Below, in pieces: positions 1 through 64,000 of a stretch of DNA of 64,000 nt. Every line of letters begins with the position of its first letter. The stretch's first letter is position 1. The DNA is from Vannielia litorea (lineage in GTDB: Bacteria > Pseudomonadota > Alphaproteobacteria > Rhodobacterales > Rhodobacteraceae): positions 1,054,001 to 1,118,000 of the forward strand of contig NZ_FSRL01000001.1 in NCBI RefSeq assembly GCF_900142295.1, given 5' to 3'. Below the pieces are notes generated by a model. That model was not told where the DNA came from, made no database searches, and saw only the letters and a list, made by a program, of their open reading frames with translations. The position numbers and the translations under genes were made by a program.

Positions 1-464
1 AGTTCACGCTGATCGACAGTCTCGGCGCCTGGTTGTTCTATACCCAGCGCGGTGTTGGCTCGAGCTATGCGGCCTGCCAGGTGGTGAGCTGCGTGGATGG
101 CACCTGCGGCACGGGCCGGGGTGGGCGCAGCCAGTTCTCGCTCTATGACGCGCGCGACGGGCGCGGGATCTTTCCGGAGTTCATCGCCCCGCGCCGGGTG
201 CCGCCGGGCGGCGTGGCGCGGCTCGACGTCGGCGGGCGCGAGTTCTTGATGAAGAACCTGTTTCCCTCGCCGCAGTTCTACCTCCAGATCGAGAAGGTCG
301 AGGAGGCCAAGGCGGTGCTCGACTACCTGGTTGCGCTGGAGAAGGCCGACCCCAACGGCAAGTTCACCGTGATCGACCCCTTCGGCACGCGCTACGAGTT
401 CACCGCGCGCGGCGTGACGGGCAGCCTTGACCGGATGATCCGGCGCTGCACGCCCAAGGGGTGA
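1..464 (+). CDS. Hypothetical protein, 5' end outside the window
   Basis: The open frame runs in from the window edge (first complete codon at base 3) to a TGA at 462-464, leaving 153 visible residues and no start. The sequence is soluble-looking and has four cysteines: three near the visible N-terminal side, in a stretch reading CQVVSCVDGTC, and one near the C-terminus. Paired cysteines suggest an exported, disulfide-bonded protein, but any signal peptide would lie upstream of the window. I do not recognise the family. It converges on the J-domain gene, with 25 bp between the two stop codons. Confidence 0.6.
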   Translation, partial: FTLIDSLGAWLFYTQRGVGSSYAACQVVSCVDGTCGTGRGGRSQFSLYDARDGRGIFPEFIAPRRVPPGGVARLDVGGREFLMKNLFPSPQFYLQIEKVEEAKAVLDYLVALEKADPNGKFTVIDPFGTRYEFTARGVTGSLDRMIRRCTPKG

Positions 465-489
465 GGCCCGCGCGGGGCCGCACCCGGCC

Positions 490-1116
490 TCACTTGAAGC
501 TGCGGCTGACCTTGATCTGATCCCAGGCCCAGACCACCTCGGCGAGCTGCTCTTCCTGGCTGCGGTCCCCGCCGTTCATGTCGGGGTGGAGCACCTTGAT
601 CAGGGCCTTGTAGCTCCGGCGAATCTCGGCCTTGGACATGTTGTCCTTGGCTTCGAGGATCTCCAGCGCGCGGCGCTCGGTGGGCGGCAGGCGGCGGGTG
701 CCGGTAGCGGCCTTGCCGGGGTTCTGGGTGGCGTTCTCGCCCAGCACCTGGTGCGGGTCGTCCACGCCGAGCCGGGCCCAGGCCTTCTCTTCGGCGGAGC
801 GGCGGAAGGGCTTGGTGTCGCGGTTCCAGACCCTGTCGCTGTCGATCTGGGCCTCCATCTCCTCTTCGGTCGCGCCGTTGAAGAAATTCCACTTGAGATT
901 GTACTCGCGCACGTGGTCGCGGCAGAACCAGTAGTAGTCGTCCAGCGTGTCGGGGTTCTTGGGCGCGCGATACTGGCCGGGCTGGTCGCAGCCGGGATGC
1001 TCGCAGACGCGCTGCGAGGTTTCGAAGGCGCCCGACATGCCACGACGGCCGCGCTGGCGCTTCTTCTTGTCCGATGAAACGGACATATCGAAACCAAACG
1101 GATCGTTCTTGTTCAT
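490..1116 (-). CDS. J-domain (DnaJ-like) protein with C-terminal J domain
   Basis: This 208-residue protein carries a J domain at its C-terminus, about residues 145-205, with the HPD tripeptide at 177-179 that stimulates DnaK ATPase activity. The N-terminal half is basic at the very start. It then has a compact Cys/His segment (Cys38, Cys43, Cys65, His68) that could bind zinc. There is no G/F region or DnaJ zinc-finger block, so it is a J-domain accessory protein and not DnaJ itself. The start at 1116 is chosen because the open frame further upstream runs into the divergent bolA gene. Client and exact role cannot be read from the sequence. Confidence 0.85.
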   Translation of the reverse strand: MNKNDPFGFDMSVSSDKKKRQRGRRGMSGAFETSQRVCEHPGCDQPGQYRAPKNPDTLDDYYWFCRDHVREYNLKWNFFNGATEEEMEAQIDSDRVWNRDTKPFRRSAEEKAWARLGVDDPHQVLGENATQNPGKAATGTRRLPPTERRALEILEAKDNMSKAEIRRSYKALIKVLHPDMNGGDRSQEEQLAEVVWAWDQIKVSRSFK

Positions 1117-1207
1117 GCCTGCTGCCCCACGTGTTTGGCATTGCCTCTCGACTCGGACCATGAAGTTTAGTCTTTTCGCGCCGAGTGAGAAGGGGGCTGC
1201 GCAAAAA

Positions 1208-1453
1208 ATGACGCTTGCATTGGAGATTGAGACCCGTTTGCGGGAGGCCTTTGCGCCTGTGAGCCTTGAGGTGCTGGACGAGAGCGAGCAGCACCGCGGG
1301 CACGGCGGATATTCGCCGGACGGGTCACATTTCAGGGTGCGAATGGTGGCGGCGGCGCTGGAGGGCAAGAGCCGGGTGGCCAAGCACCGGGCGGTGAACG
1401 CGGCGGTGGCGGACCTGTTTCCGAGGATCCACGCGCTGGCGATCGAGGTGTGA
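1208..1453 (+). CDS. BolA family protein
   Basis: The 81-residue protein matches the BolA/IbaG fold: an N-terminal helix (EIETRLREAF), then HRGHGGYSPDGSHFRVRM, which holds the conserved His and the beta-strand leading to the recognition helix (KHRAVNAAV), and a final RIHALAIEV strand. BolA proteins pair with monothiol glutaredoxins to bind 2Fe-2S clusters. I use the ATG at 1208 because AAGGGGG lies about 9 bp upstream and the length then fits the family; an in-frame ATG at 1160 would add 16 residues without BolA similarity. It is divergent from the J-domain gene. The monothiol glutaredoxin partner is not in this window. Confidence 0.85.
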   Translation: MTLALEIETRLREAFAPVSLEVLDESEQHRGHGGYSPDGSHFRVRMVAAALEGKSRVAKHRAVNAAVADLFPRIHALAIEV

Positions 1454-1547
1454 GGCGCGGGCGGGCGGCCCTGCCAACGTGGCGCCGCCTTGAAACAGGA
1501 AACCGGCCCTCGAGGGGCGAGCCTGATCTGCGTGGCCTGCGGGGGCC

Positions 1548-2030
1548 CTACTCGGCGGCCACATCCGCCTTGCGTGCGGGCTTTTCGCCCGGGGTGGCCG
1601 GGCCGAGGGCCGGGGCCTTGCCCTCCCGCGCACGGGCGGAGAGGGCGGCGGCCACGTCGCGGGCCGCGGCGACGGCATCGCGCTTCTCGGCGGGACGCTC
1701 GGGGATGGCGACGGCGGCGGGCTTGCTCTCGGGGGCCGGCTCGGGGCGGGGCGCGGCCAGCAGGGCGGTGACCTCGGTGTCGGTCACGGCCTCCTCGGCC
1801 AGCTCGCGGCGGAACACCAGCATGTGCTGGAAGGTGGTCTGGCGCCCGGTGAGGCCGACCCGCTCCTGGCAGGGCAGGGTATCGGTGCGCTGATATTCCC
1901 AGCCGGCGGCGCCCATCTCGTTCATCAGCTCTTCGAGCGCAAAGGCAAAGCGGCCCGCGGTGCTCTTGGCACCCTTGGCCTTCTTGCCGCGCTCAGGCGC
2001 CGGCACCACACGATATTCGTAACGCGGCAT
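1548..2030 (-). CDS. DUF4177 domain protein with Pro/Ala-rich tail
   Basis: The N-terminal ~80 residues (MPRYEYRVVPAP, then EMGAAGWEYQRTDTLP and HMLVFRR) match the short DUF4177 fold, whose members begin with a YEYRVV strand and carry a GWE motif. The remaining ~80 residues are Ala/Pro/Lys/Glu-rich low-complexity sequence. The start at 2030 is supported by GGGGGGC about 5 bp upstream; an alternative start at 2060 lacks such a site. Function is unknown. It is a single gene lying downstream of gatB on the same strand, separated by 136 bp. Confidence 0.75.
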   Translation of the reverse strand: MPRYEYRVVPAPERGKKAKGAKSTAGRFAFALEELMNEMGAAGWEYQRTDTLPCQERVGLTGRQTTFQHMLVFRRELAEEAVTDTEVTALLAAPRPEPAPESKPAAVAIPERPAEKRDAVAAARDVAAALSARAREGKAPALGPATPGEKPARKADVAAE

Positions 2031-2166
2031 TTCTGCCCCCCGGTTTGCAGACATGTTCAAGCAGCGAGCACCACCCTAGCGCGGGTGATGCGGTGAGTCC
2101 AAAGGCCGCCGCGAAAGCCCAGTCAATTCAACGGGGCTGTGGCGGTTTTGCCCGAGCCCGGACGGC

Positions 2167-3678
2167 TCAGAGCCCGAGCTTGGCGGCGACCAGATCGTTC
2201 ACCGCCTTGGGGTTGGCCTTGCCGCCGGTGGCCTTCATCACCTGGCCGACGAACCAGCCCGCCAGCTTGGGATTGGCCTTGGCCTTTTCGACCTGGTCGG
2301 GGTTGGCCGCGATCACCTCGTCCACGGCGGCCTCGATGGCGCCGGTGTCGGTGACCTGTTTCATGCCCTCGGTCTCGACGATCTCCTGGGGCGCTCGGCC
2401 GGTGGTGTAGCAGATCTCGAAGACATCCTTGGCGATCTTGCCGGAGATGGCGTCGGACTTGATGAGGTCGATGATCTGGCCGATCTGGGCGGGGGAGACG
2501 GGGCTCTCGGCGAGCTCCTTCTCATCCTTCTTCAGCCGGCCGTAGAGCTCGTTGATGATCCAGTTGGCGGCCAGCTTGCCGTCGCGGCCCGCGGCGGCCT
2601 CCTCGAAGAAATCGGCGGCCTCCACCTCGGCGGTCAGCACGCTCGCGTCGTAGTCGCTGAGGCCGAAATCACCCATGAAGCGGGCCTTCTTGGCGTCGGG
2701 CAGCTCGGGCAGGGAGGCCGCGATGTCATCGACCCAGCCCTGCTCGATCTCGAGCGGCAGCAGGTCGGGGTCGGGGAAATAGCGGTAGTCGTGGGCCTCT
2801 TCCTTGGAGCGCATCGAGCGGGTCTCGCCCTTGTCGGGGTCGTAGAGCCGGGTCTCCTGGTCGATCTTGCCGCCGTCCTCGAGAATGGCGATCTGGCGCC
2901 GGGCCTCGTGGTCGATGGCCTGCTGGATGAAGCGCATGGAGTTCATGTTCTTGATCTCGCAGCGGGTGCCGAGGTGCGAGAAATCCTGCGTTTCCTGATA
3001 TTTCTCGTATTGACCGGGGCGGCAGACGCTCACGTTCACATCCGCCCGCAGGTTGCCGTTCTGCATGTTGCCGTCGCAGGTGCCGAGGTAGCGCAGGATC
3101 TGGCGCAGCTTGGCGATATAGGCGGCCGCCTCCTCGGGGCCGCGGATGTCGGGGCGCGAGACGATCTCCATAAGCGCCACGCCGGTGCGGTTGAGGTCGA
3201 CGAAGGACATGTGCGGGTCCATGTCGTGAATCGACTTGCCGGCGTCCTGCTCGAGATGGATGCGCTCGATGCGCACGCGGCGGGCCACGCCCTCGCCCAT
3301 CTCGACGATCACCTCGCCCTCGCCCACGATGGGGTGGTAGAGCTGGCTGATCTGGTAGCCCTGCGGCAGGTCGGGGTAGAAGTAGTTCTTGCGATCGAAG
3401 GCGGAGTTGAGGTTGATCTGCGCCTTCAGGCCGAGGCCGGTTTTCACCGCCAGCGCCACGCAGCCTTCGTTGATGACGGGCAGCATGCCGGGCATGCCGG
3501 CATCCACGAAGGCGACGTTGGCATTGGGCTCGGCGCCGAAGCGGGTGGAGGCCCCGGAGAAGAGCTTGGCGCTGGAGCTGACCTGCGCGTGCACCTCCAT
3601 CCCGATCACAAGCTCCCAGTCGCCGGTGGCGCCGGAGATCACCTTGGGCTTGGGGGAGGTGGTGGAGAGGTCGAGCAT
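2167..3678 (-). CDS. gatB: Asp-tRNA(Asn)/Glu-tRNA(Gln) amidotransferase subunit B
   Basis: GatB is the tRNA-binding kinase subunit of GatCAB, which converts Glu-tRNA(Gln) and/or Asp-tRNA(Asn) to the amidated forms in the cytoplasm. At 503 residues it is full length. It carries the family signature [18 protein letters not shown] at residues 95-112 and the YqeY-like helical C-terminal tail domain (about 360-503). The ATG at 3678 follows an AAGGGA site. gatA and gatC are not adjacent, so the complex is encoded at split loci in this genome. I see no co-transcribed neighbour with a related role. Confidence 0.97.
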
Positions 3679-3880
3679 GGCGGTCCCTTGAAGCTGTTTG
3701 AGGCCCTTCTAGGCCCTTGGGCGGAAGGGGGCAAGGCAGGGGATGCGGGGCAGATTGGCGAGCTCTCGCAAGGGAATGGTGCGCAGACCCGCGGATTGTT
3801 GCCGGACCGGCACCAATCGGCCGGGATACGACTTCAGGACCACTTGCTAAACCTTTGCAAATCCGCACAGTTTGCCGCTC

Positions 3881-4609
3881 ATGGGGGGTATTCTGCCGAT
3901 ATCTGCGGCCCTGGTCGCATTGCTGCTGCTGACGGAGCAGGCCTCGGCGGAGGTCTCCGCGCTGCGTCCGGTGGCGCGGATCACGGCGATGGGCGGCGAG
4001 CTGCCGCCGGGGCTGACGCCCGCCGAGCCGCAGGTCACGCGGCTGCGCCCCAAGGCGCGGCCGGTGACGCTTCCGCGCACCCGCTGGGAGAACGTGCCGG
4101 GCAGCACGATCTGGACCCGGGCCGCGATCTCGGCGCTCAAGGCCCATGGCCGCCCGCTGCTGGAGTTCGTGCCCCGCGACATCGCGCAATTCTGCCCGAG
4201 CTATGCCAGCCAGCCACTTGAAAAACGGGCGGAATTCTGGGTGGGCTTCCTCTCGGCGCTGGCCAAGCACGAGAGCACCTATCGCCCGCGTGCGGTGGGC
4301 GGCGGTGGGCGCTGGCACGGGCTCTTGCAGATCACCCCCTCGACGGCGCGGCTTTACGGCTGCCGGGCCGGAACGGCGGCGGCGCTGCTGCACGGGCCGA
4401 CGAACCTGAGCTGCGCCGTGCGGATCATGTCGAAGACGGTGCGCCGCGACGGGGTGGTGGGCGCCAACGGGCGCGGCGGCGTGGCAGCGGACTGGGGGCC
4501 GATGGTTTACCGTGCCAAGCGCGCCGACATTGCCGCCTACACCCGCGTGCAGAGCTACTGCCGGCCACTCTCGAGCGTGCGGCCCAAGGCGCGGCCGACG
4601 CGCGGCTAG
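3881..4609 (+). CDS. Lytic transglycosylase, SLT domain, exported
   Basis: The 242-residue protein starts with a signal peptide (MGGILPISAALVALLLLTEQ, cleavage likely after ASA at residue 23), so it acts in the periplasm. The C-terminal SLT fold has the catalytic glutamate at 131 (KHES) and a GLLQITPSTA motif, equivalent to GLMQ in Slt/MltE enzymes. These cleave the MurNAc-GlcNAc bond and form 1,6-anhydro ends. Residues 24-75 are an unstructured Pro/Arg-rich linker. An in-frame TTG at 3872 is possible but the ATG at 3881 starts directly at the signal peptide. Its TAG stop shares two bases with the stop of the convergent pepN gene. Confidence 0.85.
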   Translation: MGGILPISAALVALLLLTEQASAEVSALRPVARITAMGGELPPGLTPAEPQVTRLRPKARPVTLPRTRWENVPGSTIWTRAAISALKAHGRPLLEFVPRDIAQFCPSYASQPLEKRAEFWVGFLSALAKHESTYRPRAVGGGGRWHGLLQITPSTARLYGCRAGTAAALLHGPTNLSCAVRIMSKTVRRDGVVGANGRGGVAADWGPMVYRAKRADIAAYTRVQSYCRPLSSVRPKARPTRG

Positions 4610-7155
4610 CCGAGAATCCGGCCCACCATCTCTCCGGTGTTCTCCGACAGGCCCTCGAGCGCGGCGATGCGCTCGAGCTGCTCGCGCATCATCGCCTGCC
4701 GGTCGGCATCGTAGCGCGCCCAGGTCTCGAAGGCGGTGGACATGCGGGCGGTGGTTTGCGGGTTCACCGGATCGAGCTTGATGAGCCAGTCGGCGTAGAG
4801 CCGGTAGGCCGCGCCATCGGCGCGGTGAAACCCCGCCGGGTTGGCCTGCATCCCGCCCAGCACGGAGCGGAAGCGGTTGGGGTTCTTCCAGTCGAAATCG
4901 GGGTGCGCGGTGAGGGCGGCGGCGGTTTCGGCCATGATTTCGTGCCGGGCGTGCACGACCTGGAGCATGAACCACTTGTCCATCACCAGCCGGTCGTGGC
5001 GCCACTTGTCGTAGAAGGCCTGCACCGCCTCGGCGCCCTGGTCGTGGCGCACGAGGGTGGCGAGGGCGGCCATCTCCTCGGTCATGTTGTCGGCGGCGGC
5101 GAAGAGGGCCTGGGCCCGCGCGCAGCCGTCGCGGCGGGAGAGCAGCGCAAGGCAGGCGCTGCGGAGCGCGCGTTTGCCGGCGGCCTCCGCGTCGGGCGAG
5201 TAGGGCGCGGGCGTTTCCATCTCGTCGTAGAGGCGGGCGAGGGTGGGCTCCATCTCGGCGGCCATCGCGTCGAGCAGCCGTTCCCGCGCGGCGTGGATCG
5301 CCGCGGGATCAGGGACGTGGCCGCTGTCGAAGAGCGTTTGCGCGAGGTCGTCCTCCGACGGCAGGCCCAGCATGAGGGCGCGGTAGGCGGGCTCGAGGCT
5401 GGCGTCGGCGACGAGGCGGTGCAGGCCGGTGAGCAGGTCGGGCGCGGGGGCCGCGCCTTCGGTGATCATCCGGGTGAGCACCTCCTTGCCCAGCACGCGG
5501 CCTGCCTCCCAGCGGTTGAAGGGGTCGGTGTCATGCGCGAGGAGGAAGGCGCGGGTGGCGTTGTCGAGCGGGCGGTCGAGCACCACGGGGGCCGAGAAGC
5601 CGCGCAGGACAGAGGCGACGGGTCTTGCGGAAAGCCCCGTGAATTCAAAGCTCTGCTCTGCCTCGCTCATCTCCAGAACGGTGGTGGGCAGCACCTCGTC
5701 GCCGTTGGGGCCGATGAGGCCCACGGCGATGGGGATGACCTGCGGCAGCTTGGTGGGCTGGCCGGGGGTTGGCCGGGTTTCCTGTTTGAAATCAAGGGTG
5801 AGGGTGCCGTCGTTGAATCGCTCCGTCAGGCTGAGGCGCGGGGTGCCGGCCTGGGAGTACCAGCGCGAGAACTGGGTGAGGTCGCGGCCCGTGGCATCCT
5901 CGAAGACCTTGAGCCAGTCCTCGATGGTGGCGGCGTCGCCGTCGTGCCGGTCGAAGTAGAGGTCGAGCGCCTTGCTGTATCCGTCGTCGCCCACGAGATG
6001 CTTGAGCATGTGGATGACCTCGGCGCCCTTCTCGTAGACGGTGGCGGTGTAGAAGTTGTTGATCTCGATGTATTCCTCGGGGCGGACGGGGTGGGCGAGC
6101 GGGCCCTGGTCCTCGCGGAACTGGCGGGCGCGGAGCTGCATGACCTCGGTGATCCGCTTGACCGCCGCGCCGCGCATGTCGGAACTGAACTGCTGGTCGC
6201 GGAACACCGTCAGCCCCTCCTTGAGGCAGAGCTGGAACCAGTCGCGGCAGGTGATGCGGTTGCCGGTCCAGTTGTGGAAGTACTCGTGGGCGATGATGCC
6301 TTCGATCAGGTCGTAGTCGCTGTCGGTCGCGGTGTCGGGCGAGGCCAGGACGTACTTGGAGTTGAAGATGTTGAGGCCCTTGTTCTCCATCGCGCCCATG
6401 TTGAAGTCGTCGACGGCGACGATGTTGAACACGTCGAGGTCATACTCGCGGCCATAGGTCTCCTCGTCCCATTTCATCGAGCGGATCAGGGCATCCATCG
6501 CGTATTCGGCGCGGGGCTCGTCGCCGGGGCGGACCCAGATGTTGAGGTCGACATGGCGGCCCGACAGGGTGGTGAAATCGCTGGAGAAGGCCCGCAGGTC
6601 GCCCGCGACGAGGGCGAAGAGGTAGGCGGGCTTGGGCCAGGGGTCGTCCCAGGTGCCATCGCCCAGCGGGTTGCCGTTGGAGAGCTTGACCGGCATGTCG
6701 CTGTCGATGTGGACCCGGAAGGGGGCCATCACGTCGGGCCGGTCGGGGTAGTAGGTGATCTTGCGGAAGCCCTCGGCCTCGCATTGGGTGCAATACATGC
6801 CGCCCGACGTGTAGAGCCCGTCGAGCGAGGTGTTGGTGGTGGGGTCGATCTGCACTTCGGCCTCCCAGGTAAAGGGGCCGGAGGGCACCGGGCAGGTGAG
6901 GCCCTTGGGCGTTGTCTCGGGCTGCACATCGGCGCCGTCGATCCGGGCCCATTGCAGCGCGAGCGCCTTGCCGTGCAGGAAGATCTCGCGGGCGGGCTCG
7001 GCCGCCGGGTTGGGCGCGAAGCGGATGCGCGAGCGCACGCGGGTCTCGGCCCCCGCGAGGGTGAACCACAGCTCGACATGTTCGACCACGAAGGGGAAGG
7101 GCGTGTACTCGGCAAGGCGGACGGGGCGAACGGGCTGGGGGGCGGCGTCTTTCAT
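4606..7155 (-). CDS. pepN: Aminopeptidase N (M1 family)
   Basis: An 849-residue zinc metallopeptidase of the bacterial PepN type. The substrate N-terminus loop GAMEN is at 254-258, the zinc site HEYFH at 290-294, and the third ligand Glu at 313 (LKEGL). The long alpha-helical C-terminal domain typical of E. coli PepN is present. It removes N-terminal residues from cytoplasmic peptides; no signal peptide is seen. The ATG at 7155 follows GAGGAGC; the frame stays open upstream, but the extra 12 residues lack support. It stands as a single gene, convergent with the lytic transglycosylase gene. Confidence 0.97.
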   Translation of the reverse strand: MKDAAPQPVRPVRLAEYTPFPFVVEHVELWFTLAGAETRVRSRIRFAPNPAAEPAREIFLHGKALALQWARIDGADVQPETTPKGLTCPVPSGPFTWEAEVQIDPTTNTSLDGLYTSGGMYCTQCEAEGFRKITYYPDRPDVMAPFRVHIDSDMPVKLSNGNPLGDGTWDDPWPKPAYLFALVAGDLRAFSSDFTTLSGRHVDLNIWVRPGDEPRAEYAMDALIRSMKWDEETYGREYDLDVFNIVAVDDFNMGAMENKGLNIFNSKYVLASPDTATDSDYDLIEGIIAHEYFHNWTGNRITCRDWFQLCLKEGLTVFRDQQFSSDMRGAAVKRITEVMQLRARQFREDQGPLAHPVRPEEYIEINNFYTATVYEKGAEVIHMLKHLVGDDGYSKALDLYFDRHDGDAATIEDWLKVFEDATGRDLTQFSRWYSQAGTPRLSLTERFNDGTLTLDFKQETRPTPGQPTKLPQVIPIAVGLIGPNGDEVLPTTVLEMSEAEQSFEFTGLSARPVASVLRGFSAPVVLDRPLDNATRAFLLAHDTDPFNRWEAGRVLGKEVLTRMITEGAAPAPDLLTGLHRLVADASLEPAYRALMLGLPSEDDLAQTLFDSGHVPDPAAIHAARERLLDAMAAEMEPTLARLYDEMETPAPYSPDAEAAGKRALRSACLALLSRRDGCARAQALFAAADNMTEEMAALATLVRHDQGAEAVQAFYDKWRHDRLVMDKWFMLQVVHARHEIMAETAAALTAHPDFDWKNPNRFRSVLGGMQANPAGFHRADGAAYRLYADWLIKLDPVNPQTTARMSTAFETWARYDADRQAMMREQLERIAALEGLSENTGEMVGRILG

Positions 7156-7299
7156 GGGGCTCCTCGGGGGCGCGTTGGAGAATTGAACCAAATGGCTTGC
7201 CGGACGTTATGCCCCTGAAGCGGGCTCAGCAACCGGTCAAACCCGAGCTCCAGGGTGCCTCCAAGGAGGCACCAGTTTCGCAACCAGAGAGGAGATGCC

Positions 7300-7488
7300 A
7301 TGTCGGCCCCCGACACCAACATCGAGAAACAGACCAAGAGACATTCCGGCCCGCTGTTGGGCATTGCCCTTGCGGTGGGCGTGGGTGTGCTGGCGATTGC
7401 CGCCTGGCTCCTCTGGGCTGCCGACGAAGGCAACACGCCGCGCGATGCGACGCCCGAGGGTGGCGTGATCGCCCCCGCGGGGGACTGA
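7300..7488 (+). CDS. Small single-pass membrane protein
   Basis: A 62-residue protein with a short polar N-terminus, one hydrophobic helix (about residues 17-40, GPLLGIALAVGVGVLAIAAW) and an acidic, Pro/Gly-containing tail. The ATG at 7300 is preceded by AGAGAGGAG, a strong ribosome-binding site, which supports it being a real gene. I do not recognise a family. It lies between pepN (divergent) and malate synthase G, which starts 122 bp downstream on the same strand. Confidence 0.65.
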   Translation: MSAPDTNIEKQTKRHSGPLLGIALAVGVGVLAIAAWLLWAADEGNTPRDATPEGGVIAPAGD

Positions 7489-7610
7489 CACCCCGCCCGC
7501 GGCGCCCCCTGTTCGAATCCGGCCCGGGCCAGATTGCGACACCTTCGCATTTGGCCTAGGCTGTTTGTCGCGGCCCCGAGAGCCGCAGATTTGAGAACAG
7601 GGACAATTAC

Positions 7611-9788
7611 ATGACCGACCGCATCGAGAAAGCCGGGCTGCAGTGGGATGCGGGCCTGGCCGCCTTCGTCGAGAACGAGGTTCTGCCCGGGACCGGCGTG
7701 GAGCCCGAGCTGGTCTGGGAAAATGTCGCCAAGCTGATCAAGGTCTTTGGCCCGCGCAATGCCGAGTTGCTGGCCAAGCGCGAGGAGTTGCAGGGCAAGA
7801 TCGACGCCTGGCACGTGGCCAACCGTGGCGTGCCCGACATGGAGGCCTACACCGCGATGCTGCGGGAAATCGGCTACCTGGTCGAGGAGCCGGAGGATGT
7901 GTCGGTCGAGCCCGAGGGGATCGACCCCGAGATTTCATCTGTCTGCGGGCCGCAGCTGGTGGTGCCGATCACCAATGCCCGCTTTGCCCTGAATGCCGCC
8001 AATGCGCGCTGGGGCTCTCTTTATGATGCGCTCTATGGCACCAATGCGCTGGGGTCGATGCCACCCAAGGGGGAGTTCGACCCCGAGCGCGGCAAGCAGG
8101 TGGTGGCCTGGGCCAAGGCCCATCTCGACAAGGTGCTGCCGCTGAAGAAGGGCTCGTGGGCCGAGGTCAGCTCGATGGCGCCGGGCGGGCAGGGCAAGCT
8201 GATGGTGATCGCCGGCAAGCACTCGACCGAGCTTGCGGACCCCAACCAGTATGCCGGTTGCAACCGCGACGAGAAGGGCAAGATCACCGATGTGTATTTC
8301 CGTGCCAACGGGTTGCACATCGTGATGTTCATCGACCGCGCCGACCCGATCGGCAAGACCGACCCGGCGGGGATTGCCGATATCTTCCTCGAGGCCGCCG
8401 TCTCCACGATCATGGACATGGAGGACTCGGTGGCCGTGGTGGATGCCGAGGACAAGGTGCTGGCCTATCGCAACTGGCTGGGGCTGATGAAGGGCGACCT
8501 GACGGCGCAGGTGGGCTCGGGAGAGAACGCCTATGTCCGCGAGCTGAACCCCGACCTGGGCTTCGAGAGCAAGGCTGGCCGGCCTGCGCTGCTCAAGGGC
8601 CGCGCACTGATGCTGGTGCGCAACGTGGACCTGCTGATGTACACCGACGCGGTGCTGGACGAGGCGGGCAACCGGGTGCCGGAGGGGCTGCTCGATGCCT
8701 TCATCACGCCGCTCTGCGCCCTGCATGACATCATGGGCGGCGAAAACAAGGAGCGCCCGCGCAACTCGCCCAAGGGGTCGATCTACATCGTGAAGCCCAA
8801 GATGCACGGGCCGGAGGAGGTGGAGTTTGTCTGCAAGACCTTCGAGGTGGTCGAGCTGATCCTCGGACTGCGCGCCAACACCATCAAGATCGGGATCATG
8901 GACGAGGAGCGCCGCACCTCGGCCAACCTCAAGGCCTGCATCAAGGCCGCCGAGAAGCGGCTGGCCTTCATCAACACCGGCTTCCTCGATCGCACGGGCG
9001 ACGAGATTCACACCTCGATCGAGGCCGGGCCGATGGTGCCGAAGGGCCGGATGAAGGCTGCCGCATGGCTCGGCGCCTACGAGGACCGCAACGTGGACAT
9101 CGCCCTGCAGTGCGGGCTGAAGGGCCGGGCGCAGATCGGCAAGGGCATGTGGGCCATGACCGATGACATGGCGGGGATGCTGGAGCAGAAGAAGGGCCAC
9201 CTGATGATGGGCGGCACCACCGCCTGGGTGCCGTCGCCCACCGCCGCCGTGCTCCACGCCACGCATTACCACGAGACCGATGTCTTTGCCCGGCTCTACG
9301 AGATCGGCGAGGAGAGCAAGGGCGAGGTGCGGCACTCGCTCGAGGAGCTTCTGACCATTCCGTTGCAGGAGGGCGAGCTGCCCGGCGACGAAATTCGGAC
9401 CGAGCTGGAGAACAACTGCCAGAGCCTTCTGGGCTACGTGGTGCGCTGGGTGGATCAGGGCGTGGGCTGCTCGAAGGTGCCCGATGTGCATGACGTGCCG
9501 CTCATGGAAGACCGCGCGACCCTGCGCATTTCCGCACAGGCGCTGGCCAACTGGCTGCTGCATGACGTGGTCAGCCAGGATCAGGTGATGGAAGCGCTGA
9601 AGAAGATGGCGGCTCAGGTGGACCAGCAGAACGCGGGCGATCCGGCCTACAGGCCGATGGCGCCGGGCTTTGACGGCGTGGCCTTCCAGGCGGCTTGCGA
9701 CCTTGTGTTCAAGGGGCGCGACGAGCCTTCGGGCTATACCCAGAACATCCTTCAGGCGCGCCGGATCGAGGCCAAGGCCCGCGGCTGA
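7611..9788 (+). CDS. glcB: Malate synthase G
   Basis: Condenses glyoxylate with acetyl-CoA to malate, the second step of the glyoxylate shunt or the exit from glycolate metabolism. The 725-residue length fits isoform G. Recognisable blocks include GIMDEERRTSANL and NTGFLDRTGDEIHT, which form the active-site barrel of the family. The ATG follows AGGGACA. No isocitrate lyase or glycolate oxidase gene lies nearby, so the source of glyoxylate cannot be read from context. Confidence 0.97.
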   Translation: MTDRIEKAGLQWDAGLAAFVENEVLPGTGVEPELVWENVAKLIKVFGPRNAELLAKREELQGKIDAWHVANRGVPDMEAYTAMLREIGYLVEEPEDVSVEPEGIDPEISSVCGPQLVVPITNARFALNAANARWGSLYDALYGTNALGSMPPKGEFDPERGKQVVAWAKAHLDKVLPLKKGSWAEVSSMAPGGQGKLMVIAGKHSTELADPNQYAGCNRDEKGKITDVYFRANGLHIVMFIDRADPIGKTDPAGIADIFLEAAVSTIMDMEDSVAVVDAEDKVLAYRNWLGLMKGDLTAQVGSGENAYVRELNPDLGFESKAGRPALLKGRALMLVRNVDLLMYTDAVLDEAGNRVPEGLLDAFITPLCALHDIMGGENKERPRNSPKGSIYIVKPKMHGPEEVEFVCKTFEVVELILGLRANTIKIGIMDEERRTSANLKACIKAAEKRLAFINTGFLDRTGDEIHTSIEAGPMVPKGRMKAAAWLGAYEDRNVDIALQCGLKGRAQIGKGMWAMTDDMAGMLEQKKGHLMMGGTTAWVPSPTAAVLHATHYHETDVFARLYEIGEESKGEVRHSLEELLTIPLQEGELPGDEIRTELENNCQSLLGYVVRWVDQGVGCSKVPDVHDVPLMEDRATLRISAQALANWLLHDVVSQDQVMEALKKMAAQVDQQNAGDPAYRPMAPGFDGVAFQAACDLVFKGRDEPSGYTQNILQARRIEAKARG

Positions 9789-9800
9789 CCGGAGGCAAGG

Positions 9801-9834
9801 AAAAAGGCGCACGGGCCTTGCGGTCCGTGCGCCT
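9801..9834 (-). terminator. Rho-independent terminator for the three-repeat protein gene
   Basis: A perfect 10-bp stem (AGGCGCACGG at 9805-9814 with CCGTGCGCCT at 9825-9834) and 10-nt loop. Read on the minus strand it is followed directly by a run of five T. It sits 27 bp after the minus-strand stop and just past the end of glcB, so it may also slow plus-strand transcription. Confidence 0.8.
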
Positions 9835-9860
9835 CTCCGGGGAGGAAATCAGGCCGGGGC

Positions 9861-10415
9861 TCAGCTGCCGAAGGCCGGGTTTTCGAGGATGAAGGCGCGG
9901 CGGGCGAGGTCGCCGTCTTCGAGGCTGGCCAGTTCAATCAGCTGCGCGGTCGAGTAGAGGCCGGGCTCCACGCCGACGGAGGCCGCCAGGGTGTCGTTGC
10001 CGCCCGAGGTGCCGATGTCGGACCGGGAGGCCACGTCGCCACCGCCGGCTGCGGGGTTGTCGAGGATGAACTGGCGGGCTGCATTGTCGCCGTCATCGAG
10101 GCTCTTGAGCTCGATCAGCTGGGCGGTCGAGTAGACGCCGGGCTCGACGCCGACCGAGGCGGCCAGCTTGTCGGTGCCCGAACCGATCACCGACTTGGAC
10201 GACACATCGGCGCCGTTGCCCTCGGGGTTGTCGAGGATGAACTGGCGGGCGGCGTTGTCGCCGTCGTCGAGGCCTTTCAGCTGGATCAGCTGGTCGACCG
10301 AGTAGACGCCGGGCTCGACACCCACCGAGCGGGCCAGGGAGGCCGTGTCGGCGAAGGCCGGGGCGGTGATGGCGAAGGCGGCGAGGGCGAGGATGGAGGT
10401 TTTGGCGAAGGTCAT
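9861..10415 (-). CDS. Exported protein of three tandem ~50-residue repeats
   Basis: A 184-residue protein with a clear signal peptide (MTFAKTSILALAAFAITAPA, cleavage after AFA). The mature chain is essentially three repeats, each with a core of the form LAxSVGVEPGVYSTAQLIEL, then a DDGDNAARQFIL-type segment ending in DNP. Repeats 1 and 2 are nearly identical; repeat 3 is more diverged (LEDGDLARRAFILENP). Linkers are Gly/Ser-rich. The start follows AAGGAGA at ideal spacing. I do not know the function. The acidic DDGD(N) element in each unit could bind a cation, but this is a guess. It has its own terminator and no operon partner. Confidence 0.8.
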   Translation of the reverse strand: MTFAKTSILALAAFAITAPAFADTASLARSVGVEPGVYSVDQLIQLKGLDDGDNAARQFILDNPEGNGADVSSKSVIGSGTDKLAASVGVEPGVYSTAQLIELKSLDDGDNAARQFILDNPAAGGGDVASRSDIGTSGGNDTLAASVGVEPGLYSTAQLIELASLEDGDLARRAFILENPAFGS

Positions 10416-11021
10416 GATCTTGTCTCCTTTGTGTGTCATGCGCAGTGCCCGTTCGGGCTTTGTGGTCATGTGCCCCGGAGGGCGGTTTCTGTCTGGTCCG
10501 GCGTGGCGCTGTCATCCCGAGAGCGCTGTGTGTCGCCGGTCGTGGTGGAGAAATGGGCCATCCAAGCGGTTGGAAAAACGCCGAAACCTGCCGCCCCTCC
10601 TGTGCAGTTTCGCGCATCACGAAAACCGGAGCGGGGCTTGCCGGAGGCGGCGCGCTTTCCATGCAGGCGGGCGGTTGAGAAAACCGGCGAGATGTCCTGT
10701 GACACGGTGGCCGGGCCGGTTGACCCTGTGTCAGGCCCGCGCCCCGGCGGCGGGGGCGGGCTCACACCCGATCACGGCGCCGTGTGTGCGGGTGTTTCAG
10801 GGCGATGACCTGCGCGTGAGGTCAGGGTGCGGGCGGGCTCACGTTTTTGTCGCTGCGAGGGTGTCAATGTTACACTCCGGGCCCGGCCCCGAGGCAGGAC
10901 GCGCTGCGCCGGCGTGCAGCCGGGTGCGGAGGCGGTGTGCGTTTGTGCAATCCACAGTCGGCTTTAAGCTGCGGGCGTGCAAAGCTATAATCCGGGCGAG
11001 GCATATGGCAGGATCGCGCAC
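10416..11021. other. Gene-free 606-bp divergent intergenic region
   Basis: No convincing coding frame: the open frames here have no ribosome-binding site, no recognisable domain, and arise from high GC. The left end carries the ribosome-binding site of the exported repeat protein. The right end carries a promoter-like TATAAT at 10986. The long 5' flank of the repeat-protein gene could hold an untranslated leader or a small RNA, but I found no strong terminator-like hairpin inside it. Confidence 0.5.
10963..10991 (+). promoter_or_regulatory. Candidate sigma-70 promoter for the PuuD-like gene
   Basis: An exact TATAAT at 10986-10991 lies 31 bp before the ATG at 11022. Seventeen bases upstream is TTTAAG (10963-10968), a weak match to TTGACA. 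This is the only consensus -10 element noticed in the gap. Confidence 0.45.
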
Positions 11022-11801
11022 ATGACACGTCCCATCGTCGGCATCATTTGCAATTCGCACCTTCTGAACGATCAGTATCCGGCCCATGCGGGCGGGACGA
11101 TGAACTCGGATGCGGTGGCGCAGGTCACCGGCGCGATGCCCGTGCTCATTCCGGCGGATCCGCGCTTCGTGAGCGTGCCGGAGTTGCTGGAGCTCTGCGA
11201 CGGCTTCGTGTTGCCCGGCGGGCGCCCCAACGTGCACCCCGAGGAATACGGCGAGCCGGAGACGGCGGCCCATGGTGCCTTTGACCGGGCGCGCGATGCG
11301 ATCGCCCTGCCGCTGATCCGCGCCTGCGTGGAGCGGGGGCAGCCCTTTCTGGGCATCTGCCGGGGGTTCCAGGAGGTGGCCGTGGCGATGGGCAGCACGC
11401 TGCATCCCGAGATCCGCGAGCTGCCGGGCCGGATGAACCACCGGATGCCGCCCGATGGCACGCTGGAGGAGAAGTTTGCCCTGCGCCACGTGGTGCGGCT
11501 CGAGGAGGGCGGACAGTTTCACAAGGTCTTCGGCGCGACCGAGGTGTTGACCAACACGCTGCACGGGCAGGGGATCAAGAACCCCGGGCCGCGCATCCAT
11601 ATCGAGGGCACCGCGCCCGATGGCACGCCCGAGGCGATCGTGGTGCGCGATGCGCCGGGGTTCACGCTTTCGGTGCAGTGGCACCCGGAGTACAACGCGG
11701 CGGAAGACCCGGTGAGCCGCCCGCTCTTCGAGGCTTTCGGCGGCGCGGTGCGGGCGTGGAACGCGCGCGACAGGCGCCCCGGCCTGAAGAGCGTGGGCTG
11801 A
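11022..11801 (+). CDS. Gamma-glutamyl-gamma-aminobutyrate hydrolase family protein (PuuD-like)
   Basis: A 259-residue class I glutamine amidotransferase-fold hydrolase. The nucleophile elbow GICRG places the catalytic Cys at 113; the His-Glu pair is at 221 and 223 (QWHPE). The N-terminus PIVGIICNSH and the NTLHGQGI block match the PuuD/peptidase C26 group, which hydrolyses gamma-glutamyl bonds such as that of gamma-glutamyl-GABA in putrescine breakdown. Other putrescine pathway genes are absent, so the natural substrate is uncertain. The ATG at 11022 is preferred over an in-frame GTG at 10977. Confidence 0.85.
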   Translation: MTRPIVGIICNSHLLNDQYPAHAGGTMNSDAVAQVTGAMPVLIPADPRFVSVPELLELCDGFVLPGGRPNVHPEEYGEPETAAHGAFDRARDAIALPLIRACVERGQPFLGICRGFQEVAVAMGSTLHPEIRELPGRMNHRMPPDGTLEEKFALRHVVRLEEGGQFHKVFGATEVLTNTLHGQGIKNPGPRIHIEGTAPDGTPEAIVVRDAPGFTLSVQWHPEYNAAEDPVSRPLFEAFGGAVRAWNARDRRPGLKSVG

Positions 11802-11873
11802 CGAGCCCGCGCGGCACGGGCTGGACATTGCGATCCGGCGTGTGACTATCATGCCCGGCACGAGGGGATGACG

Positions 11874-12362
11874 ATGCAGGGACCGGGGGGAAACACAGGC
11901 TTTCGCGCCGCGCTGAGCTGGCTCGACATGCCGCCGCTATGGCTCTTGCTCTTCATCGCGCTTGCGCGGGTGCAGGCGGTGCGCTTTCCGGAGCTTGCCT
12001 GGAAGCATCCGGCGAGTGACCTCGCCGGCGGGTTGCTGGTGGGGGCGGGGCTGCTGCTGTTTGCGCTGGCGGTGATGGAGTTCAGCCGGGCGCGCACCAC
12101 CATCGTGCCGCACCGGGAGGCCCGAAGCCTCATCACCACGGGCATCTACACCCGCTCGCGCAACCCGATCTACCTGGGCGACCTGCTGATCCTGGCCGGT
12201 CTTTGTGCCTTCTGGGGCGTCTGGCTCGCGCTCGCGGTGCTGGTGCCGCTCTTTGCCTGGCTCGTGACCGACCGCTTCATCCGGCCCGAGGAGGCGCGGC
12301 TGGCCGCGCGCTTCGGCCCCGAGTGGGAGGCCTGGGCGGCCAGGGTGCGCCGATGGGTCTAG
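11874..12362 (+). CDS. Isoprenylcysteine-carboxyl-methyltransferase-like integral membrane methyltransferase
   Basis: A 162-residue membrane protein with about four hydrophobic segments. Its C-terminal half has the motif GIYTRSRNPIYLGDLLI followed later by RPEEARLAARFGPEWEAW. This is the SAM-binding signature of the ICMT/PEMT-like methyltransferase superfamily (RNPxY...EE...F). In bacteria these proteins methylate lipids or small molecules; the substrate here cannot be inferred. The ATG at 11874 is chosen because GAGGGG lies 6 bp upstream; the ATG at 11868 would overlap that site too closely. Confidence 0.75.
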   Translation: MQGPGGNTGFRAALSWLDMPPLWLLLFIALARVQAVRFPELAWKHPASDLAGGLLVGAGLLLFALAVMEFSRARTTIVPHREARSLITTGIYTRSRNPIYLGDLLILAGLCAFWGVWLALAVLVPLFAWLVTDRFIRPEEARLAARFGPEWEAWAARVRRWV

Positions 12363-12471
12363 CGGCAGGGTGACGGGTTCGGGTTGTATGGGTTTCGGGG
12401 CTGGTGATAGGTAGGACGCGCTGCCAGCCTGCGCAAAACGCGCGGAACATAGAGGGAAGGGGGACTATCCG

Positions 12472-14043
12472 TTGAAAATCGGGACGCCCAAGGAGGTTCT
12501 CGACGGCGAGAACCGTGTGGCCATGACGCCGGATTCGGCGCTTCAACTCCAGAAACTCGGGCATGAATGCCTGATCGAGACCGGGGCCGGTGACAAGGCC
12601 GGGTTCTCGGATGCCGCCTACGAGGCGGCCGGCGTGACCGTGGTGAAGACCCCGGCGGCGCTGTGGAAGGAGGCCGACATCATCGCCAAGGTGCGGATAC
12701 CGACCGACACCGAGGCCAAACGGATGCGCGAGGGCCAGACCCTCATCAGCTTCTTCAACCCGGCAGAGAACGACAAGCAGATGGATGCGCTGGCCAAGAA
12801 GGGCGCGACCGTGGTGGCGATGGAGATGGTGCCCCGCATCAGCCGCGCCCAGAAGATGGACGCGCTCTCGTCGATGGCCAATATCGCGGGCTACCGCGCG
12901 GTGATCGAGGCGGGCAACAACTTTGGCCGGTTCTTCACCGGGCAGATCACGGCGGCGGGCAAGGTGCCCCCGGCCAAGGTGCTCGTCGTGGGCGCCGGCG
13001 TGGCAGGCCTTGCGGCCATCGGCACCTCGACCTCGCTCGGCGCGGTGACCTACGCCTTTGACGTGCGTCCCGAGGTGGCCGAGCAGATCGAGAGCATGGG
13101 CGCCGAGTTCGTCTACCTCGATTTCGAGGAAGCCCAGCAGGACGGTGCGGCGACGGGCGGCTACGCGGCCCCCTCCAGCCCCGAGTTTCGCGAGGCCCAG
13201 CTGAAGAAATTTCGCGAGCTGGCCCCCGAGATGGACATCGTCATCACCACCGCGCTGATCCCCGGACGCCCTGCGCCGGTGCTCTGGACCAGGGACATGG
13301 TCGAGATGATGAAGCCCGGCTCGGTGATCGTGGACCTTGCCGCCGAGCGCGGCGGCAACTGCGAGCTGACGGTGAAGGACGACAAGATCGTGACCGACAA
13401 CGGGGTGACGATCGTCGGCTACACCGACTTCCCCTCCCGGATGGCGGCACAGGCCTCGACGCTCTACGCCACCAACATCCGCCACATGATGACCGACCTG
13501 ACGCCCGGCAAGGATGGCGCCGTCAACCACAACATGGAAGACGACGTGATCCGGGGCGCGACGGTGACCCATGCGGGCGAGGTGACCTTCCCGCCGCCGC
13601 CGCCGAAGGTGCAGGCCATCGCGGTGCAGAAGAAGGAGAAGCCCAAGGAGCTGACGCCCGAGGAGAAGAAGGCCAAGGAGGCCGCCGACTTCAAGGCGCA
13701 GACCAAGCAGCAGGTCACGCTCATCGGCGTGGGCGCGGTGCTTCTGCTGGCGGTGGGCCTGGTGGCGCCCGCGAGCTTCATGCAGCACTTCATCGTCTTC
13801 GTGCTCTCGGTCTTCGTGGGCTTCCAGGTGATCTGGAACGTCTCGCACTCGCTGCACACGCCGCTGATGGCGGTGACCAACGCGATCTCCTCGATCATCA
13901 TCGTGGGGGCGTTGTTGCAGATGGGCTCCAGCTCGTTCCTCGTGGTCCTGCTCGCCGCGCTCTCGGTCTTCATGGCCGGGATCAACATCTTCGGCGGCTT
14001 CCTCGTCACCCGGCGCATGCTCGCCATGTTCCAGAAATCGTAA
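12472..14043 (+). CDS. pntA: Proton-translocating NAD(P) transhydrogenase subunit alpha
   Basis: PntA binds NAD(H) and, with PntB, uses the proton gradient to drive hydride transfer from NADH to NADP+, supplying NADPH. The 523-residue protein has the NAD-binding domain I ([20 protein letters not shown] near residue 170), a charged Lys/Glu linker around residue 390, and a C-terminal domain with four membrane helices. It starts with TTG, after a purine-rich AGGGAAGGGGGA site; the sequence KIGTPKE right after it is the canonical N-terminus, so TTG is well supported. pntB follows after 13 bp. Confidence 0.95.
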
Positions 14044-14056
14044 GGGGGCCTGAGCA

Positions 14057-15490
14057 ATGGACTTCGGATTCACCACGGCCGCCTACGTCGTTTCGGCGGT
14101 TCTCTTCATCCTCTCGCTCGGCGGCCTCTCGGGGCAGGAAAGCGCCAAGCGGGCGGTCTGGTACGGCATTGTCGGCATGGCGCTGGCTGTCGTGGCCACG
14201 CTCATCGGCCCGGGCTCGGGCCTGTGGTTGCTCACCCTCCTGCTGATCGCGGGGGGCGGGGTGATCGGCTACATGGTGGCCACCAAGGTGCAGATGACCG
14301 AGATGCCGCAGCTGGTGGCCGCGATGCACTCGCTCGTCGGCCTAGCGGCGGTCTTCGTGGGTTTCAACGCCCACTTCACCATCGGTCTCGTGGCCGACCA
14401 CACCGCGACGGCGGGCGAGGAGCTGGGCTACTTTGCCTCGATCGTCGCGCACAAGTCCGCGGTCGAGCTGAAGATCCTCGCGGTCGAGCTCTTTCTCGGC
14501 GTGTTCATCGGCGCGATCACCTTTACCGGCTCGGTCGTGGCCTTCGGCAAGCTCTCGGGCAAGGTCACCTCGGCGGCCACCAAGCTGCCCGGCGGGCACA
14601 TGCTGAACGCGGGCGCCGCGGCGCTCTCGCTGATCTGCCTGCTGTGGTACATGAACGGGGGCGGGTTCTTTCCGCTCTTCCTGATGACGCTGGCCGCGCT
14701 CTTCATCGGCTACCATCTCATCATGGGCATCGGCGGGGCCGACATGCCGGTGGTGGTGTCGATGCTCAACAGCTACTCGGGCTGGGCGGCGGCGGCGATC
14801 GGCTTTTCGCTCGGCAATGACCTGCTGATCGTGGTCGGCGCGCTGGTGGGCTCCTCGGGTGCGATCCTGAGCTACATCATGTGCAAGGCGATGAACCGGC
14901 ATTTCGTGAGCGTGATCCTCGGCGGCTTCGGCGGCGGGGGCGGCGAGCAGATGGCCGTGGAAGGCGAGCAGGTGGCGATCGAGGCCGACGGCGTGGCCAA
15001 TGCGCTGAACGAGGCGGACTCGGTGGTGATCGTGCCCGGCTACGGCATGGCGGTGGCGCAGGCGCAGGGCGCGGTCAGCGAGCTGACCCGCAAGCTGCGG
15101 GCGGCCGGCAAGGAGGTGCGCTTTGCGATCCATCCGGTTGCGGGCCGTCTGCCGGGGCACATGAACGTGCTGCTCGCGGAGGCCAAGGTGCCCTATGACA
15201 TCGTGCTGGAGATGGACGAGATCAACGACGACTTCCCCGACACCGACGTGGTCATCGTCATCGGCTCGAACGACATCGTGAACCCGGCGGCGCAGGACGA
15301 TCCGAACTCGCCGATCGCGGGCATGCCGGTGCTGGAAGTCTGGAAGGCCAAGCAGGTCTTCGTCTCCAAGCGGGGGCAGGGCACGGGCTACTCGGGCATC
15401 GAGAACCCGCTGTTCTTCAAGGAGAACACCCGGATGTTCTACGGCGATGCCAAGGACTCGGTGAACAAGCTCCTGCCGATGATCGACTGA
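14057..15490 (+). CDS. pntB: NAD(P) transhydrogenase subunit beta
   Basis: PntB carries the remaining membrane helices and the NADP(H)-binding domain III. The 477-residue length is standard. Domain III shows [15 protein letters not shown] (the NADP-binding [10 protein letters not shown] motif) and [19 protein letters not shown]. It is co-transcribed with pntA and followed by a strong terminator, so pntAB is a two-gene operon. Confidence 0.96.
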
Positions 15491-15509
15491 TCTGGCGGCG
15501 ACAGAGTGC

Positions 15510-15544
15510 AAGGGCCCTCGGACTTCCGGGGGCCCTTTGCTTTT
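15510..15544 (+). terminator. Terminator of pntAB
   Basis: Thirteen-base stem (15510-15522 with 15525-15537, one G-T wobble) built on AAGGGCCC/GGGCCCTT, followed by TGCTTTT. It begins 20 bp after the pntB stop codon. Confidence 0.8.
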
Positions 15545-15711
15545 GGCGAGCGCCGCCTGGCGCCCTATGCAGGCCATGCGGTTTTGGCTAGCCTTCGGGC
15601 AGGCGAGGGCGACAGGGCGCGGCATTAGCCTGTGTGGCCCTCGGCTTCGGCCAGGGAGGCGCGGGCGCCGACGGGCCGGGATTTGTTGAAGGCTGTTCTT
15701 GCGAGGGTCTG

Positions 15712-16287
15712 ATGAAACGAGTGATGTTTGCGGCGCTCCTGGGGCTCTTTCCGCTTGCCGCCCAAGCGGGAGATGCGCTGATGGTCAACGCCCTCCATAG
15801 CAAGGAGCACGGGGGCTTTTCGGTGTCTTGCGACCAGACCGTCGCCTCCAGCCAGTTCTCCTCCTGGGACAGGGTGCCGGTGCTCTGTGCGATCGCGATC
15901 CATCCGGAGCAGGGCGGGTTTGCCCATTTGGGCTCGGTCACGGTGGGCGCCGAGGAGGTGGTGTTCGATCTCTACCGGGACCGCAACGATCAGACCTACA
16001 TCGGCTATACCATCGAGCAGGGCGGCAGGGTGATCTGGGCGCTGCCGGAGGCGGCGCGCGCGGCACATGGGTATGGCAACCCGATTTCGGGAAGCGAGCG
16101 GCGGGCCTTCATGGCGGCGATGCAGAAGGCCGCACGCAGCGGGGGCGTTCTGCGGCTGCGGTTTCAGGTGGCCTACAGCGGCGGCAGGGAGGTGGACCTG
16201 AAGGTGCCGTTGCGCAAATGGCGGGCGGCCCTGCGCGACGTGAAGCGCGCGGCCCAAGTGCATGGCGCACCGACCGCGCCCTGGTGA
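15712..16287 (+). CDS. Exported hypothetical protein
   Basis: A 191-residue protein with a signal peptide (MKRVMFAALLGLFPLAAQAG, cleavage after AQA). The mature part has two cysteines (in SVSCDQ and VLCAIA) that could pair in the periplasm and ends in a basic helical segment (KVPLRKWRAALRDVKRAAQ). The layout resembles small periplasmic proteins of the IalB type but no diagnostic motif was found, so I leave it unnamed. The ATG at 15712 follows GCGAGGG. It converges with the stress-protein gene, 24 bp away. Confidence 0.7.
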   Translation: MKRVMFAALLGLFPLAAQAGDALMVNALHSKEHGGFSVSCDQTVASSQFSSWDRVPVLCAIAIHPEQGGFAHLGSVTVGAEEVVFDLYRDRNDQTYIGYTIEQGGRVIWALPEAARAAHGYGNPISGSERRAFMAAMQKAARSGGVLRLRFQVAYSGGREVDLKVPLRKWRAALRDVKRAAQVHGAPTAPW

Positions 16288-16311
16288 GGCGCGGCCGGAG
16301 AGGACCGCGGC

Positions 16312-16821
16312 TCAGGCGGCGAGGTTGATGACGGCGTGATCGCCCAGGTCGGGGGTGTGGTCGCCGAGGTTGGCGCGCAGCATCTCGATGCCGAATTGCA
16401 GCGCGTTGGCATCCACGGTCCAGACGGCGGCTTCGTTCAGCGGCATTTCAAGCAGCAGAACGCGCGGGTCGTCGATGCCGCCCTCGAACCACATGGCGGC
16501 GGCGGGCGACCAGAGCTCCTCGAGCTTGGCGCGGTCTTCGGAGGCGGTGATCGGGCCGGACATGCAGGCAAAGACCTCGCGGTCGCGGGTGGTGAGGGTG
16601 AAGTGGGCCTGCGCACCGCTGCCGACATCGCGGGCGAGGCCGGTGTCGTTGGCGGTAATGAAGCGCAGGGTGCGGGCCTCCTCGTCGAAGTAGTGGGTCA
16701 TCGGCTGGGCGTGGGAGTCGCGGTCCGAGATGGCCAGCATGCCGGTGCGCTCGTCCTTCAGGGCATCGAAGAGCGCGCGGCGCAGGGCTTCGGTGTCGTG
16801 TTGGCTGTGATGGTGGGTCAT
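16312..16821 (-). CDS. Pyridoxamine 5'-phosphate oxidase-like (general stress) flavin-binding protein
   Basis: A 169-residue split-barrel protein. The segment GMLAISDRDSHAQPMTHYFDEE and the later TLRFITANDTGLARDVGSG fit the general stress protein 26 branch of the PNPOx-like flavin/FMN-binding family. It has the terminal ...ALQFGIEMLRANLGDHTPDLG region expected of this branch. A redox or cofactor-binding role is known for the family; the substrate is not. The ATG at 16821 follows AAAGGAGG. It is divergent from the RHH/histone-like operon across a short AT-rich region. Confidence 0.8.
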   Translation of the reverse strand: MTHHHSQHDTEALRRALFDALKDERTGMLAISDRDSHAQPMTHYFDEEARTLRFITANDTGLARDVGSGAQAHFTLTTRDREVFACMSGPITASEDRAKLEELWSPAAAMWFEGGIDDPRVLLLEMPLNEAAVWTVDANALQFGIEMLRANLGDHTPDLGDHAVINLAA

Positions 16822-16949
16822 GGAATCCTCCTTTGGCATCCAACTGTCGGGAGCCTCGGACGGTTCCCTGCCGGGGGTTCGAAAAATGTATATACAAACG
16901 AGATACATTGTCGTAACAAGTTATCACTCAGAGAGGGAGCCAACCCAGC
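16822..16949. promoter_or_regulatory. AT-rich divergent promoter region
   Basis: This 128-bp gap separates the stress-protein gene from the RHH/histone-like operon. Bases about 16884-16926 are strikingly AT-rich for this genome and include the palindrome GTATATAC. This is where divergent promoters, and possibly autoregulation by the RHH protein, would be expected. No exact -35/-10 pair could be assigned. Confidence 0.4.
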
Positions 16950-17132
16950 GTGGCGAAGAGCAGCAAACCCAAGAAGGACCGGAAGGACAGCCAGCTCATC
17001 ATTCGGATCAAGAAGGATGAGCGCGATGCCTTCGTGGAGCTTTGCGAGCGGCTCGACACCAGCGCGGCCCGCGAGATCCGGCGGTTCATCCGCGGGTTCG
17101 TGGCCGATCATGGCTCCGACACCAAAGACTAG
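16950..17132 (+). CDS. Small ribbon-helix-helix-like protein
   Basis: A 60-residue basic protein: a Lys-rich N-terminal arm, then a strand-helix-helix pattern (QLIIRIKKDERDAFVELCER, then DTSAAREIRRFIRGFVADHG) typical of Arc/MetJ/CopG-type DNA-binding proteins, which bind as dimers. It starts with GTG behind GAGAGGGAG. It is the first gene of a tight three-gene set whose other products are also highly basic. No toxin gene follows, so it does not look like a classical antitoxin. Confidence 0.65.
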   Translation: MAKSSKPKKDRKDSQLIIRIKKDERDAFVELCERLDTSAAREIRRFIRGFVADHGSDTKD

Positions 17133-17145
17133 AAAGGAATCTCGC

Positions 17146-17265
17146 ATGGCCAAGAAAGCCAAGATCAAGGACCTCAAGAAAGAGGTGAAAGTCCGCAAGG
17201 CCAAGGTGGCCAGGCAGGAGAAAAAGCTGGAGGCCGCCAAAAAGGCCCTCAAGAAGGCTGCCTGA
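17146..17265 (+). CDS. 39-residue Lys/Ala-rich peptide
   Basis: The short frame encodes a 39-residue, strongly basic, helix-forming peptide (MAKKAKIKDLKKEVKVRKAK, then a second half ending in AAKKALKKAA). It is preceded by AGAAAGGAATC, starts 13 bp after the RHH stop, and its TGA overlaps the ATG of the next gene (TGATG). Such coupling argues that it is translated. Composition resembles histone-H1-type tails, suggesting nucleic-acid binding. It could also be a coiled coil: charged heptad-like spacing is visible. Confidence 0.6.
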   Translation: MAKKAKIKDLKKEVKVRKAKVARQEKKLEAAKKALKKAA

Positions 17266-17957
17266 TGGTGCGCCTGATCGACATTCCGGGCATCGGCCCG
17301 GCGATGGCGGCGAAGCTGGCGGGGGCGGGCATTGCCGACCCTGCCGGCCTGGCGGCCGCCCCGGTGGCCACGCTCACCGCGATCCCCGGCATCTCGCCCG
17401 CGCGGGCTGCCGCATGGAAGTCCGCCGCCGCGGCCAAGCTCGCCGCGCCGGCCCCGCGCCGCCCGGTGGCCGCGACCCGCGCCCCGGTGAAGCGCCGCAC
17501 GGCCAAGCCCGCCCCTGCGGCCAATGCCGTGCCGATCGAGGAGAAGGCCTCTGCCGGGAAGGTGGCCCAAGCGGCCGCTCTGGCGGAGAAGAAGGCCGAG
17601 CGCGAGAAGGCCGAGCCGAAGCCCGCCAAGCCGGGTGGCAAGAAGACTGCCAAGATGGCCGCTGCCAAGAAGGCGGAGGCCAAGGCTGCGGCCAAGAAGG
17701 CCGAGAAAAAGGCCGACGCCAAGAAGGCCAGGAAGGCGGCCGAGAAGACGGCCAGCGCCGAAAAGGCGGAGGCCAAGAAAGCCTCGGCCAAGAAGGCGAA
17801 AGCCGAGAAGCAAGCGGCCAAGAAGGCGAAAGCCGAGAAGCAAGCGGCCAAGAAGGCGAAGGCCGAGAAGGCCGCGGGCAAGAAGGCCGCAGGCAAGAAG
17901 ACGGACGGCGGCAAGAAGCCGAAGTCTGCCAAGAAGAAGTCTGCCAAGAAGACGTGA
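17265..17957 (+). CDS. Helix-hairpin-helix protein with histone-H1-like Lys/Ala tail
   Basis: A 230-residue protein in two parts. Residues 1-55 hold two helix-hairpin-helix motifs ([17 protein letters not shown] and [14 protein letters not shown]), a non-sequence-specific DNA-binding fold. Residues about 60-230 are almost only Lys, Ala, Glu and Pro, with [13 protein letters not shown] repeats like eukaryotic histone H1 and Bordetella BpH1. The likely role is nucleoid binding or compaction (inference). Three 30-bp DNA repeats encode part of the tail, so its length probably varies between strains. It begins within the stop codon of the preceding peptide gene. Confidence 0.75.
17790..17879 (+). 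repeat. Three tandem 30-bp repeats inside the histone-like tail
   Basis: Units at 17790-17819 and 17820-17849 are identical; 17850-17879 is diverged. Each encodes a 10-residue [14 protein letters not shown] block, in frame, so expansion or contraction changes tail length without a frameshift. Confidence 0.9.
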
Positions 17958-17962
17958 CGCCA

Positions 17963-17999
17963 CGAACCGGGCGGGGGGCTGGTGCCGCTCTGCCCGGTT
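17963..17999. terminator. Hairpin between convergent operons
   Basis: Nine-base inverted repeat GAACCGGGC (17963-17971) / GCCCGGTTC (17991-17999) immediately after the histone-like gene. There is no T-run, so it may be a weak or Rho-assisted bidirectional stop. Confidence 0.35.
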
Positions 18000-18045
18000 C
18001 GGACCTGCCGTGTTGACCCTGACGCCCGGAGGCGCGCTACTCGCG

Positions 18046-18435
18046 CTACTCGCGGGCCTCGCGCTCGAGCGTGTCGAGCAGGATCGGCTCCAACTCCACC
18101 AAAACGGCGGCGGCCTCGGCGCGGAAGGCGGCGATGGCGGCCTCGGTGGCCTCCCGGTCGAAGGGCCGGGCGGTGCCGGTCTCCACCATCGTCCTGCGGG
18201 CCTCGGCGAGGCGCCGGAGACCGGGGCGCAGGCTGGCCGCGTTGTCGCGCAGGGCGGTGTTGAGGCTGCGGCGGAGCGGGCGGGGGAAGCGGGTGATCTC
18301 GGCCCCCTCACCGGCGAGCGCGATGCGGTTGGCGCGGATCTTCATCACCGCGCCCAGGGTCACGGCATTGCCGAACAGCGAGACGGCCAGCACGGTGATG
18401 AGCGCGATGCGGCCCCAGTTGCGCCTGGTCTCCAT
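18046..18435 (-). CDS. Periplasmic heavy-metal-sensor-like protein
   Basis: A 129-residue protein with one N-terminal membrane helix (RIALITVLAVSLFGNAVTLG) and a helical periplasmic part containing RPLRRSLNTALRDNAASLRP, matching the CnrX/CpxP-like 'Metal_resist' fold. In Cupriavidus, CnrX senses metal and signals through an anti-sigma factor to the ECF sigma CnrH. Here the gene is the last of an operon with an ECF sigma and a small membrane protein, the same arrangement. Metal-binding His/Met residues are few, so the signal may differ. Its start overlaps the upstream stop by one base. Confidence 0.7.
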   Translation of the reverse strand: METRRNWGRIALITVLAVSLFGNAVTLGAVMKIRANRIALAGEGAEITRFPRPLRRSLNTALRDNAASLRPGLRRLAEARRTMVETGTARPFDREATEAAIAAFRAEAAAVLVELEPILLDTLEREARE

Positions 18436-18704
18436 CAGAAGCCTCCTGCAAGCCCGCCAAGGGCGAGGGCGGTGAAAACGTCATGGCCGCCCGGCGTGAG
18501 CGTGTAGCCGAGGAAGCCGGCGCAGGCGAGGGCGGCAAGGCCGGTGCCCGCAAGCGGCAACGGGCGGAGCAGGCGGGCGGCCAGCGCAGGGCGCGCGGCA
18601 GGCTCGGCCAGACGGGTGAGCACGCGGGCGGAGAGGCTGGCCGGATCGGCGGGGATCTCGGCCAGGGCGTCGCGGAGGGCGCGGTCGGTTTCGTCGTCAG
18701 TCAT
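18435..18704 (-). CDS. Small membrane protein, probable anti-sigma factor
   Basis: An 89-residue protein: a ~45-residue acidic N-terminal cytoplasmic part (MTDDETDRALRDALAEIPAD) followed by two hydrophobic segments. Its position between an ECF sigma gene and a CnrX-like sensor gene, with overlaps on both sides, makes a CnrY-like anti-sigma role likely; the sequence alone shows no zinc-binding anti-sigma motif. The start codons ATGATG at 18702-18707 lie inside the 3' end of the sigma gene, so translation is coupled. Confidence 0.6.
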   Translation of the reverse strand: MTDDETDRALRDALAEIPADPASLSARVLTRLAEPAARPALAARLLRPLPLAGTGLAALACAGFLGYTLTPGGHDVFTALALGGLAGGF

Positions 18705-19266
18705 CATCGTCTCCGTGATCGGGCTCCAGCATCAGGCGCAGCGCGGCCCGGCCCCGGACCAGAAGCTGCTCGGCCGCGCCCGGGGTCACCCCCAGGGTGG
18801 CGGCAATCTCTGCGGTGCTCAACTCCCCGGCCGCGCGCAGCACGAGGGCCTGGCGCTGGCGTGGGGGAAGCTGGCGGAGGGCGGCGCGGGTGGCGGCGAG
18901 GCGCTGGCGGCCTTCGAGCTGCCGATGCGGGCCCGGTGTGTCGGTTGGCGCCTCGGGCGCGGCCTCCAGCCCAAGGAAGCGGCGAAAGCCGGTGCGGCGG
19001 CTCCGGTCGATGCACAGGTTGGTGGCGATCCGGTAGAGCCAGGTGGAGACGGCGGCCCTGGCCGGGTCGTAGCGCCCGGCGTGCCGCCAGGCGCGCAGAA
19101 AGACCTCCTGCGCCACGTCCTCGGCCTCGTCGGGGCGGGGCAGCATCTGGGCGGCGTAGCGTTGCAGGCCCGGACCGTAGAGGACGATGAGGCGCGACAG
19201 CGCCTGACGGTCGCCGCCCGCCATCGCCGCCATCAGGTGCGTCGCTTCGGCTGCCCGGTCCTGCAT
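18697..19266 (-). CDS. ECF-type RNA polymerase sigma factor
   Basis: A 189-residue group 4 sigma factor. Region 2 spans about residues 24-91, with DEAEDVAQEVFLRAW (core binding) and STWLYRIATNLCIDRSRR (-10 recognition). Region 4 spans about 128-177, with a helix-turn-helix STAEIAATLGVTPGAAEQLL for the -35 element. The C-terminus is unusually acidic (HGDDDD). The ATG at 19266 follows CGGAG. It is followed by the probable anti-sigma and metal-sensor genes and preceded by two exported-protein genes, which may be its targets. Confidence 0.9.
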   Translation of the reverse strand: MQDRAAEATHLMAAMAGGDRQALSRLIVLYGPGLQRYAAQMLPRPDEAEDVAQEVFLRAWRHAGRYDPARAAVSTWLYRIATNLCIDRSRRTGFRRFLGLEAAPEAPTDTPGPHRQLEGRQRLAATRAALRQLPPRQRQALVLRAAGELSTAEIAATLGVTPGAAEQLLVRGRAALRLMLEPDHGDDDD

Positions 19267-19341
19267 CTGCTCCGCTCATGCCCTTTGGAAAGGAGGATAG
19301 GCGGCGGCGGCCGGGCGGGGAAGCCCGGGCCGCCGCCGGGC

Positions 19342-19629
19342 TCACCAGCGGACAGAGCGGGTGCGGGTGCGGGTGGTGCCGCGCGGGCCGGTGCGGGTGA
19401 CCGTGGTGTCGGAGGCCCCGGCCGTGGTGACGCGGCTGCGCAGCTTGCTGGAGGTCGCGCCCTGCGGGCCGGTGCGGGTGGTGGCGACGGTGCAGTTGGC
19501 GGTGCCGTCGGCACGGGTGCAGCTGCGGTCCTTCTGGAGGGTGCCGCCGTTCTGGCCGGTGACGGTGACGCTCTGCGCCATGGCGGCGGCGGGAAGGAGG
19601 AGCGCGGCGGTGAGGAGGAGGGTTTTCAT
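19342..19629 (-). CDS. Small exported protein with TRTGP(R/Q)G repeats
   Basis: A 95-residue protein with a signal peptide (MKTLLLTAALLLPAAAMA). The mature part has a Cys pair (SCTRADGTANC) and then repeated TRTGPQGAT / TRTGPRGTT units, ending Arg-rich. Function unknown. It is preceded by an AAAGGACATC ribosome-binding site and lies 40 bp after the EF-hand gene and 76 bp before the sigma gene, in the same orientation, consistent with one operon. Confidence 0.65.
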   Translation of the reverse strand: MKTLLLTAALLLPAAAMAQSVTVTGQNGGTLQKDRSCTRADGTANCTVATTRTGPQGATSSKLRSRVTTAGASDTTVTRTGPRGTTRTRTRSVRW

Positions 19630-19668
19630 TTGTGATGTCCTTTCAGGGGTATGCGGGAGGGTCTTGAG

Positions 19669-20076
19669 TTACTGCATGAGCTGGCGGATCGTCCGGGCGG
19701 CGCGGTCGAACTCGGCGCGGCTGAGGGTGCCGTCGCCGTTTTCATCGGCCATGTCGAAGCCGCGGGCGCGGGAGGAGAACTCGGCGCGGGTGAGCTGGCC
19801 GTCGCCATCGGCGTCCTGCCGCCAGAGGCGCTGGCTGCCGCGCTGCATCCGGGCCCGGGCGGCCTCCTGAGCCGCTTCGACCTCGGCGCGGGTCAGCACG
19901 GCATTGCCGTCGGCGTCCATCCGGTCGAAGATCATCAGGCGCAGGGTGTCGACCTCGGCGCGGCTGATACGGCCGTCGCCGTTGCTGTCGATCCGGTCGA
20001 AGCCCTGGCCCTGGGCAAGGGCCGGCGCGGCGAGGCAGAGCGCGGCGAGGAGGGGAAGGGTGATGCGTGGGGTCAT
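19669..20076 (-). CDS. Exported EF-hand protein
   Basis: A 135-residue periplasmic protein: signal peptide to ALA at residue 21, then four EF-hand loops (DSNGDGRISRAE, DADGNAVLTRAE, DADGDGQLTRAE, DENGDGTLSRAE). Loops 1, 3 and 4 have full ligand sets; loop 2 lacks the central Asp-Gly and may bind calcium poorly. Calsymin- and calmodulin-like bacterial proteins of this sort bind Ca2+. The start at 20076 follows CGGAGC. It is the first gene of the ECF sigma operon, which hints at a Ca2+- or metal-linked envelope response. Confidence 0.85.
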   Translation of the reverse strand: MTPRITLPLLAALCLAAPALAQGQGFDRIDSNGDGRISRAEVDTLRLMIFDRMDADGNAVLTRAEVEAAQEAARARMQRGSQRLWRQDADGDGQLTRAEFSSRARGFDMADENGDGTLSRAEFDRAARTIRQLMQ

Positions 20077-20258
20077 TGCGGGCTCCGTGAGGGGCGGTTT
20101 GTGCCATGCTCTACGCAGGCGGGAGCCCGGCCCTACGGCGATCGCGCGAAAAATCGCGCCGGTGCACCGCGGTATGCAGATAAGCGACTGATATTGCGAC
20201 ATTCTTTCTCTTTACAGATCGCCGGTCAGCGCCTAGCAGGGAAGAAACGAGGGACAAG

Positions 20259-21545
20259 ATGGCACAGATCCAGGACCACCCGCTGCGCTACCAGCTGGCC
20301 AACGAGCTGCATGCGCGGCCATTTCCGGCGCTGGATGTGCCTTGCCGCGCGGCCTATCTGGCGCTGAAGCCCGCCGAGGGCGGCGCGGGGCGCGACCGGG
20401 AGGCGGAGCGGGCGCATCTGATCGACCTGCTGGACCGCCACGGCGCGCCGCACCCGCAGCCCGATGCCACGCATTACTCGGGTCAGCTCGGACGCCACCA
20501 GATCAAGTGGGAGAGCCACACCGAATTCGTGACCTTCACGATCTTCGGCCCCGGCGTGGCGCAGCGGCCCTTCGATGGGGAGACCTTCAGGATGTTTCCC
20601 GACGACTGGCTGGCCAAGGCGCCGGGGGTGCGGGTCACATCGGCGCTGGTGCGGGTGGAGGAGATGCCGGAGGACCCCGAGGAGGTCTCGGAGCGGATCG
20701 ACGGCTGGATGGTGCCCGAGAGCATCGCGGTGTCCGAAGTGGTGGACGGCGATGTGATCGTGGGCACGGACTTCAGGATCGACCAGGCGGGGCATGTGCG
20801 CTTTGCCTGTTTCGTCAAGCCGGGTGTGGGCCGGCAGCGGGTGGGGCGCGTGGTGCAGCGGCTGACCGAGATCGAGACCTACAAGGCGATGTCCATGCTG
20901 GGGCTGGGCCGCGCGCGCAGGCTTTCGGGCCCGCTGGGCAAGCTCGACAACGAGCTCAGCGCGCTGATGGTGGCGATGACGGGCGAGCGCGCGAGTCCGG
21001 CGGAGGAGGAGCTGGAGCGGCTCTTGCGCGTTGCCGCCGAGATCGAGATGCAGCTCACCCAGGCGAGCTTCCGCTTTGGCGCGACGGCGGCCTATGAGGC
21101 GATCGTCTGGCAGCGGATCGAGGTGCTGCGGGAGCAGCGGTTCATGGGTCGGCAGACGCTGAAGGAGTTCATGACGCGGCGCTACGACCCCGCCATGCGC
21201 ACGGTAAAAAGCACCGAGGGGCGGTTGCAGGCGATGGCGGCGCGTTCGGCGCGGGCGAGCGATCTGCTGCGCACGCGGGTCGACGTGGAGCGGCAGGCGC
21301 AGAACCAGGCCTTGCTGGCCTCGATGGACAAGCGCGCCGATCTGCAGCTGCGCCTGCAACAGACGGTGGAGGGGCTCTCGGTGGTGGCGATCAGCTACTA
21401 CGCGGTGAGCCTGGGCACCTACCTTCTCGAGCCCTTTGCCAAGGGCGCGGGCATCGAGAAGGGGTGGCTGACGGCGGGGCTGACCCCGCTGGTCATTCTG
21501 CTGGTGTGGCTAGCGGTCCGGCGGATCCGGAAGAAGCTGCACTAG
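20259..21545 (+). CDS. DUF3422 family protein
   Basis: A 428-residue protein of the DUF3422 family, common in alphaproteobacteria. It opens with the conserved HPLRYQLANELHARPF block and has two C-terminal membrane helices (about residues 365-390 and 400-425), placing a large cytoplasmic domain on the membrane. Function is unknown. The ATG follows CGAGGGAC. Its last 53 bp overlap the 3' end of the convergent transporter gene on the opposite strand. Confidence 0.85.
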   Translation: MAQIQDHPLRYQLANELHARPFPALDVPCRAAYLALKPAEGGAGRDREAERAHLIDLLDRHGAPHPQPDATHYSGQLGRHQIKWESHTEFVTFTIFGPGVAQRPFDGETFRMFPDDWLAKAPGVRVTSALVRVEEMPEDPEEVSERIDGWMVPESIAVSEVVDGDVIVGTDFRIDQAGHVRFACFVKPGVGRQRVGRVVQRLTEIETYKAMSMLGLGRARRLSGPLGKLDNELSALMVAMTGERASPAEEELERLLRVAAEIEMQLTQASFRFGATAAYEAIVWQRIEVLREQRFMGRQTLKEFMTRRYDPAMRTVKSTEGRLQAMAARSARASDLLRTRVDVERQAQNQALLASMDKRADLQLRLQQTVEGLSVVAISYYAVSLGTYLLEPFAKGAGIEKGWLTAGLTPLVILLVWLAVRRIRKKLH

Positions 21546-22569
21546 CTTCGCCCAGGAGCCGCGAGGTGAGCACGCCGCCCGCCGCGATGGAGGCCAGCGC
21601 GAGGAAGGCCGAGACGCCGAGAGAGGACGTGCCCGCGAGGCCCGCGCCCACGGTGCAGCCGCCGGCCAGCACGCCGCCCATGCCCATCAGCACGGCCCCG
21701 GCGAGGTAGCGGCCGGTCTGGCGCGGGGTCTCGAAGCTCTGCCATTGGAAATCGCGGAAGATCAGCGCCGCCACGAGCGCGCCTGCCAGAACGCCGCCCA
21801 CGAGGCCCACGCCAAAGCCGGCGGGGATGGACGAGGAGGCGATGGCCCAGAACAGGGTTTCGGAGGAGGGCAGGGTGAACGACAGGCTCTCCAGCGCGAT
21901 CGGGTCGAACTCGTCGTAGAGCACGTAGCCGGTGCCGACCCAGGCGAGCGGCACGAGCGCGCCGATCAGGGCGCCCATCGCCAGCGTGGCGGGCCGGGCG
22001 CCGGAGCGGGCGGCGAAGAGCAGGGCAGCGGCGGCGACGAGGCCGGTCCAGACCCAGGCGCCACCCGGCAGCGCGGCCAGCGAGGAGGCCTCGCCCAGCG
22101 GTGCGGTGACGGAGCCCAGCGCGGTGCGGACCGGGGCCAGCACGCCCTTGAGGGTGGCATGGGCGACGACGGCGAAGATCGCCAGGACGGTCAGCGCGCG
22201 GAGGTTGCCGGTGCCGGTGAGCACGGTCAGCCGCGAGATGCAGCCGCGGGTGAGCACCATGCCCGCGCCGAAGGCCAGGCCGCCCAGCACGATGGCGAGC
22301 CAGGGCAGGTCGGCGGCGAGGTAGCGGTGCTCCTCGAAGGAGACGAACCCCAGGGAGACCAGCGCCTGGGTGCCGAGGATGGCCACGGCGAGGCCGGTCA
22401 GCCAGACGCCGGCCGCCGACCGGCGCTCGGTCGCCTCGCCCGCCACGGCGCGGCGGAAGCAGAACCGGCTGCGCTGGCCGAGAAAGCCGAAGGCGATGCC
22501 GAGGGCGAGGGCAAACCAGACGGCCACTTCACGGGCGGTGGTGTCCTCGAATCCGAGCGTTTCGAACAT
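21493..22569 (-). CDS. YeeE/YedE family (TsuA-like) sulfur-compound transporter
   Basis: A 358-residue integral membrane protein with about nine helices, of the YeeE/YedE family; YeeE/TsuA imports thiosulfate through a chain of conserved cysteines. The matching cysteines are visible: Cys37 (RSRFCFRR), Cys110 (LTRGCISR) and a C-terminal GGCTVGAG. No TusA-like or TsuB partner gene lies beside it, so the substrate (thiosulfate or another sulfur species) is inferred. The ATG at 22569 follows AGGAGA. Confidence 0.8.
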   Translation of the reverse strand: MFETLGFEDTTAREVAVWFALALGIAFGFLGQRSRFCFRRAVAGEATERRSAAGVWLTGLAVAILGTQALVSLGFVSFEEHRYLAADLPWLAIVLGGLAFGAGMVLTRGCISRLTVLTGTGNLRALTVLAIFAVVAHATLKGVLAPVRTALGSVTAPLGEASSLAALPGGAWVWTGLVAAAALLFAARSGARPATLAMGALIGALVPLAWVGTGYVLYDEFDPIALESLSFTLPSSETLFWAIASSSIPAGFGVGLVGGVLAGALVAALIFRDFQWQSFETPRQTGRYLAGAVLMGMGGVLAGGCTVGAGLAGTSSLGVSAFLALASIAAGGVLTSRLLGEASAASSGSAGPLATPAE

Positions 22570-22701
22570 GGTGCGTCTCCTGTCGCGGTCGAAGTCCGGC
22601 AGGTAGCGCGGTTGCGCGGCGGGTGCAAATGGCTGGGCCGGGAGGGGATTTTGTTCTCGTGTATGGCGAGGAACGTTGTTCTGCCCCCGGATGGCCACCC
22701 C

Positions 22702-22734
22702 GAAAAGCGTTCGCGCCCCGAAAGCGGGGCGCGA
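22702..22734 (-). terminator. Terminator of the peptide ABC importer operon
   Basis: Perfect 10-bp stem TCGCGCCCCG/CGGGGCGCGA (22711-22720 with 22725-22734) and a 4-nt loop. On the minus strand it is followed by ACGCTTTTC. It lies 31 bp after the OppC-like stop codon. Confidence 0.75.
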
Positions 22735-22764
22735 TGCATGGTCTTATCTGCATGTGTGCGGGCC

Positions 22765-23766
22765 CTAGCGGCCGCGGATGCGAGGGTCGAGCGCGTCGCG
22801 CAGCCCGTCGCCGATGTAGTTCACCGCCAGCACCACCAGCGAGATCATCAGCCCCGGCCAGATCGCCCGCTCGGGAAAGTTCTGGATCCGGTCGGTGGCG
22901 TCGAACAGCAGCTTGCCCCAGGTCGGGAAATCGGAGGGGAAGCCGAGGCCGAGGAAGGAGATCGCACTCTCGGTGATGATCGCGGTGGCGAGGCCGAGGG
23001 TGGCCGAGACCATGATCGGCGAGAGCACGTTGGGCAGCAGGTGCCGGGTGACCATCTTCAGCGGCGGGGTGCCGATGGAGCGGGCGGCCAGCACGAACTC
23101 GCGCTCCTTCAGCGCGAGGATATCGGCCCGCACGATGCGCGCGGTCTGCATCCAGGAGGTTGCGCCGATGACGCAGACGATGAGGATGAACACCCCCAGC
23201 TCGGGCCCGAAATTGGCGCGCAGGCTGTCGCGGAAGAGCAGCATGATGACCAGCAGGAGCGGCAGCAGGGGCAGGGCGAGCACGAGATCGGTGAAGCGCA
23301 TCAGCAGCCCGTCGAGCCATTTGACGTAGCCCGAGGCGACGCCGATGGCGGTGCCGATCAGCATGGCGAGCACCATCGCCACCCAGCCCACCGCGATCGA
23401 CACGCGGCCGCCGTGGATCAGCGAGGCGAGGATGTCGCGCCCGAGGTTGTCGGTGCCCAGCGGATGCGCCCAGCCGTATTTCATCTTTGCCAGGTTCTCC
23501 GGCGGGATGCAGAGATCGGTCCAGGAGCAGGAGAACAGCGGCATGTAGACGGGCCGCCAGTCCTTGTTGCGGATGTCGAGCTTGGTGGGGTCGACATCCC
23601 AGAGCCAGGGACCGAAGAGCACGCCGAAGGTGATGAAGAAGAGCACGAAGGCCCCCATCATCGCGCCCTTGTGGCTGCGGAACTGGATCCAGACATCGAC
23701 CCATTGCGACCGCGACTTGCCGCGCGGCTGGGCCTCGGTCAGGACCGGTTTGGTGGCCTCAGTCAT
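22765..23766 (-). CDS. Peptide/nickel-type ABC importer permease (OppC/DppC-like)
   Basis: A 333-residue inner-membrane permease with N-terminal and core helices of the DppC family and the ATPase-docking EAA motif in EREFVLAARSIGTPPLKMV. Between helix 1 and the conserved HPLGTDNLGRD block there is a ~45-residue periplasmic stretch with two cysteines (Cys80, Cys86), as in the long OppC/YejE-like branch, which may form a disulfide. It overlaps the upstream permease gene by 8 bp. No ATPase gene follows; a terminator does. Confidence 0.88.
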   Translation of the reverse strand: MTEATKPVLTEAQPRGKSRSQWVDVWIQFRSHKGAMMGAFVLFFITFGVLFGPWLWDVDPTKLDIRNKDWRPVYMPLFSCSWTDLCIPPENLAKMKYGWAHPLGTDNLGRDILASLIHGGRVSIAVGWVAMVLAMLIGTAIGVASGYVKWLDGLLMRFTDLVLALPLLPLLLVIMLLFRDSLRANFGPELGVFILIVCVIGATSWMQTARIVRADILALKEREFVLAARSIGTPPLKMVTRHLLPNVLSPIMVSATLGLATAIITESAISFLGLGFPSDFPTWGKLLFDATDRIQNFPERAIWPGLMISLVVLAVNYIGDGLRDALDPRIRGR

Positions 23767-24766
23767 AGCGGATCCTCGGGTCGAGCACGCCGTAGAGCAC
23801 GTCGGCGATAAGATTGAAGAACACGATCAGCACGGCGAAGATGAAGGTGATGGTCTGGACCATGGGGATATCATTGGCCTGGATCGCGGTGATCAGCAGC
23901 TGGCCGATCCCGTTTACCTTGAAGACCTGCTCGGTGATGATCGCCCCGCCGAAGATGGAGGGGATGCCGAGCGCGATGACGGTGACCACCGGGATCATCG
24001 AGTTGCGCAGCACATGGACCATCACCACCGACCACTCGCTGAGGCCCTTGGCGCGGGCGGTGCGGACGTAATCCTGGTTGAGGTTGTCGAGCATGGCCGA
24101 GCGCATGTAGCGGCTGATCTGGGCCGTGGTCTGGAGCGCCAGGACCATGACCGGCATGATCATCTGCATCAGCTGGACCTTGAAGCTCTCCCAGTCGCGC
24201 ACGACGTGGGTGGTGTCGTAGATCGAGGGCAGCCACTCGAGCTTGACGGCGAAGATCACGATCACGACCACGCCGGAAAAGAACGGCGGCACCGAGAAGC
24301 CGATCATCGAGATCAGCGTGCCGGCCTGGTCGAAGACCGAGTACTGGCGGTAGGCCGAGATGATGCCGATCGGGATGGCGATGATGACCCCGACCGCATA
24401 GGCCAGCGCGACCACCCAGAGGGTTTGCGGCAGGCGCTGCACGATGATGTCGAAGACCGGCGAGCGGAACTGCCAGGAGACCACGCGCTGGGTGCCCTCC
24501 ATCATGTTGGTGCCGAAGAGCCAGTCGAGAAAGTAGCCGGGCTCGACCACGAAGAACTGGTAGAGCCACTTGAAGTAACGGATGTGCACCGGCTCACCGA
24601 GGCCGAGGGCCTCGCGCATCTTCTGCTTCACCTCGTCGGGAATGGTCAGCGGCATCTGCGCCATCGGGTCGCCGGGGGCGAGGTCGAGCAGCAGAAACAG
24701 GACAAGCGAGATGAAGAGGAGCGTGGGAACCGCGAGAACGAGCCGTCGGATGATGAAGGTCAACAT
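23759..24766 (-). CDS. Peptide/nickel-type ABC importer permease (OppB/DppB-like)
   Basis: A 335-residue permease beginning with the standard MLTFIIRRLVLAVPTLL helix and carrying the EAA motif in DYVRTARAKGLSEWSVVMVH. With the OppC-like partner it forms the membrane channel of a dipeptide/oligopeptide or related importer. It follows the binding-protein gene after a hairpin. Confidence 0.9.
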   Translation of the reverse strand: MLTFIIRRLVLAVPTLLFISLVLFLLLDLAPGDPMAQMPLTIPDEVKQKMREALGLGEPVHIRYFKWLYQFFVVEPGYFLDWLFGTNMMEGTQRVVSWQFRSPVFDIIVQRLPQTLWVVALAYAVGVIIAIPIGIISAYRQYSVFDQAGTLISMIGFSVPPFFSGVVVIVIFAVKLEWLPSIYDTTHVVRDWESFKVQLMQMIMPVMVLALQTTAQISRYMRSAMLDNLNQDYVRTARAKGLSEWSVVMVHVLRNSMIPVVTVIALGIPSIFGGAIITEQVFKVNGIGQLLITAIQANDIPMVQTITFIFAVLIVFFNLIADVLYGVLDPRIRYD

Positions 24767-24790
24767 GCGGAGGTGCCCGGGTAGGTAAGG

Positions 24791-24816
24791 GGGCCGCGCG
24801 GCGCACCGCGCGGCCC
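24791..24816 (-). promoter_or_regulatory. Intercistronic hairpin after the peptide-binding protein gene
   Basis: Perfect 11-bp GC stem (GGGCCGCGCGG / CCGCGCGGCCC) with 4-nt loop and no T-run. Positioned between the binding-protein and permease genes, it probably protects or partly terminates the message so that binding protein is made in excess. Confidence 0.6.
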
Positions 24817-24831
24817 TGTTTCAGTTGCGGA

Positions 24832-26550
24832 TCAGTTGGTCTTGATCCGGTACCAGTCGGCCACGTTCCACAGCTCGCTGTCCCAGACGTTGAGCTTGAC
24901 GCCGCCGAGGCTGTTGGCGTGGGCCGAGAGGCGGCCACGGTGCACCAGCGGGATCATGCCGCCGTTCTCGATGACGATGTCATTGAGCTTCTTCGCGATC
25001 TCGGCGCGTTCGGCCGCGTCGGCGGTGGAGGTCAGCGTGGCGTAGAGCGCGTCATACTCCTCCGAGCAGAAGCGCGAGATGTTCTCGCCCTGCCACTGGG
25101 TCGCCGGGCTCGGCGCGTTGTCGCAGAGCGCGTTGCCGAGGTAGCTCTGCGGGTCGGTGCCGTTGAAGGTGTTGGCATACATCTCCACGTCGGCGTAGAA
25201 CTTCTGGAAGGTGTCGGGCGAACCCGGATCGCCGCCAAAGAAGACCGAGCTGTCGGCGTTTTTCAGTTCCACCTCGAAGCCGATCTGCTCCCACCAGTCC
25301 TTGATCAGGGCCTGGAAGTCCTGGCGCACGGCGTTGGTGGACGTGGCGTAGAGCATCCTCAGCTCGACCCCGTCCTTCTCGCGGATGCCGTCACCGTTGG
25401 AGTCGACCCAGCCGGCCTCTTCGAGCATCGCCTTGGCGCCTTCGATGTCCTGGGTGTCACAGGTAAAGGTGGTGGAGACCACCGCCGGCGGGGCCGGAAC
25501 CCAGTTGCAGGAGACCTTGCCGGCCTGGCCATAGCCGACCTCGACCAGCAGCGGACGGTCGATCGCCAGCGACATGGCCTTGTAGACCGCCGGGTCCGAC
25601 AGGTAGGGGTGCGGCCGCACCACCGACCGCTCGTCCGGGCCGAGCGCCGGGTCGGGGTTGGTGTTGTTGAGCATGATCCGCTCGAGCAGCGGGCCGAAGC
25701 CGGCGACGGGCTTGCCCTTGCCGGCGGCTTCCATCTCGGAGATCACGTCGGGGGCGAGCTGGAGGTTCCAGGCGTAGTCGAACTCGCCGGTCTCCATCAC
25801 CGCGCGGCCTGCAGCGGTGGCATCGCCGCCGCCCTTGAAGGTCACGGAGGCGAAGGCAGGCTTGCCGGCCTCGCGGTAGTTCTCGTTGGCCTCGAAGGTG
25901 ATCACGTCGTTCGGCTTGAACTCGACGACCTTGAACGGCCCGGTGCCGACCGGGTTGAAGTTGGCGTCGGTGCACTCGGGCGCCTTGGCGCCCATGCAGT
26001 CGGCGAACTGCGCCGCCTGGAGGATCGGGCTCTCGCCGCCCACGAAGGGGCCGTAGGGGAAGGGGGTGGCCTTGTCGAAGGTCACCACCACGGTGGTGTC
26101 GTCCGGGGTTTCGACCGAGGTCACGCCGCCGAACTTGGTGAGCTGTGCACAGCCGCCCTCGGGGTGGGTGCAATAGTCGTAGGTGAACTTCACGTCGGCC
26201 GAGGTGAAGGGGGTGCCGTCGGACCACAGCAGGCCGGGCGTGATCTTCCAGGTGATGGTGGTGAGATCCTCGCTCACGCCGCCGTTCTCGACGGTGGGCA
26301 CCTCTTCGACCAGCCAGGGCACGAGCTGGCCGGTCTCGTCGTAGCGGGCGAGCGGCTCGAGCACGAGCGATGCGCTTTCGATGTCCTTGGTGCCGCCCGA
26401 CAGGAACGGGTTCAGGATCGACGGCGCCTGCCAGTACAGGATGCCGACGTTGCCGTCGCGGCCGCGTTCGCCCTCATGGGCCTCCGCGAAGGCCATTGGG
26501 GCCAGGGCGCAGGTGGCGACCGCTCCGAGAAGAGCTGTTTTCAGTTTCAT
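24832..26550 (-). CDS. Peptide-type ABC importer substrate-binding protein (family 5)
   Basis: A 572-residue periplasmic binding protein with signal peptide (MKLKTALLGAVATCALAPMA, cleavage after AFA). It has SBP family 5 features: YWQAPSILNPFLSGG at the mature N-terminus and GPFKVVEFKPNDVITFEANE in the middle. Family members bind peptides, but also nickel, opines or sugars, so the ligand is open. It is the first gene of the operon, with an excellent AAGGAGA site before the ATG at 26550. Confidence 0.92.
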   Translation of the reverse strand: MKLKTALLGAVATCALAPMAFAEAHEGERGRDGNVGILYWQAPSILNPFLSGGTKDIESASLVLEPLARYDETGQLVPWLVEEVPTVENGGVSEDLTTITWKITPGLLWSDGTPFTSADVKFTYDYCTHPEGGCAQLTKFGGVTSVETPDDTTVVVTFDKATPFPYGPFVGGESPILQAAQFADCMGAKAPECTDANFNPVGTGPFKVVEFKPNDVITFEANENYREAGKPAFASVTFKGGGDATAAGRAVMETGEFDYAWNLQLAPDVISEMEAAGKGKPVAGFGPLLERIMLNNTNPDPALGPDERSVVRPHPYLSDPAVYKAMSLAIDRPLLVEVGYGQAGKVSCNWVPAPPAVVSTTFTCDTQDIEGAKAMLEEAGWVDSNGDGIREKDGVELRMLYATSTNAVRQDFQALIKDWWEQIGFEVELKNADSSVFFGGDPGSPDTFQKFYADVEMYANTFNGTDPQSYLGNALCDNAPSPATQWQGENISRFCSEEYDALYATLTSTADAAERAEIAKKLNDIVIENGGMIPLVHRGRLSAHANSLGGVKLNVWDSELWNVADWYRIKTN

Positions 26551-26954
26551 GGGTTTCTCCTTGTTGGGTGCTCGACGCCTCGCGCCCGTTCGGGCTGCTT
26601 TTGTGGTCGTTGGGGGGCGTCGGACAGTGAGAAACGGGCCCGGGCACGCGGATTGACCGCCCCGGATATACCCTTGTTTCCCTGAGCAGAGCAGGAGCCG
26701 ATGCGGGCCATACTCTCTCCCTGTCCAACCTTGTTTTTTGGGTGTTTTCACGCGCCCGCCCCCGCGGCCGCGCCATCCCCTGAGCGCGACGGTAGCATGA
26801 AACGGCAGAGGCGCAACGGTTTCATCGCCTGACCTTGCGGCGCGATTGGGCAAGTGCCTGCCGAATGGGCAGGGGGCCTTGACCTCTGCGTGGCGGGGCG
26901 ACACCCTGTGTATCGGCCCCGTGCCCGGGGCGCACAGAAGGCTCCCCCAGACCC
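26551..26954. other. 404-bp divergent intergenic region
   Basis: Lies between the peptide-binding-protein gene (minus) and the argE-like gene (plus). It has the ribosome-binding site of the former at its left edge, a T-rich run (about 26730-26748), and TTGACC at 26879-26884 without a convincing -10 element. No gene or strong hairpin was found. Confidence 0.45.
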
Positions 26955-28118
26955 GTGACCCCACGCGACATTCTCGAAAAGCTGGTTTCGTTTCCGACCG
27001 TCTCCTCGGCTTCCAACCTCGACCTGATCGACTGGGTGGAGGGCTGGCTCGCGGAGCGTGGCATCGCCGCGACGCGGGTGCCCGATTCCACCGGACAGAA
27101 GGCGGCGCTCTTTGCCTCGGTGGGGCCGGATGCGCCGGGCGGCGTGCTGCTCTCGGGCCATACCGACGTGGTGCCGGTGGAAGGGCAGAGCTGGGCCAGC
27201 GACCCCTGGCGCGTGGAGGAGCGCGACGGGCGGCTCTACGGGCGGGGCGTGGCCGACATGAAGGGGTTCGACGCGCTGGCGCTCTGGGCGATGGGGCAGG
27301 CCGCCGAGCGGGGCGTTGCGCGCCCCCTCCAGATCGGTCTCAGCTACGACGAGGAGATCGGCTGTTTCGGCGCGCCGCCGATGATCGAGGCGCTTCAGGC
27401 CAGCGGGCTGCCGCGGGCGGAGGCGGTGATCGTGGGCGAGCCCTCGATGCTGAAGCCGGTCACCGGGCACAAGGGCAACCTCGGCTTCCGGATCGAGGTG
27501 AAGGGCTTTCCGGTGCATTCGTCGATGATGCACGAGGGGGTCAGCGCGATCATGGAGGCGGCGCGGCTCATTGGCTGGGCCAACGAGGTGAACGCGGCGC
27601 AGTTCGCCCGCGTGCCCACGACGGAGGAGGCGGTGTTCACCCCGCCCTGCACGACCCTGCACGTGGGCCGGATCAGGGGCGGAGAGGTGCATAACATCAC
27701 CGCGGAGCATTGCGAATTGCTGTTCGATTTCAGGGTGATGCCGATGGAGGCGACCGCCGATTGGCGGGCGCGGCTGCGCGCCGAGGTGGCCGGGATCGAG
27801 GCCGGCATGAAGGCGGTGCACCCGGAGGCGGGTTTTGCCCTGCAGGAGCTTTTCGACGTGCCCGGCCTTGCGCCGGAAACCGGAGAGGCGGCCCGCGCCG
27901 AGCCGCTTGTGCGGGCGCTGACCGGCGATAACGGGCCGGGGCGGGTGGTGAGCTTTGCCTCGGAGGCCGGGCAATTCCAGGAGGCGCGTTACTCGACCGT
28001 GATTTGCGGTCCGGGAGACATTGCACAGGCTCACAAGGCAGACGAATATATGACCATCGCACAATTCGACGAAGGCCGCCGCTACATGGAGCGGCTGCTC
28101 GATCACCTCAAGGAGTAA
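26955..28118 (+). CDS. argE: M20 metallopeptidase, acetylornithine deacetylase type
   Basis: A 387-residue di-zinc hydrolase. The metal-site blocks of the ArgE/DapE/CPG2 family are all present: SGHTDVVPVEGQSW, YGRGVADMKGFDALAL, and DEEIGCFGAPP with the catalytic Glu, followed by VGEPS. The C-terminal CGPGDIAQAHKADEY block fits the ArgE branch, which deacetylates N-acetylornithine in arginine synthesis. It begins with GTG; the next gene, another M20 enzyme, starts 6 bp after its stop. With a peptide-type importer next door, a catabolic deacylase role is also possible. Confidence 0.85.
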   Translation: MTPRDILEKLVSFPTVSSASNLDLIDWVEGWLAERGIAATRVPDSTGQKAALFASVGPDAPGGVLLSGHTDVVPVEGQSWASDPWRVEERDGRLYGRGVADMKGFDALALWAMGQAAERGVARPLQIGLSYDEEIGCFGAPPMIEALQASGLPRAEAVIVGEPSMLKPVTGHKGNLGFRIEVKGFPVHSSMMHEGVSAIMEAARLIGWANEVNAAQFARVPTTEEAVFTPPCTTLHVGRIRGGEVHNITAEHCELLFDFRVMPMEATADWRARLRAEVAGIEAGMKAVHPEAGFALQELFDVPGLAPETGEAARAEPLVRALTGDNGPGRVVSFASEAGQFQEARYSTVICGPGDIAQAHKADEYMTIAQFDEGRRYMERLLDHLKE

Positions 28119-28124
28119 CCCGAA

Positions 28125-29288
28125 GTGCCCATCAAGAATCGACTCTCCGAGATGCAGCCCGAGATCGCCGCCTGGCGGCAGGACCTGCACATGCATCCGG
28201 AAATCCTGTTCGAGACTCACCGGACCTCGAGGCTGGTGGCCGACAAGTTGCGGGACTTCGGGTGCGACGAGGTGACCGAGGGGATCGGGCGCACCGGCGT
28301 GGTGGCTGTCATCAAGGGCAAGGCAAATGGCTCGGGCAAGGTGATCGGGCTCAGGGCCGACATGGACGCGCTGCCGATCAACGAGCAGACCGGGCTCGAC
28401 TATGCCTCGAAGACGCCGGGCGCGATGCATGCCTGCGGCCATGACGGCCATACCGCGATGCTGCTGGGGGCCGCGAAGTACCTCGCCGAGACCCGCAACT
28501 TCGACGGCACCGTGGTGGTGATCTTCCAGCCCGCCGAGGAGGGTGGCGGCGGTGGCCGGGAGATGTGCGAGGACGGGATGATGGAGAAGTGGGGCATCCA
28601 GGAGGTCTACGGGATGCACAACTGGCCGGGCCTGCCGACCGGCAGCTTTGCCATCCGGCCCGGCGCCTTCTTTGCCGCGACCGACCAGTTCATCATTGAT
28701 ATCGAGGGAAAGGGCGGCCATGCGGCCAAGCCGCAGGAGACCGTGGATTCGACGGTGGTGGCCTCGCACACGGTGCTGGCGCTCCAGACCATCGTGAGCC
28801 GCAACTCGGACCCGACCAAGGAGGCGGTGGTTTCGGTCACCAGCTTCGAGACCTCGAGCAAGGCCTTCAACGTGATCCCGCAGCGGGTGGAACTGAAGGG
28901 GACGGTGCGGACGCTGAGCGCCGACACCCGCGCGCTGGTGGAGAAGCGGCTGCCGGAGATCGCCGAGAAATGCGCCGAGATGTTCGGGGCCAAGGCCAAG
29001 GTCACCTACATGCGGGGCTACCCGGTGATGGTGAACTCCGAGGAGCAAACGGCCTTTGCGGCGGAGGTTGCGGCCTCGGTGGCGGGCGAATGCGCGGAGG
29101 CACCGCTGGTGATGGGGGGCGAGGACTTTGCCTTCATGCTGGAGGAGCGGCCGGGGGCCTATATCCTCGTCGGCAATGGCGACACCGCAGCGGTGCATCA
29201 CCCGGAGTACAACTTCAACGACGAAGCGATTCCGGCGGGTTGCAGCTGGTGGGCGGAGATCGTGGAAAAGCGGATGCCCGCGGCCTGA
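28125..29288 (+). CDS. M20 family amidohydrolase (aminoacylase / hippurate hydrolase type)
   Basis: A 387-residue metal-dependent amidohydrolase. HACGHDGHTAMLLGAA carries the metal-binding Cys and His residues of the HipO/AmaA subgroup. RADMDALPINEQTG, QPAEEGGGGGREM and MHNWPGLPTG complete the active site. These enzymes remove N-acyl or N-aroyl groups from amino acids. It starts with GTG 6 bp after argE, so the two M20 genes form an operon and may handle related N-acyl compounds. Confidence 0.9.
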   Translation: MPIKNRLSEMQPEIAAWRQDLHMHPEILFETHRTSRLVADKLRDFGCDEVTEGIGRTGVVAVIKGKANGSGKVIGLRADMDALPINEQTGLDYASKTPGAMHACGHDGHTAMLLGAAKYLAETRNFDGTVVVIFQPAEEGGGGGREMCEDGMMEKWGIQEVYGMHNWPGLPTGSFAIRPGAFFAATDQFIIDIEGKGGHAAKPQETVDSTVVASHTVLALQTIVSRNSDPTKEAVVSVTSFETSSKAFNVIPQRVELKGTVRTLSADTRALVEKRLPEIAEKCAEMFGAKAKVTYMRGYPVMVNSEEQTAFAAEVAASVAGECAEAPLVMGGEDFAFMLEERPGAYILVGNGDTAAVHHPEYNFNDEAIPAGCSWWAEIVEKRMPAA

Positions 29289-29305
29289 GGCCGGGTGACC
29301 GGGAT

Positions 29306-29335
29306 CTGTGCCGTCAGCCCGTTCTGACGGCACAG
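29306..29335. terminator. Hairpin after the M20 operon
   Basis: Perfect 12-bp stem CTGTGCCGTCAG / CTGACGGCACAG with a 6-nt loop, 18 bp after the stop codon at 29288. No T-run follows, so termination would be imperfect or Rho-assisted. Confidence 0.55.
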
Positions 29336-29444
29336 GCACGACCCGGGCACAGTGTTTTCATACGTCTTTTGACATGGGTGGCGCGGGCCAAGGCGGCGCG
29401 CGATGACGCCGGTGTGGCGTGGCGGCCCGGGTGTGGGGGCGGGG

Positions 29445-29524
29445 AGATCCTCGGGTCGGGCCCGAGGATGACCTGTGCGTTGGGGGCTTGGGGGTAGATC
29501 CTCGGGTCGGGGCCCGAGGATGAC
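29445..29524. repeat. Two direct copies of the ATCCTCGGG palindrome
   Basis: Hairpin units at 29447-29469 and 29498-29521 share AGATCCTCGGGTCGGG and end in CCCGAGGATGACCTG. They are in the same orientation, 51-52 bp apart. They belong to the dispersed palindrome family also found near 35.3, 38.4, 59.1 and 59.5 kb. Confidence 0.85.
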
Positions 29525-29555
29525 CTGCCGCAAGCCGAGGCGGAATGCGCCGGGG

Positions 29556-29714
29556 TCAGCCGTAGATGGCGGTGCGGGCGATCCGGCTGGCGTCTTCGGG
29601 GAAGAGGCCGAGGTCGAGGGCCACATCACGCGGCATGGAGGCGATCTCGTCGCGGGTGCGGACGTAGGCGCGGTGCTTGGCGTAGGCGGCGCGAAGGGTG
29701 TTCAAGACGGTCAT
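29556..29714 (-). CDS. DUF1127 family small protein
   Basis: A 52-residue basic protein with the DUF1127 pattern: a short N-terminal helix, then RTRDEIASMPRDVALDLGLF, which matches the YjiS-like core. Members in alphaproteobacteria are small cytoplasmic proteins, some binding RNA and tied to phosphate or carbon metabolism. The ATG at 29714 follows AAAGGAC. A GTTTGCGCTAAC element 78 bp upstream of the start resembles the operator-like motif near the two gap genes. Confidence 0.8.
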   Translation of the reverse strand: MTVLNTLRAAYAKHRAYVRTRDEIASMPRDVALDLGLFPEDASRIARTAIYG

Positions 29715-29791
29715 CGGTGCTGTCCTTTCTCTGATCAGTCTGTCCTCTTGTGATGCAGAGATAGTCATGCTGCAGCGCGGCACAACGGACA

Positions 29792-29803
29792 GTTTGCGCT
29801 AAC
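29792..29803 (-). promoter_or_regulatory. Operator-like motif upstream of the DUF1127 gene
   Basis: GTTTGCGCTAAC at 29792-29803 differs by two bases from the core GTTAGCGCTAAC that best fits the elements before the two gap genes. It is a weak match taken alone; its position upstream of DUF1127 makes it plausible. Confidence 0.35.
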
Positions 29804-29851
29804 GGGATTGCGCTGGCTGCATGGCTCAAGGGCAGGAGCCATGCGTGAGGG

Positions 29852-30481
29852 TCAGAAGGGGGAAAGGGCGCCGATCTGCACCAGCCCGCGCAGCACCGCA
29901 TCTACCGCAACGGCGGCCAGGATCATGCCCATGACGCGGGAGATGATCGAGGCCCCGGCCGGGCCGATCAGCTTGAGGATCGGGGAGGCGAGGTAGAGAA
30001 AGACGAGGGTGACGGCGAGGATTACCAGCAGGATGCCGGCCGTCTGCGCCTGGTGGCTGATCGAGAAGCGGTCGTTGTCGGTGAGCACCACGACGGCCAG
30101 CATGGCCCCGGGCGAGGCGATGGAGGGTATGGCGACCGGGTGGATCGCCGTCTGGGTCGTGCTCTCCTCGGCCTCGGCGATCTCGGCCTCGGGCTTGCCC
30201 GGCCCGAAGATCATCGAGAGCGCGAAGAGGAAGAGCACCAGCCCGCCGGCGATCTGGAAGGAGGGCAGGCCGAGGCCGAGCGCCTCGAGGATCACCTGGC
30301 CCGCCACCATGAAGGCCAGCAGCACCGAGCCCGCCACGATCACTGCCTTGATCGCCACCTTGCGCCGCGCACGGGTGGTGAGCCCGGCGGTGACGGCGAG
30401 GAACACCGGCACGGTGCCGATCGGGTCGATCACGACCCAGAGCGTGATGAACTCTTGCAGGAGCTGTTCGAAGGGGAGCAT
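29852..30481 (-). CDS. MarC family integral membrane protein
   Basis: A 209-residue protein with about six membrane helices, matching the MarC/UPF0056 family: WVVIDPIGTVPVFLAVTAG near the N-terminus and GAMLAVVVLTDN in the middle are typical. Despite the name, MarC proteins have no proven role in multidrug resistance; a transport or solute-exit function is proposed. It is alone on the minus strand between DUF1127 and gap, bounded upstream by the gap terminator. Confidence 0.85.
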   Translation of the reverse strand: MLPFEQLLQEFITLWVVIDPIGTVPVFLAVTAGLTTRARRKVAIKAVIVAGSVLLAFMVAGQVILEALGLGLPSFQIAGGLVLFLFALSMIFGPGKPEAEIAEAEESTTQTAIHPVAIPSIASPGAMLAVVVLTDNDRFSISHQAQTAGILLVILAVTLVFLYLASPILKLIGPAGASIISRVMGMILAAVAVDAVLRGLVQIGALSPF

Positions 30482-30538
30482 GGGCGGCGGTCACCGAGGA
30501 TGAGAGGTGCTGGCATCCACCGGCTGGGGAGGCACAAG

Positions 30539-30574
30539 AAAAAGGGGGCTGCCGCTGATGTAGCGGCAGCCCCC
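30539..30574 (-). terminator. Rho-independent terminator of the first gap gene
   Basis: Perfect 13-bp stem (30544-30556 with 30562-30574), loop GATGT, followed on the minus strand by five T. It starts 24 bp after the gap stop codon and is the strongest terminator in the window. Confidence 0.9.
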
Positions 30575-30597
30575 TCGCTGTGCAATGCGGCGTGGTG

Positions 30598-31599
30598 TCA
30601 GATGAGCTTGCCCATCGCCACGGCGGTGTCGGACATGCGGTTGGAGAAGCCCCACTCGTTGTCATACCAGCTGAGGATCCGGCACATGGTGCCCTCCATC
30701 ACCTTGGTCTGGTCGAGGGCGAAGGTGGAGCTGTGCGGGTCGTGGTTGAAGTCGATCGACACGTTGGGCTGATCGGTCACGCCGAGGATGCCCTTGAGCG
30801 GGCCTGCGGCGGCGGCCTTCATCGCCTCGTTGATCTCTTCGACCGTGGTTTCGCGGGCGGCCTCGAAGGTGAGATCCACCACCGAGACGTTGGGGGTGGG
30901 CACCCGGATCGCCACGCCGTCGAGTTTGCCGTTCAGCTCGGGCAGCACCAGGCCCACGGCCTTGGCCGCCCCGGTGCTGGTGGGGATCATCGACATGGCG
31001 GCGGCGCGGGCGCGGTAGAGATCCTTGTGCATGGTGTCCAGCGTCGGCTGGTCGCCGGTGTAGCTGTGGATCGTCGTCATGAAGCCCTTGGCGATGCCGA
31101 TGCTGTCGTTCAGCACCTTGGCCACCGGTGCGAGGCAGTTGGTGGTGCAGGACGCGTTGGAGACGACGACGTGATCGGAGGTCAGCGTGTCGTGGTTGAC
31201 GCCGTAGACGATGGTGGCATCGGCGTTCTTGCCCGGCGCGGAGATGAGCACGCGGGAGGAGCCGTTCTCGAGGTGGGCCTGGCAAGCCTCCTTGGAGGTG
31301 AAGATGCCGGTGCATTCCATCACAACGTCGACATCCTTCCAGGGCAGCTCGGCCGGGTTGCGGATGGCGGTGACCTCGATCGGGCCGCGGCCCACGTCGA
31401 TGGTGTTACCCTTCACCGTGACCTCGCCGGGGAAGCGGCCGTGCACGCTGTCGAAGCGGATCAGGTGGGCGTTGGTCTCGACCGGGCCGAGATCGTTGAT
31501 GGCGATCACCTCGATATCGGTGCGGCCCGATTCGATGATGGCGCGGAGCACGTTGCGGCCGATGCGGCCGAACCCGTTGATTGCAACCTTGACGGCCAT
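30598..31599 (-). CDS. gap: Glyceraldehyde-3-phosphate dehydrogenase, NAD-type paralogue
   Basis: A 333-residue GAPDH. The Rossmann motif is NGFGRIGR at 8-15 and the catalytic Cys is 151 ([12 protein letters not shown]), with a C-terminal [13 protein letters not shown] block. Residues 34-37 read INDL; the Asp at 36 matches the ribose-binding Asp that favours NAD over NADP. It oxidises glyceraldehyde-3-phosphate in glycolysis and works in reverse in gluconeogenesis. The ATG at 31599 follows AAGGAGGTTCTC. A TGTTAACGCTAACA element sits 19 bp upstream of the start. Confidence 0.96.
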
Positions 31600-31617
31600 G
31601 AGAACCTCCTTCGTGAG

Positions 31618-31631
31618 TGTTAACGCTAACA
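31618..31631 (-). promoter_or_regulatory. LacI-type operator before gap
   Basis: TGTTAACGCTAACA is palindromic except for one base (ideal TGTTAGCGCTAACA). It lies 19-32 bp upstream of the gap ATG, where bound protein would block the promoter or early transcript. CceR, a LacI-family regulator of central carbon genes in Rhodobacter, is a candidate binder (inference). Confidence 0.6.
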
Positions 31632-31883
31632 TTGCGATTGCGGGCCGCATGTCAAGCCGACGCGGCACAGACGCGGGCTGAAGACAGCATACACCGGAGC
31701 CGACAAAGGGCGAGGGGGCAGACGCGCGCCCCGGGACCGGCGCGAAAAATTTTTTGGAACGGATCGGCGCGCTGCCGTGTTGGGGAGGCAATGACGGTGC
31801 AGCGGCCGGCCAATGGTGGCCCCGCGAGGCACCGACCCCGATACAGAGATCGGGGACCAAGACGATATAGGAGTGAATCCGAT

Positions 31884-32342
31884 ATGAAACGCCTGATGAT
31901 GACCGTTGCCGCCGTTGCCATGACCGCTGGTGCCAGCTTTGCCATGACTCCGGACCAGCTGCGTGACGCGGTCGCCGCCAACCTGACCGAATTCGCGCCG
32001 GAAGTCGAAGTCGAAACCCTGACCGACGACCAGATCCGCCTGATCTACGTGGCCACCTCGGACTCCGGCAAATCGGCCGGTGAGAAGAACATGGCCGTTC
32101 AGGAGATCATCGAAGGGACCCGCGCCGAATATTACGCCGATCTGGCCGATGGCGACATCGACCTGGAGCTCGACGTGAACAACATGCGCGAGATCCTGCA
32201 AGCCAAGCTCGACATTCGCGGCTGGGACTACCAGGTGTCGGAGCTCGACGACCAGGAAGTCGCCGCGCTGGCGCAGGCCTTCAACAACGGCAACTCGCCC
32301 GCCGAGATCGAAGCTGCCGTGAAGAGCGCCTTCGAGAGCTGA
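31884..32342 (+). CDS. Exported acidic hypothetical protein
   Basis: A 152-residue protein with a signal peptide ([20 protein letters not shown]). The mature chain is acidic and helical, with repeated short motifs ([31 protein letters not shown]) but no domain I recognise. The ATG at 31884 follows ATAGGAGTG. It is divergent from gap, and a terminator follows 28 bp after its stop, so it is a single-gene unit. Confidence 0.7.
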
Positions 32343-32369
32343 TACGACGCTTCGCGCAACGCGAACAGG

Positions 32370-32395
32370 GGGCCGTCCGGTTGGGCGGCCCTTTT
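32370..32395 (+). terminator. Terminator after the exported acidic protein
   Basis: Nine-base stem GGGCCGTCC/GGGCGGCCC (one wobble) with loop GGTT, followed by TTTT. It lies 27 bp past the stop codon. Confidence 0.8.
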
Positions 32396-32403
32396 CGCGT
32401 GGG

Positions 32404-32547
32404 TCAGCGCCAGAAGGCCATCCACTCGGTGAGGGCGGCGAATTTCTTCAGCAGGAAAAGGGTGGCGGCGGCGTCGTTGAGCAGGCCGTCAGCCAGCAGG
32501 GCGGCGAGGATGAGGGCGAAGACGATGATGGCGAGCCGGTTGGTCAT
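32404..32547 (-). CDS. 47-residue membrane protein between the gap genes
   Basis: A small protein made of one hydrophobic helix (LAIIVFALILAALLADGLL) and a second amphipathic/hydrophobic stretch ending LTEWMAFWR. It lies 131 bp downstream of the second gap gene on the same strand and may be co-transcribed. I recall similar short proteins beside gap in related bacteria, but the function is unknown. Confidence 0.55.
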   Translation of the reverse strand: MTNRLAIIVFALILAALLADGLLNDAAATLFLLKKFAALTEWMAFWR

Positions 32548-32678
32548 GGGCCTGCTGTAGAGATGGAATGTGGCGATTTCCAGTCGGGGCAGGGCAAGGC
32601 TCGCAACGGCCCCGGTCGGGAGCCTTGCCTCGGGTGGTGCAGATCGTTCCTGGCGCGGGCAGCAAGGCCCGGCGGGGC

Positions 32679-33677
32679 TCAGTTCAGGCGGCCCATGTGG
32701 CCGGCGACGTCGGCCATGCGGGCGGAGAAGCCCCATTCGTTGTCGTACCAGGCCAGCACGCGCACGAGGCGGCCCACCACCTTGGTCTGGTCGGGGGCAA
32801 AGATGGAGCTTTGCGGCGTGTGGTTGAAGTCGATCGAGACCTTGGGCGCGGGGTCGTAGGCCATGACCATGCCCATGTGCCCGGCGCAGGCCTCGCGGAC
32901 AACCTCGTTGACGTTGTCCACACTCACGTCGCGGGCGGCGGTGAAGGTGAGGTCGACCGCCGAGACGTTGGGGGTGGGCACGCGCATGGCGGTGCCGTCG
33001 AGCTTGCCGGCGAGCTCGGGCAGCACCTCGCCGAGGGCCTTGGCGGCGCCGGTGGAGGTGGGGATCATCGCCATGGCGGCGGCGCGGGCGCGGTAGAGAT
33101 CCTTGTGGCGGCGGTCGAGCGTGGGCTGGTCGCCGGTGTAGCTGTGGATCGTGGTCATCAGGCCCTGCTCGATGCCGATGGCGTCGTTGAGCACCTTGGC
33201 CAGCGGCGCGAGGCAGTTGGTGGTGCAGGAGCCGTTGGAGACCATGCGCTCGGTGGGCCGCAGGGCGCGGTGGTTGACGCCGTAAACCACCGTGCGGTCG
33301 ACGTTGCTGGCGGGGGCGGAGATCAGCACCTTGCCGGCGCCGCGCTGGAGGTGGATGGCGGATTTGTGGCCGTCGTTGAAGGTGCCGGTGCATTCGAGCA
33401 CCACGTCGCAGCCGCCCCAGTCGAGCTCGGCGGGGTCGTAGCTGCTCATCACGTCGATCGGGCCGCGGCCGAGGTCGATGGCCTTGTCCTTGACGCGCAC
33501 CTCGCCGGGAAAGCGGCCGTGCACGGAGTCGTAGCGCAGCAGGTGGGCGTGGGTCTCGATGTCGCCGGGGGCGTTGATCCGGACCACCTGCACATCGTTG
33601 CGCGCGCTCTCGGCGATATGTGCCAGCGTGCAGCGCCCGATCCGGCCAAATCCGTTGATCCCGATGGTGATGGTCAT
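32679..33677 (-). CDS. Glyceraldehyde-3-phosphate dehydrogenase, second paralogue, NADP-like cofactor site
   Basis: A 332-residue GAPDH with Cys151 ([12 protein letters not shown]) and the NGFGRIGR motif, so probably catalytic. It differs from its paralogue in the cofactor pocket: residues 34-37 are INAP instead of INDL, so the Asp that selects NAD is gone, as in Bacillus subtilis GapB (NADP-preferring). Residues 189-190 in the S-loop are Arg-Arg where the other gap has Thr-Met. An NADP-using, gluconeogenic role is therefore likely (inference). It is transcribed in the same direction as gap, about 1.1 kb upstream. Confidence 0.93.
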   Translation of the reverse strand: MTITIGINGFGRIGRCTLAHIAESARNDVQVVRINAPGDIETHAHLLRYDSVHGRFPGEVRVKDKAIDLGRGPIDVMSSYDPAELDWGGCDVVLECTGTFNDGHKSAIHLQRGAGKVLISAPASNVDRTVVYGVNHRALRPTERMVSNGSCTTNCLAPLAKVLNDAIGIEQGLMTTIHSYTGDQPTLDRRHKDLYRARAAAMAMIPTSTGAAKALGEVLPELAGKLDGTAMRVPTPNVSAVDLTFTAARDVSVDNVNEVVREACAGHMGMVMAYDPAPKVSIDFNHTPQSSIFAPDQTKVVGRLVRVLAWYDNEWGFSARMADVAGHMGRLN

Positions 33678-33753
33678 GGTCGCGCTCCCTGCTTGCCCTT
33701 GGGGAGGCGGGTAGCATACCGGCGCATACCGGGGAAAGTGCAGGAAATCAGCG

Positions 33754-33798
33754 TGTTAGCGTAAACATCGCCTGTTAGCGATAGCAGTTTGCGCAAAC
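33754..33798 (-). promoter_or_regulatory. Cluster of operator-like palindromes before the second gap
   Basis: TGTTAGCGTAAACA (33754-33767) and TGTTAGCGATAGCA (33773-33786), 19 bp centre to centre, each two bases from the palindrome TGTTAGCGCTAACA. Directly adjacent is the perfect palindrome GTTTGCGCAAAC (33787-33798). The cluster lies 77-121 bp upstream of the gap2 start and about 76-120 bp before the divergent DUF808 start. Confidence 0.6.
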
Positions 33799-33873
33799 GC
33801 GCGCATTGCGGCCGCGTGGCTTGCCACCGGCCTCCGAATCCTTACCTTGCGAGGGGCGGAACAGGGAGCGGAC

Positions 33874-34827
33874 ATGAGCGGACTTCTGGCACTTCTGGAC
33901 GACGTGGCGGCGATTGCAAAGCTGGCGGCGGCCTCGATCGACGATATCGCCAGCCAGGCGGCCAAGGCGAGTGCCAAGGCGGCGGGCGCGGTGATCGACG
34001 ACGCGGCGGTGACGCCGAAATACGTGCACGGCTTCGAGCCCAAGCGCGAGCTGCCGATCGTGTGGAAGATCGCGCGGGGCTCGATCTTCAACAAGCTGGT
34101 GATCCTGCTGCCCGCGGCGCTGCTGCTTTCGGCCTTCGCGCCTTGGCTCATATACCCCTTGCTGATGGTGGGCGGGGCCTACCTGTGTTTCGAGGGGGCG
34201 GAGAAGGTGTGGCACGTGCTCCATCCAAGCTCGCACCATGTGGATATCCATATCGAGGGGGATGTGGCGCATCTGGAGGAGCAGAAGGTGAAGGGGGCGA
34301 TCAAGACCGACTTCATCCTCAGCGCCGAGATCATGACCATCATCCTCTCCAACCTGCCGACCGACTACAATGTCTGGTTCCAGGGCGCGGCGCTTGCGCT
34401 GGCGGGGCTGATGATCACCGCGGCCGTCTATGGCGGGGTGGCGGTGATCGTGAAGGCCGACGACGTGGGCCTCCACATGGCCGAGCGCGGACGGCTGGGG
34501 CTGACCCGGGCGCTGGGGCGCGGGATCGTGGTGGGGATGCCGGGGTTCCTGAAGCTGCTGATGATCATTGGCACCGCGGCGATGCTCTGGGTCGGCGGGC
34601 AGATCATCATCCATTCGCTGGCGGTTCTGGGCTGGCACGACCCGGAGCACTGGGTGCATGACATCGCGGTGGCCGCGGCGGCGCAGGTGCCCGAGGGCGC
34701 GCAGGGGATCGTGGAATGGGTCGCGGGCGCGGGGGTTGCGGGTGTCTTCGGCCTGCTGCTGGGCTTCGTGCTGATCCCGGTGGTGCAGCTGGTGATCGCG
34801 CCGACATGGAAGGCGGTGCGCGGGTGA
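33874..34827 (+). CDS. DUF808 family integral membrane protein
   Basis: A 317-residue protein of the DUF808/YedI family: the N-terminal MSGLLALLDDVAAIAKLAAA and the GGAYLCFEGAEKVWH block are typical. It has about five to six membrane helices. Function is unknown. The ATG at 33874 follows ACAGGGAGCG. It is divergent from the second gap gene. Confidence 0.88.
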   Translation: MSGLLALLDDVAAIAKLAAASIDDIASQAAKASAKAAGAVIDDAAVTPKYVHGFEPKRELPIVWKIARGSIFNKLVILLPAALLLSAFAPWLIYPLLMVGGAYLCFEGAEKVWHVLHPSSHHVDIHIEGDVAHLEEQKVKGAIKTDFILSAEIMTIILSNLPTDYNVWFQGAALALAGLMITAAVYGGVAVIVKADDVGLHMAERGRLGLTRALGRGIVVGMPGFLKLLMIIGTAAMLWVGGQIIIHSLAVLGWHDPEHWVHDIAVAAAAQVPEGAQGIVEWVAGAGVAGVFGLLLGFVLIPVVQLVIAPTWKAVRG

Positions 34828-34912
34828 GGCCGCGGGCGGCGGGTTGCGCCCACGCCGGGGCCGCGCCGGACGGCCGCGTGGGGCGCAGATGGCCCGCCCC
34901 GTGGAGGTCGGC

Positions 34913-35278
34913 ATGATGTGGCAATCGGTGGCGCTGCTGGTGGCGCGGCTGCTGATCGCGGCGCTCTTCGTCGGCGGTGCGCTGCAGAAGACCCAGCCGC
35001 AGGCGGTGATGGACCTGCTGGCGGGCCGGGGCATGCCGTCGTGGCTGGTCTGGCCGGCGCTGGCCTTCAACGCGGGCGCGGCGCTGTGCCTTGTGCTGGG
35101 CGTCTGGGTCACGCCGGTGGCGCTGGCGCTGGCGGCCTATTGCGCCTTTACCAGCATGTTCCACTACATCCCCAGCGACCCCTGGCAGATGACCATCTTC
35201 GTGAAGAACTGGGCGATTGCGGGCGGCTGCCTGGCGCTGGCCGTGGCCGGGCCGGGGCGGTTTGCGCTGGGGGGGTAG
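34913..35278 (+). CDS. DoxX family membrane protein
   Basis: A 121-residue protein with four membrane helices. ARLLIAALFVGGALQK in helix 1 and the P..AFNAGAALCLVLG helix fit the DoxX/DoxD-like family, whose members are small integral membrane proteins often linked to redox processes. I chose ATG 34913 for the GGAGG site 5 bp upstream; ATG 34889 would add eight residues without an own site. Confidence 0.75.
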   Translation: MMWQSVALLVARLLIAALFVGGALQKTQPQAVMDLLAGRGMPSWLVWPALAFNAGAALCLVLGVWVTPVALALAAYCAFTSMFHYIPSDPWQMTIFVKNWAIAGGCLALAVAGPGRFALGG

Positions 35279-35285
35279 CGCGGTC

Positions 35286-35347
35286 GTCCTCGGGCCTGCT
35301 CCGAGGACCTCTTGGCGGAAGATCCTCGGGGCGGGCCCGAGGATGAT
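35286..35347. repeat. Dispersed palindromic element, diverged copy
   Basis: Two hairpins: GTCCTCGG...CCGAGGAC (35286-35308) and ATCCTCGGG...CCCGAGGAT (35322-35344), ending GATGATG. Located between the convergent DoxX and tkt genes, where it could also act as a transcription stop. Confidence 0.75.
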
Positions 35348-35384
35348 GCTTTTGGAGGACGAGGGCGGCGCTGTGGCCTCCGCC

Positions 35385-37400
35385 TCAGAGCAGGCTCTTG
35401 ACCTTCTCGGCCACGGCCTCGGCGGTGATGCCGAAGTGCTCGTAGAGCTCCTCGGCGGGGGCCGACGCGCCGAAGGACGACATGCCGACGAAGCCCGCCT
35501 TGGCCTCGCGACCGCGCTCGCCCAGCAGCCACTGATCCCAGCCCTGGCGCACGGCAGCCTCGACGGCCACGCGGACCGGGCCGCCGGGAAGCACGCGCTT
35601 GCGGTACTTCTCGTCCTGCTGCGCGAAGAGCTCCATCGAGGGCATGGAGACCACGCGGGTGCCGATGCCCTCGCCCTCGAGCAGGGCCTTGGCCTCCATC
35701 GCGATGCTCACCTCGGAGCCGGTGGCGATGAGGATGGCCTGGCGCTTGCCCTCGGCCTCGGCGAGCACATAGGCGCCCTGTTCCGTCAGGTTCTTGCCCT
35801 TGTGGTCCTTGCGGACGGTGGGCAGGTTCTGCCGCGAGAGGGCCAGCACGGAGGGCGTGCCGGTCTGGCTCAGCGCGATCTCCCAGGCCTCGGCGGTCTC
35901 GACCGCATCGGCGGGGCGGAAGACCAGCGTGTTGGGCGTGGCCCGCAGCATGGCGAGGTGCTCGACCGGCTGGTGGGTCGGCCCGTCTTCGCCGAGGCCG
36001 ATGGAATCGTGGGTCATGACGTAGACCGGCGCGACCTTCATCAGCGCGGAGAGCCGCATGGAGGGGCGGGCATAGTCGGTGAAACACATGAAGGTGCCGC
36101 TGTAAGGCTTTACGCCGCCATGCAAAGCCATGCCGTTCATCGCGGCGGCCATGCCGTGCTCGCGGATACCGTAGTGGATGAAACGGCCCTCGCGGTTGTC
36201 GGCGGAGAAGACGCCGAGATCGGCGGTCTTGGTGTTGTTCGAGCCGGTGAGGTCGGCGGAGCCGCCGATGGTTTCGACCATCACCGGGTTGATCACCTCG
36301 AGCGCCATCTCGGAGGCCTTGCGGGTGGCAACCTTGGGCTGCTCGTCGGAGATCTGCTTCTTGAGGGCGCGGACCACGGCGGAGAGCTTGCGCGGCACCT
36401 CGCCGGCCTGCTGGCGGTCCCATTCGGCGCGCTTGCGCTCGGAGAGGGCGCCGAGACGGACTTCCCAATCCTTGCGATCCTGCGCACCACGGGCGCCGAT
36501 CTCTTCCCAGGCCTTCTTGAGGTCGGCGGGGATGGTGAAGGCGGGCGAGGTCCAGCCGTAGGCCTTCTTGGCGGCTTCGAGCTGGCCGGCATCGGTCAGG
36601 GCGCCGTGGCCCTTGGAGGTGTCCTGCGCGGCATGGCCCAGCGCGATGTGGGTCTTGCAGGCGATCATGGTGGGCTTGTCGGAGGCCTTGGCCGCCGTGA
36701 TCGCCGCGTCGATCGCCTCGGGGTCGTGGCCGTCGCATTGCAGCACGTTCCAGCCCGAGGCCTCGAAGCGGGCCACCTGGTCGGTCGAGTCGGAGAGCGA
36801 GACCTTGCCGTCGATGGTGATGTCGTTGTTGTCCCACAGCACGATCAGGCGGGAGAGCTTGAGGTGGCCGGCCAGCGCGATGGCCTCCTGGCTCACGCCC
36901 TCCATCAGGCAGCCGTCGCCGGCGATGCACCAGGTGTAGTGATCCACCACCTTCTTGCCCCAATGGGCGCGCTGGCTCTCCTCGGCGATGGCGAAGCCGA
37001 CGGCGTTGGCGATGCCCTGGCCGAGCGGGCCGGTGGTGGTTTCGATGGCGTCGGCGAGGAAGTTCTCGGGGTGGCCGGCGGTGCGGGCGCCCTTCTGGCG
37101 GAAGTTCTTGACCTGGTCGAGGGTGATCTGGGCGTCGCCGGTGAGGTAGAGCAGCGAGTAGATCAGCATCGAACCGTGGCCGGCGGAGAGGATGAAGCGG
37201 TCGCGGTCGGGCCAGTTGGGCGCCGAGGCATCGAACTTCAGGTGCTTTTCGAAGAGCACGGTGGCGACATCGGCCATACCCATCGGCGCCCCGGAGTGAC
37301 CGGAATTGGCGGCGGCGACCGCATCGAGCGTGAGCGTGCGGATGCAGGCGGCCTTCATCCAGTGATCGGGATGTGCAGTGCGAAGCGCGTCGATGTCCAC
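35385..37400 (-). CDS. tkt: Transketolase
   Basis: Thiamine-diphosphate enzyme of the pentose phosphate pathway, moving two-carbon units between sugar phosphates. The 671-residue length is standard. The TPP motif runs from GDGCLMEG (161-168) to DNNDITIDG. Substrate-site blocks [14 protein letters not shown] and [20 protein letters not shown] are present. It starts with GTG after AGGGGAC; an upstream start would precede this site without support. It lies near the two gap genes, forming a central-carbon cluster with them. Confidence 0.95.
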
Positions 37401-37641
37401 GGAATGTCCCCTTGGTTCGGCTGTGATGCGTCGTGATAGCAGGCTCGGGGCCGAGTTCAAGGCGGCATCATGCCTGCATCAAGGCCGCGCGGTAAGTGTC
37501 TGGAACAAAAGGGGCGCATTCCGTGCAGCCATTGGTTACACTCGGATCAGCCGGCGTGCGTGTCGATTCGGGGCGCGCAGCGCCGGAGCGCGACAGGTGC
37601 AAGAGAAAAGAGCGGTGGGTCACATCGCGGGGGACGGCAGA

Positions 37642-37995
37642 ATGACAGAAATATCAACGCTTGAGAGGCGGCTGACCGCGGCGATGGACCGGATCGGCGC
37701 GGCGGTGGCCAGCTATGACAGCAAGCTCGCCGGGCCGAGCCCCGAGGAGATGCGGCGGCTGGAGGCGCAGGTGCTGCAGCTGCGGCAGGCGCTGGAGGCA
37801 GAGCAGACCGCCAACAGCCAGCTGCGCGAGCGGATCGACGCGATGAAGGCGCTGAAGGAGCGCCAGCAGGACCGGATCGCGGAGCTGGAAGAGGCCGAGG
37901 CGGCGCTGCGGGCGCGGCAGGCCGAGGATCGGGAAGAGCTCGATGCGGTGATCGCCGCGCTGGAGCCGCTGCTGGGGGAGGCCGCTCATGGCTGA
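37642..37995 (+). CDS. Coiled-coil protein encoded upstream of zapA
   Basis: A 117-residue cytoplasmic protein, nearly all helical, with a long coiled coil (about residues 35-105) rich in Glu/Gln/Arg. It overlaps zapA by 8 bp, so the two are translationally coupled. That layout suggests it works with ZapA at the Z-ring, in the way ZapB-like coiled-coil proteins do, but there is no direct sequence evidence. The ATG at 37642 follows GCGGGGGAC. Confidence 0.7.
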   Translation: MTEISTLERRLTAAMDRIGAAVASYDSKLAGPSPEEMRRLEAQVLQLRQALEAEQTANSQLRERIDAMKALKERQQDRIAELEEAEAALRARQAEDREELDAVIAALEPLLGEAAHG

Positions 37996-38380
37996 GGTCG
38001 ACATTTCGATTGGCGGACGGACCTTTCAGGTGGCCTGCCAGGAGGGCGAGGAGCACTACCTCCGGGGCGCGGCAGAGTTGCTGGACCGCGAGGCCAGCGC
38101 GCTGGTCAAGCAGATCGGGCGGCTGCCGGAGGCGCGGATGCTGCTGATGGCCGGGCTGATGCTGGCCGACCGCACCGCGGCCTTCGAGGAGAAGGCGAAT
38201 GCGGCGGAGGAGCGGCTGGCGGCGCAGGACAAGCTCATCGAGGAGATGAAGGCGATGCCACGACCCGAGCCCTCCCGCGTGGAGGTGCCGGTGGTTCCGC
38301 GCGAGGTGGAGGAGTTCCTGGCCGAGCTGGCCGCGCGGGCCGAGAGCCTTGCCGCCCAGGCGGAGGAAAAGGCGGGCTAG
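37988..38380 (+). CDS. zapA: Cell division protein ZapA
   Basis: A 130-residue FtsZ-associated protein. The N-terminal ZapA domain (VDISIGGRTFQVACQEGEEH, then LRGAAELLDREASALVKQIG) cross-links FtsZ filaments. The C-terminal helix from residue 60 provides the coiled coil, and the last 45 residues are an extra acidic tail. It is coupled to the upstream coiled-coil gene. Confidence 0.9.
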   Translation: MAEVDISIGGRTFQVACQEGEEHYLRGAAELLDREASALVKQIGRLPEARMLLMAGLMLADRTAAFEEKANAAEERLAAQDKLIEEMKAMPRPEPSRVEVPVVPREVEEFLAELAARAESLAAQAEEKAG

Positions 38381-38395
38381 GGCGCTGCCCGCGTC

Positions 38396-38460
38396 GTCAT
38401 CCCCGGGCTCGACCCGAGGATCTCCCGTCAAAAGGACCTGGGGTCAAGCCCGGGGATGAC
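38396..38460. repeat. Dispersed palindromic element, CCCCGGG variant
   Basis: An element of the form GTCATCCCCGGGC...CCGAGGATCTC followed by ...GGTCAAGCCCGGGGATGAC. Its outer ends GTCATCC and GGATGAC are inverted, so the whole 65-bp element is roughly palindromic. Confidence 0.8.
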
Positions 38461-38463
38461 GTG

Positions 38464-38532
38464 GCCTTTGACGGGGCCTTGACGGTGCCTTTGACGGGGC
38501 CTTGACGGGGCCTTTGACGGGGCCTTGACAGT
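38464..38532. repeat. Three tandem 23-bp repeats
   Basis: Units at 38464-38486, 38487-38509 and 38510-38532 share GCCTTTGACGGGGCCTTGAC and differ only in the last three bases. Each unit holds two TTGAC words. Located 83 bp upstream of the endolysin gene. Confidence 0.9.
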
Positions 38533-38614
38533 GCGCAGCGCACGCATCGCTTCATAATTCTTAAAGCAGATCGGGAATGCTCACCGGCGGTTCGAGGATA
38601 CGCCGGAGGCTTCC

Positions 38615-39226
38615 ATGCCCACTGTCGACGAGATTGCGCGCGAGATCGTGGCCCGCGAAGGCGGCTATGTGAACGACCCCGACGATCCGGGGGGCGCGAC
38701 GAAATACGGGGTGACCATCGGCACGCTGGCGCGGCTGGGGGTGGACCTCGATGGTGACGGGCGCACCACGCTGCGCGACGTCAAACGGCTCACCGCCGAG
38801 CAGGCGCGGGCGATCTTCATCGAGCATTACTTCAAGCGGCCGCGCATCGCCGAGCTGCCGGTGGCGCTGCATGCCAGCGTCTTCGACATGCATGTGAACG
38901 CCGGGGCGCAGGCGGTGAAGATCCTGCAGAGGTTGCTCACACGCATGGGGCAGGCCTGCACGGTGGACGGCGTGATCGGCCCCCAGACGATCGCCGCCGC
39001 GCGGGCGGCGTTCGAGGCGGCACCGGGGCACCTGGCCGACGCCTACGGGATCGCCCGGCGCAACTATTACTACGGTCTTGCCGATGCCCGGCCGTCGAGC
39101 CGCAAGTATGCCCGGCGCCGCGATGGCGGCAAGGGCGGGTGGATCACCCGCGCCGAGGAGTTCATCAGCCCGAGATACCACCTGACGGAGGCCGAGCATC
39201 GCGCCCGGGTGGCGGCATGGGGCTGA
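38615..39226 (+). CDS. GH108 endolysin (holin-associated N-acetylmuramidase)
   Basis: A 203-residue muramidase of glycoside hydrolase family 108. The catalytic Glu is in AREGGYVNDPDDPGGATKYG (Glu15), and a C-terminal peptidoglycan-binding module shows TVDGVIGPQTIAAARAA. No signal peptide is seen, as expected for an endolysin released through a holin pore. The holin gene overlaps its 3' end. In Rhodobacter capsulatus a detached endolysin/holin pair releases the gene transfer agent; this cassette looks equivalent (inference). Confidence 0.9.
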   Translation: MPTVDEIAREIVAREGGYVNDPDDPGGATKYGVTIGTLARLGVDLDGDGRTTLRDVKRLTAEQARAIFIEHYFKRPRIAELPVALHASVFDMHVNAGAQAVKILQRLLTRMGQACTVDGVIGPQTIAAARAAFEAAPGHLADAYGIARRNYYYGLADARPSSRKYARRRDGGKGGWITRAEEFISPRYHLTEAEHRARVAAWG

Positions 39227-39777
39227 TGGAGGGGGTGTTGACGGCGGTCTTCGGCGGGGGCCGCAACCGGCTGGCGGAGACGGTCGAGGTGTTTCGGGAG
39301 AACGCCGAGGCGGGGGCCGCGCGGGCCGCGGCCTACCAGGGGGCGGCGCTCGATCAGTTCGGACGCGAGTTCATGATCGAGCGCCGGGGCTGGTTTGACC
39401 GGTTCATGGACGGGCTGAACCGGCTGCCGCGCCCGGCGCTGGCGCTGGGCACGCTTTTTCTGTTCGTCACCGCCCTGGTGGACCCGATCTGGTTTGCCGC
39501 GCGGATGCAGGGGATCGCGCTGGTGCCCGAGCCGCTGTGGTGGCTGATGGGGGCGATCGTGAGCTTCTACTTCGGGGCGCGGCACCAGGCGAAGGGGCAG
39601 GAGTTTCAGCGCTCGATCGCCGCCGCGGTCGCGCTGGCGCCGCAGGTGCAGGCCAACATGGCGGCGCTGGCCGCCTTGCAGGCGGGCGCGGGGAGCGCCG
39701 TGCCGGAGGAAGAGACGGCGCTTGAGGCCGCGAACCCGGCGCTGGACGACTGGCGGGAGCTGCGGCGTGGTGCCTGA
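39217..39777 (+). CDS. Holin family protein
   Basis: A 186-residue membrane protein with two clear helices (about residues 73-95 and 105-121) and cytoplasmic flanks. The MGLMEGVLTAVFGGGRNRL start and the SFYFGARHQAKG segment fit the 3TM-phage-holin-like family found next to GH108 muramidases. It would open the inner membrane to the endolysin. The ATG at 39217 overlaps the endolysin stop; an ATG at 39226 is an alternative. Confidence 0.8.
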   Translation: MGLMEGVLTAVFGGGRNRLAETVEVFRENAEAGAARAAAYQGAALDQFGREFMIERRGWFDRFMDGLNRLPRPALALGTLFLFVTALVDPIWFAARMQGIALVPEPLWWLMGAIVSFYFGARHQAKGQEFQRSIAAAVALAPQVQANMAALAALQAGAGSAVPEEETALEAANPALDDWRELRRGA

Positions 39778-39964
39778 TGCGCTCTGGGTCAGCCTGCTGA
39801 CGGAGCACGGGCCCTGGGTGCTGCTCGTCTTCCTGCTGCTCTTCAAGGACCACAAGAAGGACGAGACCACCCGGGCCGCGCTGCACCGGAACACCGAGAT
39901 CATCATCGAACTGACCACGCTCATCCGCGAGCGGCTTCCGGGCCGGGCGGGGGGCGAGAAATGA
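39767..39964 (+). CDS. Small membrane protein of the lysis-like cassette
   Basis: A 65-residue protein with one membrane helix (HGPWVLLVFLLLFK) followed by a charged helix that reads like phage small membrane proteins (ALHRNTEIIIELTTLIRERL), suggesting a spanin- or antiholin-like helper. It starts with GTG (39767 or 39770), overlapping the holin gene; its TGA overlaps the next ATG. Confidence 0.6.
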   Translation: MVPDALWVSLLTEHGPWVLLVFLLLFKDHKKDETTRAALHRNTEIIIELTTLIRERLPGRAGGEK

Positions 39965-40086
39965 GCTGGCTGCGCGGGCTGATGCGGCGGCTGCTGCTGG
40001 GCCGGGCGATGAGCCGCGAGACCGACCGCAACCGCGCCGCCGCCGATGCGCTCGACGCGACGCTGAAGGAGATGCTGGGAAAATGA
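39961..40086 (+). CDS. 41-residue basic peptide
   Basis: A 42-codon frame linked by ATGA overlaps to the genes before and after it. It encodes MSWLRGLMRRLLLGRAMSRE, then a more acidic helical half ending KEMLGK. The N-terminal half is an amphipathic cationic helix. Its tight coupling on both sides argues that it is translated. Function unknown. Confidence 0.5.
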   Translation: MSWLRGLMRRLLLGRAMSRETDRNRAAADALDATLKEMLGK

Positions 40087-40508
40087 TGCGTGCATTGGGG
40101 CTTCTGGCCGTCATCCTGCTGGCGCTCGGGCTTGTCTCCCGGCCCTTTGGTCCGCCGGCGGCGCAGGAGCTGGCGCGGGTGGCGTTGGTGGCCATGGCCG
40201 CGACGCTGGCGGGCACCTTCCTCTGGCTCTGGCGCGAGAAGGCGACGCCGCTGGCGCTGGCGATGACCTTCAGCTGGGCCGGGGCCTCGGCGCTGATGGG
40301 CTGGCGGCTCGTGCAGGACCTGCTGGGCCATCCGCTGTGGATGGGCGAGAGCCCCATGCTGCTGGGGGTGCTGGGCGTCTATCTCACCGGGACGCTGCTG
40401 CATGTGGAGGCGATCCGCCGGGCCTTCGGGCTGGGGCAGGTGGCGCTGGTGTTTCTGCTCGGGGGCACGCTGGGGGCGGCGGTGCTGGTGTTGGGCGTGC
40501 TGGGGTAG
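40083..40508 (+). CDS. Integral membrane protein, last gene of the lysis-like cassette
   Basis: A 141-residue protein with four hydrophobic segments and little soluble sequence (MRALGLLAVILLALGLVSRP at the start; VALVFLLGGTLGAAVLVLGV at the end). No family recognised. Its start lies inside the stop of the 41-residue peptide gene (AATGATG), so it belongs to the same transcript as the endolysin and holin. Confidence 0.6.
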   Translation: MMRALGLLAVILLALGLVSRPFGPPAAQELARVALVAMAATLAGTFLWLWREKATPLALAMTFSWAGASALMGWRLVQDLLGHPLWMGESPMLLGVLGVYLTGTLLHVEAIRRAFGLGQVALVFLLGGTLGAAVLVLGVLG

Positions 40509-40511
40509 GGG

Positions 40512-41618
40512 CTAGCGCGGCAGGGCGCGGATACTGCCGATCTCGACGGTGCGGCCCTCGCGGGCAGAGGCGCAGGCGGCGAAGGTGAGGGCCAGGGTGG
40601 CGCGGTTGCGCGCGGCGGAGTTGGCGGGCGGGCGGCCCTGCTCGATGGCGCAGAGCAGCTCGCCCATGGCGCCGCGAAACCCGTCGTTGAACCAGGTGCC
40701 GGCGAGCCGGGGGGTGGCGCGGCCGGCGGCTGTGGTGAGGGTCACCTGCTGCCGGCCGAGGTCGGGGCCGGTGGACTGCAACGTGCCCTCGGTGCCGGTG
40801 ATCACGGTCGTGTCGCTTGGCCCGTGCCGGGTGGCGCCGTCGAAGGCGAACGAGGCCTGCCCGCCGTCGAGCGTGACGAGGGCCTGGGCGAGGAGCGGAG
40901 TCCGGGCGCCCTGGCCCGCAGCGAAGGCGGAGGTTGCCGTGACGGTTTGCAGGCGGTCCCCGGCGAGGCTGGCGAGAAAGTCGAACCAGTGGATGCCGAA
41001 GTCGTAGAGCACGAGGTCGTGGATTTCCTCGAAGGGGGTGTCTTCGATCCAGGCATGGTTCCAGGCGATGGCGACATGGGCGGAGGTGAGGGTGCCGATC
41101 AGGCCCCGCTGCACGGCCTCGCGCATCCAGGCGAGGTGCGGCGCCCAGCGGCCGTTCTGGTTGACGGCGAGGTGGACGCCTTGGGCCTCGGCCAGCGCCG
41201 TGAGGCGCTCAGCGTCGTCGAGGCTTTCGGTGAAGGGCTTTTGCGAGAGCACATGCTTGCCGGCCTTCAGCGCGGCCTCGACGATCGGCAGGCGGTCGGC
41301 GGGATGGGGGGTGATGTCGACCACCGCGATGGCGGGGTCGTCCAGCACCGCCTCCCAGCGGTCGGTCACCCGCGCCTGCGGAAAGAACTCCGCCGCCCGC
41401 GCCTGTGCCCGAGCGAGGCTGCGGTTGCAGATGGCGGCCACCTCCCATCCGGCGGTGCGGTAGGCGTCGAGATGAGCGCCCGCGATGCCGCCCGCGCCGA
41501 TGAGGGCGATGGGAGGCGGGTTGCGGGGTGTTGGCGGCTGGTAGGGAAGATCGGGAGCGGGGATCTCCGCCACCTGCGCGGACTTCAGGGCGTAGCTCTC
41601 GGCGTCCGGTTCGCTCAT
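40512..41618 (-). CDS. Gfo/Idh/MocA family oxidoreductase (first of three)
   Basis: A 368-residue NAD(P)-dependent dehydrogenase. The Rossmann motif IALIGAGGIAGAHLDAYRTA lies about 40 residues from the start after an unusual N-terminal extension. The family motif EKP appears as QKP (HVLSQKPFTES), and the second domain ends the chain. Such enzymes oxidise sugars or polyols at C1 or C3. Its ATG overlaps the stop of the next upstream dehydrogenase (ATGA). It is the last gene of the sugar operon. Confidence 0.85.
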   Translation of the reverse strand: MSEPDAESYALKSAQVAEIPAPDLPYQPPTPRNPPPIALIGAGGIAGAHLDAYRTAGWEVAAICNRSLARAQARAAEFFPQARVTDRWEAVLDDPAIAVVDITPHPADRLPIVEAALKAGKHVLSQKPFTESLDDAERLTALAEAQGVHLAVNQNGRWAPHLAWMREAVQRGLIGTLTSAHVAIAWNHAWIEDTPFEEIHDLVLYDFGIHWFDFLASLAGDRLQTVTATSAFAAGQGARTPLLAQALVTLDGGQASFAFDGATRHGPSDTTVITGTEGTLQSTGPDLGRQQVTLTTAAGRATPRLAGTWFNDGFRGAMGELLCAIEQGRPPANSAARNRATLALTFAACASAREGRTVEIGSIRALPR

Positions 41619-42679
41619 GGCAGCAGCGGCAGGGTGCGCTTTTCGGCGGCCGACTTTGCTGCGGTGTCGATGATGCGTTGAGCGGTGAGGCAGAGGGCCG
41701 GGTCGAGCGGGCCCTCGATGGGCGCACCGGACCTGAGGCGGGAGAGGACGTATTCGATCGGGTTTGTCTCGCCTGCAGGGAGCGGGGTGACGGGCACCGC
41801 GTGGATCTCGGGCCGGGCGCGGGTTTGGAGGGTCACGTGGTCGGCGTAGTCGTGGCTGACCAGCGTGCCGTCCGAGCCGATGAAGGTGAAGCCGCAGCGG
41901 GGCTGGGGCTGGGTGATCCAGGGGTCGGTGAAAGTGCCCCATCGGGTTTCCATCCTGCTGAGGCCGGTGGCGTAGCGGCAGATGGTGATGGAGTGCTGGT
42001 CGACCTCGATGCCGGGGGTCTCGTCGATGACGCATGTGACCTCGAGCGGGGCGGCGCCCTCCATGTACCAGGTGCCGAGCGTCGCGCCGTAGCCGAGATA
42101 GTCGAGCAGCGAGCCGCCGCCGGAGGCCTTTTTGTACCACCAGCTTTCGGGCTTTTGCCGCTCCACCTCCTCGGGCGTGACCTCGACCTTGTCGGCGAGG
42201 TGGAAGAGCGGCCCGCGGTTACCGCCGTAGCTGCGCACCTCGAGCAGTTCGCCGATGGTGCCCGCCTCGATGATCTCTTTGGCGGTGACGTGGCTCTCGA
42301 CCCAGCGCAGCGGCCAGTTGATCGCCATGCGCCCGCCGCCCGCCGCCATCGCGGCGATCATCCGGCGGGCATCTGCGGCCGTGGCGGCGAAGGGCTTTTC
42401 GACGAAGAGGTTGGTGCCGGTGGGGGCGATGCGCTCGGCCATCTCGGCGTGGCTGGCGGTGGAGGAGCAGAGGATGGCGAGATCGGGCGCGGTGCCCAGG
42501 GCGGCGTCGAGATCGGTGAAGACCCGCTCTTCGGGCACGTCGAAGGCCGCCACCGCCGCCTGCATCTTCGCGCGGTCGGGGTCGTAGAGGGCGCAGATCT
42601 CGGCTTCGGGGTGCGCGTGGACCATGCGCAGCAGGTCGCCCATGTGCATGTGGTCGAAGGAGATGCCGGCGATCTTCAT
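41615..42679 (-). CDS. Gfo/Idh/MocA family oxidoreductase (second)
   Basis: A 354-residue dehydrogenase with an atypical N-terminus (MKIAGISFDHMHMGDLLRMV) in place of the usual GxGxxG, and a clear VEKPFAATAADARRM motif. The middle part has a long insertion with SWWYKKASGGGSLLDYLGYG, the active-site Asp/His-type region. It lies 4 bp after the permease gene and overlaps the next dehydrogenase by 4 bp. Confidence 0.85.
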   Translation of the reverse strand: MKIAGISFDHMHMGDLLRMVHAHPEAEICALYDPDRAKMQAAVAAFDVPEERVFTDLDAALGTAPDLAILCSSTASHAEMAERIAPTGTNLFVEKPFAATAADARRMIAAMAAGGGRMAINWPLRWVESHVTAKEIIEAGTIGELLEVRSYGGNRGPLFHLADKVEVTPEEVERQKPESWWYKKASGGGSLLDYLGYGATLGTWYMEGAAPLEVTCVIDETPGIEVDQHSITICRYATGLSRMETRWGTFTDPWITQPQPRCGFTFIGSDGTLVSHDYADHVTLQTRARPEIHAVPVTPLPAGETNPIEYVLSRLRSGAPIEGPLDPALCLTAQRIIDTAAKSAAEKRTLPLLP

Positions 42680-42683
42680 CGGG

Positions 42684-43631
42684 TTACCTCGTGTCTGTCA
42701 GGCGCAGGTGAATGGCGGCGACGCCCAGGATGATGCCGCCAAAGAGGATGCGCCGCACGCCCTCGGGCATTTGCAGCAGGGTCAGCATGGTGCCCAGCAC
42801 GGTGAGGATGAGGGCGCCGACGATAGTGCCCGCGTAGCCGCCGCGCCCGCCGAAGATCGAGGTGCCGCCGATCACCGCCGCGGCCACCGAGGGCAGCATC
42901 AGCGGGACGGCGAGCGACAGCGAGGGGGCCTTGATGAGGCCGACGTAGAGCAGGCCCGCCACGCCCGCGATGAGCCCCGAGATCGCGTAGAGCGCCAGGT
43001 GCACCTGCCAGCCGCGCACGCCCGCGAGCCGCGCCGCGCCTTCGTTGTCGCCCATCGCGTAGAGCAGGCGGCCAAAGCCGGTGCGGCGCTGGGCGTAGAG
43101 GATGAGGGCGGCGAAGGGGACAAAGAGCACCAGCGCATTGGGAAAGCCCCAGGTGCGGCCGGTGCCGAGCCAGGCCAGCGCCTCGGGCACCTCGGAGCCG
43201 GTGGCGATGACGGTGCTCTGGTAGACCTGGAGGCAGCCGGTGCCGATGAGGCCGGTGCCCAGCGTGATGATCAGCGGGTGCACTCGGAAGAGCCCCACGC
43301 CGACGCCGTTCAGCAGCCCGATCAGCACGGCGGGGACGAGGGAGAGGACGATGGCCGCGGGGGCGCCGTAGAAGGGCACGAGCGTGGCCATGACGAAGCT
43401 GGAGATGGTGGCGACGATGGCCGCCGAGAGGTCGATGCCTCCCGTGAGCATGGTCAGCGTCTGGCAGGCGGCGAGCATCGCCAGCGGGATGGCGAACTTC
43501 ACCGTGTTGGCGATCCAGCGCTCGCCGACGATGCCGGGGCGCATGATCTCGAGCAGGCCCACGAGCAGGGCGAGGAGCACCAGCAGGGGGATGATCGGGT
43601 GATCGCGGAGGAGGGCCTTGGCGCGGGTCAT
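42684..43631 (-). CDS. Sugar ABC importer permease (ribose type), second
   Basis: A 315-residue BPD_transp_2 permease with about eight to ten helices. The conserved GGIDLSAAIVATISSFVMA motif and the GGRGGYAGTIVGALIL block near the C-terminus match RbsC-like proteins. It overlaps the first permease by one base (TGATG). It forms a heterodimeric channel with that partner, energised by the fused-NBD ATPase. Confidence 0.9.
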   Translation of the reverse strand: MTRAKALLRDHPIIPLLVLLALLVGLLEIMRPGIVGERWIANTVKFAIPLAMLAACQTLTMLTGGIDLSAAIVATISSFVMATLVPFYGAPAAIVLSLVPAVLIGLLNGVGVGLFRVHPLIITLGTGLIGTGCLQVYQSTVIATGSEVPEALAWLGTGRTWGFPNALVLFVPFAALILYAQRRTGFGRLLYAMGDNEGAARLAGVRGWQVHLALYAISGLIAGVAGLLYVGLIKAPSLSLAVPLMLPSVAAAVIGGTSIFGGRGGYAGTIVGALILTVLGTMLTLLQMPEGVRRILFGGIILGVAAIHLRLTDTR

Positions 43632-44584
43632 CAGAGCCTTCCTTTCGCCGCCAGCAGCCCGCCGATCATGACGACCACCACCATGATGGTGCCCTCGATG
43701 ATGGCCGAGACGTTGGGATCGACGGAGAGCAGGGTGAGGTCCATCCGCACCAGCCGCAAAATGAACACGGCGATGAGCGGGCCCAGCAGCCCGCCCTTCC
43801 CGCCGCCCAGCACAACGCCGCCCAGCACCACGGCGGCCACGGAGGCCAGCAGGTAGGGGCCGGGGATGGGCTCGCCGATGCCGGTGGAGAGCGTGAGCGA
43901 GAGCCCCCCCATCGCCGCGAACAGCCCGGCGAGGCCGTAGGCAACGATCCGGGTGCGGCCCACGTTGACGCCCGAGCGGAAGGCGGCGAGCGCATCGGAG
44001 CCCACGGCATAGAGCGAGAGGCCGGTGCGGGAGCGGCGGATCGGGAGCCAGACCAGCGCCACCAGCACCAGCAGGAAGACCAGCGCGCGCGGCACGCCGC
44101 CAAGGCCGGGGATGGGAAGGCCGCCGATGATGAGGCCGCGCAGCCAGTCCGCCGCCCGTCCGCCCGGCGCGTTGAGGATCAGGAGTGCCACGCCCTCCCA
44201 GACGAAGAGCATGGCGAGGGTCACCACGATGTCGGGCACGCGGGTGAGGGTGATGAGCAGCCCGTTGAGCGCGCCCATGGCCGCGCCTATCGCCAGCACC
44301 AGAAGGACGATGCCGAGCGAGGCGGCGCCGCCGTTGCCCTCCATCAGCACGGCAGCGGTGACCGAGCAGACCGCCATGACCGAGGCGATGGAGAGGTCGA
44401 TGCCGCCCGCGATCACCACCACCGCCTGGGCCACGGTGGCAAAGGCGAAGGGCAGGGCGGCGCGGGCGAGGCTCTCGACGCCGCTCGCGCCGAAGGTGGG
44501 CTGGATCAGCTTGGTCGCCAGGATGAGCAGGGCCAGGATGACGGCCAGGCCGGTGATCCAGGCGTGTTTGCGCAAGGCCTTCAT
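43631..44584 (-). CDS. Sugar ABC importer permease (ribose type), first
   Basis: A 317-residue RbsC-like permease with GGIDLSIASVMAVCSVTAAV and GGGKGGLLGPLIAVFILR motifs. It overlaps the upstream ATPase gene by 4 bp and the downstream permease by 1 bp. Together these encode a heteromeric permease pair. Confidence 0.9.
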   Translation of the reverse strand: MKALRKHAWITGLAVILALLILATKLIQPTFGASGVESLARAALPFAFATVAQAVVVIAGGIDLSIASVMAVCSVTAAVLMEGNGGAASLGIVLLVLAIGAAMGALNGLLITLTRVPDIVVTLAMLFVWEGVALLILNAPGGRAADWLRGLIIGGLPIPGLGGVPRALVFLLVLVALVWLPIRRSRTGLSLYAVGSDALAAFRSGVNVGRTRIVAYGLAGLFAAMGGLSLTLSTGIGEPIPGPYLLASVAAVVLGGVVLGGGKGGLLGPLIAVFILRLVRMDLTLLSVDPNVSAIIEGTIMVVVVMIGGLLAAKGRL

Positions 44585-46062
44585 GCGGCGCTCTCCGTCA
44601 GCCCGTAGGCGGCGCGCATGAGGCGGGGTTCGTCGGCCTTCGAGGCGGGCATGGTATCGACCACGCGGCCATTGAAGATGACGATACAGCGGTCGCAGGC
44701 CAGCTGGATCTCTTCGAGCTCGGAGGAATAGAACAGCACCGCGGCGCCCGAGGCCGCAAGCTCGCGCACCAGCGGGTAGATCTGGCGCTTGGTGCGCACG
44801 TCGATGCCGCGGGTGGGATCGAAGAGCAGGAGGGTATCGCAGCCATGGGCCAGCCAGCGCCCGATGGTGACCTTCTGCTGGTTGCCGCCCGAGAGGCGGC
44901 CGACCTCGCCCTGGGCGCGGGTGTCGATCTGGAGCCGCTCGATGGTGCGCGCCACGATCTCGCCCTCGCGGCGCATGTGGATTGGCCCCCAGGCGCGGGG
45001 GTGGGCGGAGAAGGGGAGCGCGAGGTTGTCGCGCACGCTTTGCTGCATGGCCAGCGCATCGGCCCGGTTGCCGGGCACGAAGGAGAGGCCGGCGGCGATG
45101 GCGTCGGCGGGATGGGCGAAGCGGCGGGGGCTGCCCTCGACCTCGATGACGCCGCGATCGGGCTTGCGGGCGCCGGCCAGCACCTCGAAGAGCTCGTCCT
45201 GCCCCTGGCCTTCGAGCGCGACCACGCCCAGCACCTCGCCGGGATGGAGGGCGAAGCTGACGTCGGTCAGCTTGCCCGTGGCGCCGAGGCCGCGGACGGC
45301 CAGGCGCGGGGTGCCGCTGGGGGCAGGCGCGGCGCGCTGGGCGGCGGTTTCACCGGGCTTGATCGCCTCGCCCAGCATCATCTCGACGATGCGCTCCTCG
45401 GCGCCGGCCTCGATGGGCACATCGCCCACGGTGGCGCCGTCACGCAGCACCACGGCGCGCTGGCAGACCTGGGCGATCTCGGCGAAGCGGTGGGAGATGT
45501 AGATGACGGAGCGCCCGGCCTCGGCCTGCTGTTTGACGACCCGGAGCACCGCCTCCACCAGGTCGGTTGGCAGCGCGGCTGTCATCTCGTCGAGCAGGAG
45601 CACGTCGGGCTCGCTGGCCAGGGCGCGGGCGAGGTCGATGATCCGCAGGGTGGCCAGCGGAAGGCTGTGGATCATCGCGGAGAGATCGAGGGTGGAAAAG
45701 CCCAGTTCGGCCATCCAGGCCTTGAACTTGGCAGGATCGGTGCCGCCGAGGCGGAGATTGTCGGCCACGTCGAGATCGGGGATCAGCGAGGGCTCCTGGT
45801 AGACGGGCACGAGGCCGGAGCGGCGGGCCTCGGCGGGGGAGCCGACCACGCGCTCGGTACCGCGGATCCTGACATGGCCGCTGTCGGCGCGGAGCGCGCC
45901 GGTGAGGATTTTCACGAAGGTCGACTTGCCCGCGCCGTTGGCGCCCATCAGCGCCACGATCTCGCCCCGACGAATGGTGAGGGCGGCGGCCTTCAGGGCC
46001 ACGACCGCGCCGAAGCGCTTTTCGACGCCGCTCGCGTCGAGCAGCGGGGCCTCATGGGTCAT
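44581..46062 (-). CDS. Sugar ABC importer ATPase with two nucleotide-binding domains
   Basis: A 493-residue fused ATPase of the RbsA/MglA type. NBD1 has Walker A GANGAGKS (40-47), a VLLLDEMTAALP Walker B, and an H-loop in VIYISHRFAEI. Its signature, normally LSxGQ, is replaced by LPLATLRII. NBD2 has a normal LSGGNQQK signature, but a degenerate Walker A (ALEGQGQDEL), FDP at Walker B and no H-loop His. The pairing of one good and one poor site is usual for the family. Confidence 0.92.
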   Translation of the reverse strand: MTHEAPLLDASGVEKRFGAVVALKAAALTIRRGEIVALMGANGAGKSTFVKILTGALRADSGHVRIRGTERVVGSPAEARRSGLVPVYQEPSLIPDLDVADNLRLGGTDPAKFKAWMAELGFSTLDLSAMIHSLPLATLRIIDLARALASEPDVLLLDEMTAALPTDLVEAVLRVVKQQAEAGRSVIYISHRFAEIAQVCQRAVVLRDGATVGDVPIEAGAEERIVEMMLGEAIKPGETAAQRAAPAPSGTPRLAVRGLGATGKLTDVSFALHPGEVLGVVALEGQGQDELFEVLAGARKPDRGVIEVEGSPRRFAHPADAIAAGLSFVPGNRADALAMQQSVRDNLALPFSAHPRAWGPIHMRREGEIVARTIERLQIDTRAQGEVGRLSGGNQQKVTIGRWLAHGCDTLLLFDPTRGIDVRTKRQIYPLVRELAASGAAVLFYSSELEEIQLACDRCIVIFNGRVVDTMPASKADEPRLMRAAYGLTESAA

Positions 46063-46094
46063 GTCGCCTCTTTGGTCTTCATGTTCAGAGGGTT

Positions 46095-46120
46095 GGCCGG
46101 GCAGGTTGATGTGCCCGGCC
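46095..46120 (-). promoter_or_regulatory. Intercistronic hairpin after the sugar-binding protein gene
   Basis: Nine-base GC stem GGCCGGGCA/TGCCCGGCC with 8-nt loop and no T-run, between the binding-protein and ATPase genes. It probably stabilises the upstream message or attenuates downstream expression. Confidence 0.6.
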
Positions 46121-46128
46121 GGTGGTGC

Positions 46129-47154
46129 TCACTCGCCGGGGCCCTTGCAGGCGATAATCTCTTCCATGGAGTAATCGGTCCAGCCGTCGATGCTGACGGA
46201 AACCGGCCACTCGGGGTCGAGATCGGGGTTCTGGGCGGCGGCGATCATCTCCTTGCCCTTGTCGTCGTTGTTGGCCCAGAGCGCCGGGTCGACCAGCACT
46301 ACCCGCTCGGCGGGCATTTGCCCTTCGAGGATCTGGAGCGCCAGCGTCACGCCCGCGCCGCCGATGGAGCCGGGGTTGGTGACGGCGGCGCCGGTGAGGC
46401 CCTCGACCGAAGCGAGCTGGCCGACGAAACCGGCGTTGTCGGCGCCCACGACCGGCACGAGGTCCACGTCGCTCTCGACCAGCGCATCGACGATCACGTT
46501 GTCGATTCCGCTCGTCCAGATGCCGTCAAACGGGATGCCGGTGGCGATGTAGTCGAGGATCTGCTGCTTGCCCTTGTCCTGCTGCCAGCCGGTGAAGACC
46601 TCCTGGGCCACCGTCACATCGGGGAACTCGGCCAGCGCGCGCTTGAAGCCGCGGTCGCGGTCGTCATCGGCGGCCGCCCCGGCCGCGCCGCGCATGTAGA
46701 CCACAGAGCCGGAGCCTCCGATGGTTTCGAACAGCCACTTGGCGCCGAGGTAGGCGTATTCTTCCTGGTTGTTCGAGAGCACATAGGCGGAGTCCGCGTT
46801 CACGCCCTGGTCGACGGCCACGACGACGATGCCCTTGTCTGTCGCCTCCTTGACCGCGTCGGCAATGCCGTCGGGATTGGCGGGGTTGACCACGATGGCA
46901 TCGACACCCGCCTCGATCAGGTTGCGGATGTCCTCCGACTGGCCGGCGGCATCGGTGTTGCGGTGGGCGATGTTGAGACTGTCGACCTTGCCGGAGACGA
47001 GGGCCTGCGCCTTCATCGCGCAGATCATCTCCTCGCGCCAGCCGTTGCCCTGCACGGTGTTGGAAATGCCGATGGTGTAATCGGCCAGCGCCATGCCGGC
47101 GAGCCCGAGGGTGACGCCAGCGGCGGCGGTGGTTGTCTTGAGCAGCTTCTTCAT
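46129..47154 (-). CDS. Sugar ABC importer periplasmic binding protein
   Basis: A 341-residue binding protein of the ribose/galactose type I fold, with a signal peptide (MKKLLKTTTAAAGVTLGLAG, cleavage after ALA). DYTIGISNTVQGNGWREEMI begins the mature protein, and VDAIVVNPANPDGIADAVKE is the conserved sugar-binding hinge block. The ligand is unknown; the neighbouring enzymes suggest a hexose derivative or polyol. A TAGGGAGGG site precedes the ATG. Confidence 0.92.
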   Translation of the reverse strand: MKKLLKTTTAAAGVTLGLAGMALADYTIGISNTVQGNGWREEMICAMKAQALVSGKVDSLNIAHRNTDAAGQSEDIRNLIEAGVDAIVVNPANPDGIADAVKEATDKGIVVVAVDQGVNADSAYVLSNNQEEYAYLGAKWLFETIGGSGSVVYMRGAAGAAADDDRDRGFKRALAEFPDVTVAQEVFTGWQQDKGKQQILDYIATGIPFDGIWTSGIDNVIVDALVESDVDLVPVVGADNAGFVGQLASVEGLTGAAVTNPGSIGGAGVTLALQILEGQMPAERVVLVDPALWANNDDKGKEMIAAAQNPDLDPEWPVSVSIDGWTDYSMEEIIACKGPGE

Positions 47155-47202
47155 GATTTTCCCTCCCTAGGAAAAGTTATGCGTTTCAGTTTCTTGTTGT
47201 TG

Positions 47203-48117
47203 TTACTTGATGTAAGGTTGCAGCACGTCGCGGGCGAGCAGGAAGCCGCGCTTCACCGCGGCGTCATCCTTCTCGAAGACCTTGTCCTCGTGCTCGATGA
47301 TCACCGGCCCGTCGTAGCCCGCGCGGTAGAGACCGGAGAAGAAGCCGGGCCAGTCCACATCGCCCAGACCGGGCATGCGGGGCACCTGCCAGCCCATGCC
47401 CAGGCTCATGGTGCCGTTCTCGTAGAGCTTGTCGCGGTCGATCATCACGTCCTTGGCGTGGACATGGGCCATTTTCGGCCCGAACTCCTTGATGAAGCGG
47501 GCCTGGTCGATGAATTGCCAGACCAGATGCGAGGGGTCGAAGTTCATGCCCACGGCATCGCCCCATTCGTCGAAGATGCGGCGCCAGATCCTGGGGCTGT
47601 AGGCGATGTTGTGCCCGCCGGGCCATTCATCGTAGCTGAAGATCATCGGGCAGTTCTCGAAGCAGAGCTTGACGCCAGCATCCTCGGCATGGCCGACGAC
47701 GGGCGAGAAGATCTGCTGCGCGCGTTTCCAGTTCTCGTCCACGTTCAAGGACTTGTCGCCGCCAATGAAGGTGTTCACGACCGGGACGGAGAGGGTGGCG
47801 GCGGCCGTGATCACGTGTTTGAGGTGGGGGATAACCTCTTCGCGGTGGGCGGCGTCTGCGTGCAGCGGGTTGGGGTAGTAGCCCAGGGCCGAGATGCCGA
47901 CGCCCAGCTCGGCTAGGCTGCCGGTGATTTCCTGCGCCTGGCCCTCGGAGAGGCCGTTGCAGTCGATGTGGGAGGTGCCGGCGTAGCGCCGGGCCTCGCC
48001 GCCGGAGGCGGGCCAGCAGGCGATTTCGAGCAGGCCCATGGCCTCGTCGGCCGCCCATTGGGCAACCTCGAGCAGGGGCGTATCGGGGAACGGTGCGGTG
48101 AGGATTCCGAGTTTCAT
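47203..48117 (-). CDS. Sugar phosphate isomerase/epimerase family (TIM barrel) protein
   Basis: A 304-residue xylose-isomerase-like TIM barrel. Metal-ligand blocks visible are LCFENCPMIF (Glu), GMNFDPSHLVWQ (Asp/His), AHVHAKDVMID (His) and GPVIIEHED (Glu). Members interconvert keto and aldo sugars or epimerise them. In operons with Gfo/Idh/MocA enzymes they often act on the ketosugar made by the dehydrogenase. Confidence 0.88.
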   Translation of the reverse strand: MKLGILTAPFPDTPLLEVAQWAADEAMGLLEIACWPASGGEARRYAGTSHIDCNGLSEGQAQEITGSLAELGVGISALGYYPNPLHADAAHREEVIPHLKHVITAAATLSVPVVNTFIGGDKSLNVDENWKRAQQIFSPVVGHAEDAGVKLCFENCPMIFSYDEWPGGHNIAYSPRIWRRIFDEWGDAVGMNFDPSHLVWQFIDQARFIKEFGPKMAHVHAKDVMIDRDKLYENGTMSLGMGWQVPRMPGLGDVDWPGFFSGLYRAGYDGPVIIEHEDKVFEKDDAAVKRGFLLARDVLQPYIK

Positions 48118-48133
48118 GTTTTTTGTCCTTGTC

Positions 48134-49282
48134 TTATGCGCCGATCTTCACCCAGGCGCCGCTCCGGGCGCTGGCGAGGACCGCCTCGCAGAATTCCATC
48201 TCGAAATGCCCGTCGGCAAAGCTGGCCCAGGTGGAGGCGGGCTGGCGCGCGCCGGCCTGGATATCGCCGTAGACCTGCCGGAAGAGGGCGAAGAAGGTGT
48301 CGGCGAAGCCCTCCACATGGCCGCCGGGCAGCGAGGCGGCGGCGGCGCCGGTGGGGTTCATCAGGGCGGCGTCGCGCTGCAGGATCTGGTTCGGGCCGTC
48401 GCGGTGACCGATGAAGAGGTGATCGGGGGTTTCGGAGGTCCACTCGGCGCTGGCCTTGGCCCCGGCGATATCCCAGCGGAGCGCGTTCTTGCGGCCGGGA
48501 GAGACCTGGCTGACCGTGAGAGAGCCGCGTGCGCCGCTGGGATAGCGCAGCAATATCAGGGCTGTATCCTCGGTTGTTACGGTAACTTTCTCGGTGGCGC
48601 CGGAGGCCGCGGTGAAGGTTTCGACCGGGCCGGTGGGCTTGTCGCGCTCGGTGATGAAGGTGCTGAGCTCGGCCATCACCTCGGCGGGCTTCTCGCCGGC
48701 GATGAAGCTGGTGAGGTCGGCCCAATGGGTGCCGATATCGCCTACCGCGCGCAGGGCGCCGCCCTTGTCGCCCTCGAGCCGCCAGTTCCAGTCGGTCGGC
48801 TTGGCGAGCCAGTCCTGCACGTAGTGGCCGGTGACCAGGCGGAGATCGCCCAGCTCGCCCGCCGCGACCATGCCGCGGGCCTGCTGGTTCAGCGGGTAGA
48901 AGCGGATGTTGTAGCAGACCGCGCAGATGAGGTCGGAGGCGGCGGCGCGCTCGACCAGTTCGGCGGATTGGGCGGCGGTCATCGTCAGGGGCTTTTCGCA
49001 GACCACGTGCTTGCCGGCGGCGATGAGGGCCTTCACCTGGCTGTAGTGCAGGTGATTGGGGGAGGTGACGTGGACGGCCTGCACGGAGGCATCGGCGCAG
49101 AGCTCCTCGAGCGAGGCGAAGGCGCGGGTGCCCAGGCCCGCGGCGGCCGCCGCGCCGCGCTCGGGCGAGGAGCCCAGCACGCCGCGCAGGTTGACCCCGA
49201 GCCGCCGCAGCGCCCAGACATGAACCGTTCCGATAAAGCCGGTGCCGATCACCGCCACGCCGATGCGCGAGAAATCCGTCAT
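48134..49282 (-). CDS. Gfo/Idh/MocA family oxidoreductase (third)
   Basis: A 382-residue dehydrogenase with Rossmann motif VAVIGTGFIGTVHVWALRRL at the N-terminus, the CEKPLTMTAAQSAELV motif, and DIGTHWADLTSFIAG, which holds the catalytic-type His. It is the least atypical of the three dehydrogenases in the operon. It lies 16 bp upstream of the isomerase gene. Confidence 0.9.
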   Translation of the reverse strand: MTDFSRIGVAVIGTGFIGTVHVWALRRLGVNLRGVLGSSPERGAAAAAGLGTRAFASLEELCADASVQAVHVTSPNHLHYSQVKALIAAGKHVVCEKPLTMTAAQSAELVERAAASDLICAVCYNIRFYPLNQQARGMVAAGELGDLRLVTGHYVQDWLAKPTDWNWRLEGDKGGALRAVGDIGTHWADLTSFIAGEKPAEVMAELSTFITERDKPTGPVETFTAASGATEKVTVTTEDTALILLRYPSGARGSLTVSQVSPGRKNALRWDIAGAKASAEWTSETPDHLFIGHRDGPNQILQRDAALMNPTGAAAASLPGGHVEGFADTFFALFRQVYGDIQAGARQPASTWASFADGHFEMEFCEAVLASARSGAWVKIGA

Positions 49283-49324
49283 CGCGTTTCGCCCCGCAGC
49301 GGGGCGCCTCCCTTGCTGTGAGCC

Positions 49325-50047
49325 TCAAACAACCGAATAGCCTCCGTCAACCGGAATACAGGCGCCGGTCATGAACTTTGCCGCCTCGGAGGCCAGAAAC
49401 AGGACCGGTCCGGCGATATCCTCGGGCTGGCCCCAGCGGCCCAGCGGGGTGCGGGCGTTGACGTTGGCCACATGGGTGGCGTCTTCGCGCGAGCGGGCCG
49501 ACTGGGCGGTGACGATGAAGCCCGGCGCGACGGCGTTGACGCGGATGCCCTCGGACGCCCAGGCGATGGCGAGCGACTTGGTGAGCTGCTGCACTGCGGC
49601 CTTGGAGGCGCCGTAGGCGGGGTTCCTGGGGCTGCCGAAGCCGGCATACATGGACGCGATGTTGATGACGCAGCCCTTGCTGGCCGCAAGCTGGGGCCGG
49701 AAGGCGAGGGCGCAGCGCATCGTGCCGGTGAGGTTGATGTCGACCACCCTGGAGAAGAACTCGGGGGCCATCTCCTCGCCGCGGGCGGTGATGGCGGCGC
49801 AGTTGACGAGCACGTCGAGCCTGGGCGTGGCGGCGGAGAGGGCCTCGACGGCGGCCATGTCGGTCACGTCGAGCCGGGTGTAGGGGAAGTGGCTGTCAGC
49901 CGGGTCGGGCTCCGGCTCGACCCCGGTGATGGCGACGCTGGCGCCGGCGGCGGCGAAGGCCCGGGCGATGGCGGCGCCGATCCCCGCTCGGCTGGCGCCG
50001 ATCACCAGCACCTGGGCCCCGGCGTAGGAAAACCCCGCCCGGCCCAT
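49325..50047 (-). CDS. SDR family oxidoreductase
   Basis: A 240-residue short-chain dehydrogenase. The cofactor motif is GASRAGIG; LVNCAA follows strand 4; the catalytic set is Ser in NIASM and Tyr/Lys in AYGASKAA. Asp/Glu-type cofactor preference cannot be judged. It is the first gene of the sugar operon, directly after the operator region. The ATG at 50047 follows AGGGAGCG; a TTG at 50077 is less likely because its ribosome-binding site is too close. Confidence 0.88.
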   Translation of the reverse strand: MGRAGFSYAGAQVLVIGASRAGIGAAIARAFAAAGASVAITGVEPEPDPADSHFPYTRLDVTDMAAVEALSAATPRLDVLVNCAAITARGEEMAPEFFSRVVDINLTGTMRCALAFRPQLAASKGCVINIASMYAGFGSPRNPAYGASKAAVQQLTKSLAIAWASEGIRVNAVAPGFIVTAQSARSREDATHVANVNARTPLGRWGQPEDIAGPVLFLASEAAKFMTGACIPVDGGYSVV

Positions 50048-50119
50048 CGGGTTATCGCTCCCTGTCGTCAGCGCCAATCCTCCCCTCGGCAGCCAGCGGG
50101 CGGTTTCCGCCTCTTTTGG

Positions 50120-50177
50120 TGTAAACGATTACAGGGCGCGGCAGCGGTGGCGCGGACCGGCGCTGTAAACGATTACA
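50120..50177. promoter_or_regulatory. Twin LacI-type operators between the sugar operon and the epimerase gene
   Basis: Two exact copies of TGTAAACGATTACA (50120-50133 and 50164-50177), 44 bp centre to centre, about four helical turns. The sequence is palindromic around a central CG, as LacI-family operators are. They lie 73-130 bp upstream of the SDR ATG and 79-136 bp upstream of the epimerase start. No LacI-type regulator gene is present in the window. Confidence 0.85.
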
Positions 50178-50255
50178 TAGTCAAAGCGCCGGGCCGGGAT
50201 TGTCAAGGGTCCAATGCGGTGAGCACATAAGCCGCAGGGCAGGGAGGGATGACGC

Positions 50256-51269
50256 TTGGAGATTGCGGCAGATGGAATCGGGCTGGCCTTCGATGCGGTC
50301 CACGGGCTGATCGAGACGATCCGGGTAACGGATGACGGGCGCGAGGTGGCGCCCTTGCATCGGGCGCCCTGGGTGGGGCGCGAGGCGATGCCGGAAGGCG
50401 CGCCGCCGCATCTGGCGGTGCTGGGCGGCGATTTCTTTTGTGCGCCGTTCGGGCGGGCCGGCGAGGAGGTGCCGCTGCATGGCTGGCCGTGCAACAGCGC
50501 GTGGTCGGCAGAGGCGCGGGCGGGCGAGCTGCTGGCCGTTCTGGAGCGGAAGGTGCAGGGTGCGCGGCTGGTGAAGCGGCTGGCCCTGCGCGACGGGCAT
50601 CCGTTTGTCTACCAGGCGCATCGGTTCGAGGGCGGGCAGGGGCGGATCGCGGTGGCGAACCATGCGAATGTGGCGCTGCCCCACGGGGGCATCATCCGCA
50701 CCTCGGCGAAGCGGCGCTGGCAGACCGGGGCCACGGCGCTGGAGCCGGACCCGGCGCGGGGGCGCTCGGCCCTGCGCTATCCGGCGGAGGGCGCGATCGG
50801 CGCCTTTCCCGGCGCTGAAGGCGTGGTGGACCTGCGCCTCTATCCCTGGGGGCCCGCGCATGAGGACTTCGTGACCGGGATCGAGGCCGAGGGATCGCCC
50901 CTGGGGTGGACGGCGGTGGTGCGTCCGGTGGAGGGCGATCTCTACCTGTCGCTGCGCAACCCGGCGGCGCTGCCGATGACGATGCTCTGGCATTCGAACG
51001 GCGGGCGCGACTACGCGCCGTGGAACAGGCGGCACAGGGGGTGCCTCGGGGTGGAGGAGGGCTGCGCGCCGCATCTGATCGACGCGCCGGAGCTGCAGGC
51101 ACCGGAGTTGGGAGCCGGGCTCGAGGTGCGGCATGTGACCGGGGCCATGGCTTGGCCCTGCGGCGCGCCGGTGGCCTCGGTGGCGGCCGAGGGCGGCGCG
51201 CTGCGGGTGACGGGAGAGGACGGGACGGTGCGGGTGGTGCCCTGCGACCTGGCGTTTCTCACGGGGTGA
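50256..51269 (+). CDS. Aldose 1-epimerase-like protein
   Basis: A 337-residue protein that fits the galactose-mutarotase-like beta-sandwich fold: GGDFFCAPFG and PLHGWPCNSAW near residues 57-83 match the conserved His-containing block, and a late LWHSNGGRDYAPWNRRH segment is also typical of its 'aldose 1-epimerase family' branch. It would interconvert sugar anomers or bind sugar. It begins with TTG after AGGGAGG. It is divergent from, and probably co-regulated with, the sugar operon. Confidence 0.75.
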   Translation: MEIAADGIGLAFDAVHGLIETIRVTDDGREVAPLHRAPWVGREAMPEGAPPHLAVLGGDFFCAPFGRAGEEVPLHGWPCNSAWSAEARAGELLAVLERKVQGARLVKRLALRDGHPFVYQAHRFEGGQGRIAVANHANVALPHGGIIRTSAKRRWQTGATALEPDPARGRSALRYPAEGAIGAFPGAEGVVDLRLYPWGPAHEDFVTGIEAEGSPLGWTAVVRPVEGDLYLSLRNPAALPMTMLWHSNGGRDYAPWNRRHRGCLGVEEGCAPHLIDAPELQAPELGAGLEVRHVTGAMAWPCGAPVASVAAEGGALRVTGEDGTVRVVPCDLAFLTG

Positions 51270-51295
51270 GGCGACGGCGCGCGCCCGGACCGCCT

Positions 51296-52429
51296 TCAGG
51301 GCGCGAGCGTGGGGCGACCGGGCGAGAGCATGGCGGGGGTGAGGCCGCTGCCTGCGAGCACCTCGTCCACGCCGGAGCCCCGCACCAGGGCCCCCGCGAT
51401 GCGCGACAGCGCGGGCGAGGTTTGCACCCCGTCGCCGCCCTGGCCCGCAAGCCAGAAGAAGCGCGGCTCGGCCGGGTCGAAGCCGCAGACCGGCGCGCGG
51501 TCGGGGAAGAAGCAGCGCAGGCCGGCCCACTTGCTCTCGATCCGGCGCACCTCGACCCGGCAGGCGGTGGTGAGGCGGTCCACGCAGAGGGCGATGTCGA
51601 GCTCCTCGGGTTGGGCATCGCAGGGCTCGGAGGGGGTTTCATCGGCGGGGGAGGCCATGAGCTTGCCGCCCATCGGGCGCGTGTAGAAGGCCTCGTCGGC
51701 GTCGACGATCATCGGCAGGGTGGCGAGCGGCAGGTCGGCGGGGGCATCGACGGTGATGGCGGTGCGGCGCATGGGTTGCAGCCCCAGCGGGCGCAGACCG
51801 GCGAGGCTGGCCACGCGGTCGGCCCAGGCTCCGGCGGCGTTGACGACGAGACTGGCGGTGAGGCTGCCCTCGGGCGTTTCGATCCGCCAGCCCTCGCCCT
51901 CGCGGGTGAGGGCGGTGACCTCGGCCTTGCCTTTCAGCGTGGCGCCGTTGGCGCGGGCCTGGCGGAGAAAGCCCTGAAGCAGGGCGTGCACGTCGATGTC
52001 ATGGGCCTCGGAGGTGTAGAGCGCCCGTGCGATGTGGCCGGGGCGGAGCAGGGGCGCCATGGCCTCGGCCTCCTCTCCGGTCAGCCACTGCAGGTCTGAG
52101 GTGTCTTCGATGCCCGCGGCGAGCGCCTTCAGGGCGTGGCGCTGGTCTTCGCGGGCGATGCGGAGAAAGCCGCGCGGGGTGAGCAGGGGCGCCTCGGTGA
52201 AGCCTGCGGGCGGGGCCTTGAGGACGGGCTCGGCCAGCGCCACCAGGCGCTGCCACACGCCCGCGCCATAGCCCTGCACGTAGAGCGCGGCGGAGCGGCC
52301 GGAGCTGTGGTAGCCGGGCTGGCTCTCGGCCTCGAGGATCACCACGCGGGCGTTGCGGGAGAGTTCTGCGGCCGCCGAGATGCCGGCGATGCCGCCGCCG
52401 ATCACGGCCACGTCGAATTGGTCTTGCAC
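51296..52429 (-). CDS. FAD-dependent oxidoreductase (DadA/glycine oxidase type)
   Basis: A 377-residue DAO-fold flavoenzyme. The dinucleotide motif DVAVIGGGIAGISAAAELS starts at residue 6, and a second FAD-contact block AGQGGDGVQTSPAL lies near residue 335. Family members oxidise D-amino acids, glycine, sarcosine or 2-hydroxyacids. Located 57 bp after glpR on the same strand, it may be read through from the glpR promoter; a link to glycerol metabolism is not evident from the sequence. Confidence 0.82.
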   Translation of the reverse strand: MQDQFDVAVIGGGIAGISAAAELSRNARVVILEAESQPGYHSSGRSAALYVQGYGAGVWQRLVALAEPVLKAPPAGFTEAPLLTPRGFLRIAREDQRHALKALAAGIEDTSDLQWLTGEEAEAMAPLLRPGHIARALYTSEAHDIDVHALLQGFLRQARANGATLKGKAEVTALTREGEGWRIETPEGSLTASLVVNAAGAWADRVASLAGLRPLGLQPMRRTAITVDAPADLPLATLPMIVDADEAFYTRPMGGKLMASPADETPSEPCDAQPEELDIALCVDRLTTACRVEVRRIESKWAGLRCFFPDRAPVCGFDPAEPRFFWLAGQGGDGVQTSPALSRIAGALVRGSGVDEVLAGSGLTPAMLSPGRPTLAP

Positions 52430-52486
52430 TGGTGTCTCCGGGTCGTTCTGCCGGACGCTAGCAGGGGTTGGCGCGGGTGCCCAGCC

Positions 52487-53248
52487 TCAGCGGCAGACGT
52501 CGACGAGGGTACCCCAGTCGGCGCAGAGGCGGGCGAGGTCGGGGGTGAGCGGCGCGTCGGTGAAGAAGCGGTCGATCGCGGCGAGCGAGGCGATGCGGGC
52601 GGGGGCGCTGCGCTGGAACTTGGAGTGATCGGCCACGAGGAAGGTGCGGCGCGACTGGGCGAGGATGGCCTGGCTGACGCCGACCTCCTGGATGTCGAAG
52701 TCGAGCATGTCGCCCTCGCGGTCGATGGCCGAGCACCCGACGATGGCGAGATCGAACTTGAACTGCTGAATGGTCTCGGAGGCCAGTTTGCCGACCAGCC
52801 CGCCGTCGGAGCGGCGCAGCGTGCCGCCGGTGACGACGATCTCGCAGTCGGAGTTTGCGGCGAGGATGTTGGCCACGTTCATGTTGTTGGTTACCACCAG
52901 CAGGCTGCGATGGCGCATCAACTCGCGGGCCACGGCCTCGGTGGAGGTGCCGATGTTGAGGAAGATGCTGGCGTTCTCGGGGATCTGGGCAGCGCAGGCG
53001 CGGGCGATGGCGGCCTTGGCCTCGAGGTTCAGCGAGCGCCGCTCCTCGTAGCCGATGTTGTGGGTGCCCGAGGCGAGGATGGCGCCGCCGTGGACGCGCT
53101 CGATCTGGCCGGCCTCGGCCAGTTCGGTCAGGTCGCGCCGGATGGTCTGGAGGGTGACGCCGAAGTGCTCGGCCAGCCCGTCGACCGTGACCTTGCCGTC
53201 GCGGCGGATGATCTCGAGCATTTCGGGGTGGCGGAAGGCCTGGCTCAT
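52487..53248 (-). CDS. glpR: DeoR-family transcriptional regulator, probable glycerol-3-phosphate repressor
   Basis: A 253-residue DeoR-family protein. The helix-turn-helix is at residues 6-58, with TVDGLAEHFGVTLQTIRRDL as its core. The C-terminal sensor domain has VVTNNMNVANIL and VTGGTLRRSDGGLVG, the phosphosugar-binding blocks of this family. Divergence from glpD and the full glp transport operon makes the GlpR assignment strong. Direct TTCGTTT repeats upstream of glpD are likely operators. Confidence 0.9.
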   Translation of the reverse strand: MSQAFRHPEMLEIIRRDGKVTVDGLAEHFGVTLQTIRRDLTELAEAGQIERVHGGAILASGTHNIGYEERRSLNLEAKAAIARACAAQIPENASIFLNIGTSTEAVARELMRHRSLLVVTNNMNVANILAANSDCEIVVTGGTLRRSDGGLVGKLASETIQQFKFDLAIVGCSAIDREGDMLDFDIQEVGVSQAILAQSRRTFLVADHSKFQRSAPARIASLAAIDRFFTDAPLTPDLARLCADWGTLVDVCR

Positions 53249-53429
53249 GCGGGGTGTTCCGGGTCGTGCATGTTCGGTTCTTTTCGCATGGGGCGTGAGG
53301 CGGGGCAATGGGATTTGCGTGCAAACAGGGGTGGAGGCGGGTTTTCCGTTGTGATGGCAGGGGTTTCGCCGCAATGCAGCGGTTTGCGCTGCCGCGCGGC
53401 AAGTCGCTGATCGCGCGTGAGATTCCCAA

Positions 53430-53446
53430 AAACGAAAAGAAACGAA
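53430..53446 (-). promoter_or_regulatory. Candidate GlpR operator upstream of glpD
   Basis: On the minus strand TTCGTTT occurs twice, at 53440-53446 and 53430-53436, spaced 10 bp. Direct repeats of this kind are typical of DeoR-family sites. They lie 67-83 bp before the glpD start, in a 264-bp divergent gap. Confidence 0.5.
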
Positions 53447-53512
53447 CATTTCTGCTTTCGTCGGGGCGCGACTCGGTGCATAACTTGCGCCGAGGACACC
53501 TGGGAGGAAAAC

Positions 53513-55114
53513 GTGTCGAAGGGGGCGCCCACGGAGCCGGTCGATCTGTTCGTGATCGGTGGCGGCATCAATGGCTGCGGCATCGCACGCGATGCGGCGG
53601 GCCGGGGGCTCTCGGTGCGCCTCGCCGAGATGGGTGACCTGGCGCAGGCGACCTCCTCCTCCTCGACCAAGCTCTTTCATGGCGGGCTGCGGTATCTGGA
53701 GTTCTTCGAGTTCCGGCTGGTGCGGGAGGCCCTGGAAGAGCGCGAGGTGCTTTTGCGGAACATGCCGCACATCTCCTGGCCTATGAGATTTGTGCTTCCT
53801 TATCATAAGGATATGCGGTTCGAGAAGGCGACGCCGACCTCGCGGCTGCTCTCCTTCGCGATGCCCTGGATGCGCGGACGGCGGCCGGCCTGGCTGATCC
53901 GCCTGGGGCTCTTCCTTTACGATCACCTGGGCGGGCGCAAGATCCTGCCCGGCACCGCCACACTCAGCCTGCCCGGCACGGCGGAGGGCGCGCCGCTCCA
54001 GCCGCGCTTCGAGCGGGCCTATGAGTATTCGGACTGCTGGGTGGAGGACTCGCGGCTCGTGGTGCTCAACGCGCGGGACGCGGAGGCGCGGGGCGCGACG
54101 ATCCTGACGCGGACCAAGGTGCTATCGGCCCATGTCGAAGACGGGCTCTGGATCGTGGAAACGCAAAATACCGAAAGCGGACAGAAGGCGACCCACAGTG
54201 CGCGCATGCTTGTCAACGCCGGCGGCCCCTGGGTGGGGGAGATCCTGAGCCACACGATCCGCTCCAACTCGACAGAGGGCGTTCGGCTGGTGCGCGGCTC
54301 GCATATCGTGACGCGGCGGCTCTACGACCACGACAAGGCCTATTTCTTCCAGGGCGAGGATGGGCGGATCATCTTTGCCATTCCCTACGAGCAGGATTTC
54401 ACCCTGATCGGCACCACCGAATGTGCCCATGATGACCCCGGCGAAGCGCCGCGCTGCACCGAGGAGGAGCGCGACTACCTGATCGACTTCGCCGGGCGCT
54501 ACCTGAAGGCGCCGATCACGGCGGAGGATATCGTCTGGACCTATTCGGGCGTGAGGCCGCTCTACGACGAGGGCGCCAGCTCGGCCACCGCGGCGACGCG
54601 GGACTACACGCTGAAGGTGGACAGCTCGGCAGGCGCGCCGGTGCTGAATGTGTTTGGCGGCAAGATCACCACCTACCGGCGGTTGGCGGAGGCCGCGCTG
54701 GACAAGATCGCGCCGCATTTCCAGGGTCTTGGCCGCAAGTGGACAGAAACCGCCCCGCTGCCCGGAGGCGACTTTGCTCATGACGGGGCGCGGGCGCTGG
54801 CCGAGGGGCTGCGCGGGGAGTATCCGTTTCTCGAGGCTGCGCAGGCCGCGCGGCTGGTGCGGGCCTACGGCACGGAGGCGCGGGCCGTTCTGGGCAAGGC
54901 GGCCAGTGCCGCAGACCTGGGGCAGGACTTTGGCGCGGGGCTGACCCGGGCCGAGGTGGACTGGCTGATGGCGCATGAATACGCCCGCACCGCGGACGAC
55001 ATCCTGTGGCGGCGCAGCAAGCTGGGCCTGCGGCTCTCGGCCGACCAGGTCAAGGCGCTGGAAGCCTACTTGAAAACCCATCGCCGGGACGCGAGCCCGG
55101 CGGCGGCGGAATAG
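53513..55114 (+). CDS. glpD: Glycerol-3-phosphate dehydrogenase (FAD, respiratory)
   Basis: A 533-residue flavoprotein oxidising glycerol-3-phosphate to DHAP at the inner membrane and feeding electrons to quinone. The FAD motif is FVIGGGINGCGIARDAAGRG near residue 14, followed by TSSSSTKLFHGGLRYLE, the GlpD/GlpA family signature. It starts with GTG after GGGAGG. It is the first gene of the glp operon and overlaps no neighbour; glpS follows after 8 bp. Confidence 0.95.
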   Translation: MSKGAPTEPVDLFVIGGGINGCGIARDAAGRGLSVRLAEMGDLAQATSSSSTKLFHGGLRYLEFFEFRLVREALEEREVLLRNMPHISWPMRFVLPYHKDMRFEKATPTSRLLSFAMPWMRGRRPAWLIRLGLFLYDHLGGRKILPGTATLSLPGTAEGAPLQPRFERAYEYSDCWVEDSRLVVLNARDAEARGATILTRTKVLSAHVEDGLWIVETQNTESGQKATHSARMLVNAGGPWVGEILSHTIRSNSTEGVRLVRGSHIVTRRLYDHDKAYFFQGEDGRIIFAIPYEQDFTLIGTTECAHDDPGEAPRCTEEERDYLIDFAGRYLKAPITAEDIVWTYSGVRPLYDEGASSATAATRDYTLKVDSSAGAPVLNVFGGKITTYRRLAEAALDKIAPHFQGLGRKWTETAPLPGGDFAHDGARALAEGLRGEYPFLEAAQAARLVRAYGTEARAVLGKAASAADLGQDFGAGLTRAEVDWLMAHEYARTADDILWRRSKLGLRLSADQVKALEAYLKTHRRDASPAAAE

Positions 55115-55122
55115 GGGGACGC

Positions 55123-56211
55123 ATGGTTCTGGAACTGAAGTCCGTGAGCAAGGTGGTGGGGCGTCAGACGCATATTCACCCCACGGATCTCCACCTCGAG
55201 AACGGCACGATGAACGTGCTGCTCGGGCCTACGCTCGCGGGCAAGACCAGCCTGATGCGCCTCATGGCGGGCCTCGACCAACCGACCGAGGGGCGGGTGT
55301 TCTGGAACGGCGAGGACGTGACGGGGATGCGGGTGCAGGACCGGCAGGTGGCGATGGTCTACCAGCAGTTCATCAACTACCCGACGATGACCGTCTACGA
55401 CAACATCGCATCGCCCTTGCGGCTGCAGGGCAAGGACAAGGCGACTATCGACGCCGCCGTCCACAAGACCGCCGAGATGATGAAGCTCACCCCCATGCTC
55501 GACCGCAGGCCGCTGGAGCTTTCGGGCGGGCAGCAACAGCGTTGCGCCCTGGCGCGGGCCCTGGTGAAGGGGGCGGGGCTGGTGCTGCTCGACGAGCCGC
55601 TGGCCAACCTCGACTACAAGCTGCGCGAGGAACTGCGCGTGGAGATCCCGAAGATCTTCGAGGAGTCGGGCGCGATCTTTGTCTATGCCACCACCGAGCC
55701 GGAGGAGGCGCTGCTGCTCGGCGGCAACACGGCGACGCTCTGGGAGGGGCGGGTGACGCAGTTCGGGCTGACGCCGGATGTCTATCGCCGCCCTGTGGAT
55801 GCCACCACGGCGCGGGTGTTCTCGGACCCGCCGATGAACTTCTTGCAGGTGTCCAAGACGGGCAACAAGCTGATGTTCGGCGAGGGACAGAGCGCGCCCG
55901 CGACCGGCAAGCTGGCGGAGCTGCCCGACGGGCGCTACCTGGCCGGGTTCCGGCCCAACCACCTGGAGATCGGGCAGCACACGCCGAGTGCGATGAAGTT
56001 CAACACGCGGCTTTCGGTGACCGAGCTGACCGGGTCGGAGACCTTCGTGCATCTCGACCATGCCGGCGAGCGCTGGGTCGGGCTCATTCACGGGGTGCAC
56101 AACCTCGAGCCGGGGGCCGACCTCGCGGTGTGGCTCGACCCGAGCCACGTGTACATCTTCGATGCCGAGGGGGCGCTGGTGGCGCCTGCCTCCTACGCGG
56201 CGGCGGCCTGA
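55123..56211 (+). CDS. glpS: Glycerol ABC importer ATPase GlpS
   Basis: A 362-residue ATPase of the GlpSTPQV glycerol importer. Walker A is GPTLAGKT (35-42), the signature LSGGQ is intact (133-137), and the Walker B DEP is at 157-159. The H-loop position holds Thr (191, in YATTEPEEA) instead of His. The C-terminal TOBE-like region spans about 240-362. Its partner GlpT has the His but a degenerate signature, so the two likely form one working ATP site. Confidence 0.92.
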   Translation: MVLELKSVSKVVGRQTHIHPTDLHLENGTMNVLLGPTLAGKTSLMRLMAGLDQPTEGRVFWNGEDVTGMRVQDRQVAMVYQQFINYPTMTVYDNIASPLRLQGKDKATIDAAVHKTAEMMKLTPMLDRRPLELSGGQQQRCALARALVKGAGLVLLDEPLANLDYKLREELRVEIPKIFEESGAIFVYATTEPEEALLLGGNTATLWEGRVTQFGLTPDVYRRPVDATTARVFSDPPMNFLQVSKTGNKLMFGEGQSAPATGKLAELPDGRYLAGFRPNHLEIGQHTPSAMKFNTRLSVTELTGSETFVHLDHAGERWVGLIHGVHNLEPGADLAVWLDPSHVYIFDAEGALVAPASYAAAA

Positions 56212-56219
56212 GGGGGACC

Positions 56220-57299
56220 ATGGCACAGATCACGCTCGACAACCTCGCGCACTCCTACCTCGCCGATCCGGCGAGCGAGGACGACTGGGCGCTGAAGGAG
56301 CTCAACCACACCTGGGAGGATGGCGCGGCCTATGCGCTGCTGGGGGCCTCGGGCTGCGGCAAGTCCACCCTGCTCAACATCATCTCGGGACTGCTGATGC
56401 CCTCGCGCGGCCGCATTCTCTTTGGCGAGCAGGACGTGACCTTTGCGCCCACCGCCGAGCGCAACATCGCGCAGGTGTTCCAGTTTCCGGTCGTCTACGA
56501 CACCATGACCGTGCGGGACAACCTGGCGTTTCCGCTGAGAAACCGGGGCCATGACGAGGCCTATGTGGCCGAACGGGTGGGCGAGATTGCCCGGATGATC
56601 GGCATGGAGGAGGTGTTGAACCGCAAGGCGCGGGGCCTCACGGCGGACGCCAAGCAGAAGATCAGTCTCGGGCGCGGCATGGTGCGCAAGGATGTGAACG
56701 CGCTGCTGTTCGACGAGCCGCTCACCGTGATCGACCCGCACATGAAGTGGGAGCTGCGGACCCAGCTCAAACAGCTGCATCACGACTTTGGCCATACGAT
56801 GATCTATGTCACCCACGACCAGACCGAAGCGCTGACCTTCGCCGACAAGGTGGTGGTGATGCACGATGGCCGGGTGGTGCAGATCGGCACGCCCGAGGAG
56901 CTTTTCGAGCGGCCGGAGCATACCTTCGTGGGCTATTTCATCGGCTCGCCCGGGATGAACCTGATCCCGGCAAGGGTGGAGGGCAACCGCGCCTATATCG
57001 ACGGCGCCGAGCTGGCGCTGGCGCATGGCTACGGGGCGGTTTCCGGCCGGGTCGCGCTTGGGGTGCGGCCCGAGTATGCGCGGCTGTCGGCCACGGAGGG
57101 CCTGCCGGTCAAGGTGCGCCGGGTGGAGGACGTGGGCCGCCACAAGATCGTGCGGGCGGAGTTCTTTGGCAGCGAGATCAACGTGATCGCGGGGGAGGGC
57201 GACGAGATCGGCGCCGACATGACCCGGGTGGCCTTCGACCCGGCGCATGTGAACGTCTACGCCGACGACTGGCGGGTGAGCCCGGAGGAAGCGGCGTGA
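56220..57299 (+). CDS. glpT: Glycerol ABC importer ATPase GlpT
   Basis: A 359-residue ATPase. Walker A is GASGCGKS (42-49), Walker B ends FDEP, and the H-loop YVTHDQTEA with His199 is normal. The ABC signature is strongly altered: LTADAKQK (140-147) aligns where LSGGQQQR is expected. Together with GlpS it forms an asymmetric pair. It starts 8 bp after glpS with an AGGGGGAC site. Confidence 0.92.
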   Translation: MAQITLDNLAHSYLADPASEDDWALKELNHTWEDGAAYALLGASGCGKSTLLNIISGLLMPSRGRILFGEQDVTFAPTAERNIAQVFQFPVVYDTMTVRDNLAFPLRNRGHDEAYVAERVGEIARMIGMEEVLNRKARGLTADAKQKISLGRGMVRKDVNALLFDEPLTVIDPHMKWELRTQLKQLHHDFGHTMIYVTHDQTEALTFADKVVVMHDGRVVQIGTPEELFERPEHTFVGYFIGSPGMNLIPARVEGNRAYIDGAELALAHGYGAVSGRVALGVRPEYARLSATEGLPVKVRRVEDVGRHKIVRAEFFGSEINVIAGEGDEIGADMTRVAFDPAHVNVYADDWRVSPEEAA

Positions 57300-57357
57300 T
57301 GCACCCCGTCTCCCCCCGCTGCGCCGTCATCCACACCCTGTCTGCAGGAGCCGCCTG

Positions 57358-57358
<1 letters not shown>
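57299..57358 (+). other. 19-codon frame bridging glpT and glpP
   Basis: An ATG overlaps the glpT stop (TGATG) and its TGA overlaps the glpP ATG (TGATG). The peptide would be MHPVSPRCAVIHTLSAGAA. A separate GCAGGAG site lies before glpP, so the peptide may be spurious, or it may couple translation across the junction. Confidence 0.3.
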
Positions 57359-59072
<1,714 letters not shown>

Positions 59073-59098
59073 TGACACGGTTTGTTAACCAAAGCGCC

Positions 59099-59164
59099 GT
59101 CATCCTCGGGCTTGACCCGAGGATCTCCTGTCAACGAGATCCTCGGGTCAGGCCCGAGGATGAC
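59099..59164. repeat. Dispersed palindromic element, complete copy
   Basis: Two hairpins, ATCCTCGGG...CCCGAGGAT at 59102-59124 and 59139-59161, in opposite orientation. The outer ends GTCATCC / GGATGAC are inverted, so the 66-bp element is palindromic overall. It lies 27 bp after glpQ and 17 bp before the GIY-YIG start. Confidence 0.9.
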
Positions 59165-59180
59165 AAGAGGCTACGGCGGG

Positions 59181-59498
59181 ATGGACAAGCAGATGGCGGT
59201 CTACATGATGACCAACAAGCCGCGCGGGACGCTCTACATCGGCGTGACCAGCGGGTTGGTCGGGCGGGTCTGGCAGCATCGGACCCACGCGTTTCCTGGC
59301 TTCACCGATCTGTACAATCTCGACAAGCTGGTCTGGTACGAGACGCACGAGGAGCCGACTGTTGCGATACAGCGGGAGAAATCGCTGAAACGCTGGTACC
59401 GGCGGTGGAAGATCGACCTGATCGAGAAGGCCAATCCCGGCTGGCGGGATCTCTGGTACGAGATTTGCCCCGGGGCAGAGGCAGAGGCGGACGTCTGA
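59181..59498 (+). CDS. GIY-YIG nuclease family protein
   Basis: A 105-residue protein consisting of one GIY-YIG domain: VYMM stands for GIY (residues 7-10), YIG is exact at 19-21, the catalytic-type Arg is 29 (GLVGRVWQHR) and Glu is 67 (QREKSLKRW). This is the short UPF0213/YhbQ-like type with no added DNA-binding domain. It is flanked on both sides, within 17 and 6 bp, by copies of the dispersed palindrome, and it interrupts the glp operon. The ATG at 59181 is used; the frame upstream reads through the repeat. Confidence 0.85.
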   Translation: MDKQMAVYMMTNKPRGTLYIGVTSGLVGRVWQHRTHAFPGFTDLYNLDKLVWYETHEEPTVAIQREKSLKRWYRRWKIDLIEKANPGWRDLWYEICPGAEAEADV

Positions 59499-59503
59499 AG
59501 GCC

Positions 59504-59587
59504 GTCATCCTCGGGCCTGACCCGAGGATCTCTCATTTTCCGTCGCACCCAGCCGCAAGAGGTCCTCGGGTCAAGCCCGAGGATGAC
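59504..59587. repeat. Dispersed palindromic element, complete copy with longer spacer
   Basis: Hairpins at 59507-59529 and 59562-59584, inverted relative to each other, with a ~32-nt spacer. Outer ends GTCATCC and GGATGAC match those of the copy at 59.1 kb. It begins 6 bp after the GIY-YIG stop codon. Confidence 0.9.
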
Positions 59588-59624
59588 CGCTTCCTGAAAA
59601 TCCTGAGCAATAGGAGCCGCTGAC

Positions 59625-59897
59625 ATGGACTGGATGGCATGGACATGGCCCACCGCGATCTTCTTTCTCGTGATCGCCAGCCTGCTGATCACCTTCACCG
59701 TGCTCGCAATCAAGTTCCCCGAGACGCCCCGCAAGGGCGTGCTCCAGATCGAGACCACGAGGGGCGACCGCCTCTTCATCACCCTTCTCGGCTCGGCCTT
59801 CATCAACCTGGCCTGGCTCGGATTGACCGGATGGCCCCAACCCTGGGCGCTGGTCCTCTGCCTGATCTATGCCGCAGCGGTGTTTCGCTGGGTGTAG
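59625..59897 (+). CDS. DUF2160 family membrane protein of the glycerol transport operon
   Basis: A 90-residue protein with two to three membrane helices. Proteins of this family sit between the GlpQ permease and GlpV binding-protein genes in rhizobia and roseobacters, so a role in the glycerol importer is likely but untested here. GGAGCC precedes the ATG. It is separated from glpQ by the GIY-YIG/repeat insertion. Confidence 0.85.
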   Translation: MDWMAWTWPTAIFFLVIASLLITFTVLAIKFPETPRKGVLQIETTRGDRLFITLLGSAFINLAWLGLTGWPQPWALVLCLIYAAAVFRWV

Positions 59898-59956
59898 CGC
59901 AGGAATAACGGCCGCGACCAACGCGGCGCTTCATAACCCAACAGGGAGGAGAAATC

Positions 59957-61693
59957 ATGAAGCTCAATCTCAGATCAACCACCGCCTTTACCGGCGGGCT
60001 CGCGGTGGCGCTCAGCCTCGCCGTGCCGGCCTTTGCCGGGATGGACGAGGCCCGCGCCTTCCTCGACGCCGAGATCGGCGACCTCTCCACGCTCACCCGC
60101 GAGGAGCAGGAAGCCGAGATGCAGTGGTTCGTCGATGCCGCGCAGCCCTTTGCGGGCATGGACATCAAGGTGGTGTCGGAGACGATCACCACCCACGAGT
60201 ACGAGGCCCAGGTGCTGGCCCCGGCCTTTACCGCGATCACCGGCATCCAGATCACCCACGACCTCATCGGCGAGGGCGACGTGGTGGAGAAGCTGCAAAC
60301 CCAAATGCAGTCTGGCGAGAACGTTTATGATGCCTACATCAACGACAGCGACCTGATCGGCACCCATTGGCGCTACCAGCAGGCCCACAACCTGACCGAC
60401 TGGATGGCGGGCGAGGGTGCGGATGTCACCAACCCCGGGCTCGCCCTCGATGATTTCATCGGCCTGTCGTTCACCACCGGACCCGATGGCAAGGTCTACC
60501 AGCTGCCCGACCAGCAGTTCGCCAACCTCTACTGGTTCCGCTACGACTGGTTCAACGACGAGAAGACCAAGGCCGACTTCAAGGAAGCCTATGGCTACGA
60601 CCTCGGCGTGCCGGTCAACTGGTCGGCCTACGAGGACATCGCCGAGTTCTTCACCGGGCGCGACATGTCTTACGCCGGCGGCCCCTCCGAGGGCGTCTAT
60701 GGCAACATGGACTACGGCAAGAAAGACCCGTCTCTCGGCTGGCGCTACACCGATGCGTGGATGTCGATGGCCGGCATGGGCGACAAGGGCGAGCCCAACG
60801 GCCTGCCGGTCGACGAATGGGGCATCCGGGTGAACGAGAACTCCCAGCCCGTCGGCTCCTGCGTGGCCCGTGGCGGCGCGACGAACGGCCCCGCCGCCGT
60901 TTACGCCGTGACCAAGGCCATCGAGTGGCTCCAGAAATACTCGCCCCCGGCTGCCGCCGGCATGACCTTCGGCGAGGCCGGCCCGGTGCCGGCGCAGGGC
61001 TCTATTGCCCAGCAGATGTTCTGGTACACCGCCTTCACCGCCGACATGGTGGGGGATGGGGCCTCTGCGGTGCTCAACGAGGACGGCACGCCGAAGTGGC
61101 GCATGGCCCCCAGCCCGCATGGCGCCTACTGGGAAGAGGGCACCAAGATCGGCTACCAGGACGCCGGCAGCTGGACGCTGCTGAAGTCCACGCCCATCGA
61201 CCGTGCCAAGGCGGCCTGGCTCTATGCCCAGTTCGTCACCTCCAAGACGGTGGATGTGAAGAAGTCCCACGTGGGCCTCACCTTCATCCGCGAGTCGACC
61301 ATCCAGCACGACAGCTTCACCGAGCGGGCTCCCAAGCTCGGCGGTCTGGTCGAGTTCTACCGCTCGCCCGCGCGGGTGCAGTGGTCGCCCACCGGCACCA
61401 ACGTGCCCGACTACCCCAAGCTGGCGCAGCTCTGGTGGCAGAACATCGGTGATGCGATGTCGGGTGCGAAGACCCCTCAGGAGGCGCTGGACTCGCTCTG
61501 CGCCGACCAGGAGCGGGTGCTGGAGCGGCTTGAGCGCGCAGGCGTTCAGGGCGATCTCGGCCCGGTGCTGAACGAGGAGAAGGACCCTGAGGAGTGGCTG
61601 GCGATGCCCGGCGCGCCCAAGGCCAAGCTCGACAACGAGGATCCGACCCCGGAGACCGTCAGCTACGACGAGCTGATCGCCTCCTGGAAGTAA
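59957..61693 (+). CDS. glpV: Glycerol ABC importer substrate-binding protein GlpV
   Basis: A 578-residue periplasmic binding protein of SBP family 1, with a signal peptide to AFA at residue 27. The mature N-terminus GMDEARAFLDAEIGDLSTLT and a long internal insertion are typical of GlpV; the size exceeds that of ordinary maltose-type binding proteins. AGGGAGGAG precedes the ATG. It binds glycerol and feeds it to GlpPQST. Confidence 0.92.
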   Translation: MKLNLRSTTAFTGGLAVALSLAVPAFAGMDEARAFLDAEIGDLSTLTREEQEAEMQWFVDAAQPFAGMDIKVVSETITTHEYEAQVLAPAFTAITGIQITHDLIGEGDVVEKLQTQMQSGENVYDAYINDSDLIGTHWRYQQAHNLTDWMAGEGADVTNPGLALDDFIGLSFTTGPDGKVYQLPDQQFANLYWFRYDWFNDEKTKADFKEAYGYDLGVPVNWSAYEDIAEFFTGRDMSYAGGPSEGVYGNMDYGKKDPSLGWRYTDAWMSMAGMGDKGEPNGLPVDEWGIRVNENSQPVGSCVARGGATNGPAAVYAVTKAIEWLQKYSPPAAAGMTFGEAGPVPAQGSIAQQMFWYTAFTADMVGDGASAVLNEDGTPKWRMAPSPHGAYWEEGTKIGYQDAGSWTLLKSTPIDRAKAAWLYAQFVTSKTVDVKKSHVGLTFIRESTIQHDSFTERAPKLGGLVEFYRSPARVQWSPTGTNVPDYPKLAQLWWQNIGDAMSGAKTPQEALDSLCADQERVLERLERAGVQGDLGPVLNEEKDPEEWLAMPGAPKAKLDNEDPTPETVSYDELIASWK

Positions 61694-61706
61694 CCTGTCC
61701 TCCCCA

Positions 61707-61749
61707 GGCCGGGGCTGCCCTTGCGGGTGGCCCCGGCCGCTTTGTCTTT
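61707..61749 (+). terminator. Terminator after glpV
   Basis: Fourteen-base stem (61707-61720 with 61725-61738, two wobbles) and loop TTGC, followed by GCTTTGTCTTT. It begins 13 bp after the glpV stop and would reduce read-through into the next genes. Confidence 0.75.
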
Positions 61750-61813
61750 GACAGCCCGGCGATGTGTCGCTCACCCTGCACCTTGATCCTCGATGCCCTG
61801 ACGGAGCCGCGCC

Positions 61814-62299
61814 ATGCCCCCAGCGCCCCCGCCGCAGAACGTCTTTATCAAACGCGCGTCCATCGTGGTCGCGGGGGTGGTGCTGGTGATGATCCTGGTC
61901 GCGCCCTTCTACAACCGCACCCGCGCGCCGGGCGAGGCCATGGCGGCGGCCATGCTGCACGCCTTCGACGGGCAGGAGATCGCGGTGAAATGGCCCTCCG
62001 GCGAGATCGGGGTGCAGCAGGTCGGCCCCGGCCTCGCACCCTACACCATGCTCTGTCACCGCCACGAGCGCGCGTGGCGCGGGCTGATGGGCACGGCCGC
62101 GCCGCAACACCCCGATGCCTTCGAGTGCATCCTGCGCGTGGCCGAGCCCGAATCCGAGCTGCGCCGCCTGGCTATTGGTGCCATCGCCCTTCCGGAGCCG
62201 CCGCCACCGGAGGCGCTCGACGCCGCGGGCGCCCGCTGGCTCGACGGCTTTGTGCTGATCCCGCGCAGCGCCGAGGAACTGGAGCGCCTGCTGCGCTGA
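61814..62299 (+). CDS. Membrane-anchored hypothetical protein between glpV and glpK
   Basis: A 161-residue protein with one N-terminal membrane helix (SIVVAGVVLVMILVAPFY) and a soluble domain with two cysteines (MLCHRHERAW and FECILRVAE). I do not recognise it. It lies between the glpV terminator and glpK, on the same strand, and may share a promoter with glpK. Confidence 0.6.
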   Translation: MPPAPPPQNVFIKRASIVVAGVVLVMILVAPFYNRTRAPGEAMAAAMLHAFDGQEIAVKWPSGEIGVQQVGPGLAPYTMLCHRHERAWRGLMGTAAPQHPDAFECILRVAEPESELRRLAIGAIALPEPPPPEALDAAGARWLDGFVLIPRSAEELERLLR

Positions 62300-62363
62300 C
62301 CCCGCCCCGCGTGACGCGGGCTGCCGTCCACGCTAAACCATCCGTCAACAGGGAGGACACGCA

Positions 62364-63851
62364 ATGACCTACATTCTCGCCATCGACCAGGGCACCACCT
62401 CCTCCCGCGCCATTCTGTTCGATGCGCAGATGAAGCCCGTCGCCACTGCGCAGGAGGAATTCACCCAGCATTTCCCGGCTTCCGGTTGGGTCGAGCACGA
62501 GGCGGCCGATCTCTGGACCACCACCGCCGCCACCTGCCGCGCGGCGATCGAGAAGGCGGGCGCGTCGAGCGGCGATATCGCCGCCATCGGGATCACCAAC
62601 CAGCGCGAGACGACGGTGGTCTGGGACAGGACCACGGGGCGCGCCATTCACAACGCCATCGTCTGGCAGGACAGGCGCACCGCCGATTTTTGCCGCTCCC
62701 TCAAGGAGAAGGGCCATGAACCGGCGGTGACCGAGGCGACCGGGCTGCTGCTCGACCCGTATTTCTCTGGCACCAAGCTGCGCTGGATCCTCGACAACGT
62801 GGAGGGCGCGCGCGCGAAGGCGGAGGCGGGGGAGCTTGCCTTCGGCACGGTCGACAGCTGGATCATCTGGCACCTCACCGGCGGCAGGGCCCATGTGACC
62901 GATGCCACCAATGCGGCGCGGACGATGCTCTACGACATTCGCAAGGGCGCGTGGTCGGAGGAGATGTGCGGGCTGCTCGACATCCCCATGTCGATGCTGC
63001 CAGAGGTGAAGGACTGCGCCGCCGATTTCGGCACGACGCGGACCGATCTGTTCGGCGGCCGCGAGATCCCGATCCTCGGTGTCGCGGGCGACCAGCAGGC
63101 GGCAACGGTGGGGCAGGCCTGTTTCGAGCCGGGCATGATGAAATCGACCTACGGCACGGGCTGCTTTGCCCTGCTCAACACCGGGGCCGACCCGGTGAAG
63201 AGCGAGAACCGCTTGCTGACGACGATTGCCTACCAGCTCGACGGCAAACCGACCTATGCGCTGGAAGGCTCGATCTTCGTGGCAGGCGCGGTGGTGCAAT
63301 GGCTGCGCGACGGGATGAAGCTGATCCGCGAGGCGGGCGAGACCCAGCCGTTGGCGGAGCAGGCCGATACCGGGCAGGGGGTGGTGCTGGTGCCCGCCTT
63401 CACCGGCCTCGGTGCGCCCTATTGGGATGCCGATTGCCGTGGCGCCGTCTTCGGCCTGACGCGGGCGACCGGCCCGGCCGAGTTTGCCCGCGCCGCGCTG
63501 GAGAGCGTGGGCTACCAGACCCGCGACCTGCTGGAGGCGATGCAGGCCGACTGGGCGGGGAGCGGCGAAACCGCGTTGCGCGTGGACGGCGGCATGAGCG
63601 CCTCTGATTGGGCGATGCAGTTCCTGTCGGACATCATCGGCGCGCCGGTGGATCGGCCAAAGGTGCTGGAAACCACGGCCATGGGCGCGGCCTGGCTGGC
63701 GGGGCAGCGGGCAGGGGTCTACCCCGACCAGGCAGGCTTTGCCGAGACCTGGGCGCTGGACCGGAGCTTTGCGCCGGAGATGGCCGAGGGGGAACGGGAG
63801 GAGAAATACGCTCGCTGGAAGCGCGCGGTGGCGGCAACGCTCAGCTTTTAG
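62364..63851 (+). CDS. glpK: Glycerol kinase
   Basis: A 495-residue FGGY-family kinase making sn-glycerol-3-phosphate from glycerol and ATP. The start [20 protein letters not shown] holds the ATP/phosphate-binding motif. GCFALLNTG and [17 protein letters not shown] ([15 protein letters not shown]) blocks are present. AGGGAGGAC precedes the ATG. It provides the step between GlpSTPQV and GlpD. Its last 11 bp overlap a convergent regulator gene. Confidence 0.96.
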
Positions 63852-64000
63852 ACGGCGTCTCGGCAGGCTTGCTGCGGCCAGAGAGCTGATCGAGCCCGTC
63901 GCGGAGCTGGGCGGCGGTGATCCGTTCCAGCTCGGCTTCGATCCGCGCATGGGTCTCGCGCCAGATCGGCAGCGCCTCTTTCAGGATCGCGCGGCCCGCG
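63841..64000 (-). CDS. MarR-type regulator, C-terminal part only
   Basis: A minus-strand frame enters from the right window edge and ends at a TGA (63841-63843), overlapping the end of glpK by 11 bp. The 52 visible residues include [20 protein letters not shown] followed by a long helix ([15 protein letters not shown]). This matches the C-terminal dimerisation helices and 'T..GR..L..A.P.W' element of MarR-family regulators. The DNA-binding part lies outside the window. Confidence 0.6.

Follow-up and report, generated by a model that had tools for sequence, protein, structure and literature searches.

Why should a small nuclease gene stand between two copies of a genomic palindrome, in the middle of a glp operon? 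The locus lies in the window, our name for the whole stretch of Vannielia litorea DNA that was analysed (64,000 nucleotides), and the three genes concerned are on the forward strand. A glpQ-type ABC permease gene (58227..59072; PF00528, E 1.2e-9), whose orthologues adjoin glpU in relatives, is followed by a 66-bp double palindrome, or REP dimer (59099..59164; arms 59099-59127 and 59136-59164), with its GTC tag facing outward. Then come the GIY-YIG nuclease gene itself (59181..59498; 105 aa; PF01541, E 5.6e-13), a second REP dimer of 84 bp with a GAC tag facing outward (59504..59587; arms 59504-59532 and 59559-59587), and a glpU-type gene for a DUF2160 membrane protein (59625..59897; PF09928, E 1.9e-36).

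The first-pass annotation of this DNA had described a 105-residue GIY-YIG gene bracketed by the genome's own palindromes between glpQ and the DUF2160 gene, and we confirmed that layout. The palindromes are indeed close to the nuclease gene, only the gaps are 16 bp on the left and 5 bp on the right, not 17 and 6 as it had given. It had also called glpQ and the DUF2160 gene usual neighbours, which agrees with a glpQ-glpU spacing of 14–46 bp in 22 of the 37 junctions that we examined. The open frame of the nuclease extends upstream through the left palindrome (59082-59180), and an automatically called start may therefore lie too far upstream and give the protein a false N-terminus; in our alignment, the homologues begin near the ATG at 59181.

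The nuclease and its border palindromes

GIY-YIG is the sole Pfam domain in the nuclease, with a score of 49.4 bits against the Pfam cut-off of 22.6. Across an alignment of 26 sequences, Y19, R29 and N85 are invariant and E66 is nearly invariant, and we take these to be the conserved Tyr, Arg, Glu and Asn of the GIY-YIG core, presumably with a catalytic role. The AlphaFold2 model has a mean pLDDT of 89.8. When we searched the PDB with this model in Foldseek, the best matches were UPF0213 (1zg2, E 3.4e-3) and Slx1, with UvrC domains lower and nothing at E 0.001 or better; the best PDB profile match has E 9.8e-6. The nuclease shares its fold with the GIY-YIG domains of UPF0213, UvrC and Slx1, whereas its sequence similarity to them is weak, and a search of NCBIfam gave no model matching it. 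Judging from a dN/dS of 0.08–0.13 for the three nuclease-bearing species of the genus, the gene is under purifying selection. Among named proteins its nearest match is one of Vannielia litorea, and the surrounding genome is of the Rhodobacteraceae kind.

With class-B relatives (defined below) as the profile query, we found at least 8000 homologues. A small GIY-YIG protein of Neisseria meningitidis, Ssn, reportedly also has many homologues and a repeated genomic target, NTS, and a 2025 study of it is said to stress the cutting of single-stranded DNA at this repeated sequence and the control of natural transformation in Neisseria. The window's nuclease resembles the Ssn nucleases as so described; no hit named Neisseria was among the 120 matches listed of the at least 8000. 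Judging its target from position, we hold it most likely that the enzyme is of the Ssn type and that its borders carry its own targets.

Both border elements are head-to-head pairs of 29-bp arms, and every arm is itself a hairpin with a 9-bp stem (8 in one), ATCCTCGGG, a 5-base loop and a GTC tag on one side. In the four arms the tags read CGTC, TGTC or GGTC and the tail reads CTC. Folded as single-stranded DNA, the left element reaches -36 kcal/mol (z -11.3) and the right one -31.8 (z -7.9), and 0 of 200 shuffles were as good.

These features are those of the CGTC-tagged REPs that Di Nocera et al. (2013, PMC3733652) described from five phyla, mostly alphaproteobacterial. There the repeats are defined by a CGTC tag (TGTC or CCTC in many), a stem of 8–9 bp mostly starting AT, a loop of 4–5 and head-to-head dimers, and the window's arms agree with all four of these. 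The usual tail there is CCA, while the window's four arms have CTC; since most tails in that description, not all, fit CCA, the CTC tail does not exclude membership. The paper also identifies the Neisseriae members with dRS3 repeats, reports no dedicated or associated transposase, and has neither the word GIY nor the word UvrC. Our own literature search found no paper linking GIY-YIG genes with REPs.

The palindrome belongs to a family of its own genome, as the first-pass annotation had held. With up to 3 mismatches allowed we counted 54 + 60 arm matches genome-wide, against 0 + 0 for a reversed control pattern. Tightening the limit to 2 mismatches leaves 57 distinct arms; they make up 42 elements, and 15 of these are dimers. 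Within the window the family has a further double palindrome (38396..38460), a degenerate one (35283..35347) and a single arm (29446..29472). An apparent palindrome remnant starting CCGTCATCC lies at the glpT-glpP junction (57300-57357), where two genomes of the genus, G004 and G005, carry a palindrome dimer. Rfam matches at the palindromes were far under gathering scores and look like generic hairpins. The one other GIY-YIG domain of the genome is in a 667-aa frame, which we read as UvrC, and there was no such arm within its 3.2-kb locus.

Nuclease clades and palindrome classes

For a comparison of flanks around homologues, we took the best 80 of at least 548 related loci, with one genome per species, and scored the 76 that had at least 150 bp of flank on each side (4 were dropped). 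A score of at least 18 counted as resemblance, and 662 other genes of the same loci, from crude ORF calls, served as controls. Left and right flanks were alike at 49 of the 76 homologue loci, spread over several phyla, against 5 of the 662 control genes, four of which fall in one locus; 27 of the 76 failed the test. Hairpins on both sides were found at 48 of the 76 homologue loci versus 41 of the 662 controls. The first-pass annotation had asked whether homologues might be without repeat association, and many of them do have repeats.

REPs are mostly intergenic, according to PMC3733652, and abundant REPs might simply have landed next to a small gene. We put the chance of this at practically nil. 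The control genes rule out a chance neighbourhood, and so do random 318-bp segments of the main contig: only 17 of 2,000,000 had elements within 25 bp on both sides, and by the listed gaps the nuclease site alone can yield those 17. There are also genomes in which the only copies, or nearly the only ones, are at the gene.

The palindromes fall into classes. Class A, mostly ATCCTCGGG with a 5-base loop, is found in Rhodobacteraceae and Rhizobiaceae. Class B, which is ATTCCCGC-like and has a 4-base loop, occurs in beta-, gamma- and deltaproteobacteria, Planctomycetota, Cyanobacteriota, Campylobacterota, Cloacimonadota and others, and class D, GTCCCGGG or GCCCCGG, goes with a second Rhodobacteraceae nuclease group. 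Sphingomonads, Caulobacteraceae and Bradyrhizobium have yet other palindromes. The class rules are simple text patterns, and variants including L055, L056, L146 and L156 were assigned to A by stem length.

Palindrome class follows nuclease clade, across several phyla. On a tree of 110 nuclease proteins we counted 26 class changes with the unclassed rows taken as one group, against a mean of 62.6 after shuffling (0 of 200 shuffles were as low), on a tree that has few columns and many open forks and in which near-copies and related loci inflate this statistic and those for orientation. The 95 classed rows alone give 12 changes, and 15 of the 110 rows have no classed palindrome. Different nuclease groups of one host family carry different classes (A in the window's group, D in 20 of 21 rows of another, and B in L053 and L057), so host taxonomy alone is insufficient to account for the classes.

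Loci L058-L077 of the second Rhodobacteraceae group, with GTCCCGGG-type palindromes, include a cluster of 18 loci (with L055) that has homologous neighbours on both sides. Read from sequence, these shared neighbours include an N-carbamoylase-like gene in L060 and L071 and a dihydropyrimidinase-like gene in L071.

The framing of relatives by clade-matched repeats points to an enzyme-and-target unit that is able to move as a block. We consider it likely that the block in the window is such a unit, a compact one in which a small GIY-YIG nuclease is combined with the sites that it targets, the CGTC-type palindromes at both borders.

The closest parallel in form is the RAYT/REPIN system of GTAG REPs (PMC3116915), which likewise has a nuclease gene beside REPs, a REP class of its own for each gene, and dispersed dimers; RAYTs are proposed there to multiply or move the GTAG REPs. 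In the GIY-YIG loci too the nuclease gene is framed by REPs of its own class, but the enzyme differs. RAYTs are HUH tyrosine transposases, whereas the window's protein has GIY-YIG as its only Pfam domain, with no HUH transposase and no known joining step.

Unit ends, movement and repeat abundance

Tagged hairpins stand on both sides of the gene at 45 of 111 loci. Of the 18 loci with exactly one such hairpin per side, 15 have both tags facing outward (binomial p 3e-7, taking loci as independent). Border palindromes with outward tags are arranged as terminal inverted repeats are, and the two ends of a REP dimer are these same ends with no gene between them.

One rhizobial genome, G333, has two copies of the unit, and these match over 375 columns at 85%, from 2 bp beyond the left tag to the right tag. 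Outside the unit the copies are unlike, save for short palindrome-to-palindrome matches; under looser scoring the match reaches 20 bp beyond the left tag. The second copy (L256:2213-2585, in the genome of L097) is frameshifted. With the copies alike only between the outer palindrome ends, the flank matches at 49 of 76 loci against 5 of 662, the tags outward in 15 of 18 and the class following the clade, the module of repeat, nuclease and repeat that the first-pass annotation had suggested proves to be a recurring unit.

We then compared ends in 174 rhizobial pairs that do not share both neighbourhoods, noting that the pairs overlap and hence are not independent. Similarity went more than 30 bp past the nearest outward tag at 1 of 137 left ends and 0 of 126 right ends. 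It ended within 3 bp of a tag at 17 left and 18 right ends and 4–30 bp outside at 5 and 6, and in most pairs it ended inside the tags (114 of 137 left, 102 of 126 right).

The rhizobial nucleases are found at several sites: 7 pairs at least 85% identical have no common gene (at 60% identity or more) within 8 kb. With flanks of 1.5 kb, 13 of 20 nuclease pairs at least 85% identical seem to have no shared neighbours. This comparison overstates movement, because, with 8-kb flanks, a common gene appears in 18 of the 99 rhizobial pairs whose identity is 75% or more and because L100 and L103 share one neighbourhood. A helicase-like gene, read from sequence, is within about 1.6 kb of the nuclease in the genomes of L097, L106, L100, L103 and L113, while in the ten other genomes searched the helicase-like gene is present and the nuclease lies away from it.

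If the block is an enzyme with its own targets, it might work as follows. By analogy with the Ssn nucleases, the nuclease would recognise its own border palindrome as a single-stranded hairpin and cut it. If such border cuts were made while DNA is being taken up, replicated or recombined, the block could be released or protected, and host repair would then help it to move or to stay in place as a unit, by a route of transfer that we infer. The dispersed REP dimers would be targets of the unit, and perhaps short derivatives of it.

A more active role can be imagined, in which the nuclease mobilises the CGTC-tagged REPs as RAYTs would the GTAG ones, nicking the palindrome ends, with REP dimers as short non-autonomous derivatives. 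The outward tags, the same two ends in REP dimers and the two unit copies in G333 all favour such a mobiliser, and so does the description of CGTC REPs without a known transposase in PMC3733652. Repeat abundance in the genus favours it as well, since genomes with the nuclease are rich in arms (97, 69 and 135 matches) and three of the four without it are not (7, 2 and 0). The fourth, G004, tells against it with 80 matches (43 + 37) and no nuclease found, as do G045, G224 and G250, which have a nuclease yet almost no dispersed copies. In addition, we know of no strand joining by a lone GIY-YIG domain. Overall we find this role rather doubtful.

We looked at abundance across 296 genomes of the family. 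Class-A arms are abundant in 2 of them, and both have the nuclease at glp. All 5 genomes with a class-A nuclease have at least two class-A hits, as do 5 of the 291 others (p 1e-8); this test above all is partly circular, since genome counts include the border palindromes. All class-A matches in G045 and G224, and five of six in G250, are at the nuclease locus. For class D the set comprised 25 genomes whose nuclease match falls in neither group A nor group B: 20 classed D and five others (G009, G132, G210, G220 and, by its second match, G224). Of these 25, 24 had at least one class-D hit, against 34 of 271 others; at least four were found in 17 against 15 (p 2e-13) and at least ten in 11 against 11, and here too the low thresholds are partly circular.

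In 15 genomes with at least four class-D hits no nuclease was detected, profile search included, which is a further point against the mobiliser. Repeat-rich genomes might have been hiding a nuclease, but profile searching did not bear this out: it found nothing in 20 genomes where none had turned up before (19 with class-A or class-D matches, and G001 without a class-A match), and among 40 others there was a single weak match, within a 632-aa frame (E 6.5e-4). G130 has 95 + 104 matches to GTCCCGGG palindromes and no nuclease, even by profile. In G298 the nuclease is flanked by palindromes other than its genome's 61-hit class-A family. The repeat can outlive the nuclease gene, or spread without it. 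That the nuclease spreads the palindrome is unproven, with evidence on both sides.

The palindromes could also act as hairpins, in RNA or in DNA, by which the nuclease gene is insulated or regulated within the operon, and not be targets of the enzyme at all. Both elements do fold strongly, they lie a few bases from the ends of the gene, and the gene appears to be under purifying selection, but the match of class to clade, the genome-wide association and the outward tags would all be left unexplained, and we judge this very unlikely.

Returning to the enzyme-and-target unit, a broader claim is possible, which we offer tentatively: CGTC-tagged REPs may have a dedicated enzyme, a GIY-YIG nuclease that would travel with palindromes at both ends, in a unit about 370 bp long, and seed REP dimers as short derivatives, an independent counterpart of RAYT/REPIN with an unrelated nuclease. 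REPs are common in bacterial genomes, and the CGTC kind was described in PMC3733652 without a dedicated transposase. A clade-matched, REP-bounded nuclease makes the origin and spread of these REPs directly testable, and it would give the RAYTs, the proposed movers of GTAG REPs, a counterpart in an unrelated enzyme.

History of the glpQ-glpU junction

The nuclease is present in 3 of 7 genomes of the genus. The first-pass annotation had allowed that it might be conserved at this site in all relatives, and this is not the case, as we did not find it in the other 4 of 7 (one of the four is only 87% complete). Beyond the genus, a relative stands at the same junction in seven more genomes, for a total of 10 genomes in up to 8 genera. 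Among the 296 family genomes, 163 have glpU and at least four have the nuclease at glpQ-glpU (G000, G045, G250 and G298), with seven weaker or second matches unplaced.

The first-pass annotation had proposed a search for empty glpQ-DUF2160 sites, and there are such sites. We examined 37 junctions, 12 from relatives and 25 from the best family matches: 22 are short and empty (14–46 bp), 5 have the nuclease, and 10 have 84–349 bp of something else. A recent jump into the glp operon is not supported. The occupied junction in other genera rules out a recent insertion at glpQ-glpU, and the low dN/dS (0.08–0.13) likewise speaks against one. The nuclease is an old, patchily kept resident of this locus.

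An unrooted tree of six genus genomes, from about 12 kb of the region, reads (G006,(G000,(G003,G002)),(G005,G004)). Occupied and empty species stand side by side in it, a pattern that hints at two losses or exchanges. The grouping {L049, L079, L083}, seen with the flanking genes, is rejected by the nuclease data (AU p 0.001), while {L080, L083}, the nuclease grouping, is not rejected by the flank data (p 0.109), both groups having been named after the trees were seen. Nuclease and flanking-gene distances are weakly correlated (Spearman 0.27, p 0.07). Exchange of the nuclease between genera is likely.

Such a pattern might also be left by a free-standing homing endonuclease, whose gene would spread by cutting the empty glpQ-glpU allele, with the palindromes as hangers-on. 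The junction holds a nuclease in 10 genomes, from up to 8 genera, while 22 of 37 are short and empty, and the nuclease tree rejects the flank grouping, as homing would have it. Border palindromes are, however, also found in other classes and at other sites, the rhizobial relatives sit at several sites, and the nuclease grouping stands unrejected by the flank genes, so we regard homing as quite unlikely. On the reading that we prefer, the enzyme-and-target unit would have entered glpQ-glpU long ago, been passed on or exchanged between genera, and probably been lost in some lineages.

Going by the sequences at these junctions, the space between glpQ and glpU may be a general insertion place in relatives. 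Among L033, L035, L037, L039 and L043, some junctions have apparent short unrelated ORFs, and L035 and L037 have a different long inverted repeat.
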